From contig NZ_CP103057.1 in assembly GCF_025231525.1 (NCBI RefSeq), positions 1,195,001-1,259,000 on the forward strand: a stretch of DNA of 64,000 bases, read 5' to 3'. This DNA is from Sphingomonas endolithica (lineage in GTDB: Bacteria > Pseudomonadota > Alphaproteobacteria > Sphingomonadales > Sphingomonadaceae). Position 1 is the first letter of the stretch. The number at the start of each line of letters is the position of its first letter. A program made the translations under genes and the position numbers. This document shows, in pieces, positions 1 to 64,000 of the stretch. The notes below the pieces were generated by a model that saw only the letters and a program-made list of their open reading frames with translations, had not been told where the DNA came from and searched no databases.

Positions 1-490
1 GCGCATTGGTCGATAGCCGCACCGTGCCGCCGTCGAGCAGATAACGCACATGGTTCGACCCACGCGTCCGCTCCGCCCGCGCCGCGCCCCAATTCGTCGC
101 CGGACGCAGCCGCACGCGGATTCGTGGCGATCCGGCCACAGGGCGGACGATGCGACAGAACGCCACCGGGCGGTACATCCGGTCGTGCCGCCGGAAACGC
201 GGGCAGAAGTCGACCACCTCGATCGCATTGCCATCCGCATCGGTGTGGCGCGTCACCAGCACCGGCGTGTTGCGCAGATATTCTTGGGTAGTCTCGACCG
301 AGCCTTCCAGGTCGATCTCCCAGAAGCCGAACGCCCCCTCGCCAGCGCGTGGTGAATCGTCGAGCAGTGAGGAGAAAGCGGGATCGCCATCAACGCGCGG
401 CAAACATCCCCACACGAAGCGACCGTTACGGTCCACCAATGCCGACACCTGGCAATTGCCGATCGGCCAGAGATCCATCGTCGCCGTCAT
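1..490 (-). CDS. Glycoside hydrolase family 15 protein (N-terminal part, cut by window edge)
   Basis: The first 163 codons of a GH15 protein (glucoamylase/trehalase type, inverting hydrolysis of alpha-glucosides) run off the left edge. The start ATG at 490-488 overlaps the otsB stop in an ATGA junction. The N-terminus reads MTATMDLWPIGNCQVSALVD, followed by FVWGCLPRVDGDPAF and later VVDFCPRF and RIVRPVAG, typical of the beta-sandwich N-terminal domain that precedes the (alpha/alpha)6 catalytic barrel in bacterial GH15 proteins. The catalytic glutamates lie outside the window. Co-translation with a trehalose-phosphate phosphatase suggests a role in trehalose metabolism; a trehalose-phosphate synthase may follow beyond the edge (inference). 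Confidence 0.85.
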   Translation of the reverse strand, partial: MTATMDLWPIGNCQVSALVDRNGRFVWGCLPRVDGDPAFSSLLDDSPRAGEGAFGFWEIDLEGSVETTQEYLRNTPVLVTRHTDADGNAIEVVDFCPRFRRHDRMYRPVAFCRIVRPVAGSPRIRVRLRPATNWGAARAERTRGSNHVRYLLDGGTVRLSTNA

Positions 491-1230
491 GCCGCCTGCT
501 CCAGCCAGTTGCGAAATTGGGGCACGTCGGCCACCCGCCATGTACCCGCGGTCGCGCGTGCCGCACCGATAAGAATGCCCCCCCCGCCTGCGTGCGCGCA
601 GGCGACGAAGCCGGTCTCGTCGGTCAGGTCGTCGCCGGCAAATACCGGCATGTGCCCCGCAAACGGCGCCGTCTCGGCTAAGGCCATTATCGCCGTACCC
701 TTATCGTGACCCGCCACACGCAACTCGCTCATCATCTTGCCATGCTGCACCGCCAGCCCATCCTGCGCGGCAAAGGAGGCGACCAGCGCCATCGCCTCCT
801 CCTCGATTTCCGGTGCGAGCCGGTAATGGATCGCCACGCCCAACGACTTCACCTCGATCACCACGCCCCGATTGCCACCGAACCGCTCGCCAAAGGCACG
901 CTCCGCCTCCAGCATCGTCGCCGGCCGCTCCGGCCGCACCACATCGTCCCCAGCGGTGCGGATCTCCGCCCCGTGGCTGCCGACCACCGCAATGCCGTCC
1001 AATGCTGCTCCCAGGAACCCGTCGATCTGCGCGATGGACCGCCCGCTGACGATCGCGACCCGCCCCTCCAACCGCACGCGCAGCCGCGTGAGCAATGTCG
1101 CCAACGCGGCATCGACGTGCACCGCGTCGGGTCGGTCGGCCAGTTCGACGAGCGTGCCGTCGAAATCGAGGAACAGGCTGGCATCGTCGAGCAACGCCGA
1201 AGGCGGTTCGGGAAGGTGGATCGATTGCAT
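487..1230 (-). CDS. otsB: Trehalose-6-phosphate phosphatase
   Basis: HAD-superfamily phosphatase that dephosphorylates trehalose 6-phosphate in the OtsA/OtsB pathway. Motif I is FLDFDGTLVE near the N-terminus, with DxD as nucleophile and acid/base. Motif II is VAIVSGRS, the trehalose-phosphatase signature VGSHGAE is present, and motif IV is FAGDDLTDE. The start at 1230 gives about 247 aa, the usual length for the family. The open frame runs 25 codons further upstream, but those codons do not resemble the family. The shared ATGA with the GH15 gene implies translational coupling. Confidence 0.9.
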   Translation of the reverse strand: MQSIHLPEPPSALLDDASLFLDFDGTLVELADRPDAVHVDAALATLLTRLRVRLEGRVAIVSGRSIAQIDGFLGAALDGIAVVGSHGAEIRTAGDDVVRPERPATMLEAERAFGERFGGNRGVVIEVKSLGVAIHYRLAPEIEEEAMALVASFAAQDGLAVQHGKMMSELRVAGHDKGTAIMALAETAPFAGHMPVFAGDDLTDETGFVACAHAGGGGILIGAARATAGTWRVADVPQFRNWLEQAA

Positions 1231-1338
1231 ATGTCGGATAACGCTACCCGCCCGAGATTCGTTTCGCACCTGCGAAGATGTTGCCAAATCGCGGCGGATC
1301 AGCACGCTTGCCGTGCTACCCGTCGGTGACGAACTGCA

Positions 1339-3267
1339 TCAAGCCGGGTTATGCTTGGCCAGAAACGTCTCCAGCGCCTTCAGGAACTGCAGCCGATCCT
1401 CGCTACGGGTGAAGTGATGGTCGGCGGCGGGCTGTTCGATATAGGTCACGTCCTTGCGCGCGGCGCGCAGCTCCTCCACCATCTCGCGCGATTGCACGAT
1501 CGGCACCACGCGGTCCTTCTTGCCGTGCACCATCAGCATCGGGATGGAGAAATCCTTGGCGAAATTGCCCGGCGAGACACCCTTCAGGTCCGGTGCCTGC
1601 ATCTTCAGCCAATCCTGCCGCGCGCCGGCAAACAGGAAACTGCTGTCATGCCGCTTCATCCGGTTGAGATCGGACACGCCGGCATAGGACACGGCGCAGC
1701 GGTAGAGCTTCCCGTCGCGCTGCGCCGCGCGCATCGCCGCATAGCCGCCATATGACGCGCCGACCATGCACACCCGCTTGGGATCGGCGATCCCCTCCTT
1801 GGCAAGCGCCGTCACCGCATCGTTCAGATCGTCCTGCATCGCCAGACCCCATTGGTTCTGGCCCTTTTCGGTGAAAGGGGTGCCGTAGCCCGACGAGCCG
1901 CGATAATTGGGCTGGACAACGGCATAGCCGCGATCGGCCAGGAACTGCGTCCACCAGTCCCAATCCTCCGCATCGCGCGCGAACGGCCCGCCATGCGGCA
2001 TCACGATCAGCGCGGCGTTCTTGGTGTCCGCACGAGGCAATGTCAGCACCGCCGCTATCTCGAGCCCATCCTTCGCCTTGTAGCGGATCGTGCGCACCGG
2101 ATGGACCCGCTTCAGCCCGATTGCGGCATTGTTCACGCTCAGTTGGTCCATCGTCTCGCCGGCGGCCTGATACAGGAAGAACCCGCCCGGCGCGTCGGCG
2201 CCGCCGACTTCGACCATCGCCGTCTTGCGGTCTCGGCTGAGCGAGACGATGCGCGGAGAGCCACCCTTGATCTTGGCCGCGATCGTCTTCTGCATCGCCG
2301 CCATTTCGGGATCGGTCCACACCACGCCCGGTCGATCCTGCAATACGTCGATGCCGACATAATCGTAGCCGCTCGCGTCGCGGCGAAGCCCCGCAATATC
2401 GAAGCCCTTGGTCGCGAACAGCTGCTTGCCGCGCTTGAGCGTGGCTACGTCGAGTTCGTAAAGCGCGGAGTAGCCACCCTCGTCGTCGCTGATCGTCAGC
2501 GCCTTGCCCGGCTCCTTGAGAAACAGGCTGGGCACGGTCAGCGTTTCCTTGTGCGTGCGGGCACGGTCGATCACCCGGAAAGCGTCTCGTGCGGTATCCC
2601 GGTAGAGCACGCGGCGGCTGCGCCCATCGTCGCTGACGCCGATCCCCATGCGCACCGTACCGCCGCCATCGGCATACCAGTTCCACACGCCCTCGCGGCC
2701 TTGCTGCACGATCTTCCTCTTGCCGGTCGAGACGTTCACTTCTTCGACGTGCGGCCAGAAGCCCGGCTCGTTACGATAGATGGCGGTCTGCGATGCCATC
2801 AGGACGCGTGGGCTGCCGTCATCGGCGTACCAGATCACATCGTCGGCGTTCTGCCCGGCATCGGCCGACGCAAGCTTCACGATCTTGCCGCCATTCGCCG
2901 GCACGCCGAAGGCACGGCTGACATACCATTCGTCGCCCCCCACCGGCACGACTTGCCCGACGCCGATCACCAGCCACTCGTCATTGACCCAGCGCCACCA
3001 GTTGAGATCGACATCGCCGGTGCCGATCAGGCGCGGCTTGCCGCCCTCCACCGGCATGATCGCGAAATATTGCGTGCCGGCGATCGCGATCTTGGCGGCC
3101 ATGGCCTTGCCGTTCGGCGAGAGCTGCGGTCGCTCGAACGCCGGCACCTGCGCGAACACTTCGGTGGGATAGTGCACCGGGGCCGCCGCTGGTTTGTCGG
3201 TTTGCTGTGCCTGCCCCGCGACTGGAACGAGCGCCAGCGTCAGCAGCAGTCGGCCATGATTCCGCAT
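1339..3267 (-). CDS. S9 family (prolyl oligopeptidase-like) secreted peptidase
   Basis: Serine peptidase of the S9 family (dipeptidyl/acylaminoacyl peptidase type), about 642 aa. The start at 3267 is preceded by a strong GAGGGGG ribosome site and opens a signal peptide (MRNHGRLLLTLALVPVAGQA), so the enzyme is probably periplasmic. The N-terminal half (about residues 35-390) reads as beta-propeller-like sequence. The C-terminal alpha/beta hydrolase domain carries the nucleophile motif GASYGGYA, the acid in HGKKDRVVP and the histidine in ADHHF. It probably cleaves peptides taken into the periplasm. It stands alone between otsB and glmS. Confidence 0.88.
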   Translation of the reverse strand: MRNHGRLLLTLALVPVAGQAQQTDKPAAAPVHYPTEVFAQVPAFERPQLSPNGKAMAAKIAIAGTQYFAIMPVEGGKPRLIGTGDVDLNWWRWVNDEWLVIGVGQVVPVGGDEWYVSRAFGVPANGGKIVKLASADAGQNADDVIWYADDGSPRVLMASQTAIYRNEPGFWPHVEEVNVSTGKRKIVQQGREGVWNWYADGGGTVRMGIGVSDDGRSRRVLYRDTARDAFRVIDRARTHKETLTVPSLFLKEPGKALTISDDEGGYSALYELDVATLKRGKQLFATKGFDIAGLRRDASGYDYVGIDVLQDRPGVVWTDPEMAAMQKTIAAKIKGGSPRIVSLSRDRKTAMVEVGGADAPGGFFLYQAAGETMDQLSVNNAAIGLKRVHPVRTIRYKAKDGLEIAAVLTLPRADTKNAALIVMPHGGPFARDAEDWDWWTQFLADRGYAVVQPNYRGSSGYGTPFTEKGQNQWGLAMQDDLNDAVTALAKEGIADPKRVCMVGASYGGYAAMRAAQRDGKLYRCAVSYAGVSDLNRMKRHDSSFLFAGARQDWLKMQAPDLKGVSPGNFAKDFSIPMLMVHGKKDRVVPIVQSREMVEELRAARKDVTYIEQPAADHHFTRSEDRLQFLKALETFLAKHNPA

Positions 3268-3513
3268 CCTAGATCCCCCTCTTACCCCGATCGCAATCTG
3301 CCCGGAGCGACGGCGCTGCGCAAGCAGTGGCAGCCGGCCGTAGATCAGTTTTTGGAGATACATCCAGCGGCCGGGGATCGTCGGCTAGCGGCGTAGACGC
3401 GGGGACCGGCAAACCGTTACCAGGCGTTCTTCAGGACGAGGAGGTCGTCGTCAGCCTCGTCAACTCCCCGTCGTCCGGGGATGCTCGGCGGCCGTTAGGC
3501 CACCGATGGTCCA

Positions 3514-5337
3514 TCATTCGACCGTCACCGATTTGGCAAGATTGCGCGGCTGATCCACGTCCGTGCCCTTGAACACCGCGACGTGATAGGCGAGCAACTG
3601 CACCGGCACGGCATAGACGAGCGGCGCGATCAGCGGGTGGACCTTGGGCATCTCGATCGTCGCGATCGTGTTCTCGCCGGCCTGGGCGATGCCCTCGGCA
3701 TCCGAGATCAGGACGACCTGCGCGCCACGCGCCTGCGCTTCCTGCATGTTGCTCACCGTCTTGTCGAACAGCGGGCCGGAAGGGGCAATGACGATCAGCG
3801 GCACGCTGTCGTCGATCAGCGCGATGGGTCCGTGCTTCATCTCGCCGGAGGCATAGCCCTCGGCGTGGATGTAGCTGATTTCCTTCAATTTCAGCGCACC
3901 TTCCAGCGCCATCGGATATTCGGGACCACGGCCGAGATACAGCACGTCGCGCGCCGCCGCGATCTTGGGCGCGATCGCCTCGATCTCGGCGTCGTGGCCA
4001 AGCGCGTTGCTCATCGCCTCGGGCACCTCGCGCAGGTGATGGACGATCTCGCGCTCTTCTTCGCGGCTGAGCTTGCCCTTGGCGCGGGCGAGATTGACCG
4101 CCAGCGCCGCCATGACCGCCAATTGGCAGGTGAATGCCTTGGTCGAGGCGACGCCGATTTCCGGCCCCGCATGAGTGGGGAGCAGCAGGTCGACCTCGCG
4201 GGCCATGCTGCTGGTCGGCACGTTGATGATCCCGCCGGTGGTGAGACCGGATTCCTTCATGTGGCGCAGCGCCGCCAGCGTGTCGGCGGTCTCGCCCGAT
4301 TGCGAGATGACGATGCCGAGCATATTCGGGGTGAAGACCGGATCGCGATAGCGGAATTCGCTGGCGAAATCGATTTCCACGGGCACGCGCGCGAGTTGCT
4401 CGATCCAGTATTTGCCGATCATGCCGACATAATAGGCCGTGCCGCATGCGACGATCGCGACGCGCTCGACGCCCGCCAGATCGAATTCCATGTCCGGCAG
4501 TGCGACCTGTTCTTCAAGCGGGCGGAGATACGAGCGCAGCGTCTGCGCCACGACCACCGGCTGCTCGTAGATTTCCTTCTGCATGAAGTGGCGGTGATTG
4601 CCCTTGTCCATCAACTGGCCGGAGGCGCCCGAGTTGACGATCGGGCGTTCGACCGGCTGATCGTCCTTGTCATAGACCTGGACATGCGCGCGGGTGACGA
4701 CGGCCCAGTCGCCTTCCTCGAGATAGGCGATGCGCTGCGTCAGCGGGGCCAGCGCCAGCGCGTCGGAGCCGATGAAATTCTCGCCATCGCCGTACCCGAC
4801 GGTCAGCGGTGCACCGAGCCTGGCGCCGATCAGCAGATCGGGTTCCGACTTGAACATCACGCCAAGCGCGAACGCGCCGTGCAGCCGCGGCAGCACGTTG
4901 GCGACCGCCTCACGCGGTTTGAAGCCGCGCGACAATTCGCGGTCGATCAAATGGGCGACGACTTCGGTGTCGGTCTGCGACAGGAATTCGCGGCCCTCGG
5001 CAATCAGTTCGTCGCGCAGCGGCTTGAAATTCTCGATGATGCCGTTGTGCACCAGCACGACGTCACCGACGATATGCGGATGGGCGTTGTCCTCGGTTGG
5101 GGCGCCGTGCGTTGCCCAGCGCGTGTGTGCGATGCCACTGTCGCCGGGTAGCGGGTCCTCCGCCAGACGCCGGGCAAGGTTGACCAGCTTGCCGGGCGCG
5201 CGGCGGCGATCGAACTGGCCGTCATGCACGGTGCACATGCCCGACGAATCATAACCGCGATATTCGAGCCGCTTGAGCCCATCGAGCAAGCGATCCGCGA
5301 CCGGGCCCTTGCCCAATATACCGACAATTCCGCACAT
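3514..5337 (-). CDS. glmS: Glutamine--fructose-6-phosphate aminotransferase (isomerizing)
   Basis: Makes glucosamine 6-phosphate from fructose 6-phosphate and glutamine, the first committed step to UDP-GlcNAc. The start at 5337 gives MCGIVGILG, whose Cys2 becomes the N-terminal nucleophile of the glutaminase domain (about 1-240). Two SIS sugar-isomerase domains follow, with CGTAYYVG, SQSGETADT and a C-terminal LAKSVTVE. At 607 aa it is full length. It lies 31 bp downstream of glmU on the same strand, so the pair is probably one operon. No glmS ribozyme is visible upstream. Confidence 0.96.
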   Translation of the reverse strand: MCGIVGILGKGPVADRLLDGLKRLEYRGYDSSGMCTVHDGQFDRRRAPGKLVNLARRLAEDPLPGDSGIAHTRWATHGAPTEDNAHPHIVGDVVLVHNGIIENFKPLRDELIAEGREFLSQTDTEVVAHLIDRELSRGFKPREAVANVLPRLHGAFALGVMFKSEPDLLIGARLGAPLTVGYGDGENFIGSDALALAPLTQRIAYLEEGDWAVVTRAHVQVYDKDDQPVERPIVNSGASGQLMDKGNHRHFMQKEIYEQPVVVAQTLRSYLRPLEEQVALPDMEFDLAGVERVAIVACGTAYYVGMIGKYWIEQLARVPVEIDFASEFRYRDPVFTPNMLGIVISQSGETADTLAALRHMKESGLTTGGIINVPTSSMAREVDLLLPTHAGPEIGVASTKAFTCQLAVMAALAVNLARAKGKLSREEEREIVHHLREVPEAMSNALGHDAEIEAIAPKIAAARDVLYLGRGPEYPMALEGALKLKEISYIHAEGYASGEMKHGPIALIDDSVPLIVIAPSGPLFDKTVSNMQEAQARGAQVVLISDAEGIAQAGENTIATIEMPKVHPLIAPLVYAVPVQLLAYHVAVFKGTDVDQPRNLAKSVTVE

Positions 5338-5368
5338 CTTCGTTCTTCTCCAGCAGCGCCGCAGCGTG

Positions 5369-6760
5369 CTATTTTGATTGAGCTTTCTTGGCCGCCATGG
5401 CAGCGCGGAAGCGCTTCGCCCAGCCGGAACGTGCTTCCTGCCGGCCGCGTGCCAGTGCCAGTGCGTCGGGCTCGACATTGGACGTGATGATTGACCCCGC
5501 CGCGACGATCGCGCCGGCGCCGATCGTCACCGGGGCGACGAGTGCGCTGTTCGAACCGATGAACGCCCCCTCGCCGATCACCGTCTTCGCCTTGAAGAAG
5601 CCATCATAATTGCAGGTGATCGTGCCTGCCCCGACATTGGCCCCGGCTCCGACATCGGCGTCGCCCAGATACGTCAGGTGGTTGGCCTTGGCCCCGGCGC
5701 CGAGCATCGTCTTCTTCATCTCGACGAAATTGCCGACCTTCGATCGCTCGCCCATCACCGCGCCGGGGCGAAGGCGGGCGAAGGGGCCGACCTCCGCATT
5801 CGCACCGATCGTGGCACCTTCGATATGGCTGAAGCCGTGGATGATCGCGCCGTCGGCCACGGTGACGCCGGGCCCGAAGAACACGTTCGGTTCGATCACC
5901 ACGTCGCGTCCGATCACCGTATCGTGCGCGAACCATGTCGTGTCCGGCGCGATGAGCGTTGCCCCCTCGGCCATGGCACGTGCGCGGCGCAGCGACTGCC
6001 AGTGCGCCTCGACACCGGCGAGTTCGCCGCGACTGTTGACGCCCGCTACCTCATCCGCATCCGTTTCGATCACCACCGACGACCGTCCGGCAGCCGCGGC
6101 GAGCATAACGATATCGGGCAGGTAAAATTCGCCCGCCGCATTGTCGTTGCCGACCTGAGCCAGCAGCGCGAACAGGTCCGACGAGCGCACCGCCATCAGC
6201 CCCGAATTGCACAATGTCTCGCCCAGTTCGTCGGCACTTGCGTCCTTGGCCTCGACCATCTTGACGATTCGGCCACCGGCATCGGCGATGATCCGGCCGT
6301 AGGCACCCGGCATCTCCGGCCTGAACCCGAGCACGGCTGCTGCGGGCGCGTCGTCCTCCCCCAACCGGTCGAGCATGCGACGCATCGTCGCGGCACCGAC
6401 CAACGGCACATCGCCGTACAGGATCATCACGTCGCCATCGAAGCCCGCGAGTGCCGCCTGCGCCTGCAGCACGGCATGCGCGGTGCCGAGTTGCTCCGTC
6501 TGTACCGCCGTCGCGATGCCGAGAGGCGCCACGGCCGCCTCGACCTGCGCACGGCCGGCACCCGTCACCACCACGGTGCGCGCCGCGCCGAGTTCGGCGA
6601 CGGCGGCGGCGAGATGCAGCAACATCGGGCGCCCCGCGATCGGGTGCAGCACCTTGTGCAGATCCGACTTCATCCGCGTGCCCTTGCCCGCGGCAAGGAT
6701 GATCGCGGCGACGGCACGGCGTGCGTCGCTATGGGGCTCGATCTGCGCTGACTGGCTCAT
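5369..6760 (-). CDS. glmU: Bifunctional UDP-N-acetylglucosamine pyrophosphorylase / glucosamine-1-phosphate N-acetyltransferase
   Basis: The last two steps to UDP-GlcNAc: acetylation of glucosamine 1-phosphate, then uridylylation. The N-terminal nucleotidyltransferase domain has AAIILAAGKGTRMKS and the following HKVLHPIAGRPM. The C-terminal part is a left-handed beta-helix of hexapeptide repeats with NHLTYLGDADVG and GTITCNYDG, the acetyltransferase active site. The chosen start at 6760 is preceded by GGCAGGGCGAG and gives 463 aa; an in-frame ATG ten codons upstream is possible. It is divergent from gph across 61 bp. Confidence 0.95.
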   Translation of the reverse strand: MSQSAQIEPHSDARRAVAAIILAAGKGTRMKSDLHKVLHPIAGRPMLLHLAAAVAELGAARTVVVTGAGRAQVEAAVAPLGIATAVQTEQLGTAHAVLQAQAALAGFDGDVMILYGDVPLVGAATMRRMLDRLGEDDAPAAAVLGFRPEMPGAYGRIIADAGGRIVKMVEAKDASADELGETLCNSGLMAVRSSDLFALLAQVGNDNAAGEFYLPDIVMLAAAAGRSSVVIETDADEVAGVNSRGELAGVEAHWQSLRRARAMAEGATLIAPDTTWFAHDTVIGRDVVIEPNVFFGPGVTVADGAIIHGFSHIEGATIGANAEVGPFARLRPGAVMGERSKVGNFVEMKKTMLGAGAKANHLTYLGDADVGAGANVGAGTITCNYDGFFKAKTVIGEGAFIGSNSALVAPVTIGAGAIVAAGSIITSNVEPDALALARGRQEARSGWAKRFRAAMAAKKAQSK

Positions 6761-6821
6761 TTGCTCGCCCTGCCACGACAGGATTGGCATTTCCAGAGCG
6801 ATGCTGTCAGGAGGCCGGTTC

Positions 6822-7502
6822 ATGATCGATTTCCCTTTCGATATCCTGGGCTTCGACCTGGACGGCACGCTGCTGGACACGTCGGGCGACCTGACTGCGG
6901 CAGTCAACCATGCCCTCGCTTTCGCCGGGCGGCCGGTGCTGCAGGTCGAACAGGTCAAGACGATGATCGGCGGCGGTGCCAAGCATATGTTGATGCAGGG
7001 GCTGGAGGCGACCGGCGGATGCCGGCCCGCAGAGTTTGACGGCTTCTACAAGCGCATGCTCGGCTATTACGAAGCCCATCTGTCGGTGCACACCACCCCG
7101 TATCCGGGCATGATCGACACACTCGACCAGCTGGACGCGATGGGCGTCAAAGTGGCGGTCGTAACCAACAAGTTCGAAAGCTTCGCGCGCGCACTGCTCA
7201 CCGAGTTGAAGCTGCTCGATCGTTTCGCGACGTTGATCGGGGGCGACACGATGGGCAAGGGCCTGGCCAAGCCGAACCGTGCCCCGATCGACGAGATGAT
7301 CCGCCGGCTGGGTGGCGGGCGCGCGGCGTTCGTCGGGGATTCGATCTACGACATCATGGCCGCGCACAACGCGGGCATACCCGGCATCGCGGTCAGCTTC
7401 GGCTTCCTGCTCCAACCGGTCGGCGAGTTGGGCGCGGACGCGATCATCGACGATTATGCCGAGTTGATCCCGGCGCTAAAACGGCTCGGCGAGGCGCCCT
7501 GA
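6822..7502 (+). CDS. gph: Phosphoglycolate phosphatase-like HAD hydrolase
   Basis: 226-aa HAD-superfamily phosphatase of the Gph/PGP class, which clears 2-phosphoglycolate. Motif I is GFDLDGTLLDTSGDL, motif II is VAVVTNK, and motif IV includes AAFVGDSIYDIMAAHNAG. The alpha-helical cap lies between them. The ATG at 6822 has an AGGAG ribosome site eleven bases upstream. Within the HAD family the exact substrate cannot be proven from sequence. The gene is divergent from glmU and shares its short promoter region. Confidence 0.85.
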   Translation: MIDFPFDILGFDLDGTLLDTSGDLTAAVNHALAFAGRPVLQVEQVKTMIGGGAKHMLMQGLEATGGCRPAEFDGFYKRMLGYYEAHLSVHTTPYPGMIDTLDQLDAMGVKVAVVTNKFESFARALLTELKLLDRFATLIGGDTMGKGLAKPNRAPIDEMIRRLGGGRAAFVGDSIYDIMAAHNAGIPGIAVSFGFLLQPVGELGADAIIDDYAELIPALKRLGEAP

Positions 7503-7589
7503 CGAACGCCGGCACATAGAGCACAATAACTTCACGCCAGCCGTCGGAGCCATAAAAGTCATCGAACCCTAAGCCTCGAACACGACGAA

Positions 7590-7617
7590 ACGGCCCCCGC
7601 CGTCAGGGGGAGGCCGT
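7590..7617 (-). terminator. Probable weak intrinsic terminator
   Basis: An ACGGCC/GGCCGT stem extended by three C-G pairs, with one bulged A, sits just downstream of the minus-strand gene at 7641-7961. The T tract after it on the minus strand is short (TTTC), so efficiency is uncertain. Confidence 0.4.
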
Positions 7618-7640
7618 CATATTCTCACAATCGGCAGCGC

Positions 7641-7961
7641 TTACTTCTCGCCATTGTCCTTGACGCCGACCGTCGGCACGTCGACCGTCTCGGTCTCCGT
7701 CTTGATCTTGGGCACTTCGACCTTGGTCTTGCTGGTGCCGACAACGACTTCCTTGGAATCCATATCGACCTTGGGCAGTTCGCCGCCCTTGACCGATACC
7801 TCGGGCATCGCGCCCTGCTTGACGTCTGCGCTCCAAAAGCCAGTGGCGAAGAGCAGGCCGACGATCACGATCGCGGCGACCAGCACGATTGCCAGCGTGG
7901 TACCGCCGCTACGGCGCTTCACGACGACGGTTTCGGTGGTATCGTTCCTGTAATCGGACAT
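7641..7961 (-). CDS. Small single-pass membrane protein of unknown function
   Basis: 106 aa. A short basic cytoplasmic N-terminus (VVVKRRSGG) is followed by one membrane helix (TTLAIVLVAAIVIVGLLFATG, about residues 21-41). The polar C-terminal tail is rich in Val, Lys, Thr and Asp with repetitive VxVP/VxVK spacing, as in VEVPKIKTETETVDVP. The pattern suggests a tail exposed in the periplasm. I do not recognise the family. It stands alone ahead of a hairpin. Confidence 0.65.
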   Translation of the reverse strand: MSDYRNDTTETVVVKRRSGGTTLAIVLVAAIVIVGLLFATGFWSADVKQGAMPEVSVKGGELPKVDMDSKEVVVGTSKTKVEVPKIKTETETVDVPTVGVKDNGEK

Positions 7962-8006
7962 GTTGATTCTCCCTGTTCGTAACGCGTGTGTAACAGCGGC
8001 TCGCGA

Positions 8007-8216
8007 TTATTGTTCCGTCAGTTCAGGCACCAAACAATCGTCGCTGCGGACGGCCCGGAACTGCCGCGGCTTGGTCAGCCCCATCATCTGCATGCGCGCA
8101 CGCGTCGCTTCCTGCGAGCGTTGCATCTGCGCTGCGATCATCGGCACGGTCTCTCCGGCAGCGACGCGTGTGCGCAATTCCTGCGCATCCTCATCGGTCC
8201 ACTTCTTGTTGGCCAT
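8007..8216 (-). CDS. Small helical, possibly DNA-binding protein
   Basis: 69 aa with a good GAGGAAGGG ribosome site before the ATG at 8216. It begins MANKKWTDEDAQELRTRVA and continues PMIAAQMQRSQEATRARM. This W-x-D/E-E-D-x-x-L start and the following helices resemble SANT/Myb-like or GcrA-like helix-turn-helix segments; that is a resemblance only. The C-terminal tail (RAVRSDDCLVPELTEQ) is acidic. Confidence 0.6.
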   Translation of the reverse strand: MANKKWTDEDAQELRTRVAAGETVPMIAAQMQRSQEATRARMQMMGLTKPRQFRAVRSDDCLVPELTEQ

Positions 8217-8332
8217 GACACGCCCTTCCTCAAATCACCAAGGAGGAGAACATAAGCCACGAAGCATAACGTGGTGCTGAACCCGCCAGTCAGCTTGCGG
8301 ACATGTCGGGCGTGCGGCGGTCAGGCGGCGGA

Positions 8333-9343
8333 TCAGCCGGTTTGCGGCCCCGCGCCCCCGCCCCGCCACTTGGTCCACAAGTGCCGCGCCAGCATCGCCG
8401 GTGGCATGCGCAGCATGTGCGAGCGGATGTAGAATGCCTGGCGGAGCACCGGGCGCGTCCGTCGCCCCCAGCCGTCCCGCGCGGTCAGCCGGCGCAAGTA
8501 AAGCCGGTCGGCCCAGCTCAGCGCGCTACCCTCGCCATACAGCGCCGCCGCCAGGCGCAACGCGCGCGACGCTTCATGGGCCAGGCCATGCAGCTCGGCC
8601 CGCTGAACAAGCCCGGCCGTGCCGTGTTCGCTCACCAGGCAATGCACGTCCCACAGATTGCGCATGCCACCGGCGAGATCTCCATCGGCAAACAGGTGCG
8701 CCGCGGCATGAATCAGCATATCGTTGGGCGAGAGCGTGCGCAGCCCGGGCGAAAGTTCCACGCTGTCGCGCAGCAACGCCGTCGCATCCGGCGTAATCCG
8801 CGCCGTGAGCGGCAGGATGGTGTGGTGTACGTCGATCATCCGATCGCGGTCGCGGTGGATCAGCGGCGGCAGCTCGTGCATCCATTGCCGGTAATAGGCA
8901 TCGTCATACGGATCGGGCTTCACCCACTCCCACCCCGCTGCAAGCAGTGCCTGCTCGACCACATCGAGTGAATCGCGTGGCACCAGGATGTCGAGATCCC
9001 CAATCGACCGCCCCTCCCCTGCCAGCAACCCCGCCGCGACGAACGCAGTGCCCTTCAGCAGCACCGCCGGCACGCCAAGCGGGGCCAGCACGCGCCGCGC
9101 GGCCTCGGCCTCCCACAAGGCGAGCGTGCGCCCGTGATCGGCAGAGGCACGCGCATCGGCGAGGATCCGGACCACGGACGGCGGAAGGTCGAGGCCGTTC
9201 AAGCGAAAGGCCAGCGTGCCGATCAACTGCTCCGCACGCGCGATCGCCAGCAGATCGGTCCAGCCGGCGGCATCCAGCCCGGCAACGGCGCTGGGCGAGC
9301 GCAGCACGCGCGCGAGCAGCCACCCGTCGGCGGCCCACGCCAT
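8333..9343 (-). CDS. Nucleotidyltransferase family protein (NTP_transf_5-like)
   Basis: 336 aa. The middle carries a nucleotidyltransferase-like core, with VPAVLLKGTAFVAAG followed by GRSIGDLDILVPRDSLD; the D-x-D pair would bind metal and nucleotide. This matches the uncharacterised nucleotidyltransferase family that accompanies exopolysaccharide, exosortase and HprK-related clusters. It is the last gene of a four-gene minus-strand operon. The upstream kinase stop overlaps a GTG-ATG start pair (9346/9343). The substrate is unknown; transfer of a nucleotide to a sugar or protein partner is possible but unproven. Confidence 0.8.
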   Translation of the reverse strand: MAWAADGWLLARVLRSPSAVAGLDAAGWTDLLAIARAEQLIGTLAFRLNGLDLPPSVVRILADARASADHGRTLALWEAEAARRVLAPLGVPAVLLKGTAFVAAGLLAGEGRSIGDLDILVPRDSLDVVEQALLAAGWEWVKPDPYDDAYYRQWMHELPPLIHRDRDRMIDVHHTILPLTARITPDATALLRDSVELSPGLRTLSPNDMLIHAAAHLFADGDLAGGMRNLWDVHCLVSEHGTAGLVQRAELHGLAHEASRALRLAAALYGEGSALSWADRLYLRRLTARDGWGRRTRPVLRQAFYIRSHMLRMPPAMLARHLWTKWRGGGAGPQTG

Positions 9344-10203
9344 CACAGCGCCGCCCAGGCGGCATCCACCGCGGCGATCGCCTGATCTGTGTCGGGATAG
9401 TCGATCGCCTGCGCTGGAATCGCCTGGACCAGGCGAGTGAGCGCCCCGAAGCCACGCTCGCCCATCGCGACATAATTGGTCGATGCCTGGGTCAGTCGCA
9501 CGAATGCCTCGCTGACCGGCACGTCGCGGGCGGCGAGCGCATGGCCGAAGCTGGGAAATAGCAGCAGTGCAGGCGCGGCCGGGATCGCCATCGCCGCTAC
9601 GGCGGCGGCGTCGGGCACCATATGCCGGATGTCGCCCTTGGGCGTTCCTGCCAAGAGCGGCCCGAACCGTGCGCCGGTCACCGCGCGCTCGACGACGCCG
9701 ATCGCCTGGTTCTTCAGGCTGACCAGCCGCGGAAAGGCGTGGATCAGCCCGGTCTGCGGGTCGAGCAGCGCGAACTCGTCGCCCATCAGCCGCCAGCCAC
9801 GGTGCGACAGCAATGCCGCGAGCGTCGATTTGCCCGCGCCCGACACGCCGGTCATCAACAGCGCACGGCCATCACGCTCGACTGCCGAAGCATGCAGCAG
9901 CAGATAGCGGCGCTGCCCCAGCGCCATCTGCAGGTTCATGCCCATTTCCGCGGCCAGCAGCCCTTGCGCGAGCGGCAACGGGGCGGCGTCGGGCAGGATA
10001 TAGTCGCCGCCGATCATCACCGAAGGCCGTACCACCCGCCGCCACGGCCGACGCGCGAACAGGCGGACGGTGAAGTCGGGCACGCCGTCCTCCGGCTGCG
10101 GATAGCCCGCATATAGATCGGTCAATTGTTCGATCGGCGCGCGCCAGTCCGAGCCGACGCGGAAACCGACCGGGCCGATGCGCACGGTGAAGACATGCCT
10201 CAT
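9343..10203 (-). CDS. HprK-related kinase A
   Basis: 286 aa. The C-terminal half resembles HPr kinase/phosphorylase: LLHASAVERDGRALLMTG leads into the P-loop GVSGAGKST at residues 119-127, followed by GDEFALLD at about 141 and a PRLVSLKNQ segment. The N-terminal domain (1-100) is unlike HPr kinase. Established families of this type (HprK-related kinase A) occur with a PqqD-like protein and a nucleotidyltransferase, exactly the neighbours here, and are not linked to the PTS. The start overlaps the PqqD-like stop (ATGA). The phosphorylated target is unknown. Confidence 0.85.
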   Translation of the reverse strand: MRHVFTVRIGPVGFRVGSDWRAPIEQLTDLYAGYPQPEDGVPDFTVRLFARRPWRRVVRPSVMIGGDYILPDAAPLPLAQGLLAAEMGMNLQMALGQRRYLLLHASAVERDGRALLMTGVSGAGKSTLAALLSHRGWRLMGDEFALLDPQTGLIHAFPRLVSLKNQAIGVVERAVTGARFGPLLAGTPKGDIRHMVPDAAAVAAMAIPAAPALLLFPSFGHALAARDVPVSEAFVRLTQASTNYVAMGERGFGALTRLVQAIPAQAIDYPDTDQAIAAVDAAWAAL

Positions 10204-10472
10204 GCGCGCGCCTCGACCAGACCCGCTGCGACAAGCTCCGCGAGCCGCGCCGCCAACGCTGCCTCGGTCAGATCGTCGATGTCGAATTCGGCGGTCAATC
10301 GCTGGCCAAGTGCTGCGAGCGTCATCCCCGCCTCGCCCAGGATAGCGATGATCTCAGGCGCGGGCGCGGTCAGCAGATGCGTGATACCGGACGCCCGGTG
10401 ATAGACCAGCGTGAAATCGTCCAGCCAATCGATGCACAACGTTTCGACGCGGCACGCCCGGTACAGGGTCAC
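10200..10472 (-). CDS. PqqD-like protein of the HprK-related (HPr-rel-A) cluster
   Basis: 90 aa, GTG start. The sequence THLLTAPAPEIIAILGEAG, followed by two short helices ending LAARLAELVAAGLVEA, has the winged-helix/PqqD layout used by peptide chaperones (RRE) in RiPP systems. The preceding YHRASG element is typical of the PqqD-family member that travels with HprK-related kinase A. It sits 14 bp after the exported-protein gene and overlaps the kinase start by 4 bp, so the three are surely co-translated. A role presenting a peptide or protein to the kinase is inference. Confidence 0.8.
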   Translation of the reverse strand: MTLYRACRVETLCIDWLDDFTLVYHRASGITHLLTAPAPEIIAILGEAGMTLAALGQRLTAEFDIDDLTEAALAARLAELVAAGLVEARA

Positions 10473-10486
10473 GCGACGCCGTCGTT

Positions 10487-10888
10487 TCAGCCGCGGGGCA
10501 TCTGCAGCGACGCAAAGCAGGTGAAGCCGCTGGTGCCCGACTGCAGCTTGCGGATGTAATTGGTGTAGGCGCGGCTCGTCTCGTAATCGGTGCCGGGCAA
10601 CTGCCCGCCGGACAGTGCCTGCTTCACCTGCTCACCCTTGAACACCTTGCCGGTCGTCGGGAAGGAGCCGGCCGTGCCCGCCGGCACCACCGATCCGTCG
10701 GCAGCGATCGCCGATCCGGCGCGCCCGGCGTCGGGCACCGGGATTTCACAGGTCAGCACCGAGGCATTGGTCTGGGCAAGCGCAGGGCGGATCGAAATCA
10801 CCGATGCCGCGCCGACGGCACCGAGCATCAGCGCGCGGCGGCGAGTGGCGCCGTGATCGGCGGTATCGAGAGGATGTTCGTCGCGCAT
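10487..10888 (-). CDS. Small exported protein with twin-arginine-type signal
   Basis: 133 aa from the ATG at 10888. The N-terminus has TRRRALMLGAVGAASVISI followed by RPALAQ, a twin-arginine n-region, hydrophobic stretch and likely AxA cleavage site near residue 38. The mature part is about 95 aa, Gly/Ser/Thr-rich, with just two cysteines (C47 and C124) that could form one disulfide. No known domain recognised. It is the first gene of the PqqD/kinase/nucleotidyltransferase operon, so it is a natural candidate substrate or product. It is divergent from phoR across about 95 bp. Confidence 0.75.
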   Translation of the reverse strand: MRDEHPLDTADHGATRRRALMLGAVGAASVISIRPALAQTNASVLTCEIPVPDAGRAGSAIAADGSVVPAGTAGSFPTTGKVFKGEQVKQALSGGQLPGTDYETSRAYTNYIRKLQSGTSGFTCFASLQMPRG

Positions 10889-10983
10889 GGCCCCAGCCCT
10901 TTCCACCCTTAGCCCTTCCATATTCGCCAAACACTGGCAAGCGGCGCTATCCCGGTTAAGTACGATTGCGCTAAGGAAGCGGC

Positions 10984-12222
10984 ATGATCCATGGCTTTGG
11001 CGTTCGTACCTTTACCGCAATCGGCATCGTGGCGCTCGCCGCGGCGGCGGTGTTCCTGCTCAGCCATGACGTTCAGACGACATTGGTGACACTGGTCGGC
11101 GGGATCGCCGCCGTGCTCGCCGCCGCCGGCACGAGCGAGACGACCGTGGAAGAAGCCCCCACGCCACCGCCGACGGAAGCCCCGGTGACAGGCCTCGGCG
11201 ACGTGCTGGAGGCGATCGTCGAGCCGATCCTGATCGTCAGCGGCAGCACCGTGGCACAGGCCAATGCGCCGGCGCGCGCGCTGCTCGGCGGGCACATCGT
11301 CGGACAGGACGTGCGATTGGCGATCCGCCATCCCGCCGCGGCGGAGCGGCTGGTCGGGCCGCTCGATCCGGCCGTATCGGCACCGATCGACCTGGTCGGG
11401 CTGGGTACGCTCGATCAGCGCTGGCAGATGCGCGTCGTGCAAAGCGCCCGCCCGAACGGCACGCCCGGCCAGCGCATCGTTCACCTGATCGACCAGACCG
11501 GAAACTATGCGGCCGAGCGGATGCGGGTCGATTTCGTCGCCAATGCGAGCCACGAGCTTCGCACCCCGCTGGCCTCGATCCTGGGCTATATCGAGACGCT
11601 GAGCGACGACGCAGGGGACGATCCAGGCATCCGCAACCGGTTTTTGACGATCATGGACAACGAAGCGCGGCGCATGCAGCGGCTGGTGGAGGATTTGATC
11701 TCGCTCAGCCGGATCGAGGCGGAAAAATACCGCCTGCCCGACCGCGCCGTCGATCTCGCCGCACTGATCGCGGAAGTGCGCGCCGAACTTGCCGGCAGCG
11801 ACGTCATGCTGGACATCGCGCCTGCCGTGCCGGCTGTAGCGGGCGACCGCGTGCAGTTGAGTCAGATGCTCCACAACCTGATCGGCAACGGCATCAAATA
11901 CGGCGCGCCGGGCACGAGCGTGGCGGTGACGCTGCGACAGGACCGCACCGGCATGGTGCGCCTGGCCGTCGCCGACCAGGGCGACGGCATCGCGGCCGAA
12001 CATATTCCGCGACTCACCGAACGCTTCTACCGTGTCGATGCCGGCCGCAGCCGTGCCGCCGGCGGCACCGGCCTGGGCCTGGCCATCGTCAAGCATATCG
12101 TCGAGCGGCACCGCGGTCGGCTGGACATCGCCAGCGTCGTCGGGACCGGCACGACAGTCTCGATCTTACTGCCGGTACATGCCGAAAGCACCGCTAACCC
12201 GAGCGTTGTCATCAAAACGTAA
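10984..12222 (+). CDS. phoR: Phosphate regulon sensor histidine kinase
   Basis: 412 aa. Two N-terminal membrane helices (about 8-26 and 32-49) are followed by a PAS-like region (about 70-170) and a HisKA domain with FVANASHELRTPLASILGY (phospho-acceptor His190). The ATPase domain has N-box HNLIGNGIKYG, G1 VADQGDGIA and G2 GGTGLGLAIVKH. It phosphorylates PhoB when phosphate is scarce. AAGGAAG precedes the ATG. Here phoR heads the pst cluster and phoB ends it. The last codons overlap the presumed Pho box for pstS. Confidence 0.92.
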   Translation: MIHGFGVRTFTAIGIVALAAAAVFLLSHDVQTTLVTLVGGIAAVLAAAGTSETTVEEAPTPPPTEAPVTGLGDVLEAIVEPILIVSGSTVAQANAPARALLGGHIVGQDVRLAIRHPAAAERLVGPLDPAVSAPIDLVGLGTLDQRWQMRVVQSARPNGTPGQRIVHLIDQTGNYAAERMRVDFVANASHELRTPLASILGYIETLSDDAGDDPGIRNRFLTIMDNEARRMQRLVEDLISLSRIEAEKYRLPDRAVDLAALIAEVRAELAGSDVMLDIAPAVPAVAGDRVQLSQMLHNLIGNGIKYGAPGTSVAVTLRQDRTGMVRLAVADQGDGIAAEHIPRLTERFYRVDAGRSRAAGGTGLGLAIVKHIVERHRGRLDIASVVGTGTTVSILLPVHAESTANPSVVIKT

Positions 12223-12235
12223 CGCAAGTGTCACA
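12218..12235 (+). promoter_or_regulatory. Probable Pho box upstream of pstS
   Basis: Two half-sites, CGTAACG and TGTCACA, start 11 bp apart, the direct-repeat spacing of PhoB sites (consensus CTGTCAT repeated every 11 bp). The site lies about 95 bp before pstS, overlapping the end of phoR. This suggests PhoB control of pstS onward. Confidence 0.5.
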
Positions 12236-12329
12236 CTGGCGACGGTGAGGCGGTGTACCCGACCCCTCGCCAGGCCGATCGGACCATACTTGGCGACCTT
12301 CCCCCGGAGAAACGCTTCGTGTCGATTTC

Positions 12330-13394
12330 GTGCCCGTGCTGAAAACCCTGATTGTCGCCGGTGCCGCGCTGTCCCTGCCGATCGCGCTGTCGGCATGTGA
12401 GGATCAGGCGAGCGGCGGCGGGGCTGGATCGCGCGACCACATCACGGCGGTCGGATCGTCGACCGTCTACCCCTTCACCACGATCGTCGCCGAACAGTTC
12501 GTCAATGCCGGAGTCGGCATCAAGGCGCCGGTGATCGAATCGACCGGTACAGGCCCCGGTGTGAAGCTGTTCTGCGGCGGGATCGGCGCGAACTTTGCCG
12601 ACATCGTCGCCGCCTCGCGCCGCATGAAGGCGTCCGAATATGCCACCTGCGCCAAGAACGGCGTGCGCGACATTCTGGAAATACAGGTCGGGCTGGACGG
12701 CATCGCCTTCGCCGAGGCGAAGAACGGGCCCAAGCTGCAGCTGACCCCGGCACAGGTGTATCAGGCACTTGCCGCGACGCCGGGCGGCACCCCGAACCGC
12801 TACCGCACCTGGCATGATATCGATGCGGCGCTGCCGGCGACGCCGATCCAGGTCTATGGCCCGCCGGCGACCAGCGGCACGCGCGATGCGCTGACCGAGT
12901 TGATCCTCGACAAAGGCTGCGAGACGATCGCGCCGCAGGCAAAGGCGCTGAAGGACAAGGACAAGGACGCCTATGCCGCCTTGTGCACGCGCATTCGCGA
13001 GGACGGCGCCTATATCGATGCCGGCGAGAACGACAATCTGATCGTCCAGAAGCTGCAGTCGAACCCCAATGCGATCGGCATCTTCGGCTATTCCTATCTC
13101 GAAGAAAATAAGGACAGCGTGAACGGCGTACCGCTGAGCGGCGTCGTGCCGACCTATGCGACGATCGCCGATGGGCAATATCCTGGGTCACGCCCCTTGT
13201 TCATCTACGTCAAGAAGGCGCACCTGACCGCGATCCCGGGGCTGGCCAATTTCCTCAAGGCCTATGTCGCGGCATGGAACCCGGGTGGTCCGCTGACCGC
13301 CAAGGGGCTGATCGCCTCGCCACCCCAGGTGCGCGCCGCCGCCACTGCCGTGGTGGCAAGTCACACGGCGTTGAACCCGGCGGATTTGAAGTGA
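12330..13394 (+). CDS. pstS: Phosphate ABC transporter substrate-binding protein
   Basis: About 354 aa, GTG start. The N-terminus has a lipoprotein-type signal (LKTLIVAGAALSLPIALSAC) with lipobox LSAC, so it is probably anchored in the membrane facing the periplasm. The mature part has the PstS phosphate-loop signatures ITAVGSSTVYPF and STGTGPG, then GPPATSGTR and GIFGYSYLEEN. It captures phosphate for PstCAB. The start is uncertain by two codons (a second GTG at 12336). Confidence 0.92.
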   Translation: MPVLKTLIVAGAALSLPIALSACEDQASGGGAGSRDHITAVGSSTVYPFTTIVAEQFVNAGVGIKAPVIESTGTGPGVKLFCGGIGANFADIVAASRRMKASEYATCAKNGVRDILEIQVGLDGIAFAEAKNGPKLQLTPAQVYQALAATPGGTPNRYRTWHDIDAALPATPIQVYGPPATSGTRDALTELILDKGCETIAPQAKALKDKDKDAYAALCTRIREDGAYIDAGENDNLIVQKLQSNPNAIGIFGYSYLEENKDSVNGVPLSGVVPTYATIADGQYPGSRPLFIYVKKAHLTAIPGLANFLKAYVAAWNPGGPLTAKGLIASPPQVRAAATAVVASHTALNPADLK

Positions 13395-13410
13395 CGAGAC
13401 TTATTGCAAC

Positions 13411-13491
13411 GTGCTCCGGCGAAGGCCGGAGCCCAGGATCACAGGCGCTGCGCTTTGGGCTCTGGACCCCTGCTTTCGCAGGGGAACTGCT
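13411..13491. repeat. Palindromic intergenic repeat (GAAGG-GGG/CCC type) inside the pst operon
   Basis: CTCCGGCGAAGGCCGGAGCC and, further on, CCCCTGCTTTCGCAGGGG are two hairpins around a GGCTCTGG/CCAG core. The same arrangement recurs at 28929, 35976 and 40209. It separates pstS from pstC. Confidence 0.75.
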
Positions 13492-13515
13492 TGGTTCCGA
13501 AAGAAGCGTTTACTA

Positions 13516-14892
13516 ATGTCTGCACTCACCCTCCTCTTCCTCATCGCCGGGCTTGGACTAATCGGCTGGCTCTCCGCCCGTGTCCGTGCGGTCAGTTTCC
13601 GGCGTGACAGCAATGCGCGCTTCAGTTCCTTGCCGTCGCATCAGGGCACCTATGTCGCCTTGTGGACGGTGCTGCCGGCCGCCTTGTTCATTGCCGCATG
13701 GTCGTTCACCTCCCCCGCCCTGGTCACCAATCGCGTGCTGACCGCACCGGCGGCGGCGCAATTGCCGCCCAAGGGCTTTGAGCGGGCGGCGATCCTGTCC
13801 GAGGCGCGCAACCTGGCGAGCGACCGCAGCTTCGGCGCGTTCCATCCGCTGGCCGAGACGCTGGAGCCCGAATACGAAGCGGCGCAGTCATATTTCGACT
13901 GGATCGGCAGTGCGGTCGCCTTGTTGCTCGCCTTTGCGACCGGGGCCTGGGCCTATACGCGGGTCCGCGCCGGCTTCCGCGCGCGCAGCCGGATCGAACG
14001 CGTCGTCATGCTGCTGCTGCTCGCGGCATCGTTGATCGCGATCCTCACCACCGTCGGGATCGTCGCGTCCTTGCTGTTCGAATCGGTGCGCTTCTTCCGG
14101 ATCGTACCGATCGGCGATTTCCTGTTCGGCACGCATTGGAGCCCGCAGGTCATCTCGGCCAAGGATCCGGGCGCATCGCTTGGCGCCGTGCCGCTGTTCT
14201 GGGGGACGTTCTTCATCGGCGCGGTGATCGCGATGATCGTTGCCATCCCGTTCGGCCTGATGAGCGCGATCTACCTGACGCAATATGCCGCGCCGCGCGT
14301 GCGACGCTGGATGAAGCCGATCCTCGAGATGCTCGCCGGCGTGCCGACCGTCGTCTACGGCTATTTCGCTGCGCTGACGGTCGCACCGGCGGTGCGCGAC
14401 CTTGGCGTGGCGCTGGGGGTCAGCTGGGCGAGTTCCGAAAGTGCGCTTGCCGCGGGCCTCGTGATGGGCGTGATGATCATCCCGTTCGTCTCCTCGATGG
14501 CCGACGATTCGATCGCCGCCGTCCCCGCCTCGATGCGCGACGGCAGCCTGGCAATGGGCGCCACCAGTTCCGAGACGATCCGCAAGGTGCTGCTGCCCGC
14601 AGCATTGCCCGGCGTGGTCGGCGGCGTGCTGCTGGCGATCAGCCGCGCGATCGGCGAGACGATGATCGTCGTGATGGCGGCATCCGGCGTGGCGACGATG
14701 ACGCTCAACCCCTTTGCCAGCACGACCACGGTGACCAAGCAGATCGTCGACCTGCTGACCGGCGAGGCCGAGTTCGACAGCCCCAAGACGCTCGCCGCCT
14801 TTGCGCTCGGGCTCACCTTGTTCGTCATTACCCTGCTCCTCAACATCGTCGCCTTGAGCGTCGTGAAGCGGTACCGCGAAGCTTATGAGTGA
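13516..14892 (+). CDS. pstC: Phosphate ABC transporter permease
   Basis: 458 aa, longer than the roughly 300-320 aa of enterobacterial PstC. There is an N-terminal helix (residues 1-20), then ALWTVLPAALFIAAWSF, then another helix at about 130-150 and a large linker before the typical permease core. The EAA-like loop is AMGATSSETIRKVLLPAALPGVVGG, where the ATPase docks, followed by AISRAIGETM. The chosen ATG follows the intergenic repeat. It overlaps pstA by 8 bp. Confidence 0.92.
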   Translation: MSALTLLFLIAGLGLIGWLSARVRAVSFRRDSNARFSSLPSHQGTYVALWTVLPAALFIAAWSFTSPALVTNRVLTAPAAAQLPPKGFERAAILSEARNLASDRSFGAFHPLAETLEPEYEAAQSYFDWIGSAVALLLAFATGAWAYTRVRAGFRARSRIERVVMLLLLAASLIAILTTVGIVASLLFESVRFFRIVPIGDFLFGTHWSPQVISAKDPGASLGAVPLFWGTFFIGAVIAMIVAIPFGLMSAIYLTQYAAPRVRRWMKPILEMLAGVPTVVYGYFAALTVAPAVRDLGVALGVSWASSESALAAGLVMGVMIIPFVSSMADDSIAAVPASMRDGSLAMGATSSETIRKVLLPAALPGVVGGVLLAISRAIGETMIVVMAASGVATMTLNPFASTTTVTKQIVDLLTGEAEFDSPKTLAAFALGLTLFVITLLLNIVALSVVKRYREAYE

Positions 14893-16183
14893 AACGCTCG
14901 TTCCCCAGCTGCCGACCGGCTCGGCAGAGCCCGCCGAACGCGCGCCGACGGACTGGCGCACGCACTCGATGCAGCGCCGCATCCGCAAGCGCTATGCCGC
15001 CGAGCGCCGTTTCCGGCTGTTCGGGCTGGCGGCGGTCGTCATGTCGGCGGGGTTCCTGGCGTTCCTGCTGATCACCATGCTCTCCAACGGCATTGGCGGC
15101 TTCACGCAGACGCAATTGCAGCTGAAGATCGATTTTCCCCGCGCCGGGTTGACGCTCGATCCGCAGCGGCTGCGCGGGCCGGGTGCCGATTTCGCGCTCG
15201 CCGCCTCGGGGATCGAAGGCGCAACGGATGCCGCCGCCACGGCGCAGTTCGGCAAGGATGGCTATAAATTGCTGTCTGACGGTGCCTGGCTGCGCGTGCG
15301 CGAAGCAGTGAAGCGCGATCCGACATTGCTGCGTGGCGTGGCAACGATCGCGGTGCCGGCATCGGACGCGATCGACATCGCGGCCAAGGCGCAAGGCACG
15401 CCTGAGGGCGAAGCGACGGTCGCGCGGCTGAAGGCGCAAGGCCTGTTGTCGACGGCGTTTAACCCAGCGTTCCTGACCGGCGCGGACTCCACCGATCCAA
15501 CGACTGCCGGCATCTGGGGGGCGCTCAAGGGATCGCTGATGACGATGCTCGTCACCTTGCTGCTCGCCTTTCCGATCGGCGTGCTCTCGGCCTTGTACCT
15601 CGAGGAATATGCCCCGCGGAACCGCTGGACCGACCTGATCGAGGTGTCGATCAACAATCTGGCCGCCGTGCCGTCGATCATCTTCGGCCTGCTCGGCCTG
15701 GCGGTGTTCCTCAACCTGTTCAACCTGCCGCGTTCGGCCGCTTTGGTCGGCGGGCTGACGCTCGCGCTGATGACCATGCCGGTGATCGTCATCGCCGGGC
15801 GCAACGCGATCAAGAGCGTGCCGCCATCGATCCGCGACGCCGCCCTCGGCATCGGTGCGTCGCCCGTGCAGGTGGTGTTCCACCACGTCCTGCCGCTGGC
15901 GCTGCCCGGTATCCTGACCGGCACGATCATCGGCATGGCGCGGGCGCTGGGCGAGACGGCGCCGTTGCTGATGATCGGCATGCGCGCGTTCATGGTCTCC
16001 GCGCCCGAGCGGCTGACCGATCCCTCGACCGTGCTGCCGGTGCAGATCTTCCTATGGTCCGATCAGGTCAATCGCGGCTTCGTCGAGAAGACCAGCGCGG
16101 CGATCATCGTGCTGCTCGTCTTCCTGCTCGCGATGAACGGGCTCGCCATCTACCTCCGCAACAAATTCGAGACCCGCTGGTAA
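14885..16183 (+). CDS. pstA: Phosphate ABC transporter permease
   Basis: 432 aa. A DUF3333-like N-terminal extension (about 1-210) contains one membrane helix ([19 protein letters not shown]) and a periplasmic region. The permease core then follows, with [22 protein letters not shown] and the ATPase-docking loop [20 protein letters not shown] plus [11 protein letters not shown]. It forms the membrane channel with PstC. The start overlaps the pstC end, and its stop shares TAATG with pstB. Confidence 0.93.
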
Positions 16184-16941
16184 TGAACACCAAGATGTCC
16201 GCGCAACACGTCAACGTCTTCTATGGCGCGAAGCAGGCGATCAACGACGTGTCGATCGATGTCGACCGCGATAACGTGACCGCGTTCATCGGGCCGTCGG
16301 GCTGCGGCAAATCGACGTTCCTGCGCACGCTCAACCGCATGAACGACACCGTCGCCAGCGCCCGCGTGACCGGCGATATCCGGCTGGACGGCGAGGACAT
16401 CTATTCGCCCGACATGGACGTGGTGCAGCTGCGCGCACGCGTCGGCATGGTGTTCCAGAAACCAAACCCGTTCCCCAAGTCGATCTTCGAGAACGTCGCT
16501 TATGGCCCGCGCATCCACGGCCTTGCCAGCAGCAAGAGCGATCTTGCCGGCGTGGTCGAGAAGTCGCTGAAGCGCGCCGGCTTGTGGGAAGAGGTCAAGG
16601 ACCGGCTGACCGAAAGCGGCACCGCGCTGTCGGGCGGTCAGCAGCAGCGGCTGTGCATCGCCCGCGCGATCGCGGTGGATCCCGAGGTCATCCTGATGGA
16701 CGAGCCGTGCTCGGCGCTGGACCCGATCGCGACGGCCCGGATCGAGGAACTGATCCACGAGCTGAAAGGTCGCTACGCGATCGTCATCGTGACGCACAAC
16801 ATGCAGCAGGCGGCGCGCGTTTCGCAGCGTACCGCCTTCTTCCACCTGGGCACCCTGGTCGAATACGGCAACACGTCGGACATCTTCACCAACCCGCGCC
16901 AGGAACGCACGAAAGACTATATCACCGGCCGCTACGGCTGA
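16183..16941 (+). CDS. pstB: Phosphate ABC transporter ATP-binding protein
   Basis: 252 aa. Walker A is GPSGCGKST, the Q-loop is [15 protein letters not shown], the ABC signature is [16 protein letters not shown], and Walker B is [13 protein letters not shown]. The H-loop is [10 protein letters not shown]. The FQKPNPFP stretch is specific to PstB. It energises phosphate import. The start codon overlaps the pstA stop, so the two are translationally coupled. Confidence 0.96.
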
Positions 16942-16954
16942 GAGGAACGGACCT

Positions 16955-17647
16955 GTGAACACACATACCGTAAAGGCGTTCGACGAGGATATCGGCGAGC
17001 TTCGCGCGCTGATCGCGCAGATGGGCGGCCTGGCCGAACAGGCGATCGGCGACTCGATCCAGGCGCTCACCCGTCACGATCTGGATGCCGCGGCGCAGAT
17101 CGTCGCCGGCGACAAGACAATCGACGCGATCGAGATGAAGGTCGAGCAGCTCGCGGTGCAGATCATCGCACTGCGCGCGCCGATGGCCGACGATCTGCGC
17201 GAGGTGGTCGCGGCGATCAAGATCGGCGGCGTGATCGAGCGGATCGGCGATTATGCCAAGAACATCGCCAAGCGCGTGCCGCTGATCGACAATCACGGCG
17301 ATCTCGAACCGCTGTCGATCCTGCCCGCCATGGCCAATCTGGCGATCAGCATGGTGCACGATGTGCTCGACGCCTTTGCCGCGCGCGATGCCGAGGCCGC
17401 GCTCGACGTGTGCAAGCGCGACCGCCAGGTCGATGATTTCTACAACAGCCTGTTCCGCGTTCTCGTCACGCACATGATGGAGAACCCCAAGACGATCGGA
17501 CAGATCGCGCATCTTCTGTTCGTCGCCAAGAACCTGGAGCGCGTCGGCGATCATGCGACGAACGTCGCCGAAATGGTCTATTTCGCCGCCACCGGGCAGC
17601 ACATGGTAGAACGCGATCGCGGCGCGACGACCGCGATGGAGATCTGA
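16955..17647 (+). CDS. phoU: Phosphate signaling complex protein
   Basis: 230 aa, GTG start with GAGAGGAA upstream. It has two PhoU helical repeats; ALTRHDLDAAAQIVAGDKTID is the first metal-binding style helix pair, and KNLERVGDHATNVAEMVYF is the second repeat's ExxxD signature. It links PstSCAB transport state to PhoR and restrains PhoB activation. It is 13 bp after pstB and 2 bp before phoB. Confidence 0.95.
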   Translation: MNTHTVKAFDEDIGELRALIAQMGGLAEQAIGDSIQALTRHDLDAAAQIVAGDKTIDAIEMKVEQLAVQIIALRAPMADDLREVVAAIKIGGVIERIGDYAKNIAKRVPLIDNHGDLEPLSILPAMANLAISMVHDVLDAFAARDAEAALDVCKRDRQVDDFYNSLFRVLVTHMMENPKTIGQIAHLLFVAKNLERVGDHATNVAEMVYFAATGQHMVERDRGATTAMEI

Positions 17648-17649
17648 AT

Positions 17650-18342
<693 letters not shown>

Positions 18343-18440
18343 GAGACGAATCGTTATCGTAACGATGGAGCCATGACGCAGGATGTGCGTTTGACCCGCA
18401 ACGCCATGCTGGCGTTTCGTTTTTCACAGGAGAAGACCTC

Positions 18441-18758
18441 ATGAAGATCATGCTCATCGCCGCGTTGGCGTTCGCCGCGCCCGCCGTCGCGCAGACGGCC
18501 CCGGCCGACCAGACCACGCAGGCTCCTGCCGGCGATCCGGCATCGCAGACTCCGCCGACCGACACGGCTGCCGACCCCGCAGCGCAGGCACCGGCATCGA
18601 CGAGCGATACGATGACGACGAGCACCAGCACCACGACCACGGGCGCGGCACCGACCATGGGTGCGCCGACGGCGACCCCGGCTCCTGCCCCCAAGGCGAG
18701 CTATCCGCGTTGCTCGAAGACCGTGACCGACAGCTGCATCCAGCGCGGCGGTAAGTAA
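18441..18758 (+). CDS. Small secreted Ala/Pro/Thr-rich protein
   Basis: 105 aa with an AGGAGA ribosome site. The signal peptide is MKIMLIAALAFAAPAVAQ. The mature part is low complexity (TQAPAGDPAS, TSTSTTTTGAAP) and ends in YPRCSKTVTDSCIQRGGK, with two cysteines that could form a disulfide. No domain recognised; probably periplasmic or envelope-associated. It is monocistronic and followed by a strong terminator. Confidence 0.7.
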   Translation: MKIMLIAALAFAAPAVAQTAPADQTTQAPAGDPASQTPPTDTAADPAAQAPASTSDTMTTSTSTTTTGAAPTMGAPTATPAPAPKASYPRCSKTVTDSCIQRGGK

Positions 18759-18767
18759 CGACTGAAT

Positions 18768-18793
18768 GGGCGGGCGCCGTGCGGCGCCCGCCC
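18768..18793 (+). terminator. Intrinsic-type terminator hairpin
   Basis: A perfect 11-bp stem GGGCGGGCGCC/GGCGCCCGCCC with a 4-base loop begins ten bases after the stop at 18758. Only a short pyrimidine run (TCTTG) follows. Confidence 0.65.
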
Positions 18794-18854
18794 TCTTGCC
18801 ACTGGCGACCGATCGCCTAGGAAGCGCTCACCATCTCATGGGAGCGCTTTTTTC

Positions 18855-19754
18855 ATGTCCATTCGTTTCGACGACAAGGTCGCCATCGTCACCGGCGCCG
18901 GCGGCGGCCTGGGCCGGGCCTATGCACTCGAGCTCGCCAAGCGCGGTGCGAAGGTCGTGGTCAACGATCTCGGCGCATCGCGCGACGGCAACGGCCATAG
19001 CGACGCGGCGCTGAAGGTCGTCGAGGAGATCGAGGCCGCCGGCGGCACCGCCATGTCCAATGGCGGCAGCGTGACCGAGTACGAACAGATGGTTGAGATG
19101 ATCGCCAGGGCCAAGGAGGCCTGGGGCGGCGTTCATATCGTCATCAACAATGCCGGCGTGCTGCGCGACAAGAGCTTCACCAAGATGGAGCCGGGCGATT
19201 TCAAGTTCGTCATCGACGTGCACCTGAACGGCTCGGCCAACGTCACCAAGGCGGTGTGGGACACGATGCGCGCGCAGAATTATGGCCGCCTGCTGATGAC
19301 CTCCTCCTCGACCGGCCTGTACGGCAATTTCGGCCAGGCGAATTACGGTGCGGCCAAGCTCGGCCTGGCGGGTCTAACCAAGACGCTGGCGATCGAAGGC
19401 GCCAAGAACAACATCAAGGTCAACACGATCGCCCCGACCGCGGGCACGCGCATGACCGAGGACATCTTCCCGGCCGAAGCGTTCGCCGCTTTCTCGCCCG
19501 ACAAGGTGGCCCCGGCGGCGTTGTATCTGGTGTCGGAAGACGCACCGACCAACATGATCATCGGCGCGGGTGCCGGCGTGTTCCAGGCGGCGTACGTCAC
19601 GCTGACTCAGGGCGCGCTGCTGAGCGGCGACGACCTGTCGCCCGAGGGAATCGCGGCGCATTGGGCCGAAATCACCGACCGCACCGGCGAGTTCGTGCCG
19701 CAGAATGGAGCGGAACAGTCGATGAGCATCCTGAAGAAGCTGCAAGGCGGCTGA
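18855..19754 (+). CDS. SDR-family oxidoreductase (hydroxyacyl-CoA dehydrogenase-like)
   Basis: 299 aa. NAD(P)-binding motif TGAGGGLGRAYALELAKRGA, NNAGVLRDKSF, and catalytic serines in MTSSSTGLYGNFGQ with YGAAK. The pattern VNDLGASRDGNG plus LRDKSFTKM resembles the (3R)-hydroxyacyl-CoA dehydrogenase unit of peroxisomal multifunctional enzyme type 2, so a role in fatty acyl-CoA oxidation is likely. The C-terminus (DLSPEGIAAHWAEITD) also fits that subgroup. It stands alone, without other beta-oxidation genes nearby. Confidence 0.85.
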   Translation: MSIRFDDKVAIVTGAGGGLGRAYALELAKRGAKVVVNDLGASRDGNGHSDAALKVVEEIEAAGGTAMSNGGSVTEYEQMVEMIARAKEAWGGVHIVINNAGVLRDKSFTKMEPGDFKFVIDVHLNGSANVTKAVWDTMRAQNYGRLLMTSSSTGLYGNFGQANYGAAKLGLAGLTKTLAIEGAKNNIKVNTIAPTAGTRMTEDIFPAEAFAAFSPDKVAPAALYLVSEDAPTNMIIGAGAGVFQAAYVTLTQGALLSGDDLSPEGIAAHWAEITDRTGEFVPQNGAEQSMSILKKLQGG

Positions 19755-19759
19755 TCTCG

Positions 19760-19890
19760 CTCCTCCCCGGCAGGGGGAGGTGGCAGCCGCAGGCTGATGG
19801 AGGGGGTTCGCCGGCAACGCTACAGTTGCGTAGCCGGCACCCCCCTCCACCCTTCGCGTGAAGGCGCGAACGGTCCCCCTCCCCGAGCGG
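19760..19890. repeat. G/C-rich inverted intergenic repeat
   Basis: CTCCTCCCCGGCAGGGGGAG near one end is mirrored by CCCCCTCCACCC and CCCCTCCCCGAGCGGAGG near the other. A similar unit lies at 44948-45074. It sits after the SDR gene. Confidence 0.6.
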
Positions 19891-19957
19891 AGGATCAGGT
19901 GTATTGCCAAACTAACGCACCCATGTCATTCTCCTGCCGGCAACAGGAGGATCGACC

Positions 19958-21028
19958 ATGTATAGCGAAAGCGACATAGACGGCGCGGTGACGGCCGGGG
20001 CGCTCAGCCCCGACGCGGCAGCGGCGTTGCGCAACCATATCGCCGCCACCCGCCACACACCGGCGGTGGACGAGGAAAGCTTCCGGTTGCTGACCGGGTT
20101 CAACGACATCTTCGTCTCGATCGCGGCGATCGCCGTGCTGCTGGGTGTCGCCTGGCTCGGCCAGTCGATCACGCGGCCGATGGGCGGGGTTGCCGTGGCG
20201 GTGGTCAGTTGGGGGTTGGCGGAATTCTTCACGCGCCAGCGGCGGATGGCGCTGCCCTCGATTGTGTTGCTGATCGGCTTTATCGGCGGTGTCGCCGCGG
20301 CGCTGGCCGGATTGCTCGCGCTCGACGCGCAGGCGGTGGAGACCTTCGCCAAGAGTGTGTCGCCGGGCCGACCGGAAATCGTGCTGAGCGCGATCGTGGC
20401 AGTGATCGCGGCGATCACCGCGACTGCGGCATGGCTACACTGGCGGCGCTTCATGGTGCCGATCACCGTCGCGGCAGGTGCCGTGGCGGTGGTCGGCGTG
20501 GTCATGGCGCTGGTCGTGGGGTTCGTGCCGGAAGCGCAGCGGGTATTCATCTGGCTGGTGCTGGCGGCGGGGATCGCGATGTTCGCCTTTGCCATGCGCT
20601 GGGACATGAGCGACCGCGAACGGCGCACGCGGCGATCGGACGTAGCCTTCTGGTTGCATCTCGCCGCAGCGCCGATGATCGCACACGCATTGTTCAACCT
20701 GCTCGGCGTGTTCGATGGGCCGATCGGCGGCGGCATGGCGCTGATCGTCATCGCGCTGTACCTCGCCTTCGGCTTCATCGCACTGGCGGTCGACCGGCGG
20801 GCGCTGCTCGTCTCCAGCCTGGCCTATGTGCTGTACGCCCTCTCGTCGCTGTTCGAGACGGCCGGCGCCGTGGAACTCGCCTGGGCATTCACCGCGCTGG
20901 TGATCGGATCGGCCTTGCTGACGCTGTCGGCCTTCTGGCACCCGATGCGGCGGCGGGTGGTCGGCACGCTGGGCAGTGTGGCGGAGCGATTGCCGCCGGT
21001 GTCGGCGATGGTGCCGGCCAGCGCCTGA
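19958..21028 (+). CDS. Multi-pass membrane protein of unknown function
   Basis: 356 aa after an AGGAGG ribosome site. A cytosolic N-terminus (MYSESDIDGAVTAGALSPDA) resembles the short helical head of DUF2157-like membrane proteins. About nine or ten hydrophobic helices follow, for example IAAIAVLLGVAWLG, IVLLIGFIGGVAAALAGLLA, AVIAAITATAAWL, FIWLVLAAGIAMFAFAM and ALIVIALYLAFGFIALAV. No charged catalytic motif is apparent. Function unknown. Confidence 0.7.
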   Translation: MYSESDIDGAVTAGALSPDAAAALRNHIAATRHTPAVDEESFRLLTGFNDIFVSIAAIAVLLGVAWLGQSITRPMGGVAVAVVSWGLAEFFTRQRRMALPSIVLLIGFIGGVAAALAGLLALDAQAVETFAKSVSPGRPEIVLSAIVAVIAAITATAAWLHWRRFMVPITVAAGAVAVVGVVMALVVGFVPEAQRVFIWLVLAAGIAMFAFAMRWDMSDRERRTRRSDVAFWLHLAAAPMIAHALFNLLGVFDGPIGGGMALIVIALYLAFGFIALAVDRRALLVSSLAYVLYALSSLFETAGAVELAWAFTALVIGSALLTLSAFWHPMRRRVVGTLGSVAERLPPVSAMVPASA

Positions 21029-21030
21029 TG

Positions 21031-21140
21031 CTTCTCCCCTTCCTGAAAAGGGAGGGGTCGGGGGTGGGTGGGTTTGGCACCCACCCATGTTGCGGAAAGG
21101 ACCGCCCCACTCCTGCCCCCTCCCTTTCAGGGAGGGGAAG
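21031..21140. repeat. Inverted repeat between convergent genes
   Basis: CTTCTCCCCTTCCTGAAAAG at the left is the inverse of CCCTCCCTTTCAGGGAGGGGAAG at the right, with GTGGGTGGG/CCCACCC nested. It lies between convergent genes at 21028 and 21145 and could stop transcription from both sides. Confidence 0.6.
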
Positions 21141-21144
21141 ATAC

Positions 21145-21489
21145 TCAGTCCGACACCAGCTTCATCAAGCGGCGCTCGACCGGCGCCAGCACGGCGGCCA
21201 GATCGTGGCCCCGTTTCAGCACCACGCCCGCCTCGCCGATCAGCGCCCACATGCCCTGGCGGTTGCGCAAGGCGGGACGCTTCTCGATCCGGAATTCGGG
21301 CCGCTCGGCGGTGCGCCGGAAGGCGGAAAAGATCGCCGCGTCACGCCCCAGATCCATCGCGTAATCGCGCCAATTGCCCGCCGCGACCATGCGTCCGTAC
21401 AGATCGAGGATGCGCGTCAGTTCGGCACGCTCGAAGCCGACCTGCGCTCCGACGCGCGGTGGCACCGGAAAGGGTGTTACCACTCCCAT
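21145..21489 (-). CDS. DUF2794 family protein
   Basis: 114 aa. The order FERAELTRILDLYGRMVAAG, WRDYAMD, FSAFRR, RIEKRPALRNRQG and VLKRGHDLAAVL is the DUF2794 pattern found across Alphaproteobacteria. It is small, soluble and of unknown function. The start (ATG 21489) overlaps the serine acetyltransferase stop by one base, so the two genes are translationally coupled. Confidence 0.85.
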   Translation of the reverse strand: MGVVTPFPVPPRVGAQVGFERAELTRILDLYGRMVAAGNWRDYAMDLGRDAAIFSAFRRTAERPEFRIEKRPALRNRQGMWALIGEAGVVLKRGHDLAAVLAPVERRLMKLVSD

Positions 21490-22172
21490 CAGGCGCGGTC
21501 CCGCAGGTCCTCGTTTTCCGCGAGCAGGGCATCGAGCCGCTTGCGCATCGTCTCCAGTTCGCAGCGCAGCAGTTCCACCTTCTGCGTCGCCGGATCGAAC
21601 ATCTCGCTGCACGGTGTGCCGTAGGCGAGGAAGTCCGGCGCCTTGCGGCCGCCCTCCACCATCGTGGCGCGCGCCGGGATACCAACCATCACCGCACCCT
21701 GCGGCACCTCGCGCGTCACCACGGCATTGGCGCCGATGCGCGCGCCCTTGCCGACGACGATCGGCCCCAGCACCTGCGCGCCCGAGCCGACGATCACGCC
21801 GTCCGACAAGGTCGGGTGGCGCTTGCCGGCAATGCCGTTGTCGGGGCTGGTGCCGCCCAGCGTCACGCACTGATAGATCGTGACGTTGTCGCCGATCAAC
21901 GCCGTTTCGCCGATCACCACGAAGCCGTGATCGATGAAGAAGTTGCGCCCGATCGTCGCCCCGGGATGGATATCGATCGCGGTCAGGAAGCGTGAGAAAT
22001 GGTTCACTGCGCGCGCCAGGAAGAACAACCGCGCCTTGAACAAGCGGTGCGCGATGCGGTGATACCCTAATGCCCACACGCCGGGATAGGTGAGGATTTC
22101 GAGTCGCGACCGCGGCGCAGGATCGCGCGCCTTGATCGAATCGAGATAGGCGATCAGCCCCATTGTCGTCAT
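21489..22172 (-). CDS. cysE: Serine O-acetyltransferase (EpsC/CysE type)
   Basis: 227 aa. Short CysE/EpsC-class enzyme making O-acetylserine for cysteine synthesis. Core: IDIHPGATIGRNFFIDHGF, VTIYQCVTLGGTS, GKRHPTL, then hexapeptide repeats ending in NAVVTREVPQGAVMVGIPAR, the left-handed beta-helix. The histidines in DIHPGA and FIDHG are catalytic in the family. The C-terminal coiled extension (KVELLRCELETMRKRLDALL) is extra. It is divergent from a TauE-type exporter, consistent with sulfur metabolism. Confidence 0.9.
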   Translation of the reverse strand: MTTMGLIAYLDSIKARDPAPRSRLEILTYPGVWALGYHRIAHRLFKARLFFLARAVNHFSRFLTAIDIHPGATIGRNFFIDHGFVVIGETALIGDNVTIYQCVTLGGTSPDNGIAGKRHPTLSDGVIVGSGAQVLGPIVVGKGARIGANAVVTREVPQGAVMVGIPARATMVEGGRKAPDFLAYGTPCSEMFDPATQKVELLRCELETMRKRLDALLAENEDLRDRA

Positions 22173-22312
22173 CGCCCCTGTTGCGCAGCAGACTATCTAA
22201 GCGTCCCGCGTCCCGAATTAAAGCGCCAGCACGCCCATAAGTTTCTGGCCGTAAACCCTATCTTGCTTGTAGGCTTTGACGGATTAAGCAATCGGGCAGG
22301 CTGGACGATGAT

Positions 22313-23092
22313 GTGGGGATTGCCTTGAGCTCGTATCTGACGGTCGCGACGCTGGAATCCCTGCTGCCTTTCATCGCCGTCGGCTTTGCCGCGCAGATGG
22401 TCGATGGCGCGCTGGGTATGGCCTTCGGGGTGATCTCGAACACCCTGCTGCTGTGGCTGGGCGTTCCCCCTGCCTTGGCATCGGCCGGCGTGCATACTGT
22501 GGAGACGTTCACCACCGCGGTCTCGGGCATCAGCCACACGCTCCATCGCAACGTCAATTGGAAGATGTTCTTCCGGCTGATGGTGCCGGGCGTGATCGGC
22601 GGCGTGCTCGGCGCCTATGTGCTGTCCAACCTGAAGGCGGATACGGTCAAGCCGTACATCCTCGCCTATCTGGCCGCGATCGGCCTGTACCTGCTGTGGC
22701 GATCGACGCATTACCCGCCCAAGGAACGCCAGCCCAAGATCGTCGAGCCCTTGGGGCTGGTCGGCGGGTTCCTGGATGCGGCCGGCGGCGGCGGCTGGGG
22801 GCCGGTGGTGACCTCCAACCTGCTGGTGCAGGGCGCCTCGCCCCGGATGACAGTCGGCACGGTCAACACGGCGGAATTCTTCCTCACCACGACGATCTCG
22901 GCGACGTTCATCACGCAGCTCGGCTGGGAGGCGTTCACCAAGGCGACCGTCGGCCTGCTGATCGGCGGCGTCATCGCCGCACCGTTCGGCGCGATCCTGG
23001 CCAAGCGCGTCCCGGCGCAGCGGCTGATGTTCCTGGTCGGCGTGATCCTGACGCTGACCAGCCTGTTCAATCTGTACCAGGCGATCTTCTGA
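22313..23092 (+). CDS. TauE/SafE-family sulfite exporter-like permease
   Basis: About 259 aa, GTG start at 22313 (a TTG at 22325 is possible). It has several membrane helices with the family motif AQMVDGALGMAFGV near the N-terminus and the internal repeat GFLDAAGGGGWGPVVTSNLL. Members move anions such as sulfite or organosulfonates. The divergent serine acetyltransferase gene makes a sulfur-related role plausible, but the substrate is not shown by sequence. Confidence 0.85.
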   Translation: MGIALSSYLTVATLESLLPFIAVGFAAQMVDGALGMAFGVISNTLLLWLGVPPALASAGVHTVETFTTAVSGISHTLHRNVNWKMFFRLMVPGVIGGVLGAYVLSNLKADTVKPYILAYLAAIGLYLLWRSTHYPPKERQPKIVEPLGLVGGFLDAAGGGGWGPVVTSNLLVQGASPRMTVGTVNTAEFFLTTTISATFITQLGWEAFTKATVGLLIGGVIAAPFGAILAKRVPAQRLMFLVGVILTLTSLFNLYQAIF

Positions 23093-23209
23093 GGCGGGCG
23101 ATGCTGCGTGTAGTAGCTGGGCAGCTGCCAACTGTTCGCACCCGGCGCTACGCCGCACTTGCCAGCCCCCCATCTCCACCGGCAAAGTGGAAGCTGTAGG
23201 AGAGCATGT

Positions 23210-25153
<1,944 letters not shown>

Positions 25154-25213
25154 ATACTTGGCGGCAAAGATGTGGTAAACGGCAGGTCGAAATGAACTGG
25201 GCGGGGGTCTGTC

Positions 25214-26380
25214 ATGTCGAACATGTATGCGGGGATCAGGCGCGACTTTGGCGATGACGCAGCAGGCGCGCGGCATTGTGCCGACCGATTGCTCAAGATG
25301 CGCGCCAGGCTAGAGCCGCTGCGGCAGCGCAAGGGCGATGCCTCCCTGCTGCTGGCGACGTGGAACATTCGCGATTTCGATTCGAACAAGTTCGGCTTCG
25401 GCCCGCGCCGCACCGAAAGCTTCTATTACATCGCCGAAATACTCTCCGCCTTCGATCTGATCGCGGTGCAGGAGGTGAATGAGGACATGGAGGCGCTCGA
25501 CCGGGTAATGCGCATCCTGGGCCGAGAATGGACCTATATCGCCACCGACATCACCGAAGGCGACGGCGGCAATGGCGAGCGCATGGCCTTTGTCTACAAC
25601 ACCGAAAAGGTATTTTTCCGCAGAATCGCGGGCGAGATCGTGTTGCCCGACGGGCAGTTGATCGTCGCCGAGAAGACGATCAAGCCGCCCAAGGACATGG
25701 CCGCGGCAACGCCGGTGACCAAGGAAGAGAAACACCTGCAATTCGCGCGCAGCCCGTTCCTGGTCGCGTTCCAGTCCGGCTGGTTCCAGTTCAGCCTATG
25801 CACCGCGCATCTCTATTACGGCGCGGCCTCGGGCCCTGCGCTCAAGCGGCGCATCGGCGAGATCGCGTCGCTGGTGAAATTCTTCGCCGACCGCCAGGAT
25901 CGCGCCTCCGCGCGCGCCGCGGAGCGGCAACGCGGCACGGTCGAGAATTATATCGTGCTCGGCGACTTCAACGTCGTCAGCCCCGAACACGAAACCATGC
26001 AGGCGCTGAAATCCGAAGGCTTCGTCGTGCCGCCGGAGATAGACGGCAAGAAGGTGCGCAAGCTCGGCCAGCATTTCTACGACCAGATCGCCGTGCGCAT
26101 GAAGGACGACCGTTTCAAGGTGCTGGGTGGCGGCATGGTCGATATCTTCGAAGACGTCTTCACCGACGCCGATCTGGCACTCTACGCCGATGTGCTGCCG
26201 AAGAAGGATCTCGACAAGGACAGCAAGAGCAAGGCCAAGACGCCCGAGGCGATCTACAAGAAATGGCGCACCTGGCAGATGTCCGACCATCATCCCTTGT
26301 GGATCGAGATCGCGACCGATTTCAGCGAGCAGTATCTGGGGGCGATCGCCGGCGGCAAGGCGGACGTGCCGAAGCCGTAG
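25214..26380 (+). CDS. Endonuclease/exonuclease/phosphatase-family protein
   Basis: 388 aa. Core of the EEP fold: LLATWNIRDFDSN, DLIAVQEVNED (catalytic glutamate), FVYNTEKV, the acidic GDFN motif in YIVLGDFNVVSP, and a C-terminal WQMSDHHPLWIEI (the SDH histidine). These are metal-dependent phosphodiesterases; the substrate (DNA, RNA, lipid or inositol phosphate) cannot be read. No signal peptide is visible, so it is probably cytosolic. Confidence 0.85.
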   Translation: MSNMYAGIRRDFGDDAAGARHCADRLLKMRARLEPLRQRKGDASLLLATWNIRDFDSNKFGFGPRRTESFYYIAEILSAFDLIAVQEVNEDMEALDRVMRILGREWTYIATDITEGDGGNGERMAFVYNTEKVFFRRIAGEIVLPDGQLIVAEKTIKPPKDMAAATPVTKEEKHLQFARSPFLVAFQSGWFQFSLCTAHLYYGAASGPALKRRIGEIASLVKFFADRQDRASARAAERQRGTVENYIVLGDFNVVSPEHETMQALKSEGFVVPPEIDGKKVRKLGQHFYDQIAVRMKDDRFKVLGGGMVDIFEDVFTDADLALYADVLPKKDLDKDSKSKAKTPEAIYKKWRTWQMSDHHPLWIEIATDFSEQYLGAIAGGKADVPKP

Positions 26381-26474
26381 GGCGGATCGCCGTTGGCGGT
26401 GACCCGCAGTTCAGCGCAACGACCGTCACGCCGGACCTGTTCGGCGGTTGTAGCCTTCGAACAAGTAATTCGCC

Positions 26475-26568
26475 GTCATCCCCGCGCAGGCGGGGATCCA
26501 TATACTCGAACGCCTGCATTTCAGCCGCCAGGCCCGCCACTATGGATCCCCGCTTTCGCGGGGATGAC
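26475..26568. repeat. REP-type paired palindrome, family A
   Basis: GTCATCCCCGCGCAGGCGGG is inverted as CCCCGCTTTCGCGGGGATGAC about 94 bp away, with GGATCCATA/TATGGATCC next to each hairpin. Other copies lie at 44138-44231 and 61845-61937. A degenerate GTCACGCCGGACCTGTTCGG half lies just upstream. The 340-bp gap 26381-26722 holds little else. Confidence 0.8.
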
Positions 26569-26722
26569 GATCCATGTCTCAAAGGGATAGTTGCCGAACG
26601 AATCGGGGTGCCGGCTTGGCCAACGCAAACGCAAACGCACTCCGGCGTAAGCACCTGATTGTCGATTGCGCTACGCCCGTCACACTCTTACGCTACGGCA
26701 ATACACCTATAGGGGGCAATTC

Positions 26723-28786
26723 ATGCGCGTTTCTCTGGCCTTACACCTGTCTGCCGCGGTTGCGGCTCTCGTAGTCACCATGCCTGCCATGGCGCAGCAG
26801 GCCCCCGCGCCGACCGCAGCCGCCGCGACGGGGCCTAAATACGGCACGTTCGGTGTCGACCTCACCGCGCAGAAGCCCGACGTGAAGCCGGGCGACGATT
26901 TCTGGACCTTCGCCAACGGCGGCTGGGATGCGCGCACCGAGATCGCGGCAGACCGGACGTCGGCCGGCCCCGGCGTGATCCTGGTCGATCAGGCCGAATT
27001 GCAGGTACGCGACATTCTCGCCGATGCGGCGCGCGACCCGGCGACGACGGGCGCCGGCGCAAAGCAGTTGGGCGATCTGTATGCCGGCTTCATGGACGAG
27101 GCGGCGATCGCCAAGCGGGGTGCCATCCCGCTCAAACCGTATTTCGCCAAGATCGACGCCGCGAACGACAAGGCCAAACTGCAGGCACTGTTTTCGACCG
27201 TCGGCTATGCCAGCCCGGTGGAGATCGGCCAGTTGCCCGATCCGTCGGATCCGACGCGCTACACCGTCGCTGCGGGCCAGGGCAGCCTGGGCATGGGCGG
27301 GCGCGATTACTACATCCTGCCCGGCGCCAAGTACGACGCGTTCCGCACCGCCTATCGCGCTTACGTGACGCAGATCCTGACCCTGTCGGGCATCCCCGAC
27401 GCAGCGGCGCGTGCCGACAAGATCATCGCGCTGGAAACCGCAATGGCCAAGGTGCAATGGTCGCCCGAGCAGTCACGTGACCTGGTGGCGATGCTGAAGC
27501 CGATGACGGCCGAGCAGCGCAAGGCGCTGGCGCCGGATTTCGATTGGCCGCTGCTGCTGAACACCGCGGGCTATGGCGCTTATCCGATCGTCATCATGAG
27601 CAATTCGACCGCGCTGACCGAGCTCGGCAAGATCTTCACCGCGACGCCGGTGTCGACCTGGCAGGACTGGATGAAGTTCCGCCTCGCCGTTTCGGCCGCG
27701 CCCGTTTTGCCCAAGACGTTCGACGATGCGACCTTCGCTTTCTACGGCAAGACGCTGAACGACCAGCCATCGCAGCGCGCGCGGTGGAAGCGCGGCATCA
27801 ATCTCGTCAACGGCGTGATGGGCGAATCGGTCGGCGAGATTTACGTCAAGCGCCACTATCCGCCGGAGAGCGACGCGAAGATGAGCGAATTGATCGCCAA
27901 TCTGCGCGCCGCGTACAAGCAGCGCATCGAGGCGAACAGCTGGATGGATGCCAAAACCAAGGCGCAGGCGCTGGCCAAGCTCGCCGCGTTCGATCCGCGG
28001 ATCGGCCACCCGATCAAGTATATCGACTATTCGACGCTGAAGATCGACCGCAACGATCAGGTCGGCAATGCGCTGCGTGCGGGCGAATTCCAGCACAATC
28101 TGGATCTGGAGCGCCTGAAGAAGCCGGTCGATCGCACGCTGTGGGACATGACGCCGCAGACGGTGAATGCCTATTACAACCCGCTCGCCAACCAGATCAC
28201 CTTCCCCGCCGCGATCCTGCAACCGCCCTATTTCGATCCCAAGGCGGATGCCGCGGTCAATTACGGCGCGATCGGCGCGATCATCGGCCATGAAATGGGC
28301 CACGGCTTCGACGATCAGGGCAGCCAGTTCGGCCCGACCGGCAAGTTCGAGAATTGGTGGACGCCCGAAGCGCGCAAGACCTTCACCGAGCGCACCGCGG
28401 CACTGTCGAAGCAATATGATGCGTATGAGCCGATCCCCGGCACGCACATCAAGGGCGCACTGACGCTGGGTGAGAATATCGGCGATCTAGGTGGCGTCGA
28501 GACTGCCTATGCCGCGTACCAGCAATATCAGGCGGCGCACGGCAAGGCACCGGTGATCGGCGGGCTGACCGGCGACCAGCGCTTCTTCCTGGCCTATGCC
28601 CAGGCATGGCAGTCGAAGCTGCGCGAAGGTGCGGCACGAGCCCGCCTGCTGAGCGATCCGCATTCGCCACCGTTCTACCGCGTCAACGGCATCGTGCGGA
28701 ACGTGGATGCCTGGTACACGGCATTCGACGTGAAACCGGGCGACAAACTGTATCTGGCCCCGGCGGAGCGCGTGCACATTTGGTAA
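26723..28786 (+). CDS. M13-family zinc metallopeptidase (neprilysin-like)
   Basis: About 687 aa. The ATG at 26723 follows AGGGGGC and opens a signal peptide (MRVSLALHLSAAVAALVV then TMPAMAQQ), so the enzyme is periplasmic. The zinc motif HEMGH (in IGHEMGHGFDDQGSQFG) is at about residue 522, and LGENIGDLGG at about 583 supplies the third zinc ligand and the ExxxD element. The C-terminal YRVNGIVRN and HIW are typical M13 features. It is the last gene before a long non-coding stretch. Confidence 0.92.
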   Translation: MRVSLALHLSAAVAALVVTMPAMAQQAPAPTAAAATGPKYGTFGVDLTAQKPDVKPGDDFWTFANGGWDARTEIAADRTSAGPGVILVDQAELQVRDILADAARDPATTGAGAKQLGDLYAGFMDEAAIAKRGAIPLKPYFAKIDAANDKAKLQALFSTVGYASPVEIGQLPDPSDPTRYTVAAGQGSLGMGGRDYYILPGAKYDAFRTAYRAYVTQILTLSGIPDAAARADKIIALETAMAKVQWSPEQSRDLVAMLKPMTAEQRKALAPDFDWPLLLNTAGYGAYPIVIMSNSTALTELGKIFTATPVSTWQDWMKFRLAVSAAPVLPKTFDDATFAFYGKTLNDQPSQRARWKRGINLVNGVMGESVGEIYVKRHYPPESDAKMSELIANLRAAYKQRIEANSWMDAKTKAQALAKLAAFDPRIGHPIKYIDYSTLKIDRNDQVGNALRAGEFQHNLDLERLKKPVDRTLWDMTPQTVNAYYNPLANQITFPAAILQPPYFDPKADAAVNYGAIGAIIGHEMGHGFDDQGSQFGPTGKFENWWTPEARKTFTERTAALSKQYDAYEPIPGTHIKGALTLGENIGDLGGVETAYAAYQQYQAAHGKAPVIGGLTGDQRFFLAYAQAWQSKLREGAARARLLSDPHSPPFYRVNGIVRNVDAWYTAFDVKPGDKLYLAPAERVHIW

Positions 28787-28794
28787 CGGAGCGA

Positions 28795-28903
28795 GGCGAT
28801 TAGCGAAAGCTAATCGCCAGTGCCGCGCAAAGCGCGGCCACCCGAACGGCCGGCCGGCGACGCGAGAGCGATCGGCCGACGGGGCGGGATTCACTCCCGC
28901 CCC
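28795..28903 (+). other. Tandem run of perfect hairpins downstream of the M13 gene
   Basis: Starting eight bases after the stop: a perfect 10-bp stem GGCGATTAGC/GCTAATCGCC with a GAAA tetraloop (28795-28818), then GCCGCGC/GCGCGGC with an AAA loop (28822-28838), then GGCCGGCC-rich arms, then GGGGCGGGA/TCCCGCCCC with a TTCAC loop (28881-28903). No T tract follows. It may be a 3' UTR stabiliser, a structured RNA or a repeat element. Confidence 0.55.
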
Positions 28904-28928
28904 GGCCTGTCCAATGCCCAACGCCTGT

Positions 28929-29031
28929 GTTCCCCTGCGAAGGCCGGGGCCCAGTCGCGGAACGCAGATGGCGCGCGCTGTGCTCAGTCACCACGACCTG
29001 CCCGCCTGGGCCCCGTCCTCCACCGGGGAGC
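28929..29031. repeat. Palindromic intergenic repeat, same family as 13411 (family C)
   Basis: GTTCCCCTGCGAAGGCCGGG followed by GCCCAG, and at the far end CTGGGCCCCGTCCTCCACCGGGGAGCAA, a degenerate copy. It is part of the 485-bp gene-free gap 28787-29271. Confidence 0.55.
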
Positions 29032-29067
29032 AATGGTGCAGGCTAAAGCATCATGATTTCACATCCA

Positions 29068-29252
29068 CCCGTTCGTGCTGAGTAGAGACCGAGTAGGCCG
29101 AAGGCCGTATCGAGGGCTCGTATCGAAGCACCTTGGAGCGCGGTGCCGCCTGTCCTTCGATCGCCCTCTCGATACACGCTTCGCGCCACTCGATGCCTGT
29201 CCTGAGCGCCTGCCCTTGCAGGCAGCCGAAGGGGCTACTCAAGACGAACCGG
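29068..29252. repeat. Imperfect inverted repeat (CGTTCGTGCTGAGTAG type, family F)
   Basis: CCCGTTCGTGCTGAGTAG at the left is roughly inverted as CTACTCAAGACGAACCGG at the right, with paired CGAAGG/CCTTCG elements between. It resembles a common sphingomonad intergenic repeat (recollection, unchecked). It ends 20 bp before the PepSY-type gene. Confidence 0.55.
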
Positions 29253-29271
29253 AGGGTAAGTTTACCCCAAG

Positions 29272-30614
29272 TCATCGCCCGCTAAGCTGCCGCAGCCCCA
29301 GCCAGCGTCCGGCAGAGGACCGCCGCAGCACGAACCGCTCGACCAATAAAACCACCATCAGGCTCGCCCCAAAGAACGGCATCAGCACGCCGAGCACCAC
29401 CACCGCCGCGATCAGCACCGCCCCGAAGCGCGGCCGCGTCAACGGGATCGGCGCGCCCAGCAATCCCACCGGCCGCCGCCGCCACCACAACACCGTCCCC
29501 GACACCGCCAGCGTGATCAGCAGCAACGCCGTCACCGTGCCGAGCAACTGGTTGGCCAGGCCGAACAACGCCCCCTCATGCGCGGCGATGCCGTAGCCGA
29601 CGGCGCGGTCGACCCAGTGGCGCTGGTCGAAGTCGCGGCGCTCCAGCACGCGACCGGTCGCGCCATCCACCGTCAGCCGCGTGCGCAGCGGGCGATCGGC
29701 GGCGTCGGAGGTGACCGTCCACACACTCGCCTGCTCCGCTGGCGGCGCGATCAGCACGGGCGGCGCGATGCCGAGCGGTGCCACGCGCGCGATCACGCGG
29801 TCGAGTTCGCCCGGTGCCGCCGCCTGGTGCCCCATCGTCATGCCTTTGTGGTCGGCATGGTCGCCCAGCATCGCGCGCTCGCCGGCGGGCGCGGGCCGGT
29901 CGGCCAGTCGACCGGGCCGTCCGCGGTGCCGGTCACCTGCCGCGCGGCCGCGAAATAGCTGCCCCAGGCCTTGGCCCAGGGCAGGCCGGTCAGGATCAGC
30001 CCCAGCGCGAGCAGCGACACCCAGATGCCCGATACCGCATGCAGATCGCGCCAGAACAGCCGCCGCCCGCCGCGCAACCGCGGATAGACGATGCCGGCCA
30101 GCCCCGTGCCGCCACGCGGCCACCACAGATACAGGCCGGTCAGGATCATCACCACCGCCCAGCAGGCGGCAAGCTCGACCAGATAGCTGCCGGGATCGCC
30201 GACCAGCAGATCGCCGTGCAGGTGAAAGATCACGCGCATCAACTGCGATTCGACCGGCACCGTCTTCAGCACCTTGGCAGTGGCGGGATCGACATAGGCG
30301 AGCGTCTCGTCCCCACCAGTTGCGACGATGATCCGTACCGCCTGCCCCGGCGCCTCCGGCAGCGTGTATTTGTGCAGCCGCGATCCGGGCACCGCACGGA
30401 GTGCAGCGGCGACCTGCGCATCCGCCCCCACCGGCGCTGCAACCGCGAGATGATCGTACGGCCGGTCGATCCAGGCCTCGATCTGCGGCTTCCAGGTATA
30501 GATGGCGCCGGTCGTCGCCAGCCAAAGGACGAACGGCACGCACAGCATCGCGGCATAGAAATGCCAGCGCCACACCGCATTGTACCAACGCGTGCCCGCC
30601 GGTTTGACGCTCAT
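29272..30614 (-). pseudogene. PepSY-associated transmembrane protein, apparently frameshifted
   Basis: The two halves read in different frames. From ATG 30614: MSVKPAGTRWYNAVWRWHFY then four helices including LWLATTGAIYTWKP and AVVMILTGLYLWWPRGG, to about residue 245 (PVDWPTGPRPPASAR). The other frame continues with AMLGDHADHKGMTMGHQ and a C-terminal part with LLLITLAVSGTVLWWRRRP and VLIAAVVVLGVLMPFFGASL. The join is near 29880 in a GCGCGCG run, consistent with one missing base. Intact PepSY-TM proteins are single ORFs of about this total length (about 446 aa). It could be a real mutation or a sequencing error. Its ATGA overlaps the receptor stop. Confidence 0.7.
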
Positions 30615-32941
30615 AGCTTCACTCCCGCCTCGATCAGGAACGTGCGCTGCGGATAAGGATGGAACACCCACGCGCGATCGTTAGTCAGGTTGTTCACGCC
30701 AGCAGACAGCCGCAGGTTTGTCGCCACATCCACATTCGCCTTCACGTCCAGCGCGAACAGTTCGGAGGTATAGCCGTAAGCGTCGCCGCGCTGCAGCCCG
30801 TCGATATCGGTGTTGGGCCGGCTGGCATAGCGCACGCCCACCACCGCCTGCAGCGCAGGCATCAGCCGCCAGCGCAGATTGCCGTTCAGCCGCCAGCGCG
30901 GGATGCGCGGGAATTGCACGCCTTCCGACGCGCGGTCATCGGCGTTGCGCACCGTCACCGCATCGAGCCAGGCGGCATTGGCGTCGACGTCGAGCCCCGA
31001 GAACGGCCAATCCTTCACCTCGGCGATCAGCTCCGCGCCATATTGCCGCGTAACGTCGATGTTCTTGAACGCGGATGTCGACACCCCGGCCTGGTTGAAG
31101 CCGACATAGCTGAAGATCGCGTCGCTGATCCGCTGGTAGAACAGGCTTCCCGTCATCGTCGCCGGGCCGAGGCGCTTGCGCACCAGCAGGTTCGCGTCAC
31201 GGCTCTTCTCGGGCTTGAGGTTCGGATCGAAGCTGTCGCGATTGAACGTGCCGTCGCCGTTGAGCGATCCCTGGAACAGTTCGCCGACGGTGGGAAAGCG
31301 GGTGGCGAGCGCCAGGCTCAATTCCGCCGCCCAACCATTCTCGAAACTATGCTTCAGCGCCAGCTTGGGGCTAATCGCACTGTCGGTGCGCGCCACATAA
31401 CGCTGCGTGACGAGTTGTCCGGCGGATGCGCCAGTCGTGGCGCGGGACGTCAGCCCGCCATCATAAGCGCGCCACCAATCGGCGCGCAGCCCGATCGTCA
31501 GCAGCGTATCGGCGCCGAGGCCGATCGCATCTTCGGCGAACACGCCGATCGTTCGCGTGCGGCCGAGGGTCCGTGTGCGCGCCGTACGGCCAGTGGCCGC
31601 GCGCCAGTTGGTCGTGTCGAACACGCTCTGGTCGGTCTCGTAGAGATTGCCGTTGGCGCCGATCGCAAGGTCATGCGCGCCGAACGCACGTGTCGCGAGC
31701 AGATCGCCGGTATACCAGCCGGTTGGTCCCTGTTGCGTCAGTTGCCCCGCGCCATTGGCGATCCCCGCGGCATAGCCGTTGGATGACCGCGTCTCCTGTT
31801 TGTCGAAGCGCAGCGTGGAGAGGTTCAGGCGCGTGTCGAAACCGAGCAGCGGGCCTTCGAGCTTGAGTCCGGCCAGCCATTCGTTCTTCTGCGCAATGCC
31901 GAGCCGGTAATTGGTCGCGGCATTGAGCAGATAGCTATGGCCGCCAAAGCTCGCCTGCCCACTGGCATCACCGTAGAACGGTTTGCCCGCGACATCGTGC
32001 AGATAGGTTTGCGGGTGCAGCGTCTCCTCGCGATTCCACCAATAGGTGAACAGCGCCTCGGCATGGAACTCCCCCGAGTCGAACCGGACCTGCCCGCGCG
32101 CCTGATCCTGCCGCGTGGCGACCGACGAGTAATCGCCGATCACCGGCGCGACGATGCCTTTGGTGCCGGCGACCGCAATCAGCGCCGGATCGGCATAGGC
32201 GCCGGTCACCGGCGTGCTGCCCGCCCCGTTGCCGTACAGCGCGCCGCTATAGCCGAATTGGTAGAATTGCTGCGGCTGGCTGTCGTTGCGCAGCCGCCGT
32301 ACCGAGGCACGGAAGCCGAACGGGCTGTTCTCGGGCTTGAGCGCGAAGCCGGCTTCGGCGGAATAGCCCTCGAAATCCTCCCGCGTGCCATATTGGCGGT
32401 ATGGCTGGACGCAGGCCTGCACCGTGCCGAACGCCTCGGTCTTGTCCGGCGCCCGCGTCGAGATATTGACGATACCGCCCATCGAATTGCCGGGGTAGCG
32501 CGCCGAATAGGGGCCGTAGACGATGTCGAACTGGCGCACTTCGCTCGGCGAGACGATCCCCCAGGCCGGGGGGAAGCCGAACGAATTGCCCAGGAAGTTC
32601 GACACGACGAAGCCATCGACCATCACCAGCGAGCGGGCGCTCTGCGTGCTGTGCGTGCCACGGAAGCCGGGCACGGCATTGTTGTCGCCGATATAGCGCG
32701 TGCGGACGAAGAAATCGGGCGCATATTTGATCAGGTCTTCGGTGTTGAACGCGTTGACCCCGGCGAACTGCTTCTCGCCCAAACTGACGGACAAACCGCG
32801 CGGCTCGATCTCGATCGGCGCGTCGCGCTGGCCGACGACCAGGACGTCGTCGCCATCGGTGGTTTGGGCAAAAGCAGGTGACGCCGCGGCAAGTGCGGAC
32901 AGGCAGACGGCGCGCCGGAGCGCGCCCTTGAGATTGGACAT
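30611..32941 (-). CDS. TonB-dependent receptor
   Basis: 776 aa. Signal peptide from the ATG at 32941 (MSNLKGALRRAVCLSALAAA then SPAFAQ) and TonB-box-like DDVLVVGQRD. The plug domain has YAPDFFVRTRYIGDNNAVPG and FDIVYGPYSARYPGNSMGGI. The beta-barrel ends in the aromatic-terminated FLIEAGVKL. It is an outer-membrane receptor for scarce metal complexes. The neighbours (DUF2946 upstream, PepSY-TM downstream) suggest metal, perhaps copper or iron, but the ligand is not shown. It is 46 bp from the DUF2946 gene. Confidence 0.88.
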   Translation of the reverse strand: MSNLKGALRRAVCLSALAAASPAFAQTTDGDDVLVVGQRDAPIEIEPRGLSVSLGEKQFAGVNAFNTEDLIKYAPDFFVRTRYIGDNNAVPGFRGTHSTQSARSLVMVDGFVVSNFLGNSFGFPPAWGIVSPSEVRQFDIVYGPYSARYPGNSMGGIVNISTRAPDKTEAFGTVQACVQPYRQYGTREDFEGYSAEAGFALKPENSPFGFRASVRRLRNDSQPQQFYQFGYSGALYGNGAGSTPVTGAYADPALIAVAGTKGIVAPVIGDYSSVATRQDQARGQVRFDSGEFHAEALFTYWWNREETLHPQTYLHDVAGKPFYGDASGQASFGGHSYLLNAATNYRLGIAQKNEWLAGLKLEGPLLGFDTRLNLSTLRFDKQETRSSNGYAAGIANGAGQLTQQGPTGWYTGDLLATRAFGAHDLAIGANGNLYETDQSVFDTTNWRAATGRTARTRTLGRTRTIGVFAEDAIGLGADTLLTIGLRADWWRAYDGGLTSRATTGASAGQLVTQRYVARTDSAISPKLALKHSFENGWAAELSLALATRFPTVGELFQGSLNGDGTFNRDSFDPNLKPEKSRDANLLVRKRLGPATMTGSLFYQRISDAIFSYVGFNQAGVSTSAFKNIDVTRQYGAELIAEVKDWPFSGLDVDANAAWLDAVTVRNADDRASEGVQFPRIPRWRLNGNLRWRLMPALQAVVGVRYASRPNTDIDGLQRGDAYGYTSELFALDVKANVDVATNLRLSAGVNNLTNDRAWVFHPYPQRTFLIEAGVKL

Positions 32942-32987
32942 GAAACGATCCTCGACTGAAACGAGCGCAGGGATGCGCAGTGACGAT

Positions 32988-33428
32988 TCAGGCGGGGATC
33001 GGGGGACCGGTGGAGGGAGGCGGTGGCGCGGCCAGGCCGTGGCCGACAAAGGTGAGTGGTACGGATCGGGCAAAGGTCGCCGGCCGCGGCGCGATCGCGC
33101 TGGGCAGGCCGACGATCGGCATCGTCAGTGCCGCAGTGACGCCAGCGCCGGAACAGGGATGATCGCCGGCCGGGTCCGGGTGGCGCTTGCCGTCCGCCTC
33201 GGCACCCTCATGCGCGGCCGCCATGTGCATGCCGGGCTCGTGCGTGGCGGCGGGCGCGGCAATCGCCATCATCCCCATGCCGGAACAGGGTGCGAGGACG
33301 AACCCGCCATCGACGTCTGCCATCGGCATCCAGCCCGCCGGCACTGCGACCCGCGCGAGCAGCACGCACAGCAACGCCGTCAGCAGCAAGACCCGGCGAA
33401 GACCGGTGGCAAGGCAGGGCGCGCGCAC
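32988..33428 (-). CDS. DUF2946-type small membrane/periplasmic protein
   Basis: About 146 aa, GTG start at 33428 with AAGG upstream. A hydrophobic start (LATGLRRVLLLTALLCVLLA then RVAVPAGWMPM) is followed by C-S-G-M-G-M, histidine/methionine runs (THEPGMHMAAAH) and HPDPAGDHPC, then RPATFARSVPLTF and a proline-rich tail. This Met/His/Cys composition is the DUF2946 pattern, seen next to copper genes. It may bind copper or another soft metal (inference). First gene of the TonB receptor operon. Confidence 0.75.
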   Translation of the reverse strand: MRAPCLATGLRRVLLLTALLCVLLARVAVPAGWMPMADVDGGFVLAPCSGMGMMAIAAPAATHEPGMHMAAAHEGAEADGKRHPDPAGDHPCSGAGVTAALTMPIVGLPSAIAPRPATFARSVPLTFVGHGLAAPPPPSTGPPIPA

Positions 33429-33536
33429 GGCATTGCCTTGGCCCCCGCAGACGGCGAGAGCAAGCGGACGCTTTGACCCAGGCCGCCCCCGGTGCCCGCT
33501 TTGCGCTCTCCTGCCAGGCACTGTAAGGCATGGGTG

Positions 33537-34676
33537 ATGCCATCCCCTGCCCTGCCCGCCGTCGCGCTCAAGAAGCCGGACATCTTCTCGCGGCCTTTTT
33601 TCGAAGAAAAGAGCCGCGCGTTCTGGACACTCCAGGCAGCAGGCTGGACCGGCTATCTCATCCTGCGCAGCGTCTCCAGCATCTCCAACGGCCCGTCGCT
33701 CGACATGATCGTGCCGGTGGTGATCGAATCGATCGTCGGCTATTGCATCACGCTGCTGCTCTCCACGCTCTACGGATATTATCGGGGGCTGCCGCGGATC
33801 AGCGGAGTACTGCTCAGCATCTTCACGCTGTTGCTGGCAACCTTGCTGTATGCGGTGCTCGATGCCTTCTCCTTCTCGTTCATCAAGCTGGCCAATCCAG
33901 GCCTGAACCTCAACCTGGTGCTGGGCACGATCTTCCTCAACTTTACCGTGCTGGCGGGCTGGTCGGCGCTCTATTTCGGGATCAACTTCTACCTGATCGT
34001 CGAGGAGCAGATCGACCAGTTGGCCGCGCTCGAAAACACCGCCTCATCGGCGCAGCTGGCGATGCTGCGCTACCAGCTGAACCCGCACTTCCTGTTCAAC
34101 ACGCTCAATTCGATCTCGACATTGGTGCTCCTGAAACAGACCGAGCGCGCCAACGCGATGCTCAGCCGGTTATCGTCCTTCCTGCGGTATACCCTGGCCA
34201 ACGAGGCGACCGCCAATGTCACGCTGCAGCAGGAGGTGGAGACGCTGAAGCTGTATCTCGAGATCGAGAAGATGCGCTTCGAGGAGCGGCTGCAGCCGCG
34301 CTTCGACATCGACGTGCGCGTCGAACGGGCGCGTTTGCCCTCGCTGCTGCTCCAGCCTTTGGTCGAGAACGCGATCAAATATGCGGTGACGCCGAAGGAA
34401 GAAGGCGCGGAAATCTGCGTCACGGCGCGGCTCGCCGGAGATCGCGTGCAGATCGCCGTATCGGACACCGGTCCGGGGTTGCATGAAATGAAAGCACGTC
34501 CAAGCCTTTCAACCGGGGTCGGGCTTGCCAATATCAGAGAGCGTCTGGCGCAGGCGTTCGGGCCCGATCACAGCTTCGAGGCGAGGAGCCGTCCGAGCGG
34601 CGGGTTCGAGGTAGAAATTGAAATTCCGTTCCAGCTCGATGAACCATCGAGGGAATCGGCAAGAGAGGTCGCATGA
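33537..34676 (+). CDS. LytS/AlgZ-type sensor histidine kinase
   Basis: 379 aa from ATG 33537 (AAGG upstream). Four hydrophobic helices in residues 30-155, no large periplasmic domain, then the His_kinase family motif RYQLNPHFLFNTLNSISTL, phospho-acceptor His184, and a GHKL ATPase end (PLVENAIKYA, VSDTGPGL, STGVGLANIRERL). It overlaps the LytTR regulator by 4 bp (ATGA), so the two form one two-component system. The signal is unknown. Confidence 0.9.
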   Translation: MPSPALPAVALKKPDIFSRPFFEEKSRAFWTLQAAGWTGYLILRSVSSISNGPSLDMIVPVVIESIVGYCITLLLSTLYGYYRGLPRISGVLLSIFTLLLATLLYAVLDAFSFSFIKLANPGLNLNLVLGTIFLNFTVLAGWSALYFGINFYLIVEEQIDQLAALENTASSAQLAMLRYQLNPHFLFNTLNSISTLVLLKQTERANAMLSRLSSFLRYTLANEATANVTLQQEVETLKLYLEIEKMRFEERLQPRFDIDVRVERARLPSLLLQPLVENAIKYAVTPKEEGAEICVTARLAGDRVQIAVSDTGPGLHEMKARPSLSTGVGLANIRERLAQAFGPDHSFEARSRPSGGFEVEIEIPFQLDEPSRESAREVA

Positions 34677-35473
34677 CGATTAGAACGATTTTGGTGGATG
34701 ACGAGTCGCTGGCGATCCAGGGCTTGGAACTCCGCCTCCAGGCGCACGCAGACGTGGAGATCATCGATCGGTGCCAGAATGGCCGTGAAGCCATCCGCAG
34801 CATCAAGACGCACAAGCCGGACCTGGTCTTCCTCGACATCCAGATGCCGGGCTTCGACGGTTTCTCGGTCGTGCAGGGGCTGATGGAGGTCGAGCCGCCG
34901 CTGTTCGTGTTCGTCACCGCCTATAGCGACCATGCGCTGAAGGCGTTCGAAGCGCAGGCGGTGGATTACCTGATGAAGCCGGTAGAGGAATCGCGCCTGG
35001 CCGACACGATCGAGCGCGTGCGCCAACGACTGGCCGAAAAGCGCGGCGTGGAAGAGGTGGAAAAGCTCAAGGAAGTACTGGCCGAGGTCGCGCCCGACAG
35101 CGTCGGCGACATGAACGACGGTGGCGACCAGGTTTCCTCGAACCGTTTCGAGAAGCTGATCAACATCAAGGATCGCGGACAGATTTTCCGCGTCGACGTC
35201 GACAAGATCGAGCGGATCGATGCCGCGGGCGACTATATGTGCATCTATACCGGCGACAACACGCTGATCCTGCGCGAGACGATGAAGGACCTGGAAAAGC
35301 GCCTCGACCCGCGCCGTTTCCAGCGCGTGCATCGCTCGACCATCGTCAACCTCGATCTGGTCAAGGAAGTGAAGCCGCATACCAATGGCGAATGCTTCCT
35401 GGTGCTGGGATCAGGTGCCTCGGTGAAGGTCAGCCGCAGCTACCGCGACGTCGTGGCGCGGTTCGTCCACTGA
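34673..35473 (+). CDS. LytTR-family response regulator
   Basis: 266 aa. The receiver domain has DDESLAIQG, phospho-acceptor Asp55 (LVFLDIQMPGFDG) and VDYLMKPVEESR. A linker (about 120-165) is followed by a LytTR DNA-binding domain with KDRGQIFRVDVDKIERIDAAG, DYMCIYTG, RRFQRVHRSTIVNL and VSRSYRDVVARF. It is translationally coupled to its kinase. Its target genes cannot be read; the gene at 35470 follows immediately. Confidence 0.92.
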   Translation: MTIRTILVDDESLAIQGLELRLQAHADVEIIDRCQNGREAIRSIKTHKPDLVFLDIQMPGFDGFSVVQGLMEVEPPLFVFVTAYSDHALKAFEAQAVDYLMKPVEESRLADTIERVRQRLAEKRGVEEVEKLKEVLAEVAPDSVGDMNDGGDQVSSNRFEKLINIKDRGQIFRVDVDKIERIDAAGDYMCIYTGDNTLILRETMKDLEKRLDPRRFQRVHRSTIVNLDLVKEVKPHTNGECFLVLGSGASVKVSRSYRDVVARFVH

Positions 35474-35967
35474 GACCGGCGGCACTGCTCGCACTGGCGA
35501 CGCCGCTCGCCTTGGCGCCGCTTCAAGCGGCGCCAGTGGTGAAGCGCGCCAGCTTGTGTGCGCCGAGCGAGACGGTCATCTTCGAGTGCCGCACCAAGCG
35601 CCGGCTGGTTGCTGTCTGCGGCAGCAGCACCGCCGCTCAATACCGGTCCGGCCTGCCCGGCAAGCTCGAACTGGCATCGCCCGTCCGCGCGCCCGGCTTG
35701 TCCTATGCCAATCGCGCCTATTCCGGCGGCGGTGAGAGCCAGATCCGCTTCGCCAAAGGACCTTACGGCTATGTGGTGTACAGCAGCACGATCCGCACCA
35801 GCTTTGGCGACGGCCCGAACGATCCGGCGTTCCGTTCAGGCGTCCTGGTGACCCGGGGAGCTTCCCTGGTGTCGCACGACCGCTGCGTGCAGCCTTCGGA
35901 TGCAGTGCTCGATCTGGCAGCGGCCCAGCGTCACATGCCGGAAGGCTCGTTCATCGAGCACGATTGA
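35470..35967 (+). CDS. Secreted protein of unknown function with no ordinary start codon
   Basis: About 165 aa. Reads LRPAALLALATPLALAPLQA (signal-peptide-like), then a mature part with Cys in ASLCAPSETVIFECRTK and AVCGSS, and DRCVQPSD. The last in-frame ATG, GTG or TTG before the signal is deep in the LytTR gene (about residue 52 of this frame). A CTG at 35470-35472 would overlap the regulator stop as CTGA, like the ATGA junction upstream. A non-canonical CTG start is therefore inferred. The four cysteines could form disulfides in the periplasm. Confidence 0.55.
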   Translation: MRPAALLALATPLALAPLQAAPVVKRASLCAPSETVIFECRTKRRLVAVCGSSTAAQYRSGLPGKLELASPVRAPGLSYANRAYSGGGESQIRFAKGPYGYVVYSSTIRTSFGDGPNDPAFRSGVLVTRGASLVSHDRCVQPSDAVLDLAAAQRHMPEGSFIEHD

Positions 35968-35975
35968 TACGATCA

Positions 35976-36050
35976 GTTCCCCTGCGAAGGCAGGGGCCCA
36001 GAGTCACAGGTGCTACGCTTGGGCTCTGGCCCCTGCTTTCGCAGGGGAAA
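35976..36050. repeat. Palindromic intergenic repeat, family C
   Basis: GTTCCCCTGCGAAGGCAGGG, GCCCAGAGTCACAGG, then CCCCTGCTTTCGCAGGGGAA: near copy of the element inside the pst operon. Confidence 0.8.
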
Positions 36051-36081
36051 CGGCATAGCGCATCGTAGCGTGACAGCTAGA

Positions 36082-36363
36082 TTAGCCCTCGGCAGCATCC
36101 GTAGTGTCGGGCGCGTCGCCGTCGGCCGGGCGCTCGTACCAGGCCTCCACCGGGCCGCTATACTTGATCGTCAGCGGATTGCCCTTGCGATCGACCTTCT
36201 TGCCGAGCGCAACGCGGATCCAGCCTTCGGACAGGCAATATTCCTCGACGTCATGGCGCTCGCGCTCCTTGAAGCGGATACCGATGCCGCGCGCGAGCTT
36301 GTCTTCGTCGAAGAACGGGCTGCGCGGGTTGGAGGACAGGCGGTCTGGCGGGGTGTCGGTCAT
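36082..36363 (-). CDS. DUF3297 family protein
   Basis: 93 aa, start at 36363 (MTDTPPDRLSSNPRSPFFDE). The block RGIGIRFKERERHDVEEYCL, SEGWIRVALGKKVDRKGNPL and TIKYSGPVEAWYE is the DUF3297 signature. It is a small soluble protein of unknown role, widespread in Proteobacteria. A longer frame reaches 36408 without family sequence. Confidence 0.9.
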   Translation of the reverse strand: MTDTPPDRLSSNPRSPFFDEDKLARGIGIRFKERERHDVEEYCLSEGWIRVALGKKVDRKGNPLTIKYSGPVEAWYERPADGDAPDTTDAAEG

Positions 36364-36453
36364 GGGCGCTGCCTTTGGCGCAAAATCCCCGCCAACGCCA
36401 GACACCAAAACGGCGCCGGATCAATCCGGCGCCGCTTCCTGCAGTTCACGCGA

Positions 36454-36891
36454 TCAGTAGCAGACGCGCACGCGTACCGGCTGACCGTAATACGGATCCC
36501 AGCGACGCTCGACGCGGCAGCCGCCATAGCCACGGCCGCGATAACGCTGCGCGTAATAGCCATCGTTGGGATAGTAACCGCGGCGATTGTAGTAATTGTA
36601 ATTGTAATTGCGTGGATACCCGCGATCACGATAATAATCGTCACGGTAGCGATCACGCCCGTTCGACGCGATCGCCGCACCGATCGCCAGCCCGGCAATC
36701 CCCGCAACCAATGCGGGACCGGTACGATCGTAGTGGCGATCATAATGACGGCCATAACCGCCCCATCCACCACCATAGCCGCCGCGATAACGCTGCGCAT
36801 CGGCCGGTGCCGCGGCGGTCAAGGCCGTAGCAGCGAGTGCGACGCCCAGACCCGCTTTCTTCAACACGCTGTTCATGTTCATACTCCTCAT
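36454..36891 (-). CDS. Exported Gly/Tyr/Arg-rich protein with glycine zipper
   Basis: 145 aa or slightly fewer (starts at MRS, MNM or MNS are possible). The signal peptide is LGVALAATALTAAAPADAQ. The mature part has RYRGGYGGGWGGYGRHYD, a glycine-zipper helix GPALVAGIAGLAIGAAIASN, repeated Tyr/Arg/Asp/Asn stretches, and CRVERRWDPYYGQPVRVRVC with two cysteines. Such proteins associate with the outer envelope; the function is unknown. Confidence 0.7.
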   Translation of the reverse strand: MRSMNMNSVLKKAGLGVALAATALTAAAPADAQRYRGGYGGGWGGYGRHYDRHYDRTGPALVAGIAGLAIGAAIASNGRDRYRDDYYRDRGYPRNYNYNYYNRRGYYPNDGYYAQRYRGRGYGGCRVERRWDPYYGQPVRVRVCY

Positions 36892-36969
36892 GCCAGCAAG
36901 CCCTTATCCGCTTGGGTCATTAAACGCGCGACCCACCGAGCTTGTTGCAAAGGAGTAAGCGAGTCGAGC

Positions 36970-37851
36970 TTAACCCACTCGGAATGCGGCGTTTATCGGG
37001 GGTTCAGCGCGCGGCATTAAAGAGCGGCTCCGCCTTTTGACCACGATGAGCCACATGTCAGGCACTGCTCCCAGTCGCAATGGCAATAGGCTGGTTCCCA
37101 AGCCCGCACCGACCACGAGCGTCTTGCCGTGTTCTATAACGACGCCACAAGCGTACTTGTCGCCATACTCGGACATGTAAGAAATCGCCCCGACAAGTGG
37201 CAGCCTGATCTGACCACAGTGGGTATGCCCGGCCAGCATGAGCTTCACTTCTGCCGGAACGCGCGGGAATGGATCTGGGCTATGGCTCAGCAAGACTGGC
37301 TCTCCGCCAAGGGCCGCCATCGCGCGCAATGTGGCGCTGAGATCATCATGATGCGTGAATGCATCATCCAGACCGCCGATAACCAAAGGACCTGCCCGCG
37401 CGGCGCTATTGTCGAGCACGTTGATGCCAGCGCGCCGCAAGGCCGAATAAGCCGCTGCAGCACTGCGCCAGTGATCGTGATTGCCCAACACGGCAAAAGT
37501 CCCAAACCGGCTTTTAAGGTCACCGAGCGGCGCGATCGCGTTCTCCAAAGAGAAGCGTTTGGTAGCAAGCGCCTTGTCGCTCACGAAATCTCCTGCGATC
37601 AGCACCGCATCAGGCCGCTGAGCATTCGCCTGCCGAACGATTTGGCTCAGCCGTTCCGGAGGCATGTCAGGCCCCGCCACATGAACGTCAGAAAGGAAGA
37701 GGATCCGAAGCTGCTTTTGTGAGCTTTCAGCTGGCAGCATCTCGACTGTAGCAAAGCGGACTATCGGATCAGAGATGGCCGTCCGATAGGCCCAACCAAC
37801 GATCGCGATGCTGATCAAGATCGCCACTACAAGAAGCCGCGCGAACGTCAT
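36970..37851 (-). CDS. Membrane-anchored metallophosphoesterase (YkuE/YaeI type)
   Basis: 293 aa. An N-terminal anchor (LLVVAILISIAIVGWAY) is followed by the calcineurin-like motifs FLSDVHVAG, IAGDFVSD, VLGNHDHW, LLSHSPD and LAGHTHCGQI, which bind two metals. The C-terminal block DKYACGVVIEHGKTLVVGAG LGTSLLPLRLGAVPD is typical of this subgroup. YaeI and YkuE members act on lipid or phosphodiester substrates. No obvious operon partner. Confidence 0.9.
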   Translation of the reverse strand: MTFARLLVVAILISIAIVGWAYRTAISDPIVRFATVEMLPAESSQKQLRILFLSDVHVAGPDMPPERLSQIVRQANAQRPDAVLIAGDFVSDKALATKRFSLENAIAPLGDLKSRFGTFAVLGNHDHWRSAAAAYSALRRAGINVLDNSAARAGPLVIGGLDDAFTHHDDLSATLRAMAALGGEPVLLSHSPDPFPRVPAEVKLMLAGHTHCGQIRLPLVGAISYMSEYGDKYACGVVIEHGKTLVVGAGLGTSLLPLRLGAVPDMWLIVVKRRSRSLMPRAEPPINAAFRVG

Positions 37852-38096
37852 TCATCATGATTGCCGTCTTCTGACGTCCACAGCAACGCCCAAAACCACA
37901 GCAGACTTTCACCAACTTCTGCATCTCGCGCATGCGCGACCCGCCTTTCTGCGGCCTCTCTATTACGATGCCAATCTACTTCCCGGCGGAGGCAGCGGTT
38001 AGGCGCAGCGATGGAGCGCGATGTCCGTTCCGCTGTTTCGCGACCAAGCGACCGTCTGCCAGGGCCCCCATGGTAGGGGACGTGGGGGCTACTGGC
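37852..38096. other. Gene-free stretch before the typA terminator
   Basis: No convincing gene. A plus-strand frame ends in LRPLYYDANLLPGGGSG, which might be the tail of a lost gene, but nothing supports it. Otherwise nothing recognised. Confidence 0.4.
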
Positions 38097-38124
38097 AAAA
38101 AACGGCGCGGCAAAGCCGCGCCGT
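38097..38124 (-). terminator. Intrinsic terminator for typA
   Basis: A perfect 10-bp stem ACGGCGCGGC/GCCGCGCCGT with a 3-base loop is followed on the minus strand by six T residues. It lies about 80 bp after the typA stop. Confidence 0.85.
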
Positions 38125-38202
38125 CGGTCCTCGCCATAGCAAGGCCGGCCGGGCGGGCCTCAAGGCGCGGCGCAGCTCACGCTGCGCTTTGCCCGGCCCG
38201 CC

Positions 38203-40044
38203 TTACGCCTGCTTGGCGCGGCTCGCGCGCTTGCGCTCGTTGGCGTCGAGGTAGCGCTTGCGCAGGCGAATCGACTTCGGCGTCACTTCGACCAGTTCGT
38301 CATCGTCGATATAGGCGATGGCCTGCTCCAGCGTGGCGCGCTTGGGCGGGGTCAGGCGGACCTGGTCGTCCTTGCCGCCGCTGGCGCGGAAGTTGGTCAG
38401 CGCCTTGGTCTTCATCGGATTGACTTCGAGATCGTCCGGCTTGGCGTTTTCGCCGACGATCATGCCCTCGTACAACGCCTCGCCGTGGCCGACGAACAGG
38501 ATGCCGCGCTCTTCCAGCGGACCCAGCGCATAGTTGTTTGCTTCGCCGGTGCCGTTGGAGATCAGCACGCCGTTCTTGCGGCCTTCGATCTTGCCCTTGT
38601 GAGGGCCATATTTCTCGAATAGCCGGTTCATGATGCCGGTGCCGCGCGTGTCCGACAGGAACTCGCCGTGATAGCCGATCATGCCACGCGACGGCGCGGA
38701 GAAGGTGATGCGCGTCTTGCCACCGGTCGAGGGACGCATGTCGGTCATCTCGGCCTTGCGAATGTTCATCTTCTCGACGACCGTGCCCGAATGCTCATCA
38801 TCGACGTCGATGATGACCGTCTCGTACGGCTCGGTCTTGTTGCCGTCCTCGTCCTCGCCGAACAGCACGCGCGGGCGGCTGATGCCAAGCTCGAAGCCCT
38901 CGCGGCGCATCGTCTCGATCAGCACGCCGAGCTGAAGCTCGCCGCGGCCCGCGACTTCGAAGCTGTCCTTGTCGGCCGCTTCCGTCACCTTCACGGCAAC
39001 GTTGGATTCGGCTTCGCGGAACAGGCGCTCGCGGATCATGCGGCTGGTCACCTTCGTGCCCTCGCGGCCAGCCATCGGCGAATCGTTCACCGCGAAACGC
39101 ATCGACAACGTCGGCGGATCGATCGGCTGCGCGTGCAGCGGCTCAGTCACGCTGACGTCGGCGATGGTGTCGGCGACCGTTGCGACAGTCAGGCCGGCGA
39201 GGCTGATGATGTCGCCTGCCTTGGCTTCGTCGACCGGCACGCGATCCAGGCCGCGGAACGACATGATCTTCGATGCACGGCCGGTCTCGACGATCTTGCC
39301 GTCATTATCGAGCGCGTGGATCGCCTGGTTGGTCTTCACCACGCCCGAGTTCACGCGGCCGGTGAGGATGCGGCCGAGGAACGGATCGCGGTCGAGCAGG
39401 GTGACGAGGAAGGTGAACGGCACGCCGGCGACTTCCACGGCGGGGGGCGGCACATGCTTCACGATCGTCTCGAACATCGGGATCAGCGTGCCTTCGCGCG
39501 CGTCCATGTCGGCCGAGGCGTAACCGTTGCGGCCCGATGCGTAGAGGACGGGGAAATCGAGCTGGTCGTCGTTCGCATCGAGCGACACGAACAGGTCGAA
39601 CACTTCGTCGAGCACTTCCTGGATGCGGGCGTCGTTACGATCCACCTTGTTGACGACGACGATCGGCTTCAGGCCGAGCGCCAGCGCCTTGCCGGTCACG
39701 AACTTGGTCTGCGGCATGGCGCCTTCCGACGAATCGACCAGCAGGACGACGCCGTCGACCATCGAAAGGATGCGCTCCACTTCGCCGCCGAAATCAGCGT
39801 GGCCGGGGGTGTCGACGATGTTGATGCGGATGCTCTCGCTTTCGCCCGGGGGCGTCCAGTCGACTGACGTGGGCTTGGCGAGAATGGTGATGCCACGCTC
39901 TTTTTCGAGATCGTTGGAATCCATTGCGCGCTCTTCGATGCGCTGGTTGTCGCGGAACGTGCCGGACTGACGGAACAGCTGGTCGACGAGGGTCGTCTTG
40001 CCGTGATCGACGTGCGCGATGATCGCCACATTGCGGAGGGCCAT
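38203..40044 (-). CDS. typA: Translational GTPase TypA/BipA
   Basis: 613 aa. G1 AHVDHGKTTLVDQLF, the switch I region RGITILAKP, G3 DTPGHADFGGEVERILS and G4 NKVDRND of a translation-factor GTPase, then EF-G-like domains and the C-terminal BipA domain (DRPSTGGKTRITF and ARGMIGYHGEFLSDTRGTG type blocks). It binds ribosomes and supports growth under stress. Single gene with its own terminator. Confidence 0.96.
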   Translation of the reverse strand: MALRNVAIIAHVDHGKTTLVDQLFRQSGTFRDNQRIEERAMDSNDLEKERGITILAKPTSVDWTPPGESESIRINIVDTPGHADFGGEVERILSMVDGVVLLVDSSEGAMPQTKFVTGKALALGLKPIVVVNKVDRNDARIQEVLDEVFDLFVSLDANDDQLDFPVLYASGRNGYASADMDAREGTLIPMFETIVKHVPPPAVEVAGVPFTFLVTLLDRDPFLGRILTGRVNSGVVKTNQAIHALDNDGKIVETGRASKIMSFRGLDRVPVDEAKAGDIISLAGLTVATVADTIADVSVTEPLHAQPIDPPTLSMRFAVNDSPMAGREGTKVTSRMIRERLFREAESNVAVKVTEAADKDSFEVAGRGELQLGVLIETMRREGFELGISRPRVLFGEDEDGNKTEPYETVIIDVDDEHSGTVVEKMNIRKAEMTDMRPSTGGKTRITFSAPSRGMIGYHGEFLSDTRGTGIMNRLFEKYGPHKGKIEGRKNGVLISNGTGEANNYALGPLEERGILFVGHGEALYEGMIVGENAKPDDLEVNPMKTKALTNFRASGGKDDQVRLTPPKRATLEQAIAYIDDDELVEVTPKSIRLRKRYLDANERKRASRAKQA

Positions 40045-40208
40045 GAGTATATCCGGTGCTTTAGCTTGGGGAAGATGGTGCGCGCGCCCCTAGCGCAATT
40101 GTCGCAGCGCAACAAGGGCGGGGCAAAACAAGCAGGGCGCACAAGCAAGGTTCGAGGGCAGGCCCTGTCTGGTTTCCGCGATTATCCCGCCCGGTCCTGC
40201 ACCGCAAC

Positions 40209-40286
40209 GTTCTCCCGCGAACGCGGGAGTCCAGGGTCACCAGCGATGGCGATTGTGGCCCTGGCCCCCCGCTTTCGCGGGGGAAC
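40209..40286. repeat. Palindromic intergenic repeat, family C
   Basis: GTTCTCCCGCGAACGCGGGAG, a GGGTCA core and CCCCCCGCTTTCGCGGGGG. It is divergent in sequence but has the family C layout. It lies in the gap between typA and the TonB receptor. Confidence 0.7.
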
Positions 40287-40308
40287 GGCGAGGATAGAAG
40301 TTAGGAGG

Positions 40309-42711
40309 TTAGAACTTGGCGCCGATCTCGACCCCGTAGAAGCGCGGCTCTCCGGCGATGTAGGTCGGCACGCCGAACCCGCCGCCCGTGTTGCCGGCGT
40401 CGATCAGGTAGCGCTCCTTGGTCAGGTTGCGTGCAAAACCACCGATGCGATAGCGACCCTGCGCGAACTCGACACCGGCGCGCACGTTGACCAGGGTGTA
40501 GCCGCCCTGGCTGATCGCCTCGCTGTTCGGCAATTCGAAGAACACCTTGCTCTGATACGTCGCGGAGGGGACGGCGTAGAGCGACACGCTGTCGTTCAGC
40601 GGGACATTCACGTTGATCCCGCCCGATGCCGTGATCTCCGGCTGCAGGCGGAAACGGTTGCCCGAATAGACGCCGAATGCCGGATCGTCGTTGAGCTTGC
40701 CGTCGATATAGGCGAAGCTGCCGAACAGCGAGACCATGCGGCCGAGCCGCAGATTTCCTTCCGCCTCGACGCCGAGATTCTTGGCATTGGCGCTTTCGAC
40801 CGTCGTCGTGGCACCCGTGGTGACGGAGAACTGGAAGCCGTCATATTGCTGGTAGAACACGCCGAGCGAGCCGGTGAACGCACCAATGCTGCCCTTGATG
40901 CCACCTTCGTAGTTCCACACGACCTCTTCCGGCACGATCTGCAGATTGGGCACGGCGCCGCCGACAGCGGCTGCGGCCGCCAACTGGACCACCGGCGAGC
41001 GGCGCCCCTTGCTGACAGTGCCGTAGACGTTTACCCCGTCGCCGATGCGGTACAGCACGTTGAAGCGCGGCAGCAGGGCGGCGAAGCTGCGCTGCGCCTC
41101 GAACTTGCGGCCGCCGGTATTGGCGGTGCCGAGGAGGCTGGTATTGATGCCTAGACCGGCGAGCAGCACCGAGTTGGGCTGCACCGAGCTGTAGCCCGAC
41201 TTGCGATCCTCGATCAGCACGCGCGCGCCGGCGGTGATCTCTAGGGCCGGTATCGGCATCCAGGTAGCGTCTGCAAATACCGAATAGGTGTTGTTGCGGC
41301 CGAAATTGGTGAACTCCGACGAATATGCCTGCTGGGTCAGCCTGCCGGCGCTGAGCAAGCGCGTGGCGAGCGCCGCCGCGGGTATCGTGCCGTTGGGCGC
41401 GACGCAGCCCGGGCCAGTAGGCACACCGGCAGCCGTCAACGCCGCGCGGACGGGGGCGTAGGCCCCAGCGACCGAGCAAGCGATGTAGGTGCCTTCTTCG
41501 GTCGAGAACGGCACGCGCTGATAGCCGTTTTCGAAGAAGGCGTTCCAGCCAAACGAGGCGCGCAATTTGTCGCCCGTAAAGTTGAAGCGGCCTTCATGGC
41601 TCCACTGGTCGCCCTTGGCGTCTTCGGCGAATTCGAGATACCAGGCCGGGCCACCATCGGCGTCGAACACTTCGTTGGCGTCGAAGCGGCGATAGCCGTT
41701 GACTGTGGTGAAGGTAACGCCGGGCGCGACGTCGATGGCGATCGTCAGGTTCGCGTCATACACGTTGCGCTTGAGGCCAAGCTTACGATCGCCCAGCACT
41801 TCCTTGCTGAAGGGCGAGCCGGACAGTTCGGCATAGCCGTAATCGCCGGTCTGGCCGCCGGTCGGCGCAAAGGCGCGGCTCTTGAACGCGGTACCCGGGT
41901 TACGCTGCCCATCATAGGTCAGCACGAGATCGGCGGTGACGCTGTCCGACGGCACGAAACGCAGCGACCCGCGGATGCCGCGCTGATCCTGGCCGTTCAG
42001 ATCGTCCTGATTGACCCTGCCCTGGTTCTGGTTGGCGATCTTGGGATCGCCGGCAATGTTGCGGACGTAGCCATCGCGATACTTGTAGGCGAAGGCCAGG
42101 CGACCGGAGAGGACGTCGTTGCCCGCGTTGAGGAAGCCCGACACCTGCGTGCGATCGTAATTGCCGTATGAGGCGGTGATCCCGCCCGACGTGCCGGCAA
42201 CTGGCCGGGCCGAGATGATCGACACCGCGCCGACCGCCGATGCCGTGCCGAACAAGGTCGCCTGCGGTCCCTTCACCACCTCGATGCGCTCGAGATCGTA
42301 CAGATCCTGATAGGCGCCGCGCGACCGCGAAATATCGATGCCATTATAATATAGCGTGACGCGCGCGCCCTGCTGCGACGAGCCGTTGTCGGAGGTGATG
42401 CCGCGGATCACGAAGCCGGGATTGTTCGCGCTCTGCTCCTGAATGCGCAGGCCGGGGACATACATCGCAACTTCGGTCAGCGAATTGACGCCGAGTTCGG
42501 CCATGCGCGCGCCGGTCACTGCGGTGACGGTCAGCGGCACGTCCTGGATACGCTGTTCGCGCTTCTGCGCGGTCACGACGATATCCTCGCCGCCCGCAAA
42601 GCTTTCCGGCTGCTCGGGCTGGTCCGGCTGCACCACGGCTTGCGCCATGGCGACATTCGACGTGCAGGCGAGCAGCGCGGCGATGCTGCCGCGGACGAAA
42701 AGCTTGGTCAT
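40309..42711 (-). CDS. TonB-dependent receptor
   Basis: 800 aa. Start at 42711 (AAGGGAA upstream), signal peptide ending CTSNVAMAQ, TonB-box-like DIVVTAQKREQRIQDVPLTV, plug domain with YVPGLRIQEQSANNPGFVIR and VVKGPQATLFGTASAVGAVS, then a long beta-barrel with ERYLIDAGNT and a terminal EIGAKF. This VVTAQKR-type receptor is common in sphingomonads for large organic substrates; the ligand is unknown. It is divergent from the TelA-like gene across 184 bp. Confidence 0.9.
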   Translation of the reverse strand: MTKLFVRGSIAALLACTSNVAMAQAVVQPDQPEQPESFAGGEDIVVTAQKREQRIQDVPLTVTAVTGARMAELGVNSLTEVAMYVPGLRIQEQSANNPGFVIRGITSDNGSSQQGARVTLYYNGIDISRSRGAYQDLYDLERIEVVKGPQATLFGTASAVGAVSIISARPVAGTSGGITASYGNYDRTQVSGFLNAGNDVLSGRLAFAYKYRDGYVRNIAGDPKIANQNQGRVNQDDLNGQDQRGIRGSLRFVPSDSVTADLVLTYDGQRNPGTAFKSRAFAPTGGQTGDYGYAELSGSPFSKEVLGDRKLGLKRNVYDANLTIAIDVAPGVTFTTVNGYRRFDANEVFDADGGPAWYLEFAEDAKGDQWSHEGRFNFTGDKLRASFGWNAFFENGYQRVPFSTEEGTYIACSVAGAYAPVRAALTAAGVPTGPGCVAPNGTIPAAALATRLLSAGRLTQQAYSSEFTNFGRNNTYSVFADATWMPIPALEITAGARVLIEDRKSGYSSVQPNSVLLAGLGINTSLLGTANTGGRKFEAQRSFAALLPRFNVLYRIGDGVNVYGTVSKGRRSPVVQLAAAAAVGGAVPNLQIVPEEVVWNYEGGIKGSIGAFTGSLGVFYQQYDGFQFSVTTGATTTVESANAKNLGVEAEGNLRLGRMVSLFGSFAYIDGKLNDDPAFGVYSGNRFRLQPEITASGGINVNVPLNDSVSLYAVPSATYQSKVFFELPNSEAISQGGYTLVNVRAGVEFAQGRYRIGGFARNLTKERYLIDAGNTGGGFGVPTYIAGEPRFYGVEIGAKF

Positions 42712-42815
42712 GCGGGTTCCCTTTTGTTGCAATGCGGCGCGTACGGGCAGGTTGTTGCAGCTTCGGGTCGGATCGATGTGTTTCGCGTGACAATTGTTTG
42801 CAGATCACGGCTCGC

Positions 42816-42849
42816 CAGCGTTCTATTGACATAATACACTTGAACGCTG
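42816..42849. promoter_or_regulatory. Inverted repeat in the divergent TonB-receptor/TelA promoter region
   Basis: CAGCGTTC (42816-42823) and GAACGCTG (42842-42849) are a perfect 8-bp inverted repeat with an 18-base AT-rich spacer that contains TTGACA and TATTAT-like hexamers (opposite strands). It is a good candidate operator or regulator site for the receptor, for telA, or for both. Confidence 0.45.
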
Positions 42850-42895
42850 CGGGTTTAGCGCCCAAAATCCCGGTCAATCGTGCTGGAGATCGACA

Positions 42896-44101
42896 ATGGC
42901 GACCGCAACCGAAACATTGACCGCCGAGCAGGGTCTGGTGCTGACGCCGCCAGATCCCGTGCCGGTGGTGTCCGCCGAAAAGGCGGTCGGGCTGGTGCCG
43001 GTCGACGACGCCAAGCGCAGCGAGTTGCAGAAGCGCGTCGAGACGTTCGTCGACGATCTGGTCGCGCAGGATGTGAACTCGCCCGAATTTGGCAAGCGTG
43101 TCGATGCGATCAGCGCGATGGGGCAAAAGGAAATCCGCGATGCGGCGGGGCAATCGAACCGCTTTCTCGATCGGCCGACCCGCGCGATGGACCAGGAGAC
43201 CGGCGTCGGCAAGGATCTGGCCGAATTGCGGCGCACAGTGGAAGATCTCGATCCCGGCCGTCGCGGCAATCTGACTGCGCCCAAGAAACTGTTCGGCCTG
43301 ATCCCGTTCGGCAGCAACATGCGCAATTATTTCGATAGCTACAAATCGTCGCAGACGCACATTGCCTCGATCCTGAAGTCGCTCTCCGGCGGCAAGGACG
43401 AGCTGCTGATGGACAATGCCGCGATCGACGTGGAGCGTGCCAATCTGTGGTCCGCGATGGGGCGGCTGGAGCAGATGATCGTGCTGTCCAAGGAAATGGA
43501 CGCGCGGCTTGAGGACAAGGCCAACGATCTCGACCATAGCGACCCCGCCAAAGCCAAGGCGATCCGCGAGAGTGCGCTCTTCTATGTCCGCCAGCGCACG
43601 CAGGATCTGCTGACGCAGATGGCCGTGACGGTGCAGGGCTATCTTGCGCTCGACCTGGTCAAGAAGAACAATGTCGAGCTGGTGAAGGGCGTCGATCGCG
43701 CATCGACGACGACGGTCTCGGCGCTGCGCACGGCGGTGACGGTGGCACAGGCGCTGACCAACCAGAGACTGGTGCTGGAGCAGATCACCGCGCTGAACAC
43801 GACCACCGCCAACATCATCGATTCGACCGGTAAATTGCTGAAGAGCCAGACGGCGACGATCCACGAACAAGCGGCCAGCGCCACGATCCCGATCGAAGTG
43901 CTGCAGCGCGCGTTCCAGAACATCTACGACACGATGGATGCGATCGACACGTTCAAGCTGAAGGCGCTCGATAGCATGAAGACGACGGTCAACACGCTGG
44001 GCGACGAGGTCGAGAAGTCGAAGGGGTATATCGCCCGGGCGGAAGGTGCGGCCCAGAATAGCGGTTCGGGCGGCGAGACGTTCAAGCTGGAGGCGCTGTA
44101 A
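42896..44101 (+). CDS. telA: TelA-like toxic anion resistance protein
   Basis: 401 aa, a soluble mostly helical protein. Blocks typical of TelA/TerF-type proteins: DLVAQDVNSPEFGKRVDAIS, KKLFGLIPFGSNMRNYFDSY, AIDVERANLWSAMGRLEQM, AVTVQGYLALDLVKKNNVEL, NQRLVLEQITALNTTTANII, and a C-terminal tail predicted coiled. The family name comes from tellurite resistance, but the biochemical role is not established. The next gene is probably its partner, despite a REP element between them. Confidence 0.85.
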   Translation: MATATETLTAEQGLVLTPPDPVPVVSAEKAVGLVPVDDAKRSELQKRVETFVDDLVAQDVNSPEFGKRVDAISAMGQKEIRDAAGQSNRFLDRPTRAMDQETGVGKDLAELRRTVEDLDPGRRGNLTAPKKLFGLIPFGSNMRNYFDSYKSSQTHIASILKSLSGGKDELLMDNAAIDVERANLWSAMGRLEQMIVLSKEMDARLEDKANDLDHSDPAKAKAIRESALFYVRQRTQDLLTQMAVTVQGYLALDLVKKNNVELVKGVDRASTTTVSALRTAVTVAQALTNQRLVLEQITALNTTTANIIDSTGKLLKSQTATIHEQAASATIPIEVLQRAFQNIYDTMDAIDTFKLKALDSMKTTVNTLGDEVEKSKGYIARAEGAAQNSGSGGETFKLEAL

Positions 44102-44137
44102 GGTGACGGCTTCTGCTTCCTTCCTAACCACATATCC

Positions 44138-44231
44138 GTCATTCCCGCGAAGGCGGGAATCTATACCGGCTGATCGTGCGTTTCGTGCGCTTACGTTCGA
44201 GATTATGGATCCCCGCCTTCGCGGGGATGAC
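44138..44231. repeat. REP-type paired palindrome, family A
   Basis: GTCATTCCCGCGAAGGCGGG near 44138 is inverted as CCCCGCCTTCGCGGGGATGAC ending at 44231. It lies between telA and its partner gene and ends only 11 bp before the partner start. Confidence 0.8.
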
Positions 44232-44242
44232 AGGGCATTATC

Positions 44243-44947
44243 ATGACCGACGTCGATCGCCAGATCGCGCGCAGCAGCGAATATCTCGATCGTACGCGCA
44301 AACGCAGTGCATCGCTGAGCAAGCGGCGACGCAAGCGCCAGGGCACGGAGATCATGACGCGGCTCGGGCGGATTGTCGCGGCCGACGTGGCGATCCTGGT
44401 GGCGGCCGTGGTGGTGGGGTGGATTGTACCGCTCGGCATCGGCGGCGCGATGCTGGTCATGGCGGCGCTGATCGCGGCCACGCTGGCGCTGGCGATCTTC
44501 CCCGTCACGCCGCAAGTCACTCCCGAGGCTCTTGGCCAGGTCCCGCTCAAGCAGTTGCCGCTAAAGACCGAGCAATGGCTGGAGACGCAGCGCCCTGCTT
44601 TGCCTGCACCGGCGCAGACGCTGGTGGACGGGATCGGCGTGCGCCTGGAAGGCATCGCGCCGCAGCTTGCCACGCTGAACGAAGCGGAGCCGGCAGCGAC
44701 GGAAGTGCGCAAGCTGATCGGCGAGCAATTGCCGGAACTGCTGAAAGGCTATGCCCGCGTACCGAGCGCGTTGCGTGGGATCGAGCGCAACGGAAAGACG
44801 CCCGATGCGCAGCTGGCCGACGGGCTGAAGGTAATCGACGAGCAGATCGCCGGCATGTCCGCGCAACTGGCGGAGGGTGATCTCAACCTGCTGGCGACGC
44901 GCGGACGGTTCCTGGAGATCAAGTACCGCGAGGATGGGGTGGGCTGA
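44243..44947 (+). CDS. Membrane protein next to TelA (XpaC-like partner)
   Basis: 234 aa. A basic N-terminus (SSEYLDRTRKRSASLSKRRR) precedes two adjacent helices (VAILVAAVVVGWIVPLGIGG and GAMLVMAALIAATLALAIF), then a cytosolic helical domain (QVPLKQLPLKTEQWLETQRP and AEPAATEVRKLIGEQL). The position after telA matches the membrane partner often found with TelA proteins; family assignment is tentative. No ribosome site stands out because the REP element abuts the start. Confidence 0.65.
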   Translation: MTDVDRQIARSSEYLDRTRKRSASLSKRRRKRQGTEIMTRLGRIVAADVAILVAAVVVGWIVPLGIGGAMLVMAALIAATLALAIFPVTPQVTPEALGQVPLKQLPLKTEQWLETQRPALPAPAQTLVDGIGVRLEGIAPQLATLNEAEPAATEVRKLIGEQLPELLKGYARVPSALRGIERNGKTPDAQLADGLKVIDEQIAGMSAQLAEGDLNLLATRGRFLEIKYREDGVG

Positions 44948-45074
44948 TCCTCCCCGGGGAGGAACCTTTCGGCTCCTTCAGCCGAATGGTGGAGGGGGCC
45001 TTTCCCAAGCGCCACCGCTGCCGGCCCACCGCTGCGTCATGCTGCGCATGCCACCTCCCCCTGCCGGGGAGGAG
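44948..45074. repeat. G/C-rich inverted intergenic repeat
   Basis: TCCTCCCCGGGGAGGAACC with a nested GGCTCCTTCAGCCG hairpin at one end is mirrored by CACCTCCCCCTGCCGGGGAGG at the other; related to the unit at 19760. It fills the gap before the convergent cysQ-like gene. Confidence 0.6.
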
Positions 45075-45848
45075 TTATTGCGAAAGCCTGTACGCCCGCT
45101 CGCTGAGCCGTTCGACGCCAGCCTGATGTATACCCGGTGTGGATACAAGCACGCCGAACGCCTGGGCGCTGGGCGTGTTGAAGTCGAGCGGCTGGCCCAG
45201 TGCGTCGCTGACGCTCGCCCCGGCTTCCGCGGCGATCAGCACCGCCGCGGCGATGTCCCATTCATGTCCCCAGCGCAGCGTCGCGACGAGATCGGCCCGG
45301 TCCGCCGCCACCATCGCGATGCGCAGGGCGATCGAGTTGGGCTTGTCGACGGGAATGAGATCGCTGTCGATCTTGGGCAAGGCATCGGTCGGCACGCGCG
45401 CGCCGGCGAAATCGCGGCGATCGCCGACATGGATCAGGTGGCCGTTGAGCGTCGCCCCCTGCCCTGCCTGCGCCAGCCACACCTCGCCGCGCGCCGGCGC
45501 ATCGAGTACGGCAATTACTGGCCGGCCATGCTCGACCAGCGCCACCGACACCGCCCAACCGGGGCGACCGCGGATATAGTCGCGCGTGCCGTCGATCGGA
45601 TCGACCACCCATACGCGGTCACGCGACAGGCGATCGGCATTGTCCGCGGTCTCCTCGGACAGCCAGCCGGCATCGGGCAGCAGCGCTTCCAGCCGGGTGC
45701 GCAGGAAGCTGTTCACCTCGAGATCGACGTCGCACACCGGGTTACCCGGGGCCTTTTCCCAGCGCGCAAAATCGGTGCGCCACTTGGCCAGCGCCAACGC
45801 GCCGGCCTCGGCAGCGATCGCCGCCACCTGATCGGCAAGATCAGGCAC
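45075..45848 (-). CDS. cysQ: 3'(2'),5'-bisphosphate nucleotidase / inositol monophosphatase-family protein
   Basis: 257 aa, GTG start. Metal-dependent phosphatase with LSEETADN, VWVVDPIDGTRDYIRG and HEWDIAAAVLIAAEAGA, the classic triad of acidic motifs (E, DPIDGT, WD). CysQ-like enzymes remove phosphate from adenosine 3',5'-bisphosphate; inositol monophosphatase is the alternative. The gene overlaps the PmbA-like stop by 8 bp. Confidence 0.8.
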   Translation of the reverse strand: MPDLADQVAAIAAEAGALALAKWRTDFARWEKAPGNPVCDVDLEVNSFLRTRLEALLPDAGWLSEETADNADRLSRDRVWVVDPIDGTRDYIRGRPGWAVSVALVEHGRPVIAVLDAPARGEVWLAQAGQGATLNGHLIHVGDRRDFAGARVPTDALPKIDSDLIPVDKPNSIALRIAMVAADRADLVATLRWGHEWDIAAAVLIAAEAGASVSDALGQPLDFNTPSAQAFGVLVSTPGIHQAGVERLSERAYRLSQ

Positions 45849-47187
45849 CCGCGACCGTCATCCCGTCGATGCGCAACGTCGGCACGTTGCTGCCATAGCG
45901 GAACTCCAGGTCGTTCGCCGGGGTGAGTGCCAGGAACATGTCCTTGACGTTGCCGGCGATGGTGAATTCCGCGACCGGCGTGGTGATCTCACCGCCTTCG
46001 ATGCGGAAGCCGGCTGCACCGCGGCTGTAATCGCCGGTCACGCCGTTGGCGCCTCCGCCGAGCATCTCGGTGACGTAGATCCCGTCGGCAATGTCGCCGA
46101 TCAGCGTTGCGACCGGCACATGCCCCGCGGCCATGAACAGGTTGCTGGTGGCGACGCCGGGATTGCCGCCGATGCCGCGTGCGGCATGGCCGGTCGGCTC
46201 CAGGCCCAACTGCCGGGCCGACGCGCTGTCGAGCAGCCAGGTCTCCAGCACGCCATCGCGCACGAACTCGGTCGGCGAGACGGGGAGCCCTTCACCGTCG
46301 AACGGACGCGAGCGCAGCCCGTGCGGTCGGTGCGGATCGTCGCTGATCGTCACCCCGTCCGCAAACACGCGAGTGCCGAGCGCGTCGAGCAGGAAGCTGG
46401 TCTTGCGCGCGATCGACGAACCCGAGATCGCGCCGATCAGGTGGCTCAGCATCGACGAGCCGACCCGCGGATCGAAGACGATCGGCATCGTCCCGCTTTT
46501 GATCGTGCCCGGATTGACGCGGGCGACCGTGCGCTCACCCGCGCCGCGGCCGATCTCTGCCGGCGACATCAATCGGTTGCGGTGCCGCGCGCCGTGGTGA
46601 TCGTAGTCGCGCACCATCTGCCCGCCTTCGCCGGCCAGCAGGCTGGCGGAAATGCCGTAGCCGGTCGCGGCATAAGCGGCGGCAAAGCCGTGGCTTGTCG
46701 CCAGTGCCCAGATGCTGCGCGAGGCAGAGGCGCCGCCGCCTTCGCTGTTGGTCACGCCCGGCACGGCACGCGCGGCATCCTCCGCCTCTAGCGCGGCGGC
46801 TTTCAGCTGCGCGGGTTCGACCTCGCCGCCATCGTCAAGGTCGAGCTGCGGCGGCGCACCGTGCAGCAGGCGATCGGCCGGTGCCAGCCCGGCCCATTCG
46901 TCCTCCGGTGCCTCGCGCGCCATGGCGATCGCGCGCTCGACCAAGGCAGCCAGCGCGTCCTGCGACAGATCGGAGGTGGAGACGCTCGCCGTCCGCTTGC
47001 CGACGAAGACACGCAAGCCCAGTTCGGCGCTTTCGGAACGGCCGACATCCTCCAGCGCGCCCAGGCGCACGGATACGTCGAGGGCGGTATCCGCGGCATA
47101 GACGGCGTCGGCGGCGTCGGCCCCGGCGGCGGTGGCACGGGAGACGATATCGGCGGCGCGGTCTCGCGCCTGATCGGTGTTCAGCAT
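45841..47187 (-). CDS. pmbA: TldD/PmbA-family metallopeptidase
   Basis: 448 aa. Family sequence includes SESAELGLRVFVGKRTASVS, SVFDPRVGSSMLSHLIGAIS-type PIVFDPRVGSSML, DDPHRPHGLRSRPFDGEGLP, GATSNLF-type GVATSNLFMAAG and FRIEGGEITTPVAEFTIAGN, all PmbA/TldE landmarks. TldE partners TldD to proteolyse peptides such as microcin or CcdA; TldD itself is not in this window. It lies 31 bp after ubiA. Confidence 0.9.
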   Translation of the reverse strand: MLNTDQARDRAADIVSRATAAGADAADAVYAADTALDVSVRLGALEDVGRSESAELGLRVFVGKRTASVSTSDLSQDALAALVERAIAMAREAPEDEWAGLAPADRLLHGAPPQLDLDDGGEVEPAQLKAAALEAEDAARAVPGVTNSEGGGASASRSIWALATSHGFAAAYAATGYGISASLLAGEGGQMVRDYDHHGARHRNRLMSPAEIGRGAGERTVARVNPGTIKSGTMPIVFDPRVGSSMLSHLIGAISGSSIARKTSFLLDALGTRVFADGVTISDDPHRPHGLRSRPFDGEGLPVSPTEFVRDGVLETWLLDSASARQLGLEPTGHAARGIGGNPGVATSNLFMAAGHVPVATLIGDIADGIYVTEMLGGGANGVTGDYSRGAAGFRIEGGEITTPVAEFTIAGNVKDMFLALTPANDLEFRYGSNVPTLRIDGMTVAGA

Positions 47188-47218
47188 GAGCAGGACTTAG
47201 GTACGCCCGGCCCCAAGG

Positions 47219-48133
47219 TCAAAGCGTGGATGCCGTCCCGACGACGATACAGGCGGCGAACATCAGCAAGCCGGCGAAACGGTTGCTGCGAAAACGGTGG
47301 AGCGCGCCCGCACCGTCGCCGGGCGTCAGCGTCACCACCTGCCAGGCGAGATGGCACGCCAGCGGCACCAAGGCGGCCAGCGCCAACAGGTCGGGCCGGA
47401 CCAGCCAGAACGCCGCCGCCCATAATGCCAGCGCCACTGCGTAGAACATCCCCACCCCGCCGCGCACCCTGCTGCCCAGCCGCAGCGCGGAGGAGCGCAC
47501 GCCGATCAGCGCATCGTCCTCGCGGTCCTGCAGCGCGTAGATCGTATCGTAGCCCACCACCCAGGCGATCGACCCGGCATAGAGCAACAGGCCGGGCACG
47601 GTCAGTGCACCGGCCACGTCGCTCCACCCGACCAACGCCGCCCAGCTGAACACCAGGCCAAGCCAAGCCTGCGGCCACCAGGTGATGCGCTTCATGAAGG
47701 GATAGGCGGCGACCGGCGCCAGGCTCAGCAGCGCCACGATTGCGGCATACAGATGCAGTTGCAGCAGGACGACGAGCCCGATCAGGCACAGCGTTACCAG
47801 CCACACCCATGCCGCCTTCAGCGAGACGGCGCCGCTGGCCAGTGGGCGGCTGCGGGTGCGGGCGACCTGGGCGTCGAGATCGCGGTCGACGATGTCGTTA
47901 TAGACACAGCCGGCGCCGCGCATGGCGATGGCGCCGAGAAGTAGCCAGAGGATCAGGTCCCAGCGCTGGATTGCCCCGCCGGCCAAGGCGACCGCCCAGG
48001 CGCCTGGCCAGAACAGCAGCCACCAGCCGATCGGCCGGTCGAACCGGGCGAGCAAGGCGAACGGGCGAAGGCGCGCCGGCAGGGCGGCGACCATGCCGCG
48101 ATGCTCGGTGTCCGGGGTGATCTCTGCGGGCAT
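47219..48133 (-). CDS. ubiA: 4-hydroxybenzoate octaprenyltransferase
   Basis: 304 aa, about eight membrane helices. The two aspartate-rich motifs are NDIVDRDLDAQVARTRSRPL and YDTIYALQDREDDALIGVRS, diagnostic for UbiA. It attaches the prenyl chain to 4-hydroxybenzoate in ubiquinone biosynthesis at the inner membrane. It lies 38 bp after the lipoprotein gene and 31 bp before pmbA, so it is probably in a four-gene operon. Confidence 0.92.
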   Translation of the reverse strand: MPAEITPDTEHRGMVAALPARLRPFALLARFDRPIGWWLLFWPGAWAVALAGGAIQRWDLILWLLLGAIAMRGAGCVYNDIVDRDLDAQVARTRSRPLASGAVSLKAAWVWLVTLCLIGLVVLLQLHLYAAIVALLSLAPVAAYPFMKRITWWPQAWLGLVFSWAALVGWSDVAGALTVPGLLLYAGSIAWVVGYDTIYALQDREDDALIGVRSSALRLGSRVRGGVGMFYAVALALWAAAFWLVRPDLLALAALVPLACHLAWQVVTLTPGDGAGALHRFRSNRFAGLLMFAACIVVGTASTL

Positions 48134-48171
48134 GGCACCGGCTTAGCCGAGCCGTGGCCGAGCGACCAGCC

Positions 48172-48864
48172 TCAGCCCTTGGGCCGCAGCTTCACGTCGA
48201 TGCTGCGGATGTGCCAGCGTTGCTGCGAGGCGGGTCCGCCGACCCCCTCCACGATGCGGTGCAGTTGCGCAGTACCGAGGCCATAGACCGGCGTGCCGCG
48301 CTTCAGCCGGGCGTAGACCTGCACCGGCACGGTCACCCAGCGCTGGCTCATCCCCGCCTCCACCGTGCCCGGCGCGCCGACATTGGCGTGATATTCGCTG
48401 TAGGCGTCGAAGCTGGCCGCGAACGCTGCCGCCGACTGGCCCGAATCCTTGCCGTCATGGCCCCACAGGGCCCAGGCCTGGCGGTACTTCTTCTCGCCGA
48501 GCAGGGCGTAATAGGTCTGCACGACATTGGCGGCGCCCTGTGCGCTGTCGGCGGCGAAGGGCGCTTCGGAGATCGGCGTGCGATCGTCCGGCAGGCCGCC
48601 GGGGGTGCCGGGCGCCGGTGGGTCGAGCGGCGTCAGGGCCGAGTCGTTGCCAGCCGGCGCCTCGCTGGCCGTCGGCGAGGGTGTCGGGTCCGGCACGGGC
48701 GTCGCGGCGGTAGCCGGACGCTCGGCGGTCGTGGCGGCGTAATTGTCGATGCTGTCCTGCGCCTGCTCAGCCGCGGCATTGATGTCGACATTGTTGTTGC
48801 CGCCGACCGTTTCGGTGCCGGAACAGGCGGCGAGCAACAGCGGTAGCGCGGCGATCAGGCGCAT
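48172..48864 (-). CDS. Putative lipoprotein of unknown function
   Basis: 230 aa. Signal and lipobox MRLIAALPLLLAAC with Cys at position 14. A proline/alanine/threonine-rich linker (about 45-100) leads to a folded C-terminal domain (VQTYYALLGEKKYRQAWALW, MSQRWVTVPVQVYARLKRGT, RWHIRSIDVKLRPKG) that resembles NTF2-like repeats in length and rhythm. No catalytic motif seen. First gene of the ubiA group. Confidence 0.7.
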   Translation of the reverse strand: MRLIAALPLLLAACSGTETVGGNNNVDINAAAEQAQDSIDNYAATTAERPATAATPVPDPTPSPTASEAPAGNDSALTPLDPPAPGTPGGLPDDRTPISEAPFAADSAQGAANVVQTYYALLGEKKYRQAWALWGHDGKDSGQSAAAFAASFDAYSEYHANVGAPGTVEAGMSQRWVTVPVQVYARLKRGTPVYGLGTAQLHRIVEGVGGPASQQRWHIRSIDVKLRPKG

Positions 48865-48930
48865 GGGGCCATGTCCTTGGGTGACAAAAGTTGACCGCCC
48901 TAACGCAAGTTCGTCGCCACGCGTTCCCCG

Positions 48931-49407
48931 CTAAATCGCCGCGCGATCCCCGGACGGGACGACCGGCGCCGGGCCCGCGCTGAAATCACGGAAGCGTTCG
49001 TTGCCGACGAAACCGAGCCGCGTCACTCCGGCGCGCTTGATCACCGCCAACGTCTGATCGAACCGTTCGTAGCGCGCGGCGGGGGCGGCGCTGATGTGCA
49101 GCACGGCATTGTCCTCGCGCAGATAGCCGGCGAGCCGCGCGGGCAGCGCCGCAACTTCGAGCGGTGCGCCATCCCAGCTGAGCCCGCCATCGGCCGCCAG
49201 ATCGATGCGGTGCACCGCGCGGGTCTCCACCGGGCCGGGCGCCGGCTGCGGCAGATCCACGGGTATCTCGTGGGTCATGATCGGGATGGTGAGGATCATC
49301 ATCACCAACAGGACGAGCAGCACGTCGATCAGCGGCGTGATGTTCATCTCGGAAAAAGGTGCGGTGTCTTCCTGGGTGCGGCGGAACGTGGTGGAACGGG
49401 CAGTCAT
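48931..49407 (-). CDS. ExbD/TolR-family biopolymer transport protein
   Basis: 158 aa from ATG 49407 (GGAGGTTGCC upstream). One N-terminal helix carries the essential Asp28 in MNITPLIDVLLVLLVMMILT, followed by a periplasmic domain (VDLPQPAPGPVETRAVHRID). ExbD works with ExbB to energise TonB. No exbB or tonB gene is adjacent, so its partner is elsewhere or this is an orphan copy. Confidence 0.9.
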   Translation of the reverse strand: MTARSTTFRRTQEDTAPFSEMNITPLIDVLLVLLVMMILTIPIMTHEIPVDLPQPAPGPVETRAVHRIDLAADGGLSWDGAPLEVAALPARLAGYLREDNAVLHISAAPAARYERFDQTLAVIKRAGVTRLGFVGNERFRDFSAGPAPVVPSGDRAAI

Positions 49408-49796
49408 GGCAACCTCCACTCTGATGCAGCGACACGCTGCGAAGGTGATGTTGTATCATGTTCTTTGGGGCGTCAAGCGGGTTTGGGCAGTGGGCGGTAG
49501 CCTTGCCAATGCCGGCCTATCGACAGACAACCGATCGGTTGAACGTCATCGCGGCGGCGGAACGCTCAACCGCTCGGTTCAACGTAGAAACGTCGGTTTT
49601 CTGCCAAATCCCGTGCGCGAATGTTGACACTGTTGAGCCAGAAACGTGTTTTCGCGCAAGGCGGCGCCCGCGCCTCTCAACATTGGCGCGCGAGCGTAAC
49701 GGCACGGCGTACCGTCAGCGAGATCGATAATTGCGACGTGGGTAACGGTCGGGGCACTAGAGTGCATCGCGGGAGCTCCTGTCAGAGCCGAATCAT
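49408..49796. other. Gene-free stretch upstream of exbD
   Basis: No coding frame with support. It contains related direct units CGGTTGAACGT and CGGTTCAACGT (around 49534 and 49578) and an approximate inverse GCTCAACCG. These may be remnants of a mobile element or regulator site, but there is no clear structure. Confidence 0.35.
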
Positions 49797-49901
49797 TTAA
49801 CCGTTCTGGTTCCTGTAGGACAGCACATAATCGCCCCGCAAGAACGTGCGGGCGAAGCGGCCGAGGGTGCCGGTGCGTCGCTTGACCCGGTCAAGGTGCA
49901 T
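49797..49901 (-). CDS. Short basic ORF, 34 aa
   Basis: Reads MHLDRVKRRTGTLGRFARTF then LRGDYVLSYRNQNG and stop. The composition (Arg/Lys 10 of 34, aromatic/hydrophobic tail) looks protein-like rather than random, and the upstream frame is closed (TAG). No ribosome site is obvious. It could be the end of a lost gene or a small protein. Low confidence. Confidence 0.35.
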   Translation of the reverse strand: MHLDRVKRRTGTLGRFARTFLRGDYVLSYRNQNG

Positions 49902-49976
49902 GTGCAGGATCGTTGCTGGCTATTCCCCGTCCAATAGCGGCATCTGGCGCAACCCACATCCCAGGAAAGTCCCCCC

Positions 49977-50675
49977 ATGTGCTTCTCGGCCACCGCCAGC
50001 TTCACCGCTTCGGCCGTGTTGGCGACGATCGGCGTGGCGACGCTGCGCCATGTGCGCGAGCCGCGCGCGTTGCTGTTCGCCTGCGTGCCGCTGCTGTTCG
50101 CGGTGCACCAATTCTCCGAAGGGATGGTGTGGCTCGCGCTCGAGGGGCGGCTGGGGCCGACCGCGCGCGATCACCTCGTCTTCCTCTACACGCTCTATGC
50201 GATCGGCATCCTGCCGCTGCTGATGCCTGCCGCGGTGGCGCTGATGGAGCCGCCGGGATGGCGGCGCGGCGCGATCCTGGCGCTGTGCGGGGTCGGCGCG
50301 CTGGTGTTTGCGTTCAACATGACCGGGCTGGTCGTCGCACCGACCTGCGCCGTGATCGACCAGCATTCGCTCGCCTATAGCAACCCGATCACCAGCAAGT
50401 TGTGGGTGTCGCTGCTGTATATCCTGGCGACGTGCGGCGCGCTGCTGCTGTCGACGCACCGCGTGGTGCGCGGATATGGCGTGCTCAACGTGATCGGGCT
50501 GACGATCGTGCATCTGGTGAAGGGCTATGCCTTCGCCTCGGTATGGTGCTTCTATGCCGCGGTGCTGAGCATCGTGCTGTACCGGCAGTTCCATCGCCAA
50601 GACATCGATGTGGCGACCCCGAACGGGACAAGCGCGCCGCGGCGGCCGTTCGTGCTGTCGTGGTTGCGGGGGTGA
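49977..50675 (+). CDS. DUF6629-like multi-pass membrane protein
   Basis: 232 aa. Starts MCFSATASFTASAVLATIG, the start pattern of a family of small membrane proteins (DUF6629 as best recalled), with HQFSEGMVWLALEG and MTGLVVAPTCAVIDQHSLAY and about seven helices. It is cytosolic-tailed (DIDVATPNGTSAPRRP). Function unknown. It lies at the left edge of the accessory-looking region. Confidence 0.65.
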   Translation: MCFSATASFTASAVLATIGVATLRHVREPRALLFACVPLLFAVHQFSEGMVWLALEGRLGPTARDHLVFLYTLYAIGILPLLMPAAVALMEPPGWRRGAILALCGVGALVFAFNMTGLVVAPTCAVIDQHSLAYSNPITSKLWVSLLYILATCGALLLSTHRVVRGYGVLNVIGLTIVHLVKGYAFASVWCFYAAVLSIVLYRQFHRQDIDVATPNGTSAPRRPFVLSWLRG

Positions 50676-50690
50676 GGGCGCTTTCGTTCG

Positions 50691-50843
50691 GTGGCGGCGA
50701 GCGTATATTTAGGCGATGGAATCGATCGTCACTCTGCTGGCAAACTCGCTGAGCAAGGTGGCGCGCGAGAGCCTGGCTATGTGGATTTGGAGAACGCGAA
50801 GATCAAACGCGGGCTGGCACACACTCGCGACCGTGTTCGGTGA
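50691..50843 (+). pseudogene. Remnant of a small, possibly antitoxin-like ORF
   Basis: A GTG-initiated 50-codon frame ends GYVDLENAKIKRGLAHTRDR. The ENAKIKRGLAHTRDRV segment recalls the C-terminal helix of small antitoxin-type proteins, but there is no ribosome site and only 50 codons. It may be a truncated or decayed gene. The 312-bp gap 50676-50987 holds nothing else I can support. Confidence 0.25.
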
Positions 50844-50987
50844 TCCCGTGCGGGCTAGTGGATCAGGACATGGAGATAACGGCTGACAATCGCGCTGAGG
50901 CCGACGTGGCTGCTGGTAGACTGGTTAATTATGAAACCGTTAAGCGTGGGATCGCGTCCTTGGTCAACGATGCGCCTTCGCCTGCCC

Positions 50988-51806
50988 CTAAGAACGGTGA
51001 CTAGTTTGCCGGCCCGCGTGGCTCAGCGACTTAATGTTTCGGAGGCGGTGAGGGCTGTAGATCCAGTCTCGCTGCTCTGTATCGTCAACGACGACGGCGG
51101 GTTGAGGGCCTTTCTTCCGGGTTTTGAGCCAGTCAGCGATTATGGGATACGCCGACTCGCGGGCAGACAGAAATACTTCGAGCTGATTCCGAACTTCAGT
51201 ATGCGACAACAGGTCGTAGTCTCCGCGGTGCCAGACTTCTGACTTACGCTCGCCGTTAACCTCGGGAAGAAAAACGATCTCCGCATCAGAACTTTCAAAA
51301 TCAGTAAGCGAGAAGATCGCGTCTTCGAAAATCGTCATTAGCAGTCGTCGCTGATACGTCGTGAGTGGAACGGATTTCCAGCCAAACACAAACACGGGCT
51401 TAAGCTGGCCACCTTCGCGAGCAACAAGCGTTGGCTTGACCGGAATAAAGAGATCTCGGCCAATCGGAAATGAAGCGGAGAATTCGCTGTACGTGGGAGT
51501 TGCGAGGTATTTCCGATCTTCGGCATAGACGCAAAATGCGTCCACGAAGCCGATGATGGCACTTTTTGAAGGAGAATCTTTGATTTTCCGCGCAGCCTTT
51601 TTGGCCTGCTCGCTATCAATCAGACCCAGAACTAGGTCTTTGACTAAGGTGATCCCCTGCGCGTAGCTAACCGTCGGCATGCCTTTGGCAAACTGAACAT
51701 ACGCCTTGAGCGTTTTCACCAACTCCGCAAAGTTGTAGCGCACAAAATTCGGCGCGCCGGGGATTTTGTCAAGTTTTCTGAACAGGGGATCACTATAATC
51801 TGTCAT
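50988..51806 (-). CDS. Unknown 272-aa protein, putative toxin partner of the Panacea gene
   Basis: Unrecognised. Central region SFPIGRDLFIPVKPTLVARE, then LKPVFVFGWKSVPLTTYQRR and LLMTIFEDAIFSLTDF, with acidic residues in DFESSDAEIVFLPEVNGERK. The N-terminal third is helical (VKTLKAYVQFAKGMPTVSYA, AARKIKDSPSKSAIIGF). No signal or membrane segment. Its ATG overlaps the stop of the Panacea-domain gene (ATGA), so the two are co-translated. By family logic the Panacea gene is an antitoxin, which makes this the candidate toxin; that is inference. AT-richer than its surroundings. Confidence 0.6.
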   Translation of the reverse strand: MTDYSDPLFRKLDKIPGAPNFVRYNFAELVKTLKAYVQFAKGMPTVSYAQGITLVKDLVLGLIDSEQAKKAARKIKDSPSKSAIIGFVDAFCVYAEDRKYLATPTYSEFSASFPIGRDLFIPVKPTLVAREGGQLKPVFVFGWKSVPLTTYQRRLLMTIFEDAIFSLTDFESSDAEIVFLPEVNGERKSEVWHRGDYDLLSHTEVRNQLEVFLSARESAYPIIADWLKTRKKGPQPAVVVDDTEQRDWIYSPHRLRNIKSLSHAGRQTSHRS

Positions 51807-52312
51807 TGACGCGCTCCGGGAGAATAGTGCTGAATAATCAACTCATTGCTAATCTTCATTCCAGGATTTGAGTTGCCTTCGTGGCCCCAAACCACATGCC
51901 AAGGTCCATCTTGAGCATGAGAAATGGCCCGCAACTGCCCCGCGGTAAATCTCACGTATCTATCGATTAGGTCAAAAATATATCTTTTTTCTTCCAGTCC
52001 AAATGTGACATCGGCAGTTTTTACTTCGCCAGAAAAAGGATCGACTTTTGTAGCACGGCTACGAATCGGAGCGTCGTTCCAGCGTTTAAATTCGTGATAA
52101 ATTTCTCGAAAAACGGGTCCGTGCTGCCAAGCTTCTATTTTCGCGCCAACCAGAGGTTCTCCTTTTTCCAGGAGATAATCACAATGCACAAAGTAGGCTA
52201 TCTTGTTTAGTGCCATATTTGTGACGTTTAGACCGAGCTCGTCAGCTCGGTCTAAGACCACATTCGCAATTGCTCTCACGTCTAGCATAGGCATCGGCGT
52301 GCGAACCCACAT
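51803..52312 (-). CDS. Panacea/SocA-domain protein (antitoxin-like)
   Basis: About 169 aa. Carries the Panacea (DUF4065, SocA) domain: LDVRAIANVVLDRADELGLN, MALNKIAYFVHCDYLLEKGE, PLVGAKIEAWQHGPVFREIY HEF, then VTFGLEEKRYIFDLIDRYVR and QLRAISHAQDGPWHVVW. Panacea is a common antitoxin domain in diverse toxin-antitoxin operons. The start is uncertain: ATG at 52312, 52294 or 52288 are all in frame, and the open frame reaches a GTG at 52354. No ribosome site decides it. The stop overlaps the partner ATG. Confidence 0.8.
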   Translation of the reverse strand: MWVRTPMPMLDVRAIANVVLDRADELGLNVTNMALNKIAYFVHCDYLLEKGEPLVGAKIEAWQHGPVFREIYHEFKRWNDAPIRSRATKVDPFSGEVKTADVTFGLEEKRYIFDLIDRYVRFTAGQLRAISHAQDGPWHVVWGHEGNSNPGMKISNELIIQHYSPGARQ

Positions 52313-52389
52313 GGGCTGTCGTTCCGAATCATTGCAGGATGGCGACTGTTCCACATTTGTTTCTTATCGCGTTCTGGAGGAATGTTCAA

Positions 52390-53445
52390 TTACTCCGCCG
52401 CAACCCCCGCCTGCGAAAACATATCCGCACCGGACATCACCTCCTCATTAGCCGCCGGGCCGGCCTTGGCCTTCTGGCGCTTGTCGAAGCCGTCCCACAC
52501 GTCGTTCCAATTGCCGCGCGTTGCGGCCTTGGAATATTCGGTGGCGCGCTGTTCGAAGAAATTGGCGTGCTCGACGCCGTTGAGCATCGGCGCCAGCCAC
52601 GGCAGCGGATGTTCGTCGATCATGTAGATCGGCTTCAGGCCCAATTGCCCCAGGCGCCAATCGGCGATGTAGCGGATGTACTTCTTGATCTCCTTGGGGG
52701 TCATGCCGTTGACCGGGCCCATCTCGAACGCGAGATCGATGAAATTGTCCTCCAGGTGCACGGTGTGCTGGCACATCTCGCGAATGTCGGACTGAACCGA
52801 TTTGGTGAAGCAGTTCCGCTCCTTGCAGAAGGCGTGGAACAGCTTGATGATGCCTTCGCAGTGCAAGCTCTCGTCGCGGATCGACCAGGTGACGATCTGG
52901 CCCATGCCCTTCATCTTGTTGAAGCGCGGGAAGTTCATCAGCATGGCGAAGCTGGCGAACAGCTGCAGCCCCTCGGTGAAGCCGCCGAACATGGCGAGCG
53001 TCTTGGCGATATCCTCGTCGCTGTCGACGCCGAAGGTCTGCAGGTAATCGTGCTTGTCCTTCATCTCGCTATATTCGAGGAAGGCGCCATATTCGCTCTC
53101 GGGCATGCCGATCGTGTCGAGCAGATGGCTGTAGGCGGCGATGTGCACCGTCTCCATGTTGCTGAACGCAGCCAGCATCATCTTGATCTCGGTCGGCTTG
53201 AAGATGCGGCCGTATTTCTCATGATAGCAATCCTGCACCTCGACGTCCGCCTGGGTGAAGAAGCGGAAGATCTGCGTCAGCAGGTTGCGCTCGTGCTCGG
53301 AAAGCTTCTGCGCCCAATCGCGGCAATCCTCGCCCAAGGGCACTTCCTCGGGCATCCAGTGGATCTGCTGCTGGCGCTTCCAGAAATCGAACGCCCAGGG
53401 GTATTCGAACGGCTTGTACTGCTTGCGGGCTTCGGTGAGGGACAT
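52390..53445 (-). CDS. nrdB: Class I ribonucleotide reductase beta subunit
   Basis: 351 aa. Iron-ligand motifs FTQADVEVQDCYHEKYGRIF, FSNMETVHIAAYSHLLDTIG (with the aromatic residue at the radical position), TWSIRDESLHCEGIIKLFHA and DIREMCQHTVHLEDNFIDLA. It holds the metal cofactor that starts radical chemistry in NrdA. The C-terminus MSGADMFSQAGVAAE would dock to NrdA. It is close behind the Panacea gene on the same strand (77 bp). Confidence 0.95.
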   Translation of the reverse strand: MSLTEARKQYKPFEYPWAFDFWKRQQQIHWMPEEVPLGEDCRDWAQKLSEHERNLLTQIFRFFTQADVEVQDCYHEKYGRIFKPTEIKMMLAAFSNMETVHIAAYSHLLDTIGMPESEYGAFLEYSEMKDKHDYLQTFGVDSDEDIAKTLAMFGGFTEGLQLFASFAMLMNFPRFNKMKGMGQIVTWSIRDESLHCEGIIKLFHAFCKERNCFTKSVQSDIREMCQHTVHLEDNFIDLAFEMGPVNGMTPKEIKKYIRYIADWRLGQLGLKPIYMIDEHPLPWLAPMLNGVEHANFFEQRATEYSKAATRGNWNDVWDGFDKRQKAKAGPAANEEVMSGADMFSQAGVAAE

Positions 53446-53466
53446 TGGGGTAAACTCCGGTGAAAC

Positions 53467-53682
53467 TTAGAAAATGAAGGCTAGCAGCAGGCAGGCCAGG
53501 CCGATCGCCGTGATGACGATCGCCAGCCGGCGCTGTGCCTGCGGGGTGGGATATTTGGCGGTGATGCGGCCGGCGGCCTCGTCGCGCGCGCGCATCTGCT
53601 TGCCGAACACCAGCAGCACGCCGCCGCCGATGAACGCGATCGCGCCGCCCAGGATCATCATGCCGTACAGCAATGTCACCAT
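53467..53682 (-). CDS. Small two-helix membrane protein
   Basis: 71 aa. MVTLLYGMMILGGAIAFIGG then VLLVFGKQM forms one hydrophobic segment, a charged middle (RARDEAAGRITAKYPTPQAQ) follows, and AIVITAIGLACLLLAFIF is the second. No family recognised. It ends 21 bp upstream of the nrdB start codon and is co-directional with it. Confidence 0.55.
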   Translation of the reverse strand: MVTLLYGMMILGGAIAFIGGGVLLVFGKQMRARDEAAGRITAKYPTPQAQRRLAIVITAIGLACLLLAFIF

Positions 53683-53719
53683 GTCGGACGCCTCGCCTTG
53701 TTCATGGAATGGATGATGC

Positions 53720-53920
53720 TCATGCCGCACCGCTCCAGCGCCACATCGCGGTGGCCGACATGGCGAGCACGATGCCGAGCGACAATGCCATGATGCCGAC
53801 CATGCGGAACACATAGACCTTGGCCGGGCCGGCGGGCCGCACGAGCGCGATCAGCAGCACCACGCCGGTGACGGCGAACAGCACCGCGACCGTGTACATG
53901 ATGACGATCTGCCAGCTCAT
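53720..53920 (-). CDS. Small two-helix membrane protein
   Basis: 66 aa: IVIMYTVAVLFAVTGVVLLI and YVFRMVGIMALSLGIVLAM flanking ALVRPAGPAK. Different frame from the neighbour at 53467 but the same strand, so the two may be one unit. No family recognised. Confidence 0.55.
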   Translation of the reverse strand: MSWQIVIMYTVAVLFAVTGVVLLIALVRPAGPAKVYVFRMVGIMALSLGIVLAMSATAMWRWSGAA

Positions 53921-53979
53921 GCGACCAACTCGCCTGTCGTGCGTTCAGATGCCGCAACCGTAACGAAGGAGCTGTTACC

Positions 53980-54240
53980 ATGGCCGATCTGAGTGCAATT
54001 CAGGAACATATGGAAGTCATCGGCGCGGACGGCGTGCATGTCGGCACCGTCGACCATGTCGAGGGCGACCGCATCAAGCTGACCAAGAAGGATTCGGGCG
54101 CGCAGGTCAACGAAGGCACCGGCACGCACGAGGGGCATCACCATTACATCTCGGGCGGCCTGGTCGCCGAGGTCGAGGGCGACAAGGTCCGCCTGAGCGC
54201 GAATGCCGACGTCGCGATCGGCCTGGAAGAAGAGGCCTAA
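53980..54240 (+). CDS. DUF2171 family small protein
   Basis: 86 aa, AAGGAG before the ATG. ADLSAIQEHMEVIGADGVHV is followed by GTVDHVEGDRIKLTKKDSG, HHHYISGGLVAEVEGDKVRL and SANADVAIG, a PRC-barrel-like layout. Members are small, acidic and probably stress-related. Monocistronic with a strong terminator. Confidence 0.85.
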   Translation: MADLSAIQEHMEVIGADGVHVGTVDHVEGDRIKLTKKDSGAQVNEGTGTHEGHHHYISGGLVAEVEGDKVRLSANADVAIGLEEEA

Positions 54241-54266
54241 GCCCTTCTCACCTGCCGAACGCAAAG

Positions 54267-54298
54267 CCCCGGTCCGCACCCTGCGGGCCGGGGTTTTT
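54267..54298 (+). terminator. Intrinsic terminator of the DUF2171 gene
   Basis: Stem CCCCGG-T-CCGCA pairs with TGCGG-G-CCGGGG (loop CCC), followed directly by TTTTT (54294-54298). It is the clearest terminator in the window. Confidence 0.9.
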
Positions 54299-54329
54299 GC
54301 TGTCAGGGAGGATCGCATCGAAGGCATGA

Positions 54330-54740
54330 TCAGCGATCGACCACAGGTGGGTCGGTCGCAAGACGCCGGGCCTCGGTAACCGGCAACCCGGCCTCCGTCG
54401 GCACGTAGATCAACGTAGCACGGCTCGATTCCAGCGCTTGAATCTGAAGATAACGTAGATAGCCTTCGGGGCCGCCGAGACTGTTCTGCAATATCGCATT
54501 AGCCTGCGCAGCACCGCGCGCTCGCGTCACTTCCGCCTCCGCGAGCGCAACGGCACTTTCCTTCTTCGCGCGCGCTTCCAGAATGGCGACCTGCCGCGAG
54601 GATTGCGCCTCGGCCAGCGCCGCCTCGCCTGCCAGCCGTTGCGAATAGACGCGGTATTGCGGGTAAGCGAACATGGCGAGCAGCAGCAACACCACGCCGA
54701 CGATCACCGCAATCGCTGTGCAGCCCGATTTCTGGTCCAT
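54330..54740 (-). CDS. Membrane-anchored protein resembling a band-7/SPFH tail
   Basis: 136 aa. One N-terminal helix (AIAVIVGVVLLLLAMFAYPQ), then a long charged alanine-rich helix (AEAQSSRQVAILEARAKKES) and QALESSRATLIYVPTEAGLP, like the C-terminal half of HflK/SPFH proteins but lacking the SPFH domain itself. Function unknown. It is immediately downstream of nrdA on the same strand. Confidence 0.6.
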   Translation of the reverse strand: MDQKSGCTAIAVIVGVVLLLLAMFAYPQYRVYSQRLAGEAALAEAQSSRQVAILEARAKKESAVALAEAEVTRARGAAQANAILQNSLGGPEGYLRYLQIQALESSRATLIYVPTEAGLPVTEARRLATDPPVVDR

Positions 54741-54763
54741 GTCAGGCCCCTATCAGCCGCCGG

Positions 54764-56716
54764 CTACTGACACGCCAGGCATTCATCGTAATCGGTCGTT
54801 TCGAACTCGTACTTGGGCTTGTCGATCGTGTTGTCGTTCTCGACGCCACCGGCAAAGCCTGCGCGCTGCACGCTCTTCGAACGCAGATAGTAAAGCGACT
54901 TGATGCCCAGTTCCCAGGCGCGGAAGTGGAGCATGAGCAGGTCCCATTTCTCGACATCGGCCGGGATGAACAGGTTCAGCGACTGCGCCTGATCGATATA
55001 GGGCGTGCGATCGCCGGCCAGCTCGAGCAGCCAGCGCTGGTCGATCTCGAAGCTGGTCTTGTAGCAATCCTTTTCCTCGATGCTGAGGAAATCGAGATGC
55101 TGTACCGAGCCGCCCTGCTCCAGGATCGAATTCCATACCGCATCGCTGTTCTTCGACTTTTCGATCAGCAATTTCTCGAGATACGGGTTCTTGATCGAGA
55201 ACGAGCCGCTGAGCGTCTTGTGCGTGTAGATGTTGGCCGGGATCGGCTCGATGCACGCGCTGGTGCCGCCGCAGATGATGCTGATAGACGCGGTTGGCGC
55301 GATCGCCATCTTGCAGCTGAAGCGTTCCATCACGCCCATGTCGGCAGCATCCGGGCAGGGCCCGCGTTCCACCGCGAGTTGCATCGACGCTTCGTCGACC
55401 TGGCCCTTGATGTGCTTGAACATGCGCAGGTTCCACGATTTGGCCATCGCGCCTTCGAAGGCGAGGCCGCGGGCCTGCAGGAAGGAGTGGAAGCCCATCA
55501 CGCCCAGGCCGACCGAGCGCTCGCGCGCCGCGCTATAGGCCGCACGCTCCATGCCGGGTTCGGCACGGTCGATATAATCCTGCAGCACGTTGTCGAGGAA
55601 GCGCATCACGTCCTCGATAAAGCCCTTCTGGTCCTTCCACTGGTCCCAGGTTTCGAGGTTCAGCGACGACAGGCAGCAGACCGCCGTGCGCTCGTTGCCG
55701 AGATGGTCCTTGCCGGTCGGCAGCGTGATCTCGCTGCACAGGTTCGAGGTCGAGACCTTGAGGCCGAGATCGCGGTGATGCTTGGGCATCGCCTTGTTCA
55801 CGTGATCGGCGAACACGATGTACGGCTCACCGGTGGCGAGACGGGTCTCGACCAGCTTCTGGAACAGGCTGCGGGCATCGACGCGGCCACGCTCGGACTG
55901 GTCCTTGGGGCTGCGCAGCACCCATTCGTCGCCCGCACGCACCGCTTCCATGAACGCATCGGTCAGCAGCACGCCGTGATGCAGGTTGAGCGCCTTGCGG
56001 TTGAAATCGCCCGAGGGCTTCCGGATCTCGAGGAACTCCTCGATCTCGGGGTGCGACACGTCGAGATAGCAGGCGGCCGAGCCGCGGCGCAACGAACCCT
56101 GGCTGATTGCCAGCGTCAGCGAATCCATCACGCGCACGAACGGGATGATGCCGCTGGTCTTGCCATTGAGGCCGACCGGCTCGCCGATGCCGCGGACATT
56201 GCCCCAATAGGTGCCGATCCCGCCGCCACGCGAGGCGAGCCAGACATTCTCGTTCCAGGTGTCGACGATGCCGTTCAGGCTGTCGGGCACCGAATTGAGG
56301 TAGCAGCTGATCGGCAGGCCGCGCCCGGTGCCGCCGTTCGACAGCACCGGCGTCGCGGGCATGAACCACAATTGCGAGATCGCGTCGTACAGGCGCTGCG
56401 CATGCGCGGCATCGTCGGCATAGGCAGAGGCCACGCGGACGAACAGATCCTGGTAGCGCTCGCCCGGCAGCAGATAGCGGTCGGTCAGCGTATCCTTGCC
56501 GAAATCGGTGAGCAGCGCGTCACGCGAATGATCGACCTCGACCGGATAGAGCTGCGCCTTCACTTCCTTGGAATCGCTGCGCGCTTCCAGCTTGCGATCG
56601 ACATCGGTCGCTTCGGCCTTGATCCCAGCGGTCACCGCAGCATCCGCGCTCATGACCGTGTCCCGCACCATCGTTTCCATTGCTGCGTCCGCTCCCTGGC
56701 TGTCGCTGAAATCCAT
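54764..56716 (-). CDS. nrdA: Class I ribonucleotide reductase alpha subunit
   Basis: 650 aa. Catalytic cysteine region GLPISCYLNSVPDSLNGIVD, substrate-site SNLCSEITLPTGKDHL, the YY pair in LGIKSLYYLRSKSVQRA, and a C-terminal CLACQ that shuttles reducing equivalents. It reduces ribonucleotides with NrdB. There is no N-terminal ATP-cone: after an acidic start the conserved part begins at TLTDRYLLPGE. The overall activity site for dATP inhibition is therefore absent. GAGGAACGG precedes the ATG. Confidence 0.95.
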   Translation of the reverse strand: MDFSDSQGADAAMETMVRDTVMSADAAVTAGIKAEATDVDRKLEARSDSKEVKAQLYPVEVDHSRDALLTDFGKDTLTDRYLLPGERYQDLFVRVASAYADDAAHAQRLYDAISQLWFMPATPVLSNGGTGRGLPISCYLNSVPDSLNGIVDTWNENVWLASRGGGIGTYWGNVRGIGEPVGLNGKTSGIIPFVRVMDSLTLAISQGSLRRGSAACYLDVSHPEIEEFLEIRKPSGDFNRKALNLHHGVLLTDAFMEAVRAGDEWVLRSPKDQSERGRVDARSLFQKLVETRLATGEPYIVFADHVNKAMPKHHRDLGLKVSTSNLCSEITLPTGKDHLGNERTAVCCLSSLNLETWDQWKDQKGFIEDVMRFLDNVLQDYIDRAEPGMERAAYSAARERSVGLGVMGFHSFLQARGLAFEGAMAKSWNLRMFKHIKGQVDEASMQLAVERGPCPDAADMGVMERFSCKMAIAPTASISIICGGTSACIEPIPANIYTHKTLSGSFSIKNPYLEKLLIEKSKNSDAVWNSILEQGGSVQHLDFLSIEEKDCYKTSFEIDQRWLLELAGDRTPYIDQAQSLNLFIPADVEKWDLLMLHFRAWELGIKSLYYLRSKSVQRAGFAGGVENDNTIDKPKYEFETTDYDECLACQ

Positions 56717-56797
56717 TACATCCGTTCCTCAATCTGCTGCCCGCACAACCGGTCTGCGACCGATCCCCGACGGGGCACATGCCCCCAAAAAAAATCA

Positions 56798-56930
56798 TCA
56801 GGCCCCATGTCGACCGGGGTAGAACAAAGCGGGACCGTCGCACGACCAACCGGCGCTTGCAACGCCTTCATACTATATGGCGACGAAGCCCTTGTTCTAC
56901 CAGCATTGGGGTCAGGCCCCATGCTCGACC
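56798..56930. promoter_or_regulatory. Duplicated and inverted motifs upstream of nrdA
   Basis: TCAGGCCCCATGTCGACC (56798-56815) and TCAGGCCCCATGCTCGACC (56912-56930) are direct copies. Between them, GGTAGAACAA (56818-56827) is inverted as TTGTTCTACC (56892-56901), and TACTATATGG (56871-56880) lies in the middle. The region is 82-214 bp before the nrdA ATG and could be a regulator target, for example of an NrdR-like or SOS-type system. The rest of the 56717-57201 gap shows no gene. Confidence 0.4.
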
Positions 56931-57201
56931 CCCACAGATTGTGCCCAAAGCACTTGCCTTGCAAGACGGTAATTCGCCCGCCCATTCCATCGTCGGGTCG
57001 CATCACCCCTCGCTGGCTCGGCCGGCGGCCCGCGACGCGCGCTCAAAGCTGGCATCGGCAAAACGCAAGTATCGAAGTGCCGTGAAGCAAATAAATATCG
57101 CGCCGGCCGGCGCACCGATCGGCGCCCTCGCCGCCCTTCCACAACGGGCAACATGGGTTGCCACATCCGCCAGGGTAGCGGTGGTGCGGGTGCGTTATCA
57201 A

Positions 57202-58461
57202 ATGCGCCGCATGCTCAAGAACATGCCGGGCGGGTCGTCGTGGCGCCGCTCCACAAAAAGACCATCCCGCTTATGGATTGCCGTTCCCGCCATCGCCGGG
57301 ATCGCATCGGTCACGACGCTGGCGCTGATCGCACAGCCGGAACAGGAAGTGGGTGGCGGCACCGCCGAGCCGACGATCGGCCAGGTCTATTTCGGCGGCC
57401 CCGACAAGCCGGCCGGCGTGCTGCGCGATCTGCTGCTGGCCAAGGTGCGCGCGACACCGCCCGGCCAATCGATCGACTGGGCGACCTATTACTTCCTCGA
57501 TAGCGAGCTCGCGCAGGCGCTGATCGACGCCAGCCGCCGTGGCGTGAAGGTACGGCTGGTGGTGGAAGGCGATCCGCGCCTGGCCGGGGCGAATAGCGGC
57601 GTGCTGGCGATGCTCCGCCAGGCGGGGCTCAGCAACGGCCTGACGATCCGACGCGAACTGCCGGCGCCGCTCGATGCGCTCAGCGGCAAGCTCCACGCCA
57701 AGATCTACGCCTTCTCCTGGCCGCGCCCGGTCGCGCTGGTCGGCTCCTTCAACCCGTCGGGCGGCGTGGACGACGACAGCGCCGCGATCGTGCGCGAGAT
57801 CGGCGATCAGGATCGCGGCCACAATGTGCTGGTGGAAATCACCGGCCGCGGGCTGGTCGAGGCGCTGGTGACCCATGTCGCCGACCTGGCGCGCGACGGC
57901 GGTGCGATCAGCCGCTTCGGCATGACGCAGAACCGGGTCGTGCGCGATCGCGACACGCAGCTCTTTTTCTATCCCCGCCTGCACACCGACATCGTCGAGG
58001 AGGAACTGGATGGGCTCGGGGCCGGCGACCGGCTATGGGCCGCGATCTCGCACCTTAAAGGCAAAGCGGTGGCGGCGCTGGAGGGGGCGGCACGACGCGG
58101 TGCGGCCATCCATTTGGTCGTGCACGACACCGAACGCCGCGTGCCGCAGGACGCGGTCGACCGGCTGACCGCGCAAGGGGTAGAGATTCGGCGCTATCGG
58201 CATGCCGACGGCCTGCCGATGCACGACAAGATCTTCGTCATCGAACGGCGCGATCATTGGATCAGCTATTTCGGCAGCCTCAATTTCAACCGCAATTCGC
58301 GCTTCCTGAACGACGAGGTGCTGGTGCGCTCGACCAACGCGCCGCTGGCGCTGGCGTTGCTCAAGCGGTTTGCCGATATCGATCGTGAGTTGGACCGGCA
58401 GCAGGTCATCGCCGAGCCCGCAATCCGGTCGTTGGGCGGCAAGGTACGCGCGGCGCGATAG
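57202..58461 (+). CDS. Phospholipase D-like domain protein
   Basis: About 419 aa. A membrane anchor (RLWIAVPAIAGIASVTTLAL) near the N-terminus is followed by two PLD half-sites: LSGKLHAKIYAFSWPRP with LVGSFNPSGG, and LPMHDKIFVIERRDHW with SYFGSLNFNRNSRF. In each HxKxxxx motif the final position is Ser or Glu rather than Asp. Starts at 57202 or 57211 are possible and neither has a clear ribosome site. Could hydrolyse or transfer phosphatidyl groups or act on nucleic acid in the envelope. Confidence 0.75.
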   Translation: MRRMLKNMPGGSSWRRSTKRPSRLWIAVPAIAGIASVTTLALIAQPEQEVGGGTAEPTIGQVYFGGPDKPAGVLRDLLLAKVRATPPGQSIDWATYYFLDSELAQALIDASRRGVKVRLVVEGDPRLAGANSGVLAMLRQAGLSNGLTIRRELPAPLDALSGKLHAKIYAFSWPRPVALVGSFNPSGGVDDDSAAIVREIGDQDRGHNVLVEITGRGLVEALVTHVADLARDGGAISRFGMTQNRVVRDRDTQLFFYPRLHTDIVEEELDGLGAGDRLWAAISHLKGKAVAALEGAARRGAAIHLVVHDTERRVPQDAVDRLTAQGVEIRRYRHADGLPMHDKIFVIERRDHWISYFGSLNFNRNSRFLNDEVLVRSTNAPLALALLKRFADIDRELDRQQVIAEPAIRSLGGKVRAAR

Positions 58462-58521
58462 CGCTTGGGGTCATTCGTGGGAGGCGCACAAAGCGATTGG
58501 CAGCGCATCGCACAACAAGCC

Positions 58522-58672
58522 GTCACCCCGGACTTGTTCAGGGGTCCACCGATCCGAAAGTACCATCGTCATCCTGAACTTGTTTCAGGATCCAGGCGCG
58601 GTCGGCGACCACAAAGACGGTGTCCATGAGGCGAATGACCGCGCCTGGATGCTGAAACGAGTTCAGCATGAC
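58522..58672. repeat. REP-type palindromes, family B
   Basis: A half-unit GTCACCCCGGACTTGTTCAG at 58522, then GTCATCCTGAACTTGTTTCA near 58568 is inverted as GCTGAAACGAGTTCAGCATGAC ending at 58672. Relatives occur at 60009 and 61764. Confidence 0.75.
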
Positions 58673-58697
58673 GGTACTTGCTTGGACGGGTAAGGCT

Positions 58698-58907
58698 TTA
58701 AGCTCCCACCGACCGGCCGCTGCCTCCGTCCGACACCTCGCCCGACGTCTGCGCCTCCGCCTCCTCGGCGGCGCGCGCGAGCGCCTTTGCCGAGGCGTCG
58801 GCGGCGGCTGGCGTCATCGACAAGGCCAGCCCGCCGGGTCCGTCCAGCAGCACCAGGCCCTGCTCGGCGGTGGCCCCGATCGGGGTATCGTACGGCGGGT
58901 GCGACAT
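58698..58907 (-). CDS. Small acidic protein of unknown function
   Basis: 69 aa: MSHPPYDTPIGATAEQGLVL then LDGPGGLALSMTPAAADASA and an Ala/Glu-rich tail. The LLDGPGGLALSMTPAAA pattern looks like a conserved small protein. It is divergent from the Crp/Fnr regulator across 79 bp and may be its target or an antagonist (inference). Confidence 0.5.
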   Translation of the reverse strand: MSHPPYDTPIGATAEQGLVLLDGPGGLALSMTPAAADASAKALARAAEEAEAQTSGEVSDGGSGRSVGA

Positions 58908-58986
58908 TTTCTGTTCCCAAGCTACTTATGGGTGTACGGGTCGGCCAACGCGCACATGGGGCGGCGCGTTCCAGAACGGGGGATTG

Positions 58987-59694
58987 ATGATTACGCGTCT
59001 GTTCCTGCTAACGCATCGCACGCCGGTGCTGACGGCCGAGGATGCGGCCGCATTCGAAGCGGCCGCCGGACGCACGCAGGAATTCGACGCCAAGCGCGTA
59101 ATCGTGCGCGAGAACGTGCCGCTGACGCAGTGCACGCTGTTGCTGGATGGCTTTATCGAGCGTTTCAAGGACATGCCGGACGGGCGGCGGCAGATCCTGG
59201 CGATCCACATCCCCGGCGACTTCGTCGACCTGCACAGCTATCCGCTGAAACGGCTGGAGCATTCGGTCGCCGCGCTCACCCCGGTGAAGGTCGCCATCTT
59301 CCCGCATGCCGACGTGCGCGGACTGACCGAACGATCCGCGACACTGACGGAATTGCTGTGGCGATCGACGATGATCGATGCGGCGATCAACCGCGAATGG
59401 ATCGCCTCGATCGGTGCGCGCGGCGCGGCGGTGCGGCTGGCGCATCTGTTCTGTGAGATGTTCATCCGGCTCGGCCGGGTCGGCCTGACGCGCGACCTGG
59501 AATTCGACTTTCCGGTGACACAGGTGGATCTCGCCGATGCCACCGGGCTGACCGCGGTCCATGCCAACCGCATGCTGCGCAAGCTGCGCGAAGACGGGCT
59601 GCTGGAATTCCGCCAAGGCGTAGTGCGGATCCTCGACTGGCCGGCGCTGCAGCGCTTCGGCGAGTTCGACGCCAATTATCTGTTCATCGACTGA
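58987..59694 (+). CDS. Crp/Fnr-family transcriptional regulator
   Basis: 235 aa from ATG 58987 (GGGG upstream). The cyclic-nucleotide-type beta-barrel (LLDGFIERFKDMPDGRRQIL, IPGDFVDLHSYPLKRLEHSV) is followed by a dimer helix and a C-terminal HTH (PVTQVDLADATGLTAVHANR, MLRKLREDGLLEFRQG). The CRP-type Arg that contacts the cAMP phosphate is not evident and there is no Fe-S cysteine cluster, so the ligand is unknown. Confidence 0.88.
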   Translation: MITRLFLLTHRTPVLTAEDAAAFEAAAGRTQEFDAKRVIVRENVPLTQCTLLLDGFIERFKDMPDGRRQILAIHIPGDFVDLHSYPLKRLEHSVAALTPVKVAIFPHADVRGLTERSATLTELLWRSTMIDAAINREWIASIGARGAAVRLAHLFCEMFIRLGRVGLTRDLEFDFPVTQVDLADATGLTAVHANRMLRKLREDGLLEFRQGVVRILDWPALQRFGEFDANYLFID

Positions 59695-59739
59695 AACGGC
59701 CGCGAGACGCGCCGGCGCCGGCGCGCTAAAGGTACCGGC

Positions 59740-59973
59740 ATGTTGGAAATGCGCCCCGATTGCGAACGCTGCGGCGTCGATCTGCCCGCCGACGATGCCG
59801 GTGCCTTCATCTGCTCGTTCGAGTGCACCTTCTGTGCCGAATGCGCCGACGCGCTGGACGAGCGTTGCCCCAATTGCGGTGGCGAGTTGCTCGACCGGCC
59901 GGCCCGAGTGGACGACGCGCTCGTTCGCCACCCCGCCGCCACGCAGCGCCGCTTCGGGCAGGGCACGGCCTGA
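59740..59973 (+). CDS. DUF1272 zinc-ribbon protein
   Basis: 77 aa. MLEMRPDCERCGVDLPADDA, then FICSFECTFCAECADALDER and CPNCGGELLDRPAR: eight cysteines in CxxC pairs form a zinc-binding ribbon. Short family with no assigned role. Confidence 0.85.
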   Translation: MLEMRPDCERCGVDLPADDAGAFICSFECTFCAECADALDERCPNCGGELLDRPARVDDALVRHPAATQRRFGQGTA

Positions 59974-60008
59974 TCTAGGCGCGAAGGGGGTCCGTTCGAT
60001 CCATCATC

Positions 60009-60116
60009 GTCACCCCGGACTTGTTCCGGGGGCCACCGTGCCGCACTCTCTGCCTTCAAGTCGGAGTCCCGGGGGGACAAGCCGCTGGGTGGACCCCGGA
60101 ACAAGTCCGGGGTGAC
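60009..60116. repeat. REP-type paired palindrome, family B
   Basis: GTCACCCCGGACTTGTTCCG at the left is inverted as CCCCGGAACAAGTCCGGGG with TGAC at the right, about 108 bp in all. It lies between DUF1272 and the HerA-like gene. Confidence 0.85.
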
Positions 60117-60252
60117 GGTCTTGGCTGATGCGAAACCGCCCAACCTATGACTAGCCGGTGGGGAAACCGCTGCGATGCCGCTGCCGCCGCCAAACCGCCC
60201 CCCACGCGGCTTATCCCTTTCCCTGTCGCCGCGCATCGGCCACAGGGAAAGC

Positions 60253-61701
60253 ATGACGGTACGCGTGGACATGGGGATGGATTCGGGCGGCAGCCCGGTG
60301 TCCATGGACCTGGAGGAGCTGCTCGCCACGCGGCTGCTGGTGCAGGGCAATTCCGGCTCCGGCAAATCGCACCTGCTCCGGCGGCTGCTCGAACGCAGCG
60401 CCGGGCATGTGCAGCAGATCATCATCGATCCCGAGGGCGATTTCGTGACGCTCGCCGGCCCGTACGGCCACGTTGTGGTCGAGGCGGTGAATTATTCGCT
60501 GGTCGAGATCGTGCGCTTCGCCAGCCGCCTGCGCGAGGCGCGCGCCTCGGTGGTGCTCGACCTCGAAGGCCTCGATGCCGAGGGACAGATGCGCTGCGCC
60601 GCGGCTTTCCTGGGCGCGTTGTTCGATGCCCCGCGCGAGCATTGGTACCCGGCGCTGGTGGTGGTGGACGAGGCGCAGGTGTTCGCGCCGTCGGTCGGCG
60701 GCGATGTCGCCGAGGATGCGCGCAAGGCGTCGCTGGCGGCGATGACCAACCTGATGTGCCGCGGGCGCAAGCGCGGCTTGGCCGGCGTGATCGCCACGCA
60801 GCGGCTGGCCAAGCTTGCCAAGAACGTCGCGGCCGAAGCGTCCAACTTCCTGATGGGCCGCACCTTCCTCGACATCGACATGGCACGCGCGGCCGACCTG
60901 CTCGGCATGGAGCGCCGCCAGGCCGAGCAGATCCGCGATCTCGACCGCGGCACGTTCCTAGCGCTGGGGCCGGCCGTGTCGCGCCGTCCGGTCGCGATCC
61001 GCATCGGTGCGGTCGACACGTCCGCGCGCAGCAGCAGCCCGGTGCTCACCCCGCTGCCCACAAGCGGGCGCGACATGCAGCAGATGCTGTTCGCCGAAGT
61101 CGAGCAGCCGCAATTCATCATGCCCGCCGCCGCGCCCAAGGCGGCGCCGGTCGACCGCGTGCTGCAGGATATCGAGCAGAACGATGCCGAGCCCGCGCCA
61201 CCGCCGCCCGATGCCGAGCCCGTCGATCATAGCGAGGTGGTGGCCGATGTGCTGCGCGCGATCGTGGCCGACGCGGAATCGGCGACGCGATCGGCGGCGG
61301 TGCTGTTCCAGGATTTCCAGGTGCGCTGCCGGATGGTGGGCGTGCAGCGCTCGCCGCTCGATCTGTCGGCCTTTGCCCGGCGGCTGGCGGCGGCGCGCGC
61401 CGGCATCTTCGATGGTCTGGAGGCGGAATGGGCGCCGGTGATCGAGACCGCGCAGGACCTGCCCGACGACATGCTGGGCGCGTTCCTGCTGATCGCGCGC
61501 GCGGCGCGCGACGGCGATCCCTGCCCGAGTGACGAGGACGTGGCGCGCATCTACGGCACCAGCTCGCTCGGCCGCGCGCGGCGCGTGATGAGCTATATCG
61601 AGGGGCGCAACATGTTCGTGACGCGCATCGACCTGTCGGGCAAACGATCGATCACCATTCCGGGGCTGGGCTGGACCACGCAGCCCGCCGAGGCGGCTTG
61701 A
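60253..61701 (+). CDS. HerA-like / DUF87 ATPase
   Basis: 482 aa. Walker A is LVQGNSGSGKSHLLRRLLER, Walker B is PALVVVDEAQVFAPS, with the RGRKRGLAGVIATQRLAKLA and TFLDIDMARAADLLGM blocks typical of HerA/FtsK-like helicases, plus IIIDPEGDFVTLAG. A proline-rich linker (about 330-360) leads to a C-terminal domain. HerA normally works with a NurA-type nuclease; none is seen here. The start at 60253 is preceded by AGGGAAAG. Confidence 0.85.
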   Translation: MTVRVDMGMDSGGSPVSMDLEELLATRLLVQGNSGSGKSHLLRRLLERSAGHVQQIIIDPEGDFVTLAGPYGHVVVEAVNYSLVEIVRFASRLREARASVVLDLEGLDAEGQMRCAAAFLGALFDAPREHWYPALVVVDEAQVFAPSVGGDVAEDARKASLAAMTNLMCRGRKRGLAGVIATQRLAKLAKNVAAEASNFLMGRTFLDIDMARAADLLGMERRQAEQIRDLDRGTFLALGPAVSRRPVAIRIGAVDTSARSSSPVLTPLPTSGRDMQQMLFAEVEQPQFIMPAAAPKAAPVDRVLQDIEQNDAEPAPPPPDAEPVDHSEVVADVLRAIVADAESATRSAAVLFQDFQVRCRMVGVQRSPLDLSAFARRLAAARAGIFDGLEAEWAPVIETAQDLPDDMLGAFLLIARAARDGDPCPSDEDVARIYGTSSLGRARRVMSYIEGRNMFVTRIDLSGKRSITIPGLGWTTQPAEAA

Positions 61702-61763
61702 GTTCACGGTCCGGCTGTTTGAGCTAGCTAGCCATCATTTTGCGCAAAGCGGGTGCCGCTGCC

Positions 61764-61937
61764 GTCACCCCGGACTTGTTCCGGGGTCCACCCTGCCGCA
61801 CGCTTTGCCCTTGGTGAGTGTGTCGCCTGGACATTCACCACCACGTCATCCCCGCGCAGGCGGGGTCGATAAGCTCGGGCGTCAGGGCTTCAGTCGCGAA
61901 GCAAGCCAGTATGGATCCCCGCCTGCGCGGGGATGAC
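61764..61937. repeat. Half-unit of family B plus a family A paired palindrome
   Basis: GTCACCCCGGACTTGTTCCG with GGGTCCACC lies at 61764. At 61845, GTCATCCCCGCGCAGGCGGGG is inverted as CCCCGCCTGCGCGGGGATGAC ending at 61937. They sit in a gap of about 640 bp (61702-62343). Confidence 0.75.
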
Positions 61938-62057
61938 GAACTAGGCGCGAACGAGATAACCGCCGAACACGTCGGGGCTGACAGCGTGATTCGGGACGCG
62001 CGACAATGCAAACTTCACCCCTTGCCATAAAAACTACCGCCCGTTACACAATGGTGG

Positions 62058-62085
62058 TTGACGCGCCGCAGCATCGTTTTATATA
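62058..62085 (+). promoter_or_regulatory. Sigma70-type promoter ahead of the efflux genes
   Basis: TTGACG (62058-62063) and TATATA (62080-62085) with 16-base spacing make a good promoter. The following CCGCTCAGTACGG has short inverted ends (CCG/CGG) and could be part of a repressor site. The leader before the 130-aa gene would be about 250 nt. Confidence 0.55.
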
Positions 62086-62343
62086 CCGCTCAGTACGGAA
62101 GCCAGGTCCTGATGTGGATGCGGCAGCAGCCAGGGGAATGGCGCCGATGAGTGTAACGCCAAGCTAAAGCAATCGCGGCCGGCAACGCCCGCCGCCTCCA
62201 ATTTTCAGCGACGCTCGGGAGTCAGTGCAGAGGCATTGTCCGGCAAGCGATCGATCTCGCCTTTTCGATCGGCGGCAACGCGCGGACCCTGTCCGCGGGA
62301 ACCCTTCCGCTCGCTTACTCACTTCGCACGAAGGGGAAACCCC

Positions 62344-62736
62344 ATGGCCTATCTCGATCTCGACAACATGTTCCCGGCACCTTTGGGCAGCCGCGGCACC
62401 ACCCCTGCCCCGGCCCCCGGCCCGTCGGGCTTCACCGCGCTCGAATGGAGCGTCATTGCGCTCGCCAAGAACGACACGATCGGCAGCCTGGCGACGCCGG
62501 GCCGCGTGTCGCGCGCGCTGGGTGGCGTGTTCGGGCTGAGCACCGCGTCGCGGCTCGCCGATCCCAAGCTGGAAGCGCTGCGCCGCATGGCGGTTCACGC
62601 CTGGCGCCGGGGCTTCGCGCTGCCGATGGCGGAGATCAATCGCTTCATCGCGGCGGGCTTTGGCGAGGCGCAGATGGAGACGCTGGTCGCTAGCGTCACT
62701 GGCCTGCGCGTGGCGGCGAATGGCCGGAGCGCGTAA
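62344..62736 (+). CDS. Small protein of unknown function, first gene before the RND adaptor
   Basis: 130 aa from ATG 62344 (AAGGGGAA upstream). MAYLDLDNMFPAPLGSRGTT, then FTALEWSVIALAKNDTIGSL, RRMAVHAWRRGFALPMAEIN and GFGEAQMETLVASVTGLRV. It is helical, with no signal or membrane segment. It ends one base before the adaptor start and so is co-translated. It may be a regulator or accessory factor of the pump (inference). Confidence 0.65.
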   Translation: MAYLDLDNMFPAPLGSRGTTPAPAPGPSGFTALEWSVIALAKNDTIGSLATPGRVSRALGGVFGLSTASRLADPKLEALRRMAVHAWRRGFALPMAEINRFIAAGFGEAQMETLVASVTGLRVAANGRSA

Positions 62737-62737
62737 C

Positions 62738-64000
62738 ATGAACATGGTCACGCCGATCGACGCCGAGACGGCGCACGCCGAACCCTTGCGCGAGCGCGTC
62801 TCCCGCATGCCGCGCTGGCAGCGCACCACGGCCATCCTGCTTCCCGTCGCGCTGCTCGGGGTGGTCGGCTACAAGGTGTTCGATTCGGACCCCGCCGTCG
62901 CCGCTGCGCCGCCGCCCGCCAACGTCACCGTGGCCAGCCCGCTGGTGCGCCAGGTCAGCGAATGGGACGATTATGTCGGCCGCTTCGCGCCGAGCCGCGC
63001 GGTCGAGATCCGTCCGCGTGTCGCCGGTGAAGTGACCGGCGTGCATTTCCGCGATGGGGACATCGTGCGCGCCGGGCAATTGCTGTTCACGATCGACAAC
63101 CGTCCCTTCGCCGCGGCGCTGGCCGAGGCCCGCGCCAATGTCGCCAGTGCGGCGAGCGCGCTGGCGCTCGCCCGCACCGATCTCGGCCGGGCGCAACGCC
63201 TGGTCGCCGACGAAGCGGTCTCCGCCGGCGAGGTCGACGCACTGCGTGGTCGCGTGCAGGCGGCGGTCGCGGCACTTGCCGCCGCCAATGCCCGCGTCCG
63301 GGCGCGGGCGCTCGACGTATCGTTCACGCAGGTCCGCGCGCCGATCGGCGGGCGCATCTCGGATCGCCGTGTCGACGCCGGCAACCAGGTGGCTGGCGGC
63401 GAAGGCACCGGCGGCACGGTGCTGACCACGATCAACGCGCTCGACCCGATCTACTTCAACTTCGACGGCTCCGAGGCACTGTACCTGAAGACGCAACGCG
63501 CGCGTCAGCCTGGTGCCGCGCCCGCCGCGGTCGAGATCCAGTTGCAGGACGAGGCGGAGCATCGCTGGAAGGGCCGGCTCGACTTTACCGACAACGGGCT
63601 CGACCAGCGCTCCGGCACGATCCGCGGCCGTGCGGTGCTGGCCAATCCGGGTTACTTCCTGACGCCCGGCATGTTCGGCAACATGCGGCTGGCAAGTGCC
63701 GGCACCAAGCCCGCTCTGCTGATCCCGGACGATGCGATCCAGACCGATCAGGCACGCAAGGTCGTGCTGGTCGTGGACGGCAAGAACGTCGTCTCGCAAA
63801 AGCCGGTCGAGTTGGGGCCAGTGGTCAGCGGGTTGCGGGTGATCCGCGCCGGACTGACACCGAGCGATCGAATCGTCATCACCGGCACGCAGTTGGCGAT
63901 GCCGGGGGCGACAGTGGCACCCAAAGCCGGGCGGATCACCGCGCAAGCGGCGGGCGCTGCACCGACGGTCGCACCGCCGATTGCCGGCGAGGCGACGATC
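62738..64000 (+). CDS. RND efflux pump periplasmic adaptor (MFP), cut by window end
   Basis: 421 codons seen, no stop before the edge. A membrane anchor (TTAILLPVALLGVVGYKVF) is followed by a lipoyl-hairpin-barrel pattern: VEIRPRVAGEVTGVHFRDGD, LFTIDNRPFAAALAEARAN, coiled hairpin, TQVRAPIGGRISDRRVDAGN, NLxPGMFG-type FLTPGMFGNMRLAS and RIVITGTQLAMPGA. This is the adaptor that links an inner-membrane RND transporter to an outer-membrane channel; the transporter should follow beyond the edge. Its ATG is one base after the previous stop. Confidence 0.93.
   Translation, partial: MNMVTPIDAETAHAEPLRERVSRMPRWQRTTAILLPVALLGVVGYKVFDSDPAVAAAPPPANVTVASPLVRQVSEWDDYVGRFAPSRAVEIRPRVAGEVTGVHFRDGDIVRAGQLLFTIDNRPFAAALAEARANVASAASALALARTDLGRAQRLVADEAVSAGEVDALRGRVQAAVAALAAANARVRARALDVSFTQVRAPIGGRISDRRVDAGNQVAGGEGTGGTVLTTINALDPIYFNFDGSEALYLKTQRARQPGAAPAAVEIQLQDEAEHRWKGRLDFTDNGLDQRSGTIRGRAVLANPGYFLTPGMFGNMRLASAGTKPALLIPDDAIQTDQARKVVLVVDGKNVVSQKPVELGPVVSGLRVIRAGLTPSDRIVITGTQLAMPGATVAPKAGRITAQAAGAAPTVAPPIAGEATI

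Follow-up and report, generated by a model that had tools for sequence, protein, structure and literature searches.

Comparison of related genomes suggests that four adjoining genes in a 64,000-nucleotide stretch of Sphingomonas endolithica DNA (the window) form a linear-peptide-type modification system whose precursor is exported by the Tat pathway, a reading to which we give a probability of roughly 0.6. An earlier note on this DNA had described a four-gene minus-strand cluster, and all four open reading frames were present:

10487..10888, minus strand: Tat-type exported protein, proposed substrate or precursor (133 aa from ATG; co-inheritance, alignment A2)
10200..10472, minus strand: PqqD_rel_X, stand-alone RRE-type peptide chaperone (90 aa; TIGR04353)
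9343..10203, minus strand: HprK-related kinase A, HprK_rel_A (286 aa; TIGR04352)
8333..9346, minus strand: NTP_transf_5 nucleotidyltransferase-fold enzyme (337 aa; PF14907)
10911..10932, minus strand: candidate promoter-like element 5' of the exported-protein gene (GTTTGGCGAATATGGAAGGGCT; by eye)

The spacing was as tight as described, with a 14 bp gap followed by two 4-nt overlaps (ATGA at 10203; GTGA(TG) at 9346). An in-frame TTG at 10930 provides an alternative start for the exported protein (147 aa), and a GTTTGGCGAATATGGAAGGGCT-like stretch was seen by eye at a comparable position in many of 34 loci inspected. The complete set was kept in 78 of 80 relative loci (the 80 top-ranking of 582 relatives, sphingomonads in nearly all cases), indicating that the grouping is not due to chance; in the two exceptions, a contig edge precedes the fourth gene (L123) or the exported-protein gene lies elsewhere in the genome (L135).

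Comparison across genomes showed that these genes travel together. Among 37 genomes of the window's genus, 29 carried the kinase above its cut-off and exactly these 29 also encoded PqqD and the exported protein, while the other eight had no match to the exported protein or PqqD and no intact kinase (Fisher p = 2.6e-8 for the all-or-none pattern, uncorrected for kinship). The phosphatase gene that neighbors the home site was located in 7 of these 8 cassette-less genomes: in six it lay at most about 420 bases from phoR with no cassette match between them, and the remaining site held remnants of the kinase and fourth gene only. In seven genomes the exported-protein gene was not beside the kinase but present elsewhere, each time with the C-terminal motif described below. 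The earlier note had suggested checking co-conservation of this protein with the kinase; we did so, and the gene was not missing from most genomes that keep the kinase/PqqD pair. In a wider sample of 398 genomes from the window's phylum, 61 had a TIGR04352 kinase above cut-off. A model of the exported protein (A4) gave 40 matches there, 39 of them among the 61 kinase-positive genomes, where 16 of the 39 are rows of the model itself and the matches in G434, G457, G040, and G508 span little beyond the signal part. A second model (A3), for the class-2 substrates introduced below, gave 12 matches, of which the nine strong ones were its own rows; of the weak ones, one was kinase-positive and two partial matches (G660, G499) were kinase-negative. 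Absence in these two scans is not exhaustive, since only the top 7–8 first-look candidates were scored per genome.

A Pfam search (E up to 1) gave no match for the exported protein, and none of its NCBIfam scores exceeded a family cut-off. Its sequence features are:

10775..10888, minus strand: residues 1-38, predicted twin-arginine signal peptide (TRRRALMLGAVGAASVISIRPALA; by eye), proposed RRE-bound leader
10748..10750, minus strand: C47 codon, encoding the first of the mature chain's conserved cysteines (no variation across the 14 A2 rows)
10505..10522, minus strand: C-terminal motif T123-C-F-A-S-L128 (motif survey of 103 kinase loci)
10508-10510, minus strand: codon of S127, proposed modified Ser (C124 and S127 invariant in A2)

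Both cysteines named in the earlier note were found (C47, C124), and the twin-arginine signal it had claimed could be recognized by eye in TRRRALMLGAVGAASVISIRPALA from the twin Arg, an uncharged h-region, and an A-x-A end, with one Arg between the h-region and A-L-A. A structure model was of moderate confidence (mean pLDDT 67; first 40 residues mostly <50) and a fold search with it gave no PDB hit below E = 5; in this model the C-terminal motif forms part of a predicted helix within a small domain.

New here is that the C-terminal motif is common to most kinase loci despite poor alignment of the mature proteins, which are barely alignable between families. A Tat-type protein with [ST]-C-[FWLYIV]-x-S-[LFIVY] near its C-end was encoded just upstream of the kinase in 80 of 103 loci (34/34 in the genus; 46/69 outside), and across families the signal peptide was 42% conserved compared to 22% for the mature part; the count and the conservation figure are not independent, because the signal model that assigned the substrates had been trained on candidates bearing the motif. 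The residue before the motif Cys, left free in the search pattern, was T or S in 80/80. Upon removal of assigned substrates, other reading frames at kinase loci contained the full motif in 0 of 321 cases and a loose motif in 9. A second substrate type (class 2), without the C-terminal motif, was found at 11 of the 103 loci, and a Tat-type protein fitting neither type at 3. A signal model built from the window's genus alone was too narrow (10/69 outside loci picked, 9 with the motif), so the motif-blind count relied on a generic Tat rule instead. Outside the genus this rule made picks in 40 of 69 loci, 31 of which had the motif near the C-end, compared to a mean of 1.8 and a maximum of 7 in 2,000 shuffles. 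Within the genus it found 2 of 34 loci (1 with the motif), most being missed owing to the Arg in SIRPALA. The rule also chose wrong frames in L004 and L188. We discarded a first control (loose motif in 59 of 375 non-Tat frames), as 50 substrates overlooked by the generic rule sat among those frames, and also earlier patterns that proved too strict or too loose. The 103-locus survey includes L201, which is below the kinase cut-off (187.8 bits), and leaves aside three kinase-positive genomes in which contig ends leave fragments (G056, G501, G516), the weak kinase relatives L031, L038, and L039, and wide duplicates. The tree retained 82 rows, among them L177 (a 91-aa fragment), after the genus loci had been reduced from 34 to 13; its class labels were set partly by eye.

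The remaining family assignments made in the earlier note also held. The kinase scored 242.7 bits with TIGR04352 (cut-off 200), the PqqD-like protein 63.8 bits with TIGR04353 (HPr-rel-A system PqqD family chaperone; cut-off 35), and the fourth protein 160.4 bits with PF14907 (gathering cut-off 31.2). The P-loop and acidic pair that it had named are located at:

9823..9852, minus strand: kinase P-loop T118-GVSGAGKS-T127, aligning with that of HprK (by sequence; K125 in 102/103 loci)
8990..8998, minus strand: acidic pair D117-x-D119 of the nucleotidyltransferase-like enzyme (each residue in 83/84 loci)

The kinase model (pLDDT 93) has the PEPCK/HprK fold, sharing its P-loop kinase fold with HPr kinase/phosphatase and PEP carboxykinase. 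Both enzymes retain their catalytic residues: H104, K125, D142, and E143 of the kinase are each present in 102 of 103 loci; the His, the P-loop Lys, and the first Asp align with HprK, whereas the second Asp of HprK is Glu in the window kinase (E143) and the score falls under the HPr kinase family cut-off. The PqqD model matched in 92 of the 103 loci and the fourth gene was detected in 84, in which K98/G99, D117/D119, and D172/H174 of NTP_transf_5 are each kept in 82–84. A defense-system reading of the kinase yielded one weak PADLOC match only (mads_8, 17.3 bits, residues 91-153) and was rejected.

A profile scan (E up to 1e-40) of nine neighbors at 3.5–16.2 kb identified seven (glmS, glmU, phosphoglycolate-phosphatase-like, PhoR-like, PstS-like, PstC, and PstA) and left two small open reading frames with no strong profile match; no SpI-like leader peptidase, MsbA-like exporter, macrolactam cyclase, or B2 leader peptidase was present among the nine. 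Some other loci have an asparagine-synthase-like amidotransferase 3' of the cassette, and in the one examined with NCBIfam this amidotransferase belonged to the XrtA family. Some loci contain a TPR-sulfotransferase, a proposed further decorating enzyme in the class-wide reading given at the end.

How might the cassette work? The earlier note had taken the exported protein as the thing acted upon. We consider it very likely to be the substrate, and its role is well supported by linked and unlinked co-inheritance and by the conserved near-C-terminal Ser motif; its phosphorylation, nucleotidylation or glycosylation by the fourth enzyme, and its carriage by Tat, an export route for folded proteins, are steps that we infer. 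The protein would be made in the cytoplasm, and the PqqD-like protein, as a stand-alone RiPP recognition element (RRE), would bind its signal/leader region, both blocking early export and presenting the protein; we hold this binding with fair confidence. The kinase would move a phosphate from ATP onto the conserved Ser of [ST]-C-x-x-S (S127 in the window), the site that we favor with some reserve. NTP_transf_5 would then place a nucleotide or sugar on the phosphoserine phosphate, a step to which we give even odds, and the modified protein would leave via Tat, its leader being cut off by an ordinary signal peptidase after A-L-A.

The earlier note knew of no described function for this set. We likewise found no description, although close functional analogs exist, and the cassette is best read as functioning like paeninodin, pseudomycoidin, and the LPP tailoring of Bacillota, but with a Tat precursor. 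Literature on the HprK-related kinase A/PqqD pair, in a search covering mainly papers outside subscription journals, described no substrate or set, and no analog with a Tat precursor was found in the text searched. In the available part of Popov et al. 2026 (PMC13381572), LppK phosphorylates Ser3 of the LPP precursor, the cluster includes an RRE and an NTP transferase, and the counterpart of our fourth enzyme had no visible effect in the test host. As far as that part of the source goes, LPP resembles the window cassette in setting an RRE, an HprK-like kinase, and an NTP transferase beside a small precursor, with no macrolactam cyclase of its own; LPP genes are often in capsule loci, and, comparably, some cassettes outside Sphingomonadales sit among glycosyltransferase and XrtA/PEP-CTERM genes. 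By the same text, an SpI-like leader peptidase and an MsbA-like exporter are dedicated to LPP, whereas the window cassette has neither alongside; the LPP leader reads YxxPxVLxHQ, whereas the window protein has a Tat signal; and the modified Ser is core position 3 in LPP, whereas the conserved Ser lies near the C-terminus here. The [YW]xxP RRE-binding leader motif (LPP/lasso) is absent from the window protein, whose residues 1-38 contain no Y or W. According to the accessible portion of PMC9266682, PadeK phosphorylates a C-terminal Ser and hexoses on that Ser require PsmN; paeninodin and pseudomycoidin share an HprK-like kinase, a PqqD-like B1, and a nucleotidyltransferase with our cassette, which, unlike them, has no adjoining B2 peptidase or lasso cyclase and has a 133-aa exported protein as precursor. 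Bufferins and other signal-peptide RiPPs, in the excerpts of PMC12452194 and PMC12710340, also have an export-signal precursor modified before export, and masking of the signal by a partner protein is an idea that the authors find tempting; those systems use Sec and MNIO iron enzymes that mostly modify Cys, whereas the window cassette would use Tat and kinase chemistry.

We weighed three other explanations. The exported protein could be modified at a Cys or at another Ser/Thr, with C-x-x-S serving as a docking site or as disulfide partner of the N-terminal Cys. Both cysteines are as strictly conserved as the Ser, the motif lies inside a predicted helix of the moderate-confidence small domain, and class-2 substrates lack the motif, all of which would fit; against this, the published HprK-like peptide kinases compared here target Ser, in the parts of PMC9266682 and PMC13381572 at hand, and in most class-2 substrates a Cys-x-x-Ser or nearby Ser follows the signal (by eye). 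We regard a site other than the motif Ser as unlikely.

A second possibility, which we consider quite improbable, is that the exported protein serves as a sensor or effector in the periplasm, as partner of a pathway whose kinase and PqqD have some other peptide as their target. Co-inheritance alone is no proof of an enzyme-substrate relation, and the cassettes found among glycosyltransferase and XrtA/PEP-CTERM genes outside Sphingomonadales would suit such a partner; yet a Tat-type small protein accompanies 102 of 103 surveyed loci, either next to the kinase or at another genomic site (none was seen for L033 in this survey), and the near-terminal Ser motif and unusually conserved leader suit a modified precursor. 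As for the kinase being a PTS/HPr-type regulator with incidental neighbors, the weak match to HPr(Ser) kinase/phosphatase (TIGR00679, 20.4 bits) and the HprK chains among its fold matches point that way, but the score is far under the cut-off of 240, PEP carboxykinases are the best whole-length structural matches, and kinase, PqqD, and exported protein are co-present or co-absent, making this idea very hard to credit.

If the exported protein is the modified precursor, the database-named pair of HprK-related kinase A and PqqD, for which our searches found no paper describing a substrate, acquires a candidate substrate and a predicted residue. An uncharacterized enzyme family of many bacteria would thereby gain its first likely target, with sphingomonads as a group of many cultured strains, and because the kinase is above cut-off in 61 of 398 sampled phylum genomes, the result would annotate many genomes. 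A class common among Pseudomonadota may be envisaged, tentatively and at somewhat less than even odds, in which RiPP logic makes Tat-exported phospho- or glycophosphoproteins, the RRE acts as a Tat-signal proofreading chaperone, HprK_rel_A acts on C-x-x-S, and NTP_transf_5, joined in some loci by a TPR-sulfotransferase, decorates the product for a surface or exopolysaccharide role. If true, the proposed mechanism would tie RiPP-type peptide modification to Tat export and explain how a signal-bearing precursor stays inside until it is modified.

The window's genome consists of one contig of 4.09 Mb, with sphingomonads as its nearest named relatives. The four adjacent minus-strand genes claimed by the earlier note are present in it as described, in the following setting:

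8333-10888, minus strand: four close genes (the cassette), with open reading frames as the earlier note described
10889-10983: holds an element like TTTACGATTGTGAAAGGGC, upstream of the exported-protein gene; also at other loci
One flank (profile scan of neighbours): two small ORFs, a phosphoglycolate-phosphatase-like gene, glmU and glmS
Other flank, divergent (profile scan of neighbours): a PhoR-like gene and pst genes

In order of transcription, the cassette encodes a 133-aa exported protein bearing a twin-arginine signal and a pair of Cys residues, a 90-aa PqqD_rel_X protein, an HprK-related kinase A and an NTP_transf_5 protein (the fourth gene). The last three all exceed the curated cut-offs of their families; the exported protein matches no Pfam family, and no NCBIfam family above cut-off. 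Among the neighbours, the phosphatase, PhoR and PstS assignments have scores under the curated cut-offs. The two small ORFs that separate the phosphatase gene from the cassette are at 8007-8216 and 7641-7961 (both minus strand); one is faintly GcrA-like (E 0.06) and the other has a single hydrophobic stretch. The TTTACGATTGTGAAAGGGC-like stretch, a few dozen bases 5' of the exported-protein gene, recurs in many sphingomonads and is a putative promoter or operator.

From 582 kinase loci found in GTDB species genomes, the 80 best were inspected, nearly all of them from sphingomonads as judged by record title, and 78 contain all four genes. One exception (L123) reaches a contig edge before the fourth gene; in the other (L135) the exported-protein gene alone is missing beside the kinase, but it is found elsewhere in the same genome. 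In this strain, Sphingomonas sp. AOB5 (L135, L205), the other three genes adjoin an apparent aconitase gene, and the exported-protein gene seemingly still adjoins phoR (antisense reading; both by eye). Within the window's genus, the kinase exceeds cut-off in 29 of 37 genomes, and the exported protein and PqqD gene occur in exactly these 29 (Fisher p = 2.6e-8, not corrected for kinship; of the eight kinase-less genomes, two are only 79-85% complete). The fourth gene occurs in the same 29, with an extra copy in four; outside them there is a fragment in G018 and a copy at an unrelated place in G028. At the home site of the eight kinase-less genomes, the phosphatase gene was located in seven, and in six it is separated by at most ~420 bases from the PhoR-like gene, an interval in which nothing matched the cassette. 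The G018 site still holds parts of the kinase, from its C-terminal half, and pieces of the fourth gene (G018:C1:1904129-1904703, L223), a decaying cassette; neither the exported protein nor PqqD has a match in the space between its phosphatase and PhoR-like genes. Since 78/80 loci are complete, all 29 kinase-positive genus genomes carry the set, and the genes are jointly absent from six home sites, the four genes belong together and are retained or lost as a whole; the co-conservation of the 133-aa protein with the kinase, which the earlier note had wanted checked in sphingomonads, is borne out by the same counts. A sphingomonad cassette (77% kinase identity) also appeared in a record named 'Bacillus sp. 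2B10' (L080), probably a mislabelled or contaminated assembly.

Kinase searches were run on three overlapping sets: 61 relatives, with 41 above cut-off; 289 genomes from the class, with 8; and 398 from the phylum, with 61. The survey took in 103 loci from as many genomes: one just under cut-off and 102 of the 105 above it, the kinase fragments in the other three being omitted. A PqqD-like match (our own model) was found in 92/103 and the fourth protein in 84/103. At 80/103 loci, a Tat-type protein with C-x-x-S-[FLIVYM] no more than 40 residues from the C-terminus is encoded by an ORF immediately upstream, at a distance of up to 700 bases (34/34 within the genus, 46/69 outside); the motif is followed by a median tail of 5 residues. 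At two positions that the pattern leaves free, all 80 have Thr or Ser before the Cys and F, W, L, Y, I or V after it. Two further such proteins were missed by the model or lie on the other strand (L201, CWTSA; L056), and six genomes (L058, L059, L065, L171, L178, L190) have none near the kinase and one elsewhere, with the motif in 6/6; this class 1 protein therefore occurs in 88/103 genomes. Two exported proteins of this kind share one genome in L003, where they are close together, and in G512, where one of them is unlinked (G512:C66:1826-2272, L239).

Because the upstream-ORF signal model was trained on motif-bearing candidates, we also applied a generic twin-arginine rule ignoring the motif. 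This picked proteins at 40/69 loci outside the genus; 31 of them carry the motif close to the C-terminus, where 2,000 shuffles of the tails gave 1.8 on average and never more than 7. The motif in its full form, [ST]-C-[FWLYIV]-x-S-[LFIVY], occurs in 80/96 assigned substrates versus 0/321 other same-strand frames near the loci, nine of which have the loose form. A class-1 model (A4) matched 40 of 398 phylum genomes, 39 of them kinase-positive, with sixteen of the matched genomes having supplied its rows, the best 8 first-look candidates scored per genome, and little covered beyond the signal in G434, G457, G040 and G508. The sole kinase-negative match (G548) is weak and confined to the signal part.

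A second class of protein, assigned by eye, occurs at eleven of the 103 loci and has a Tat-type signal followed by a Cys- and Ser-rich start such as C-S-I-S-G-x-x-S (looser in L032, L040, L166, L169 and L179) and, in most, a TC...SPGYW-like stretch. Tat-type proteins of neither class occur in L034, L165 and L180, and none was seen at the L033 locus. Counting classes 1 and 2 alone, the kinase tree needs 2 changes of substrate class; therefore substrate type goes with kinase type.

Signal peptides usually diverge faster than their cargo. Among 25 class-1 representatives, with signals partly chosen by a signal model, pairwise identity was 42% in the signal segment (27% after shuffling and realigning the h- and c-regions) and 22% in the mature part (15% shuffled). 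This reversal suggests that something else probably reads the signal, most obviously the PqqD-like protein. The A4 alignment (16 rows) has an invariant Pro and Thr within the hydrophobic stretch, the Pro being absent from the window's own branch. In work on bufferins (PMC12452194, PMC12710340), premature export is posed as a problem for Sec-exported RiPPs, and the authors suggest that a partner protein masks the signal; the same problem would arise for the present cassette, with Tat as the route.

Six loci (L150-L155) come from other families within the order; in each, a phosphatase-gene homologue adjoins the cassette, and L150, the one scanned, reads glmS, glmU, phosphatase, cassette, PhoR-like, PstS-like. 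Elsewhere the cassette lies near XrtA/PEP-CTERM genes (PrsT and a PEP-CTERM response regulator in L161; a TIGR03108 amidotransferase in L160) or glycosyltransferases (L208, L210). In four of eight loci examined (L208, L209, L211, L214) the gene after the kinase encodes TPR repeats and a sulfotransferase domain; in L208, L211 and L214 the one behind it is the nucleotidyltransferase gene. A long gene comes directly after the nucleotidyltransferase gene in L160, L162 (with a short ORF between), L163, L208, L211 and L214; in L160 and L208, both scanned, it encodes an asparagine-synthase-like amidotransferase (TIGR03108 in L160, where a lasso cyclase model also matches under cut-off). These XrtA/PEP-CTERM, glycosyltransferase and sulfotransferase surroundings hint at, and do not prove, a cell-surface or exopolysaccharide role and variable tailoring among cassettes.

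The window's cassette falls outside the definitions, as tested, of the linear polyphosphorylated peptides (LPP) of Bacillota (PMC13381572) and of lasso peptides; its scanned neighbours include no dedicated peptidase, exporter or cyclase, and its exported protein lacks the [YW]xxP leader motif of the LPP definition. As members of known families, its enzymes are ordinary. The four-gene set is real and behaves as one unit. The earlier proposal that the exported protein is the thing acted upon has become very likely through co-inheritance, the modification site and chemistry being predictions, and the system would work in a way comparable to LPP or paeninodin (PMC9266682) tailoring.
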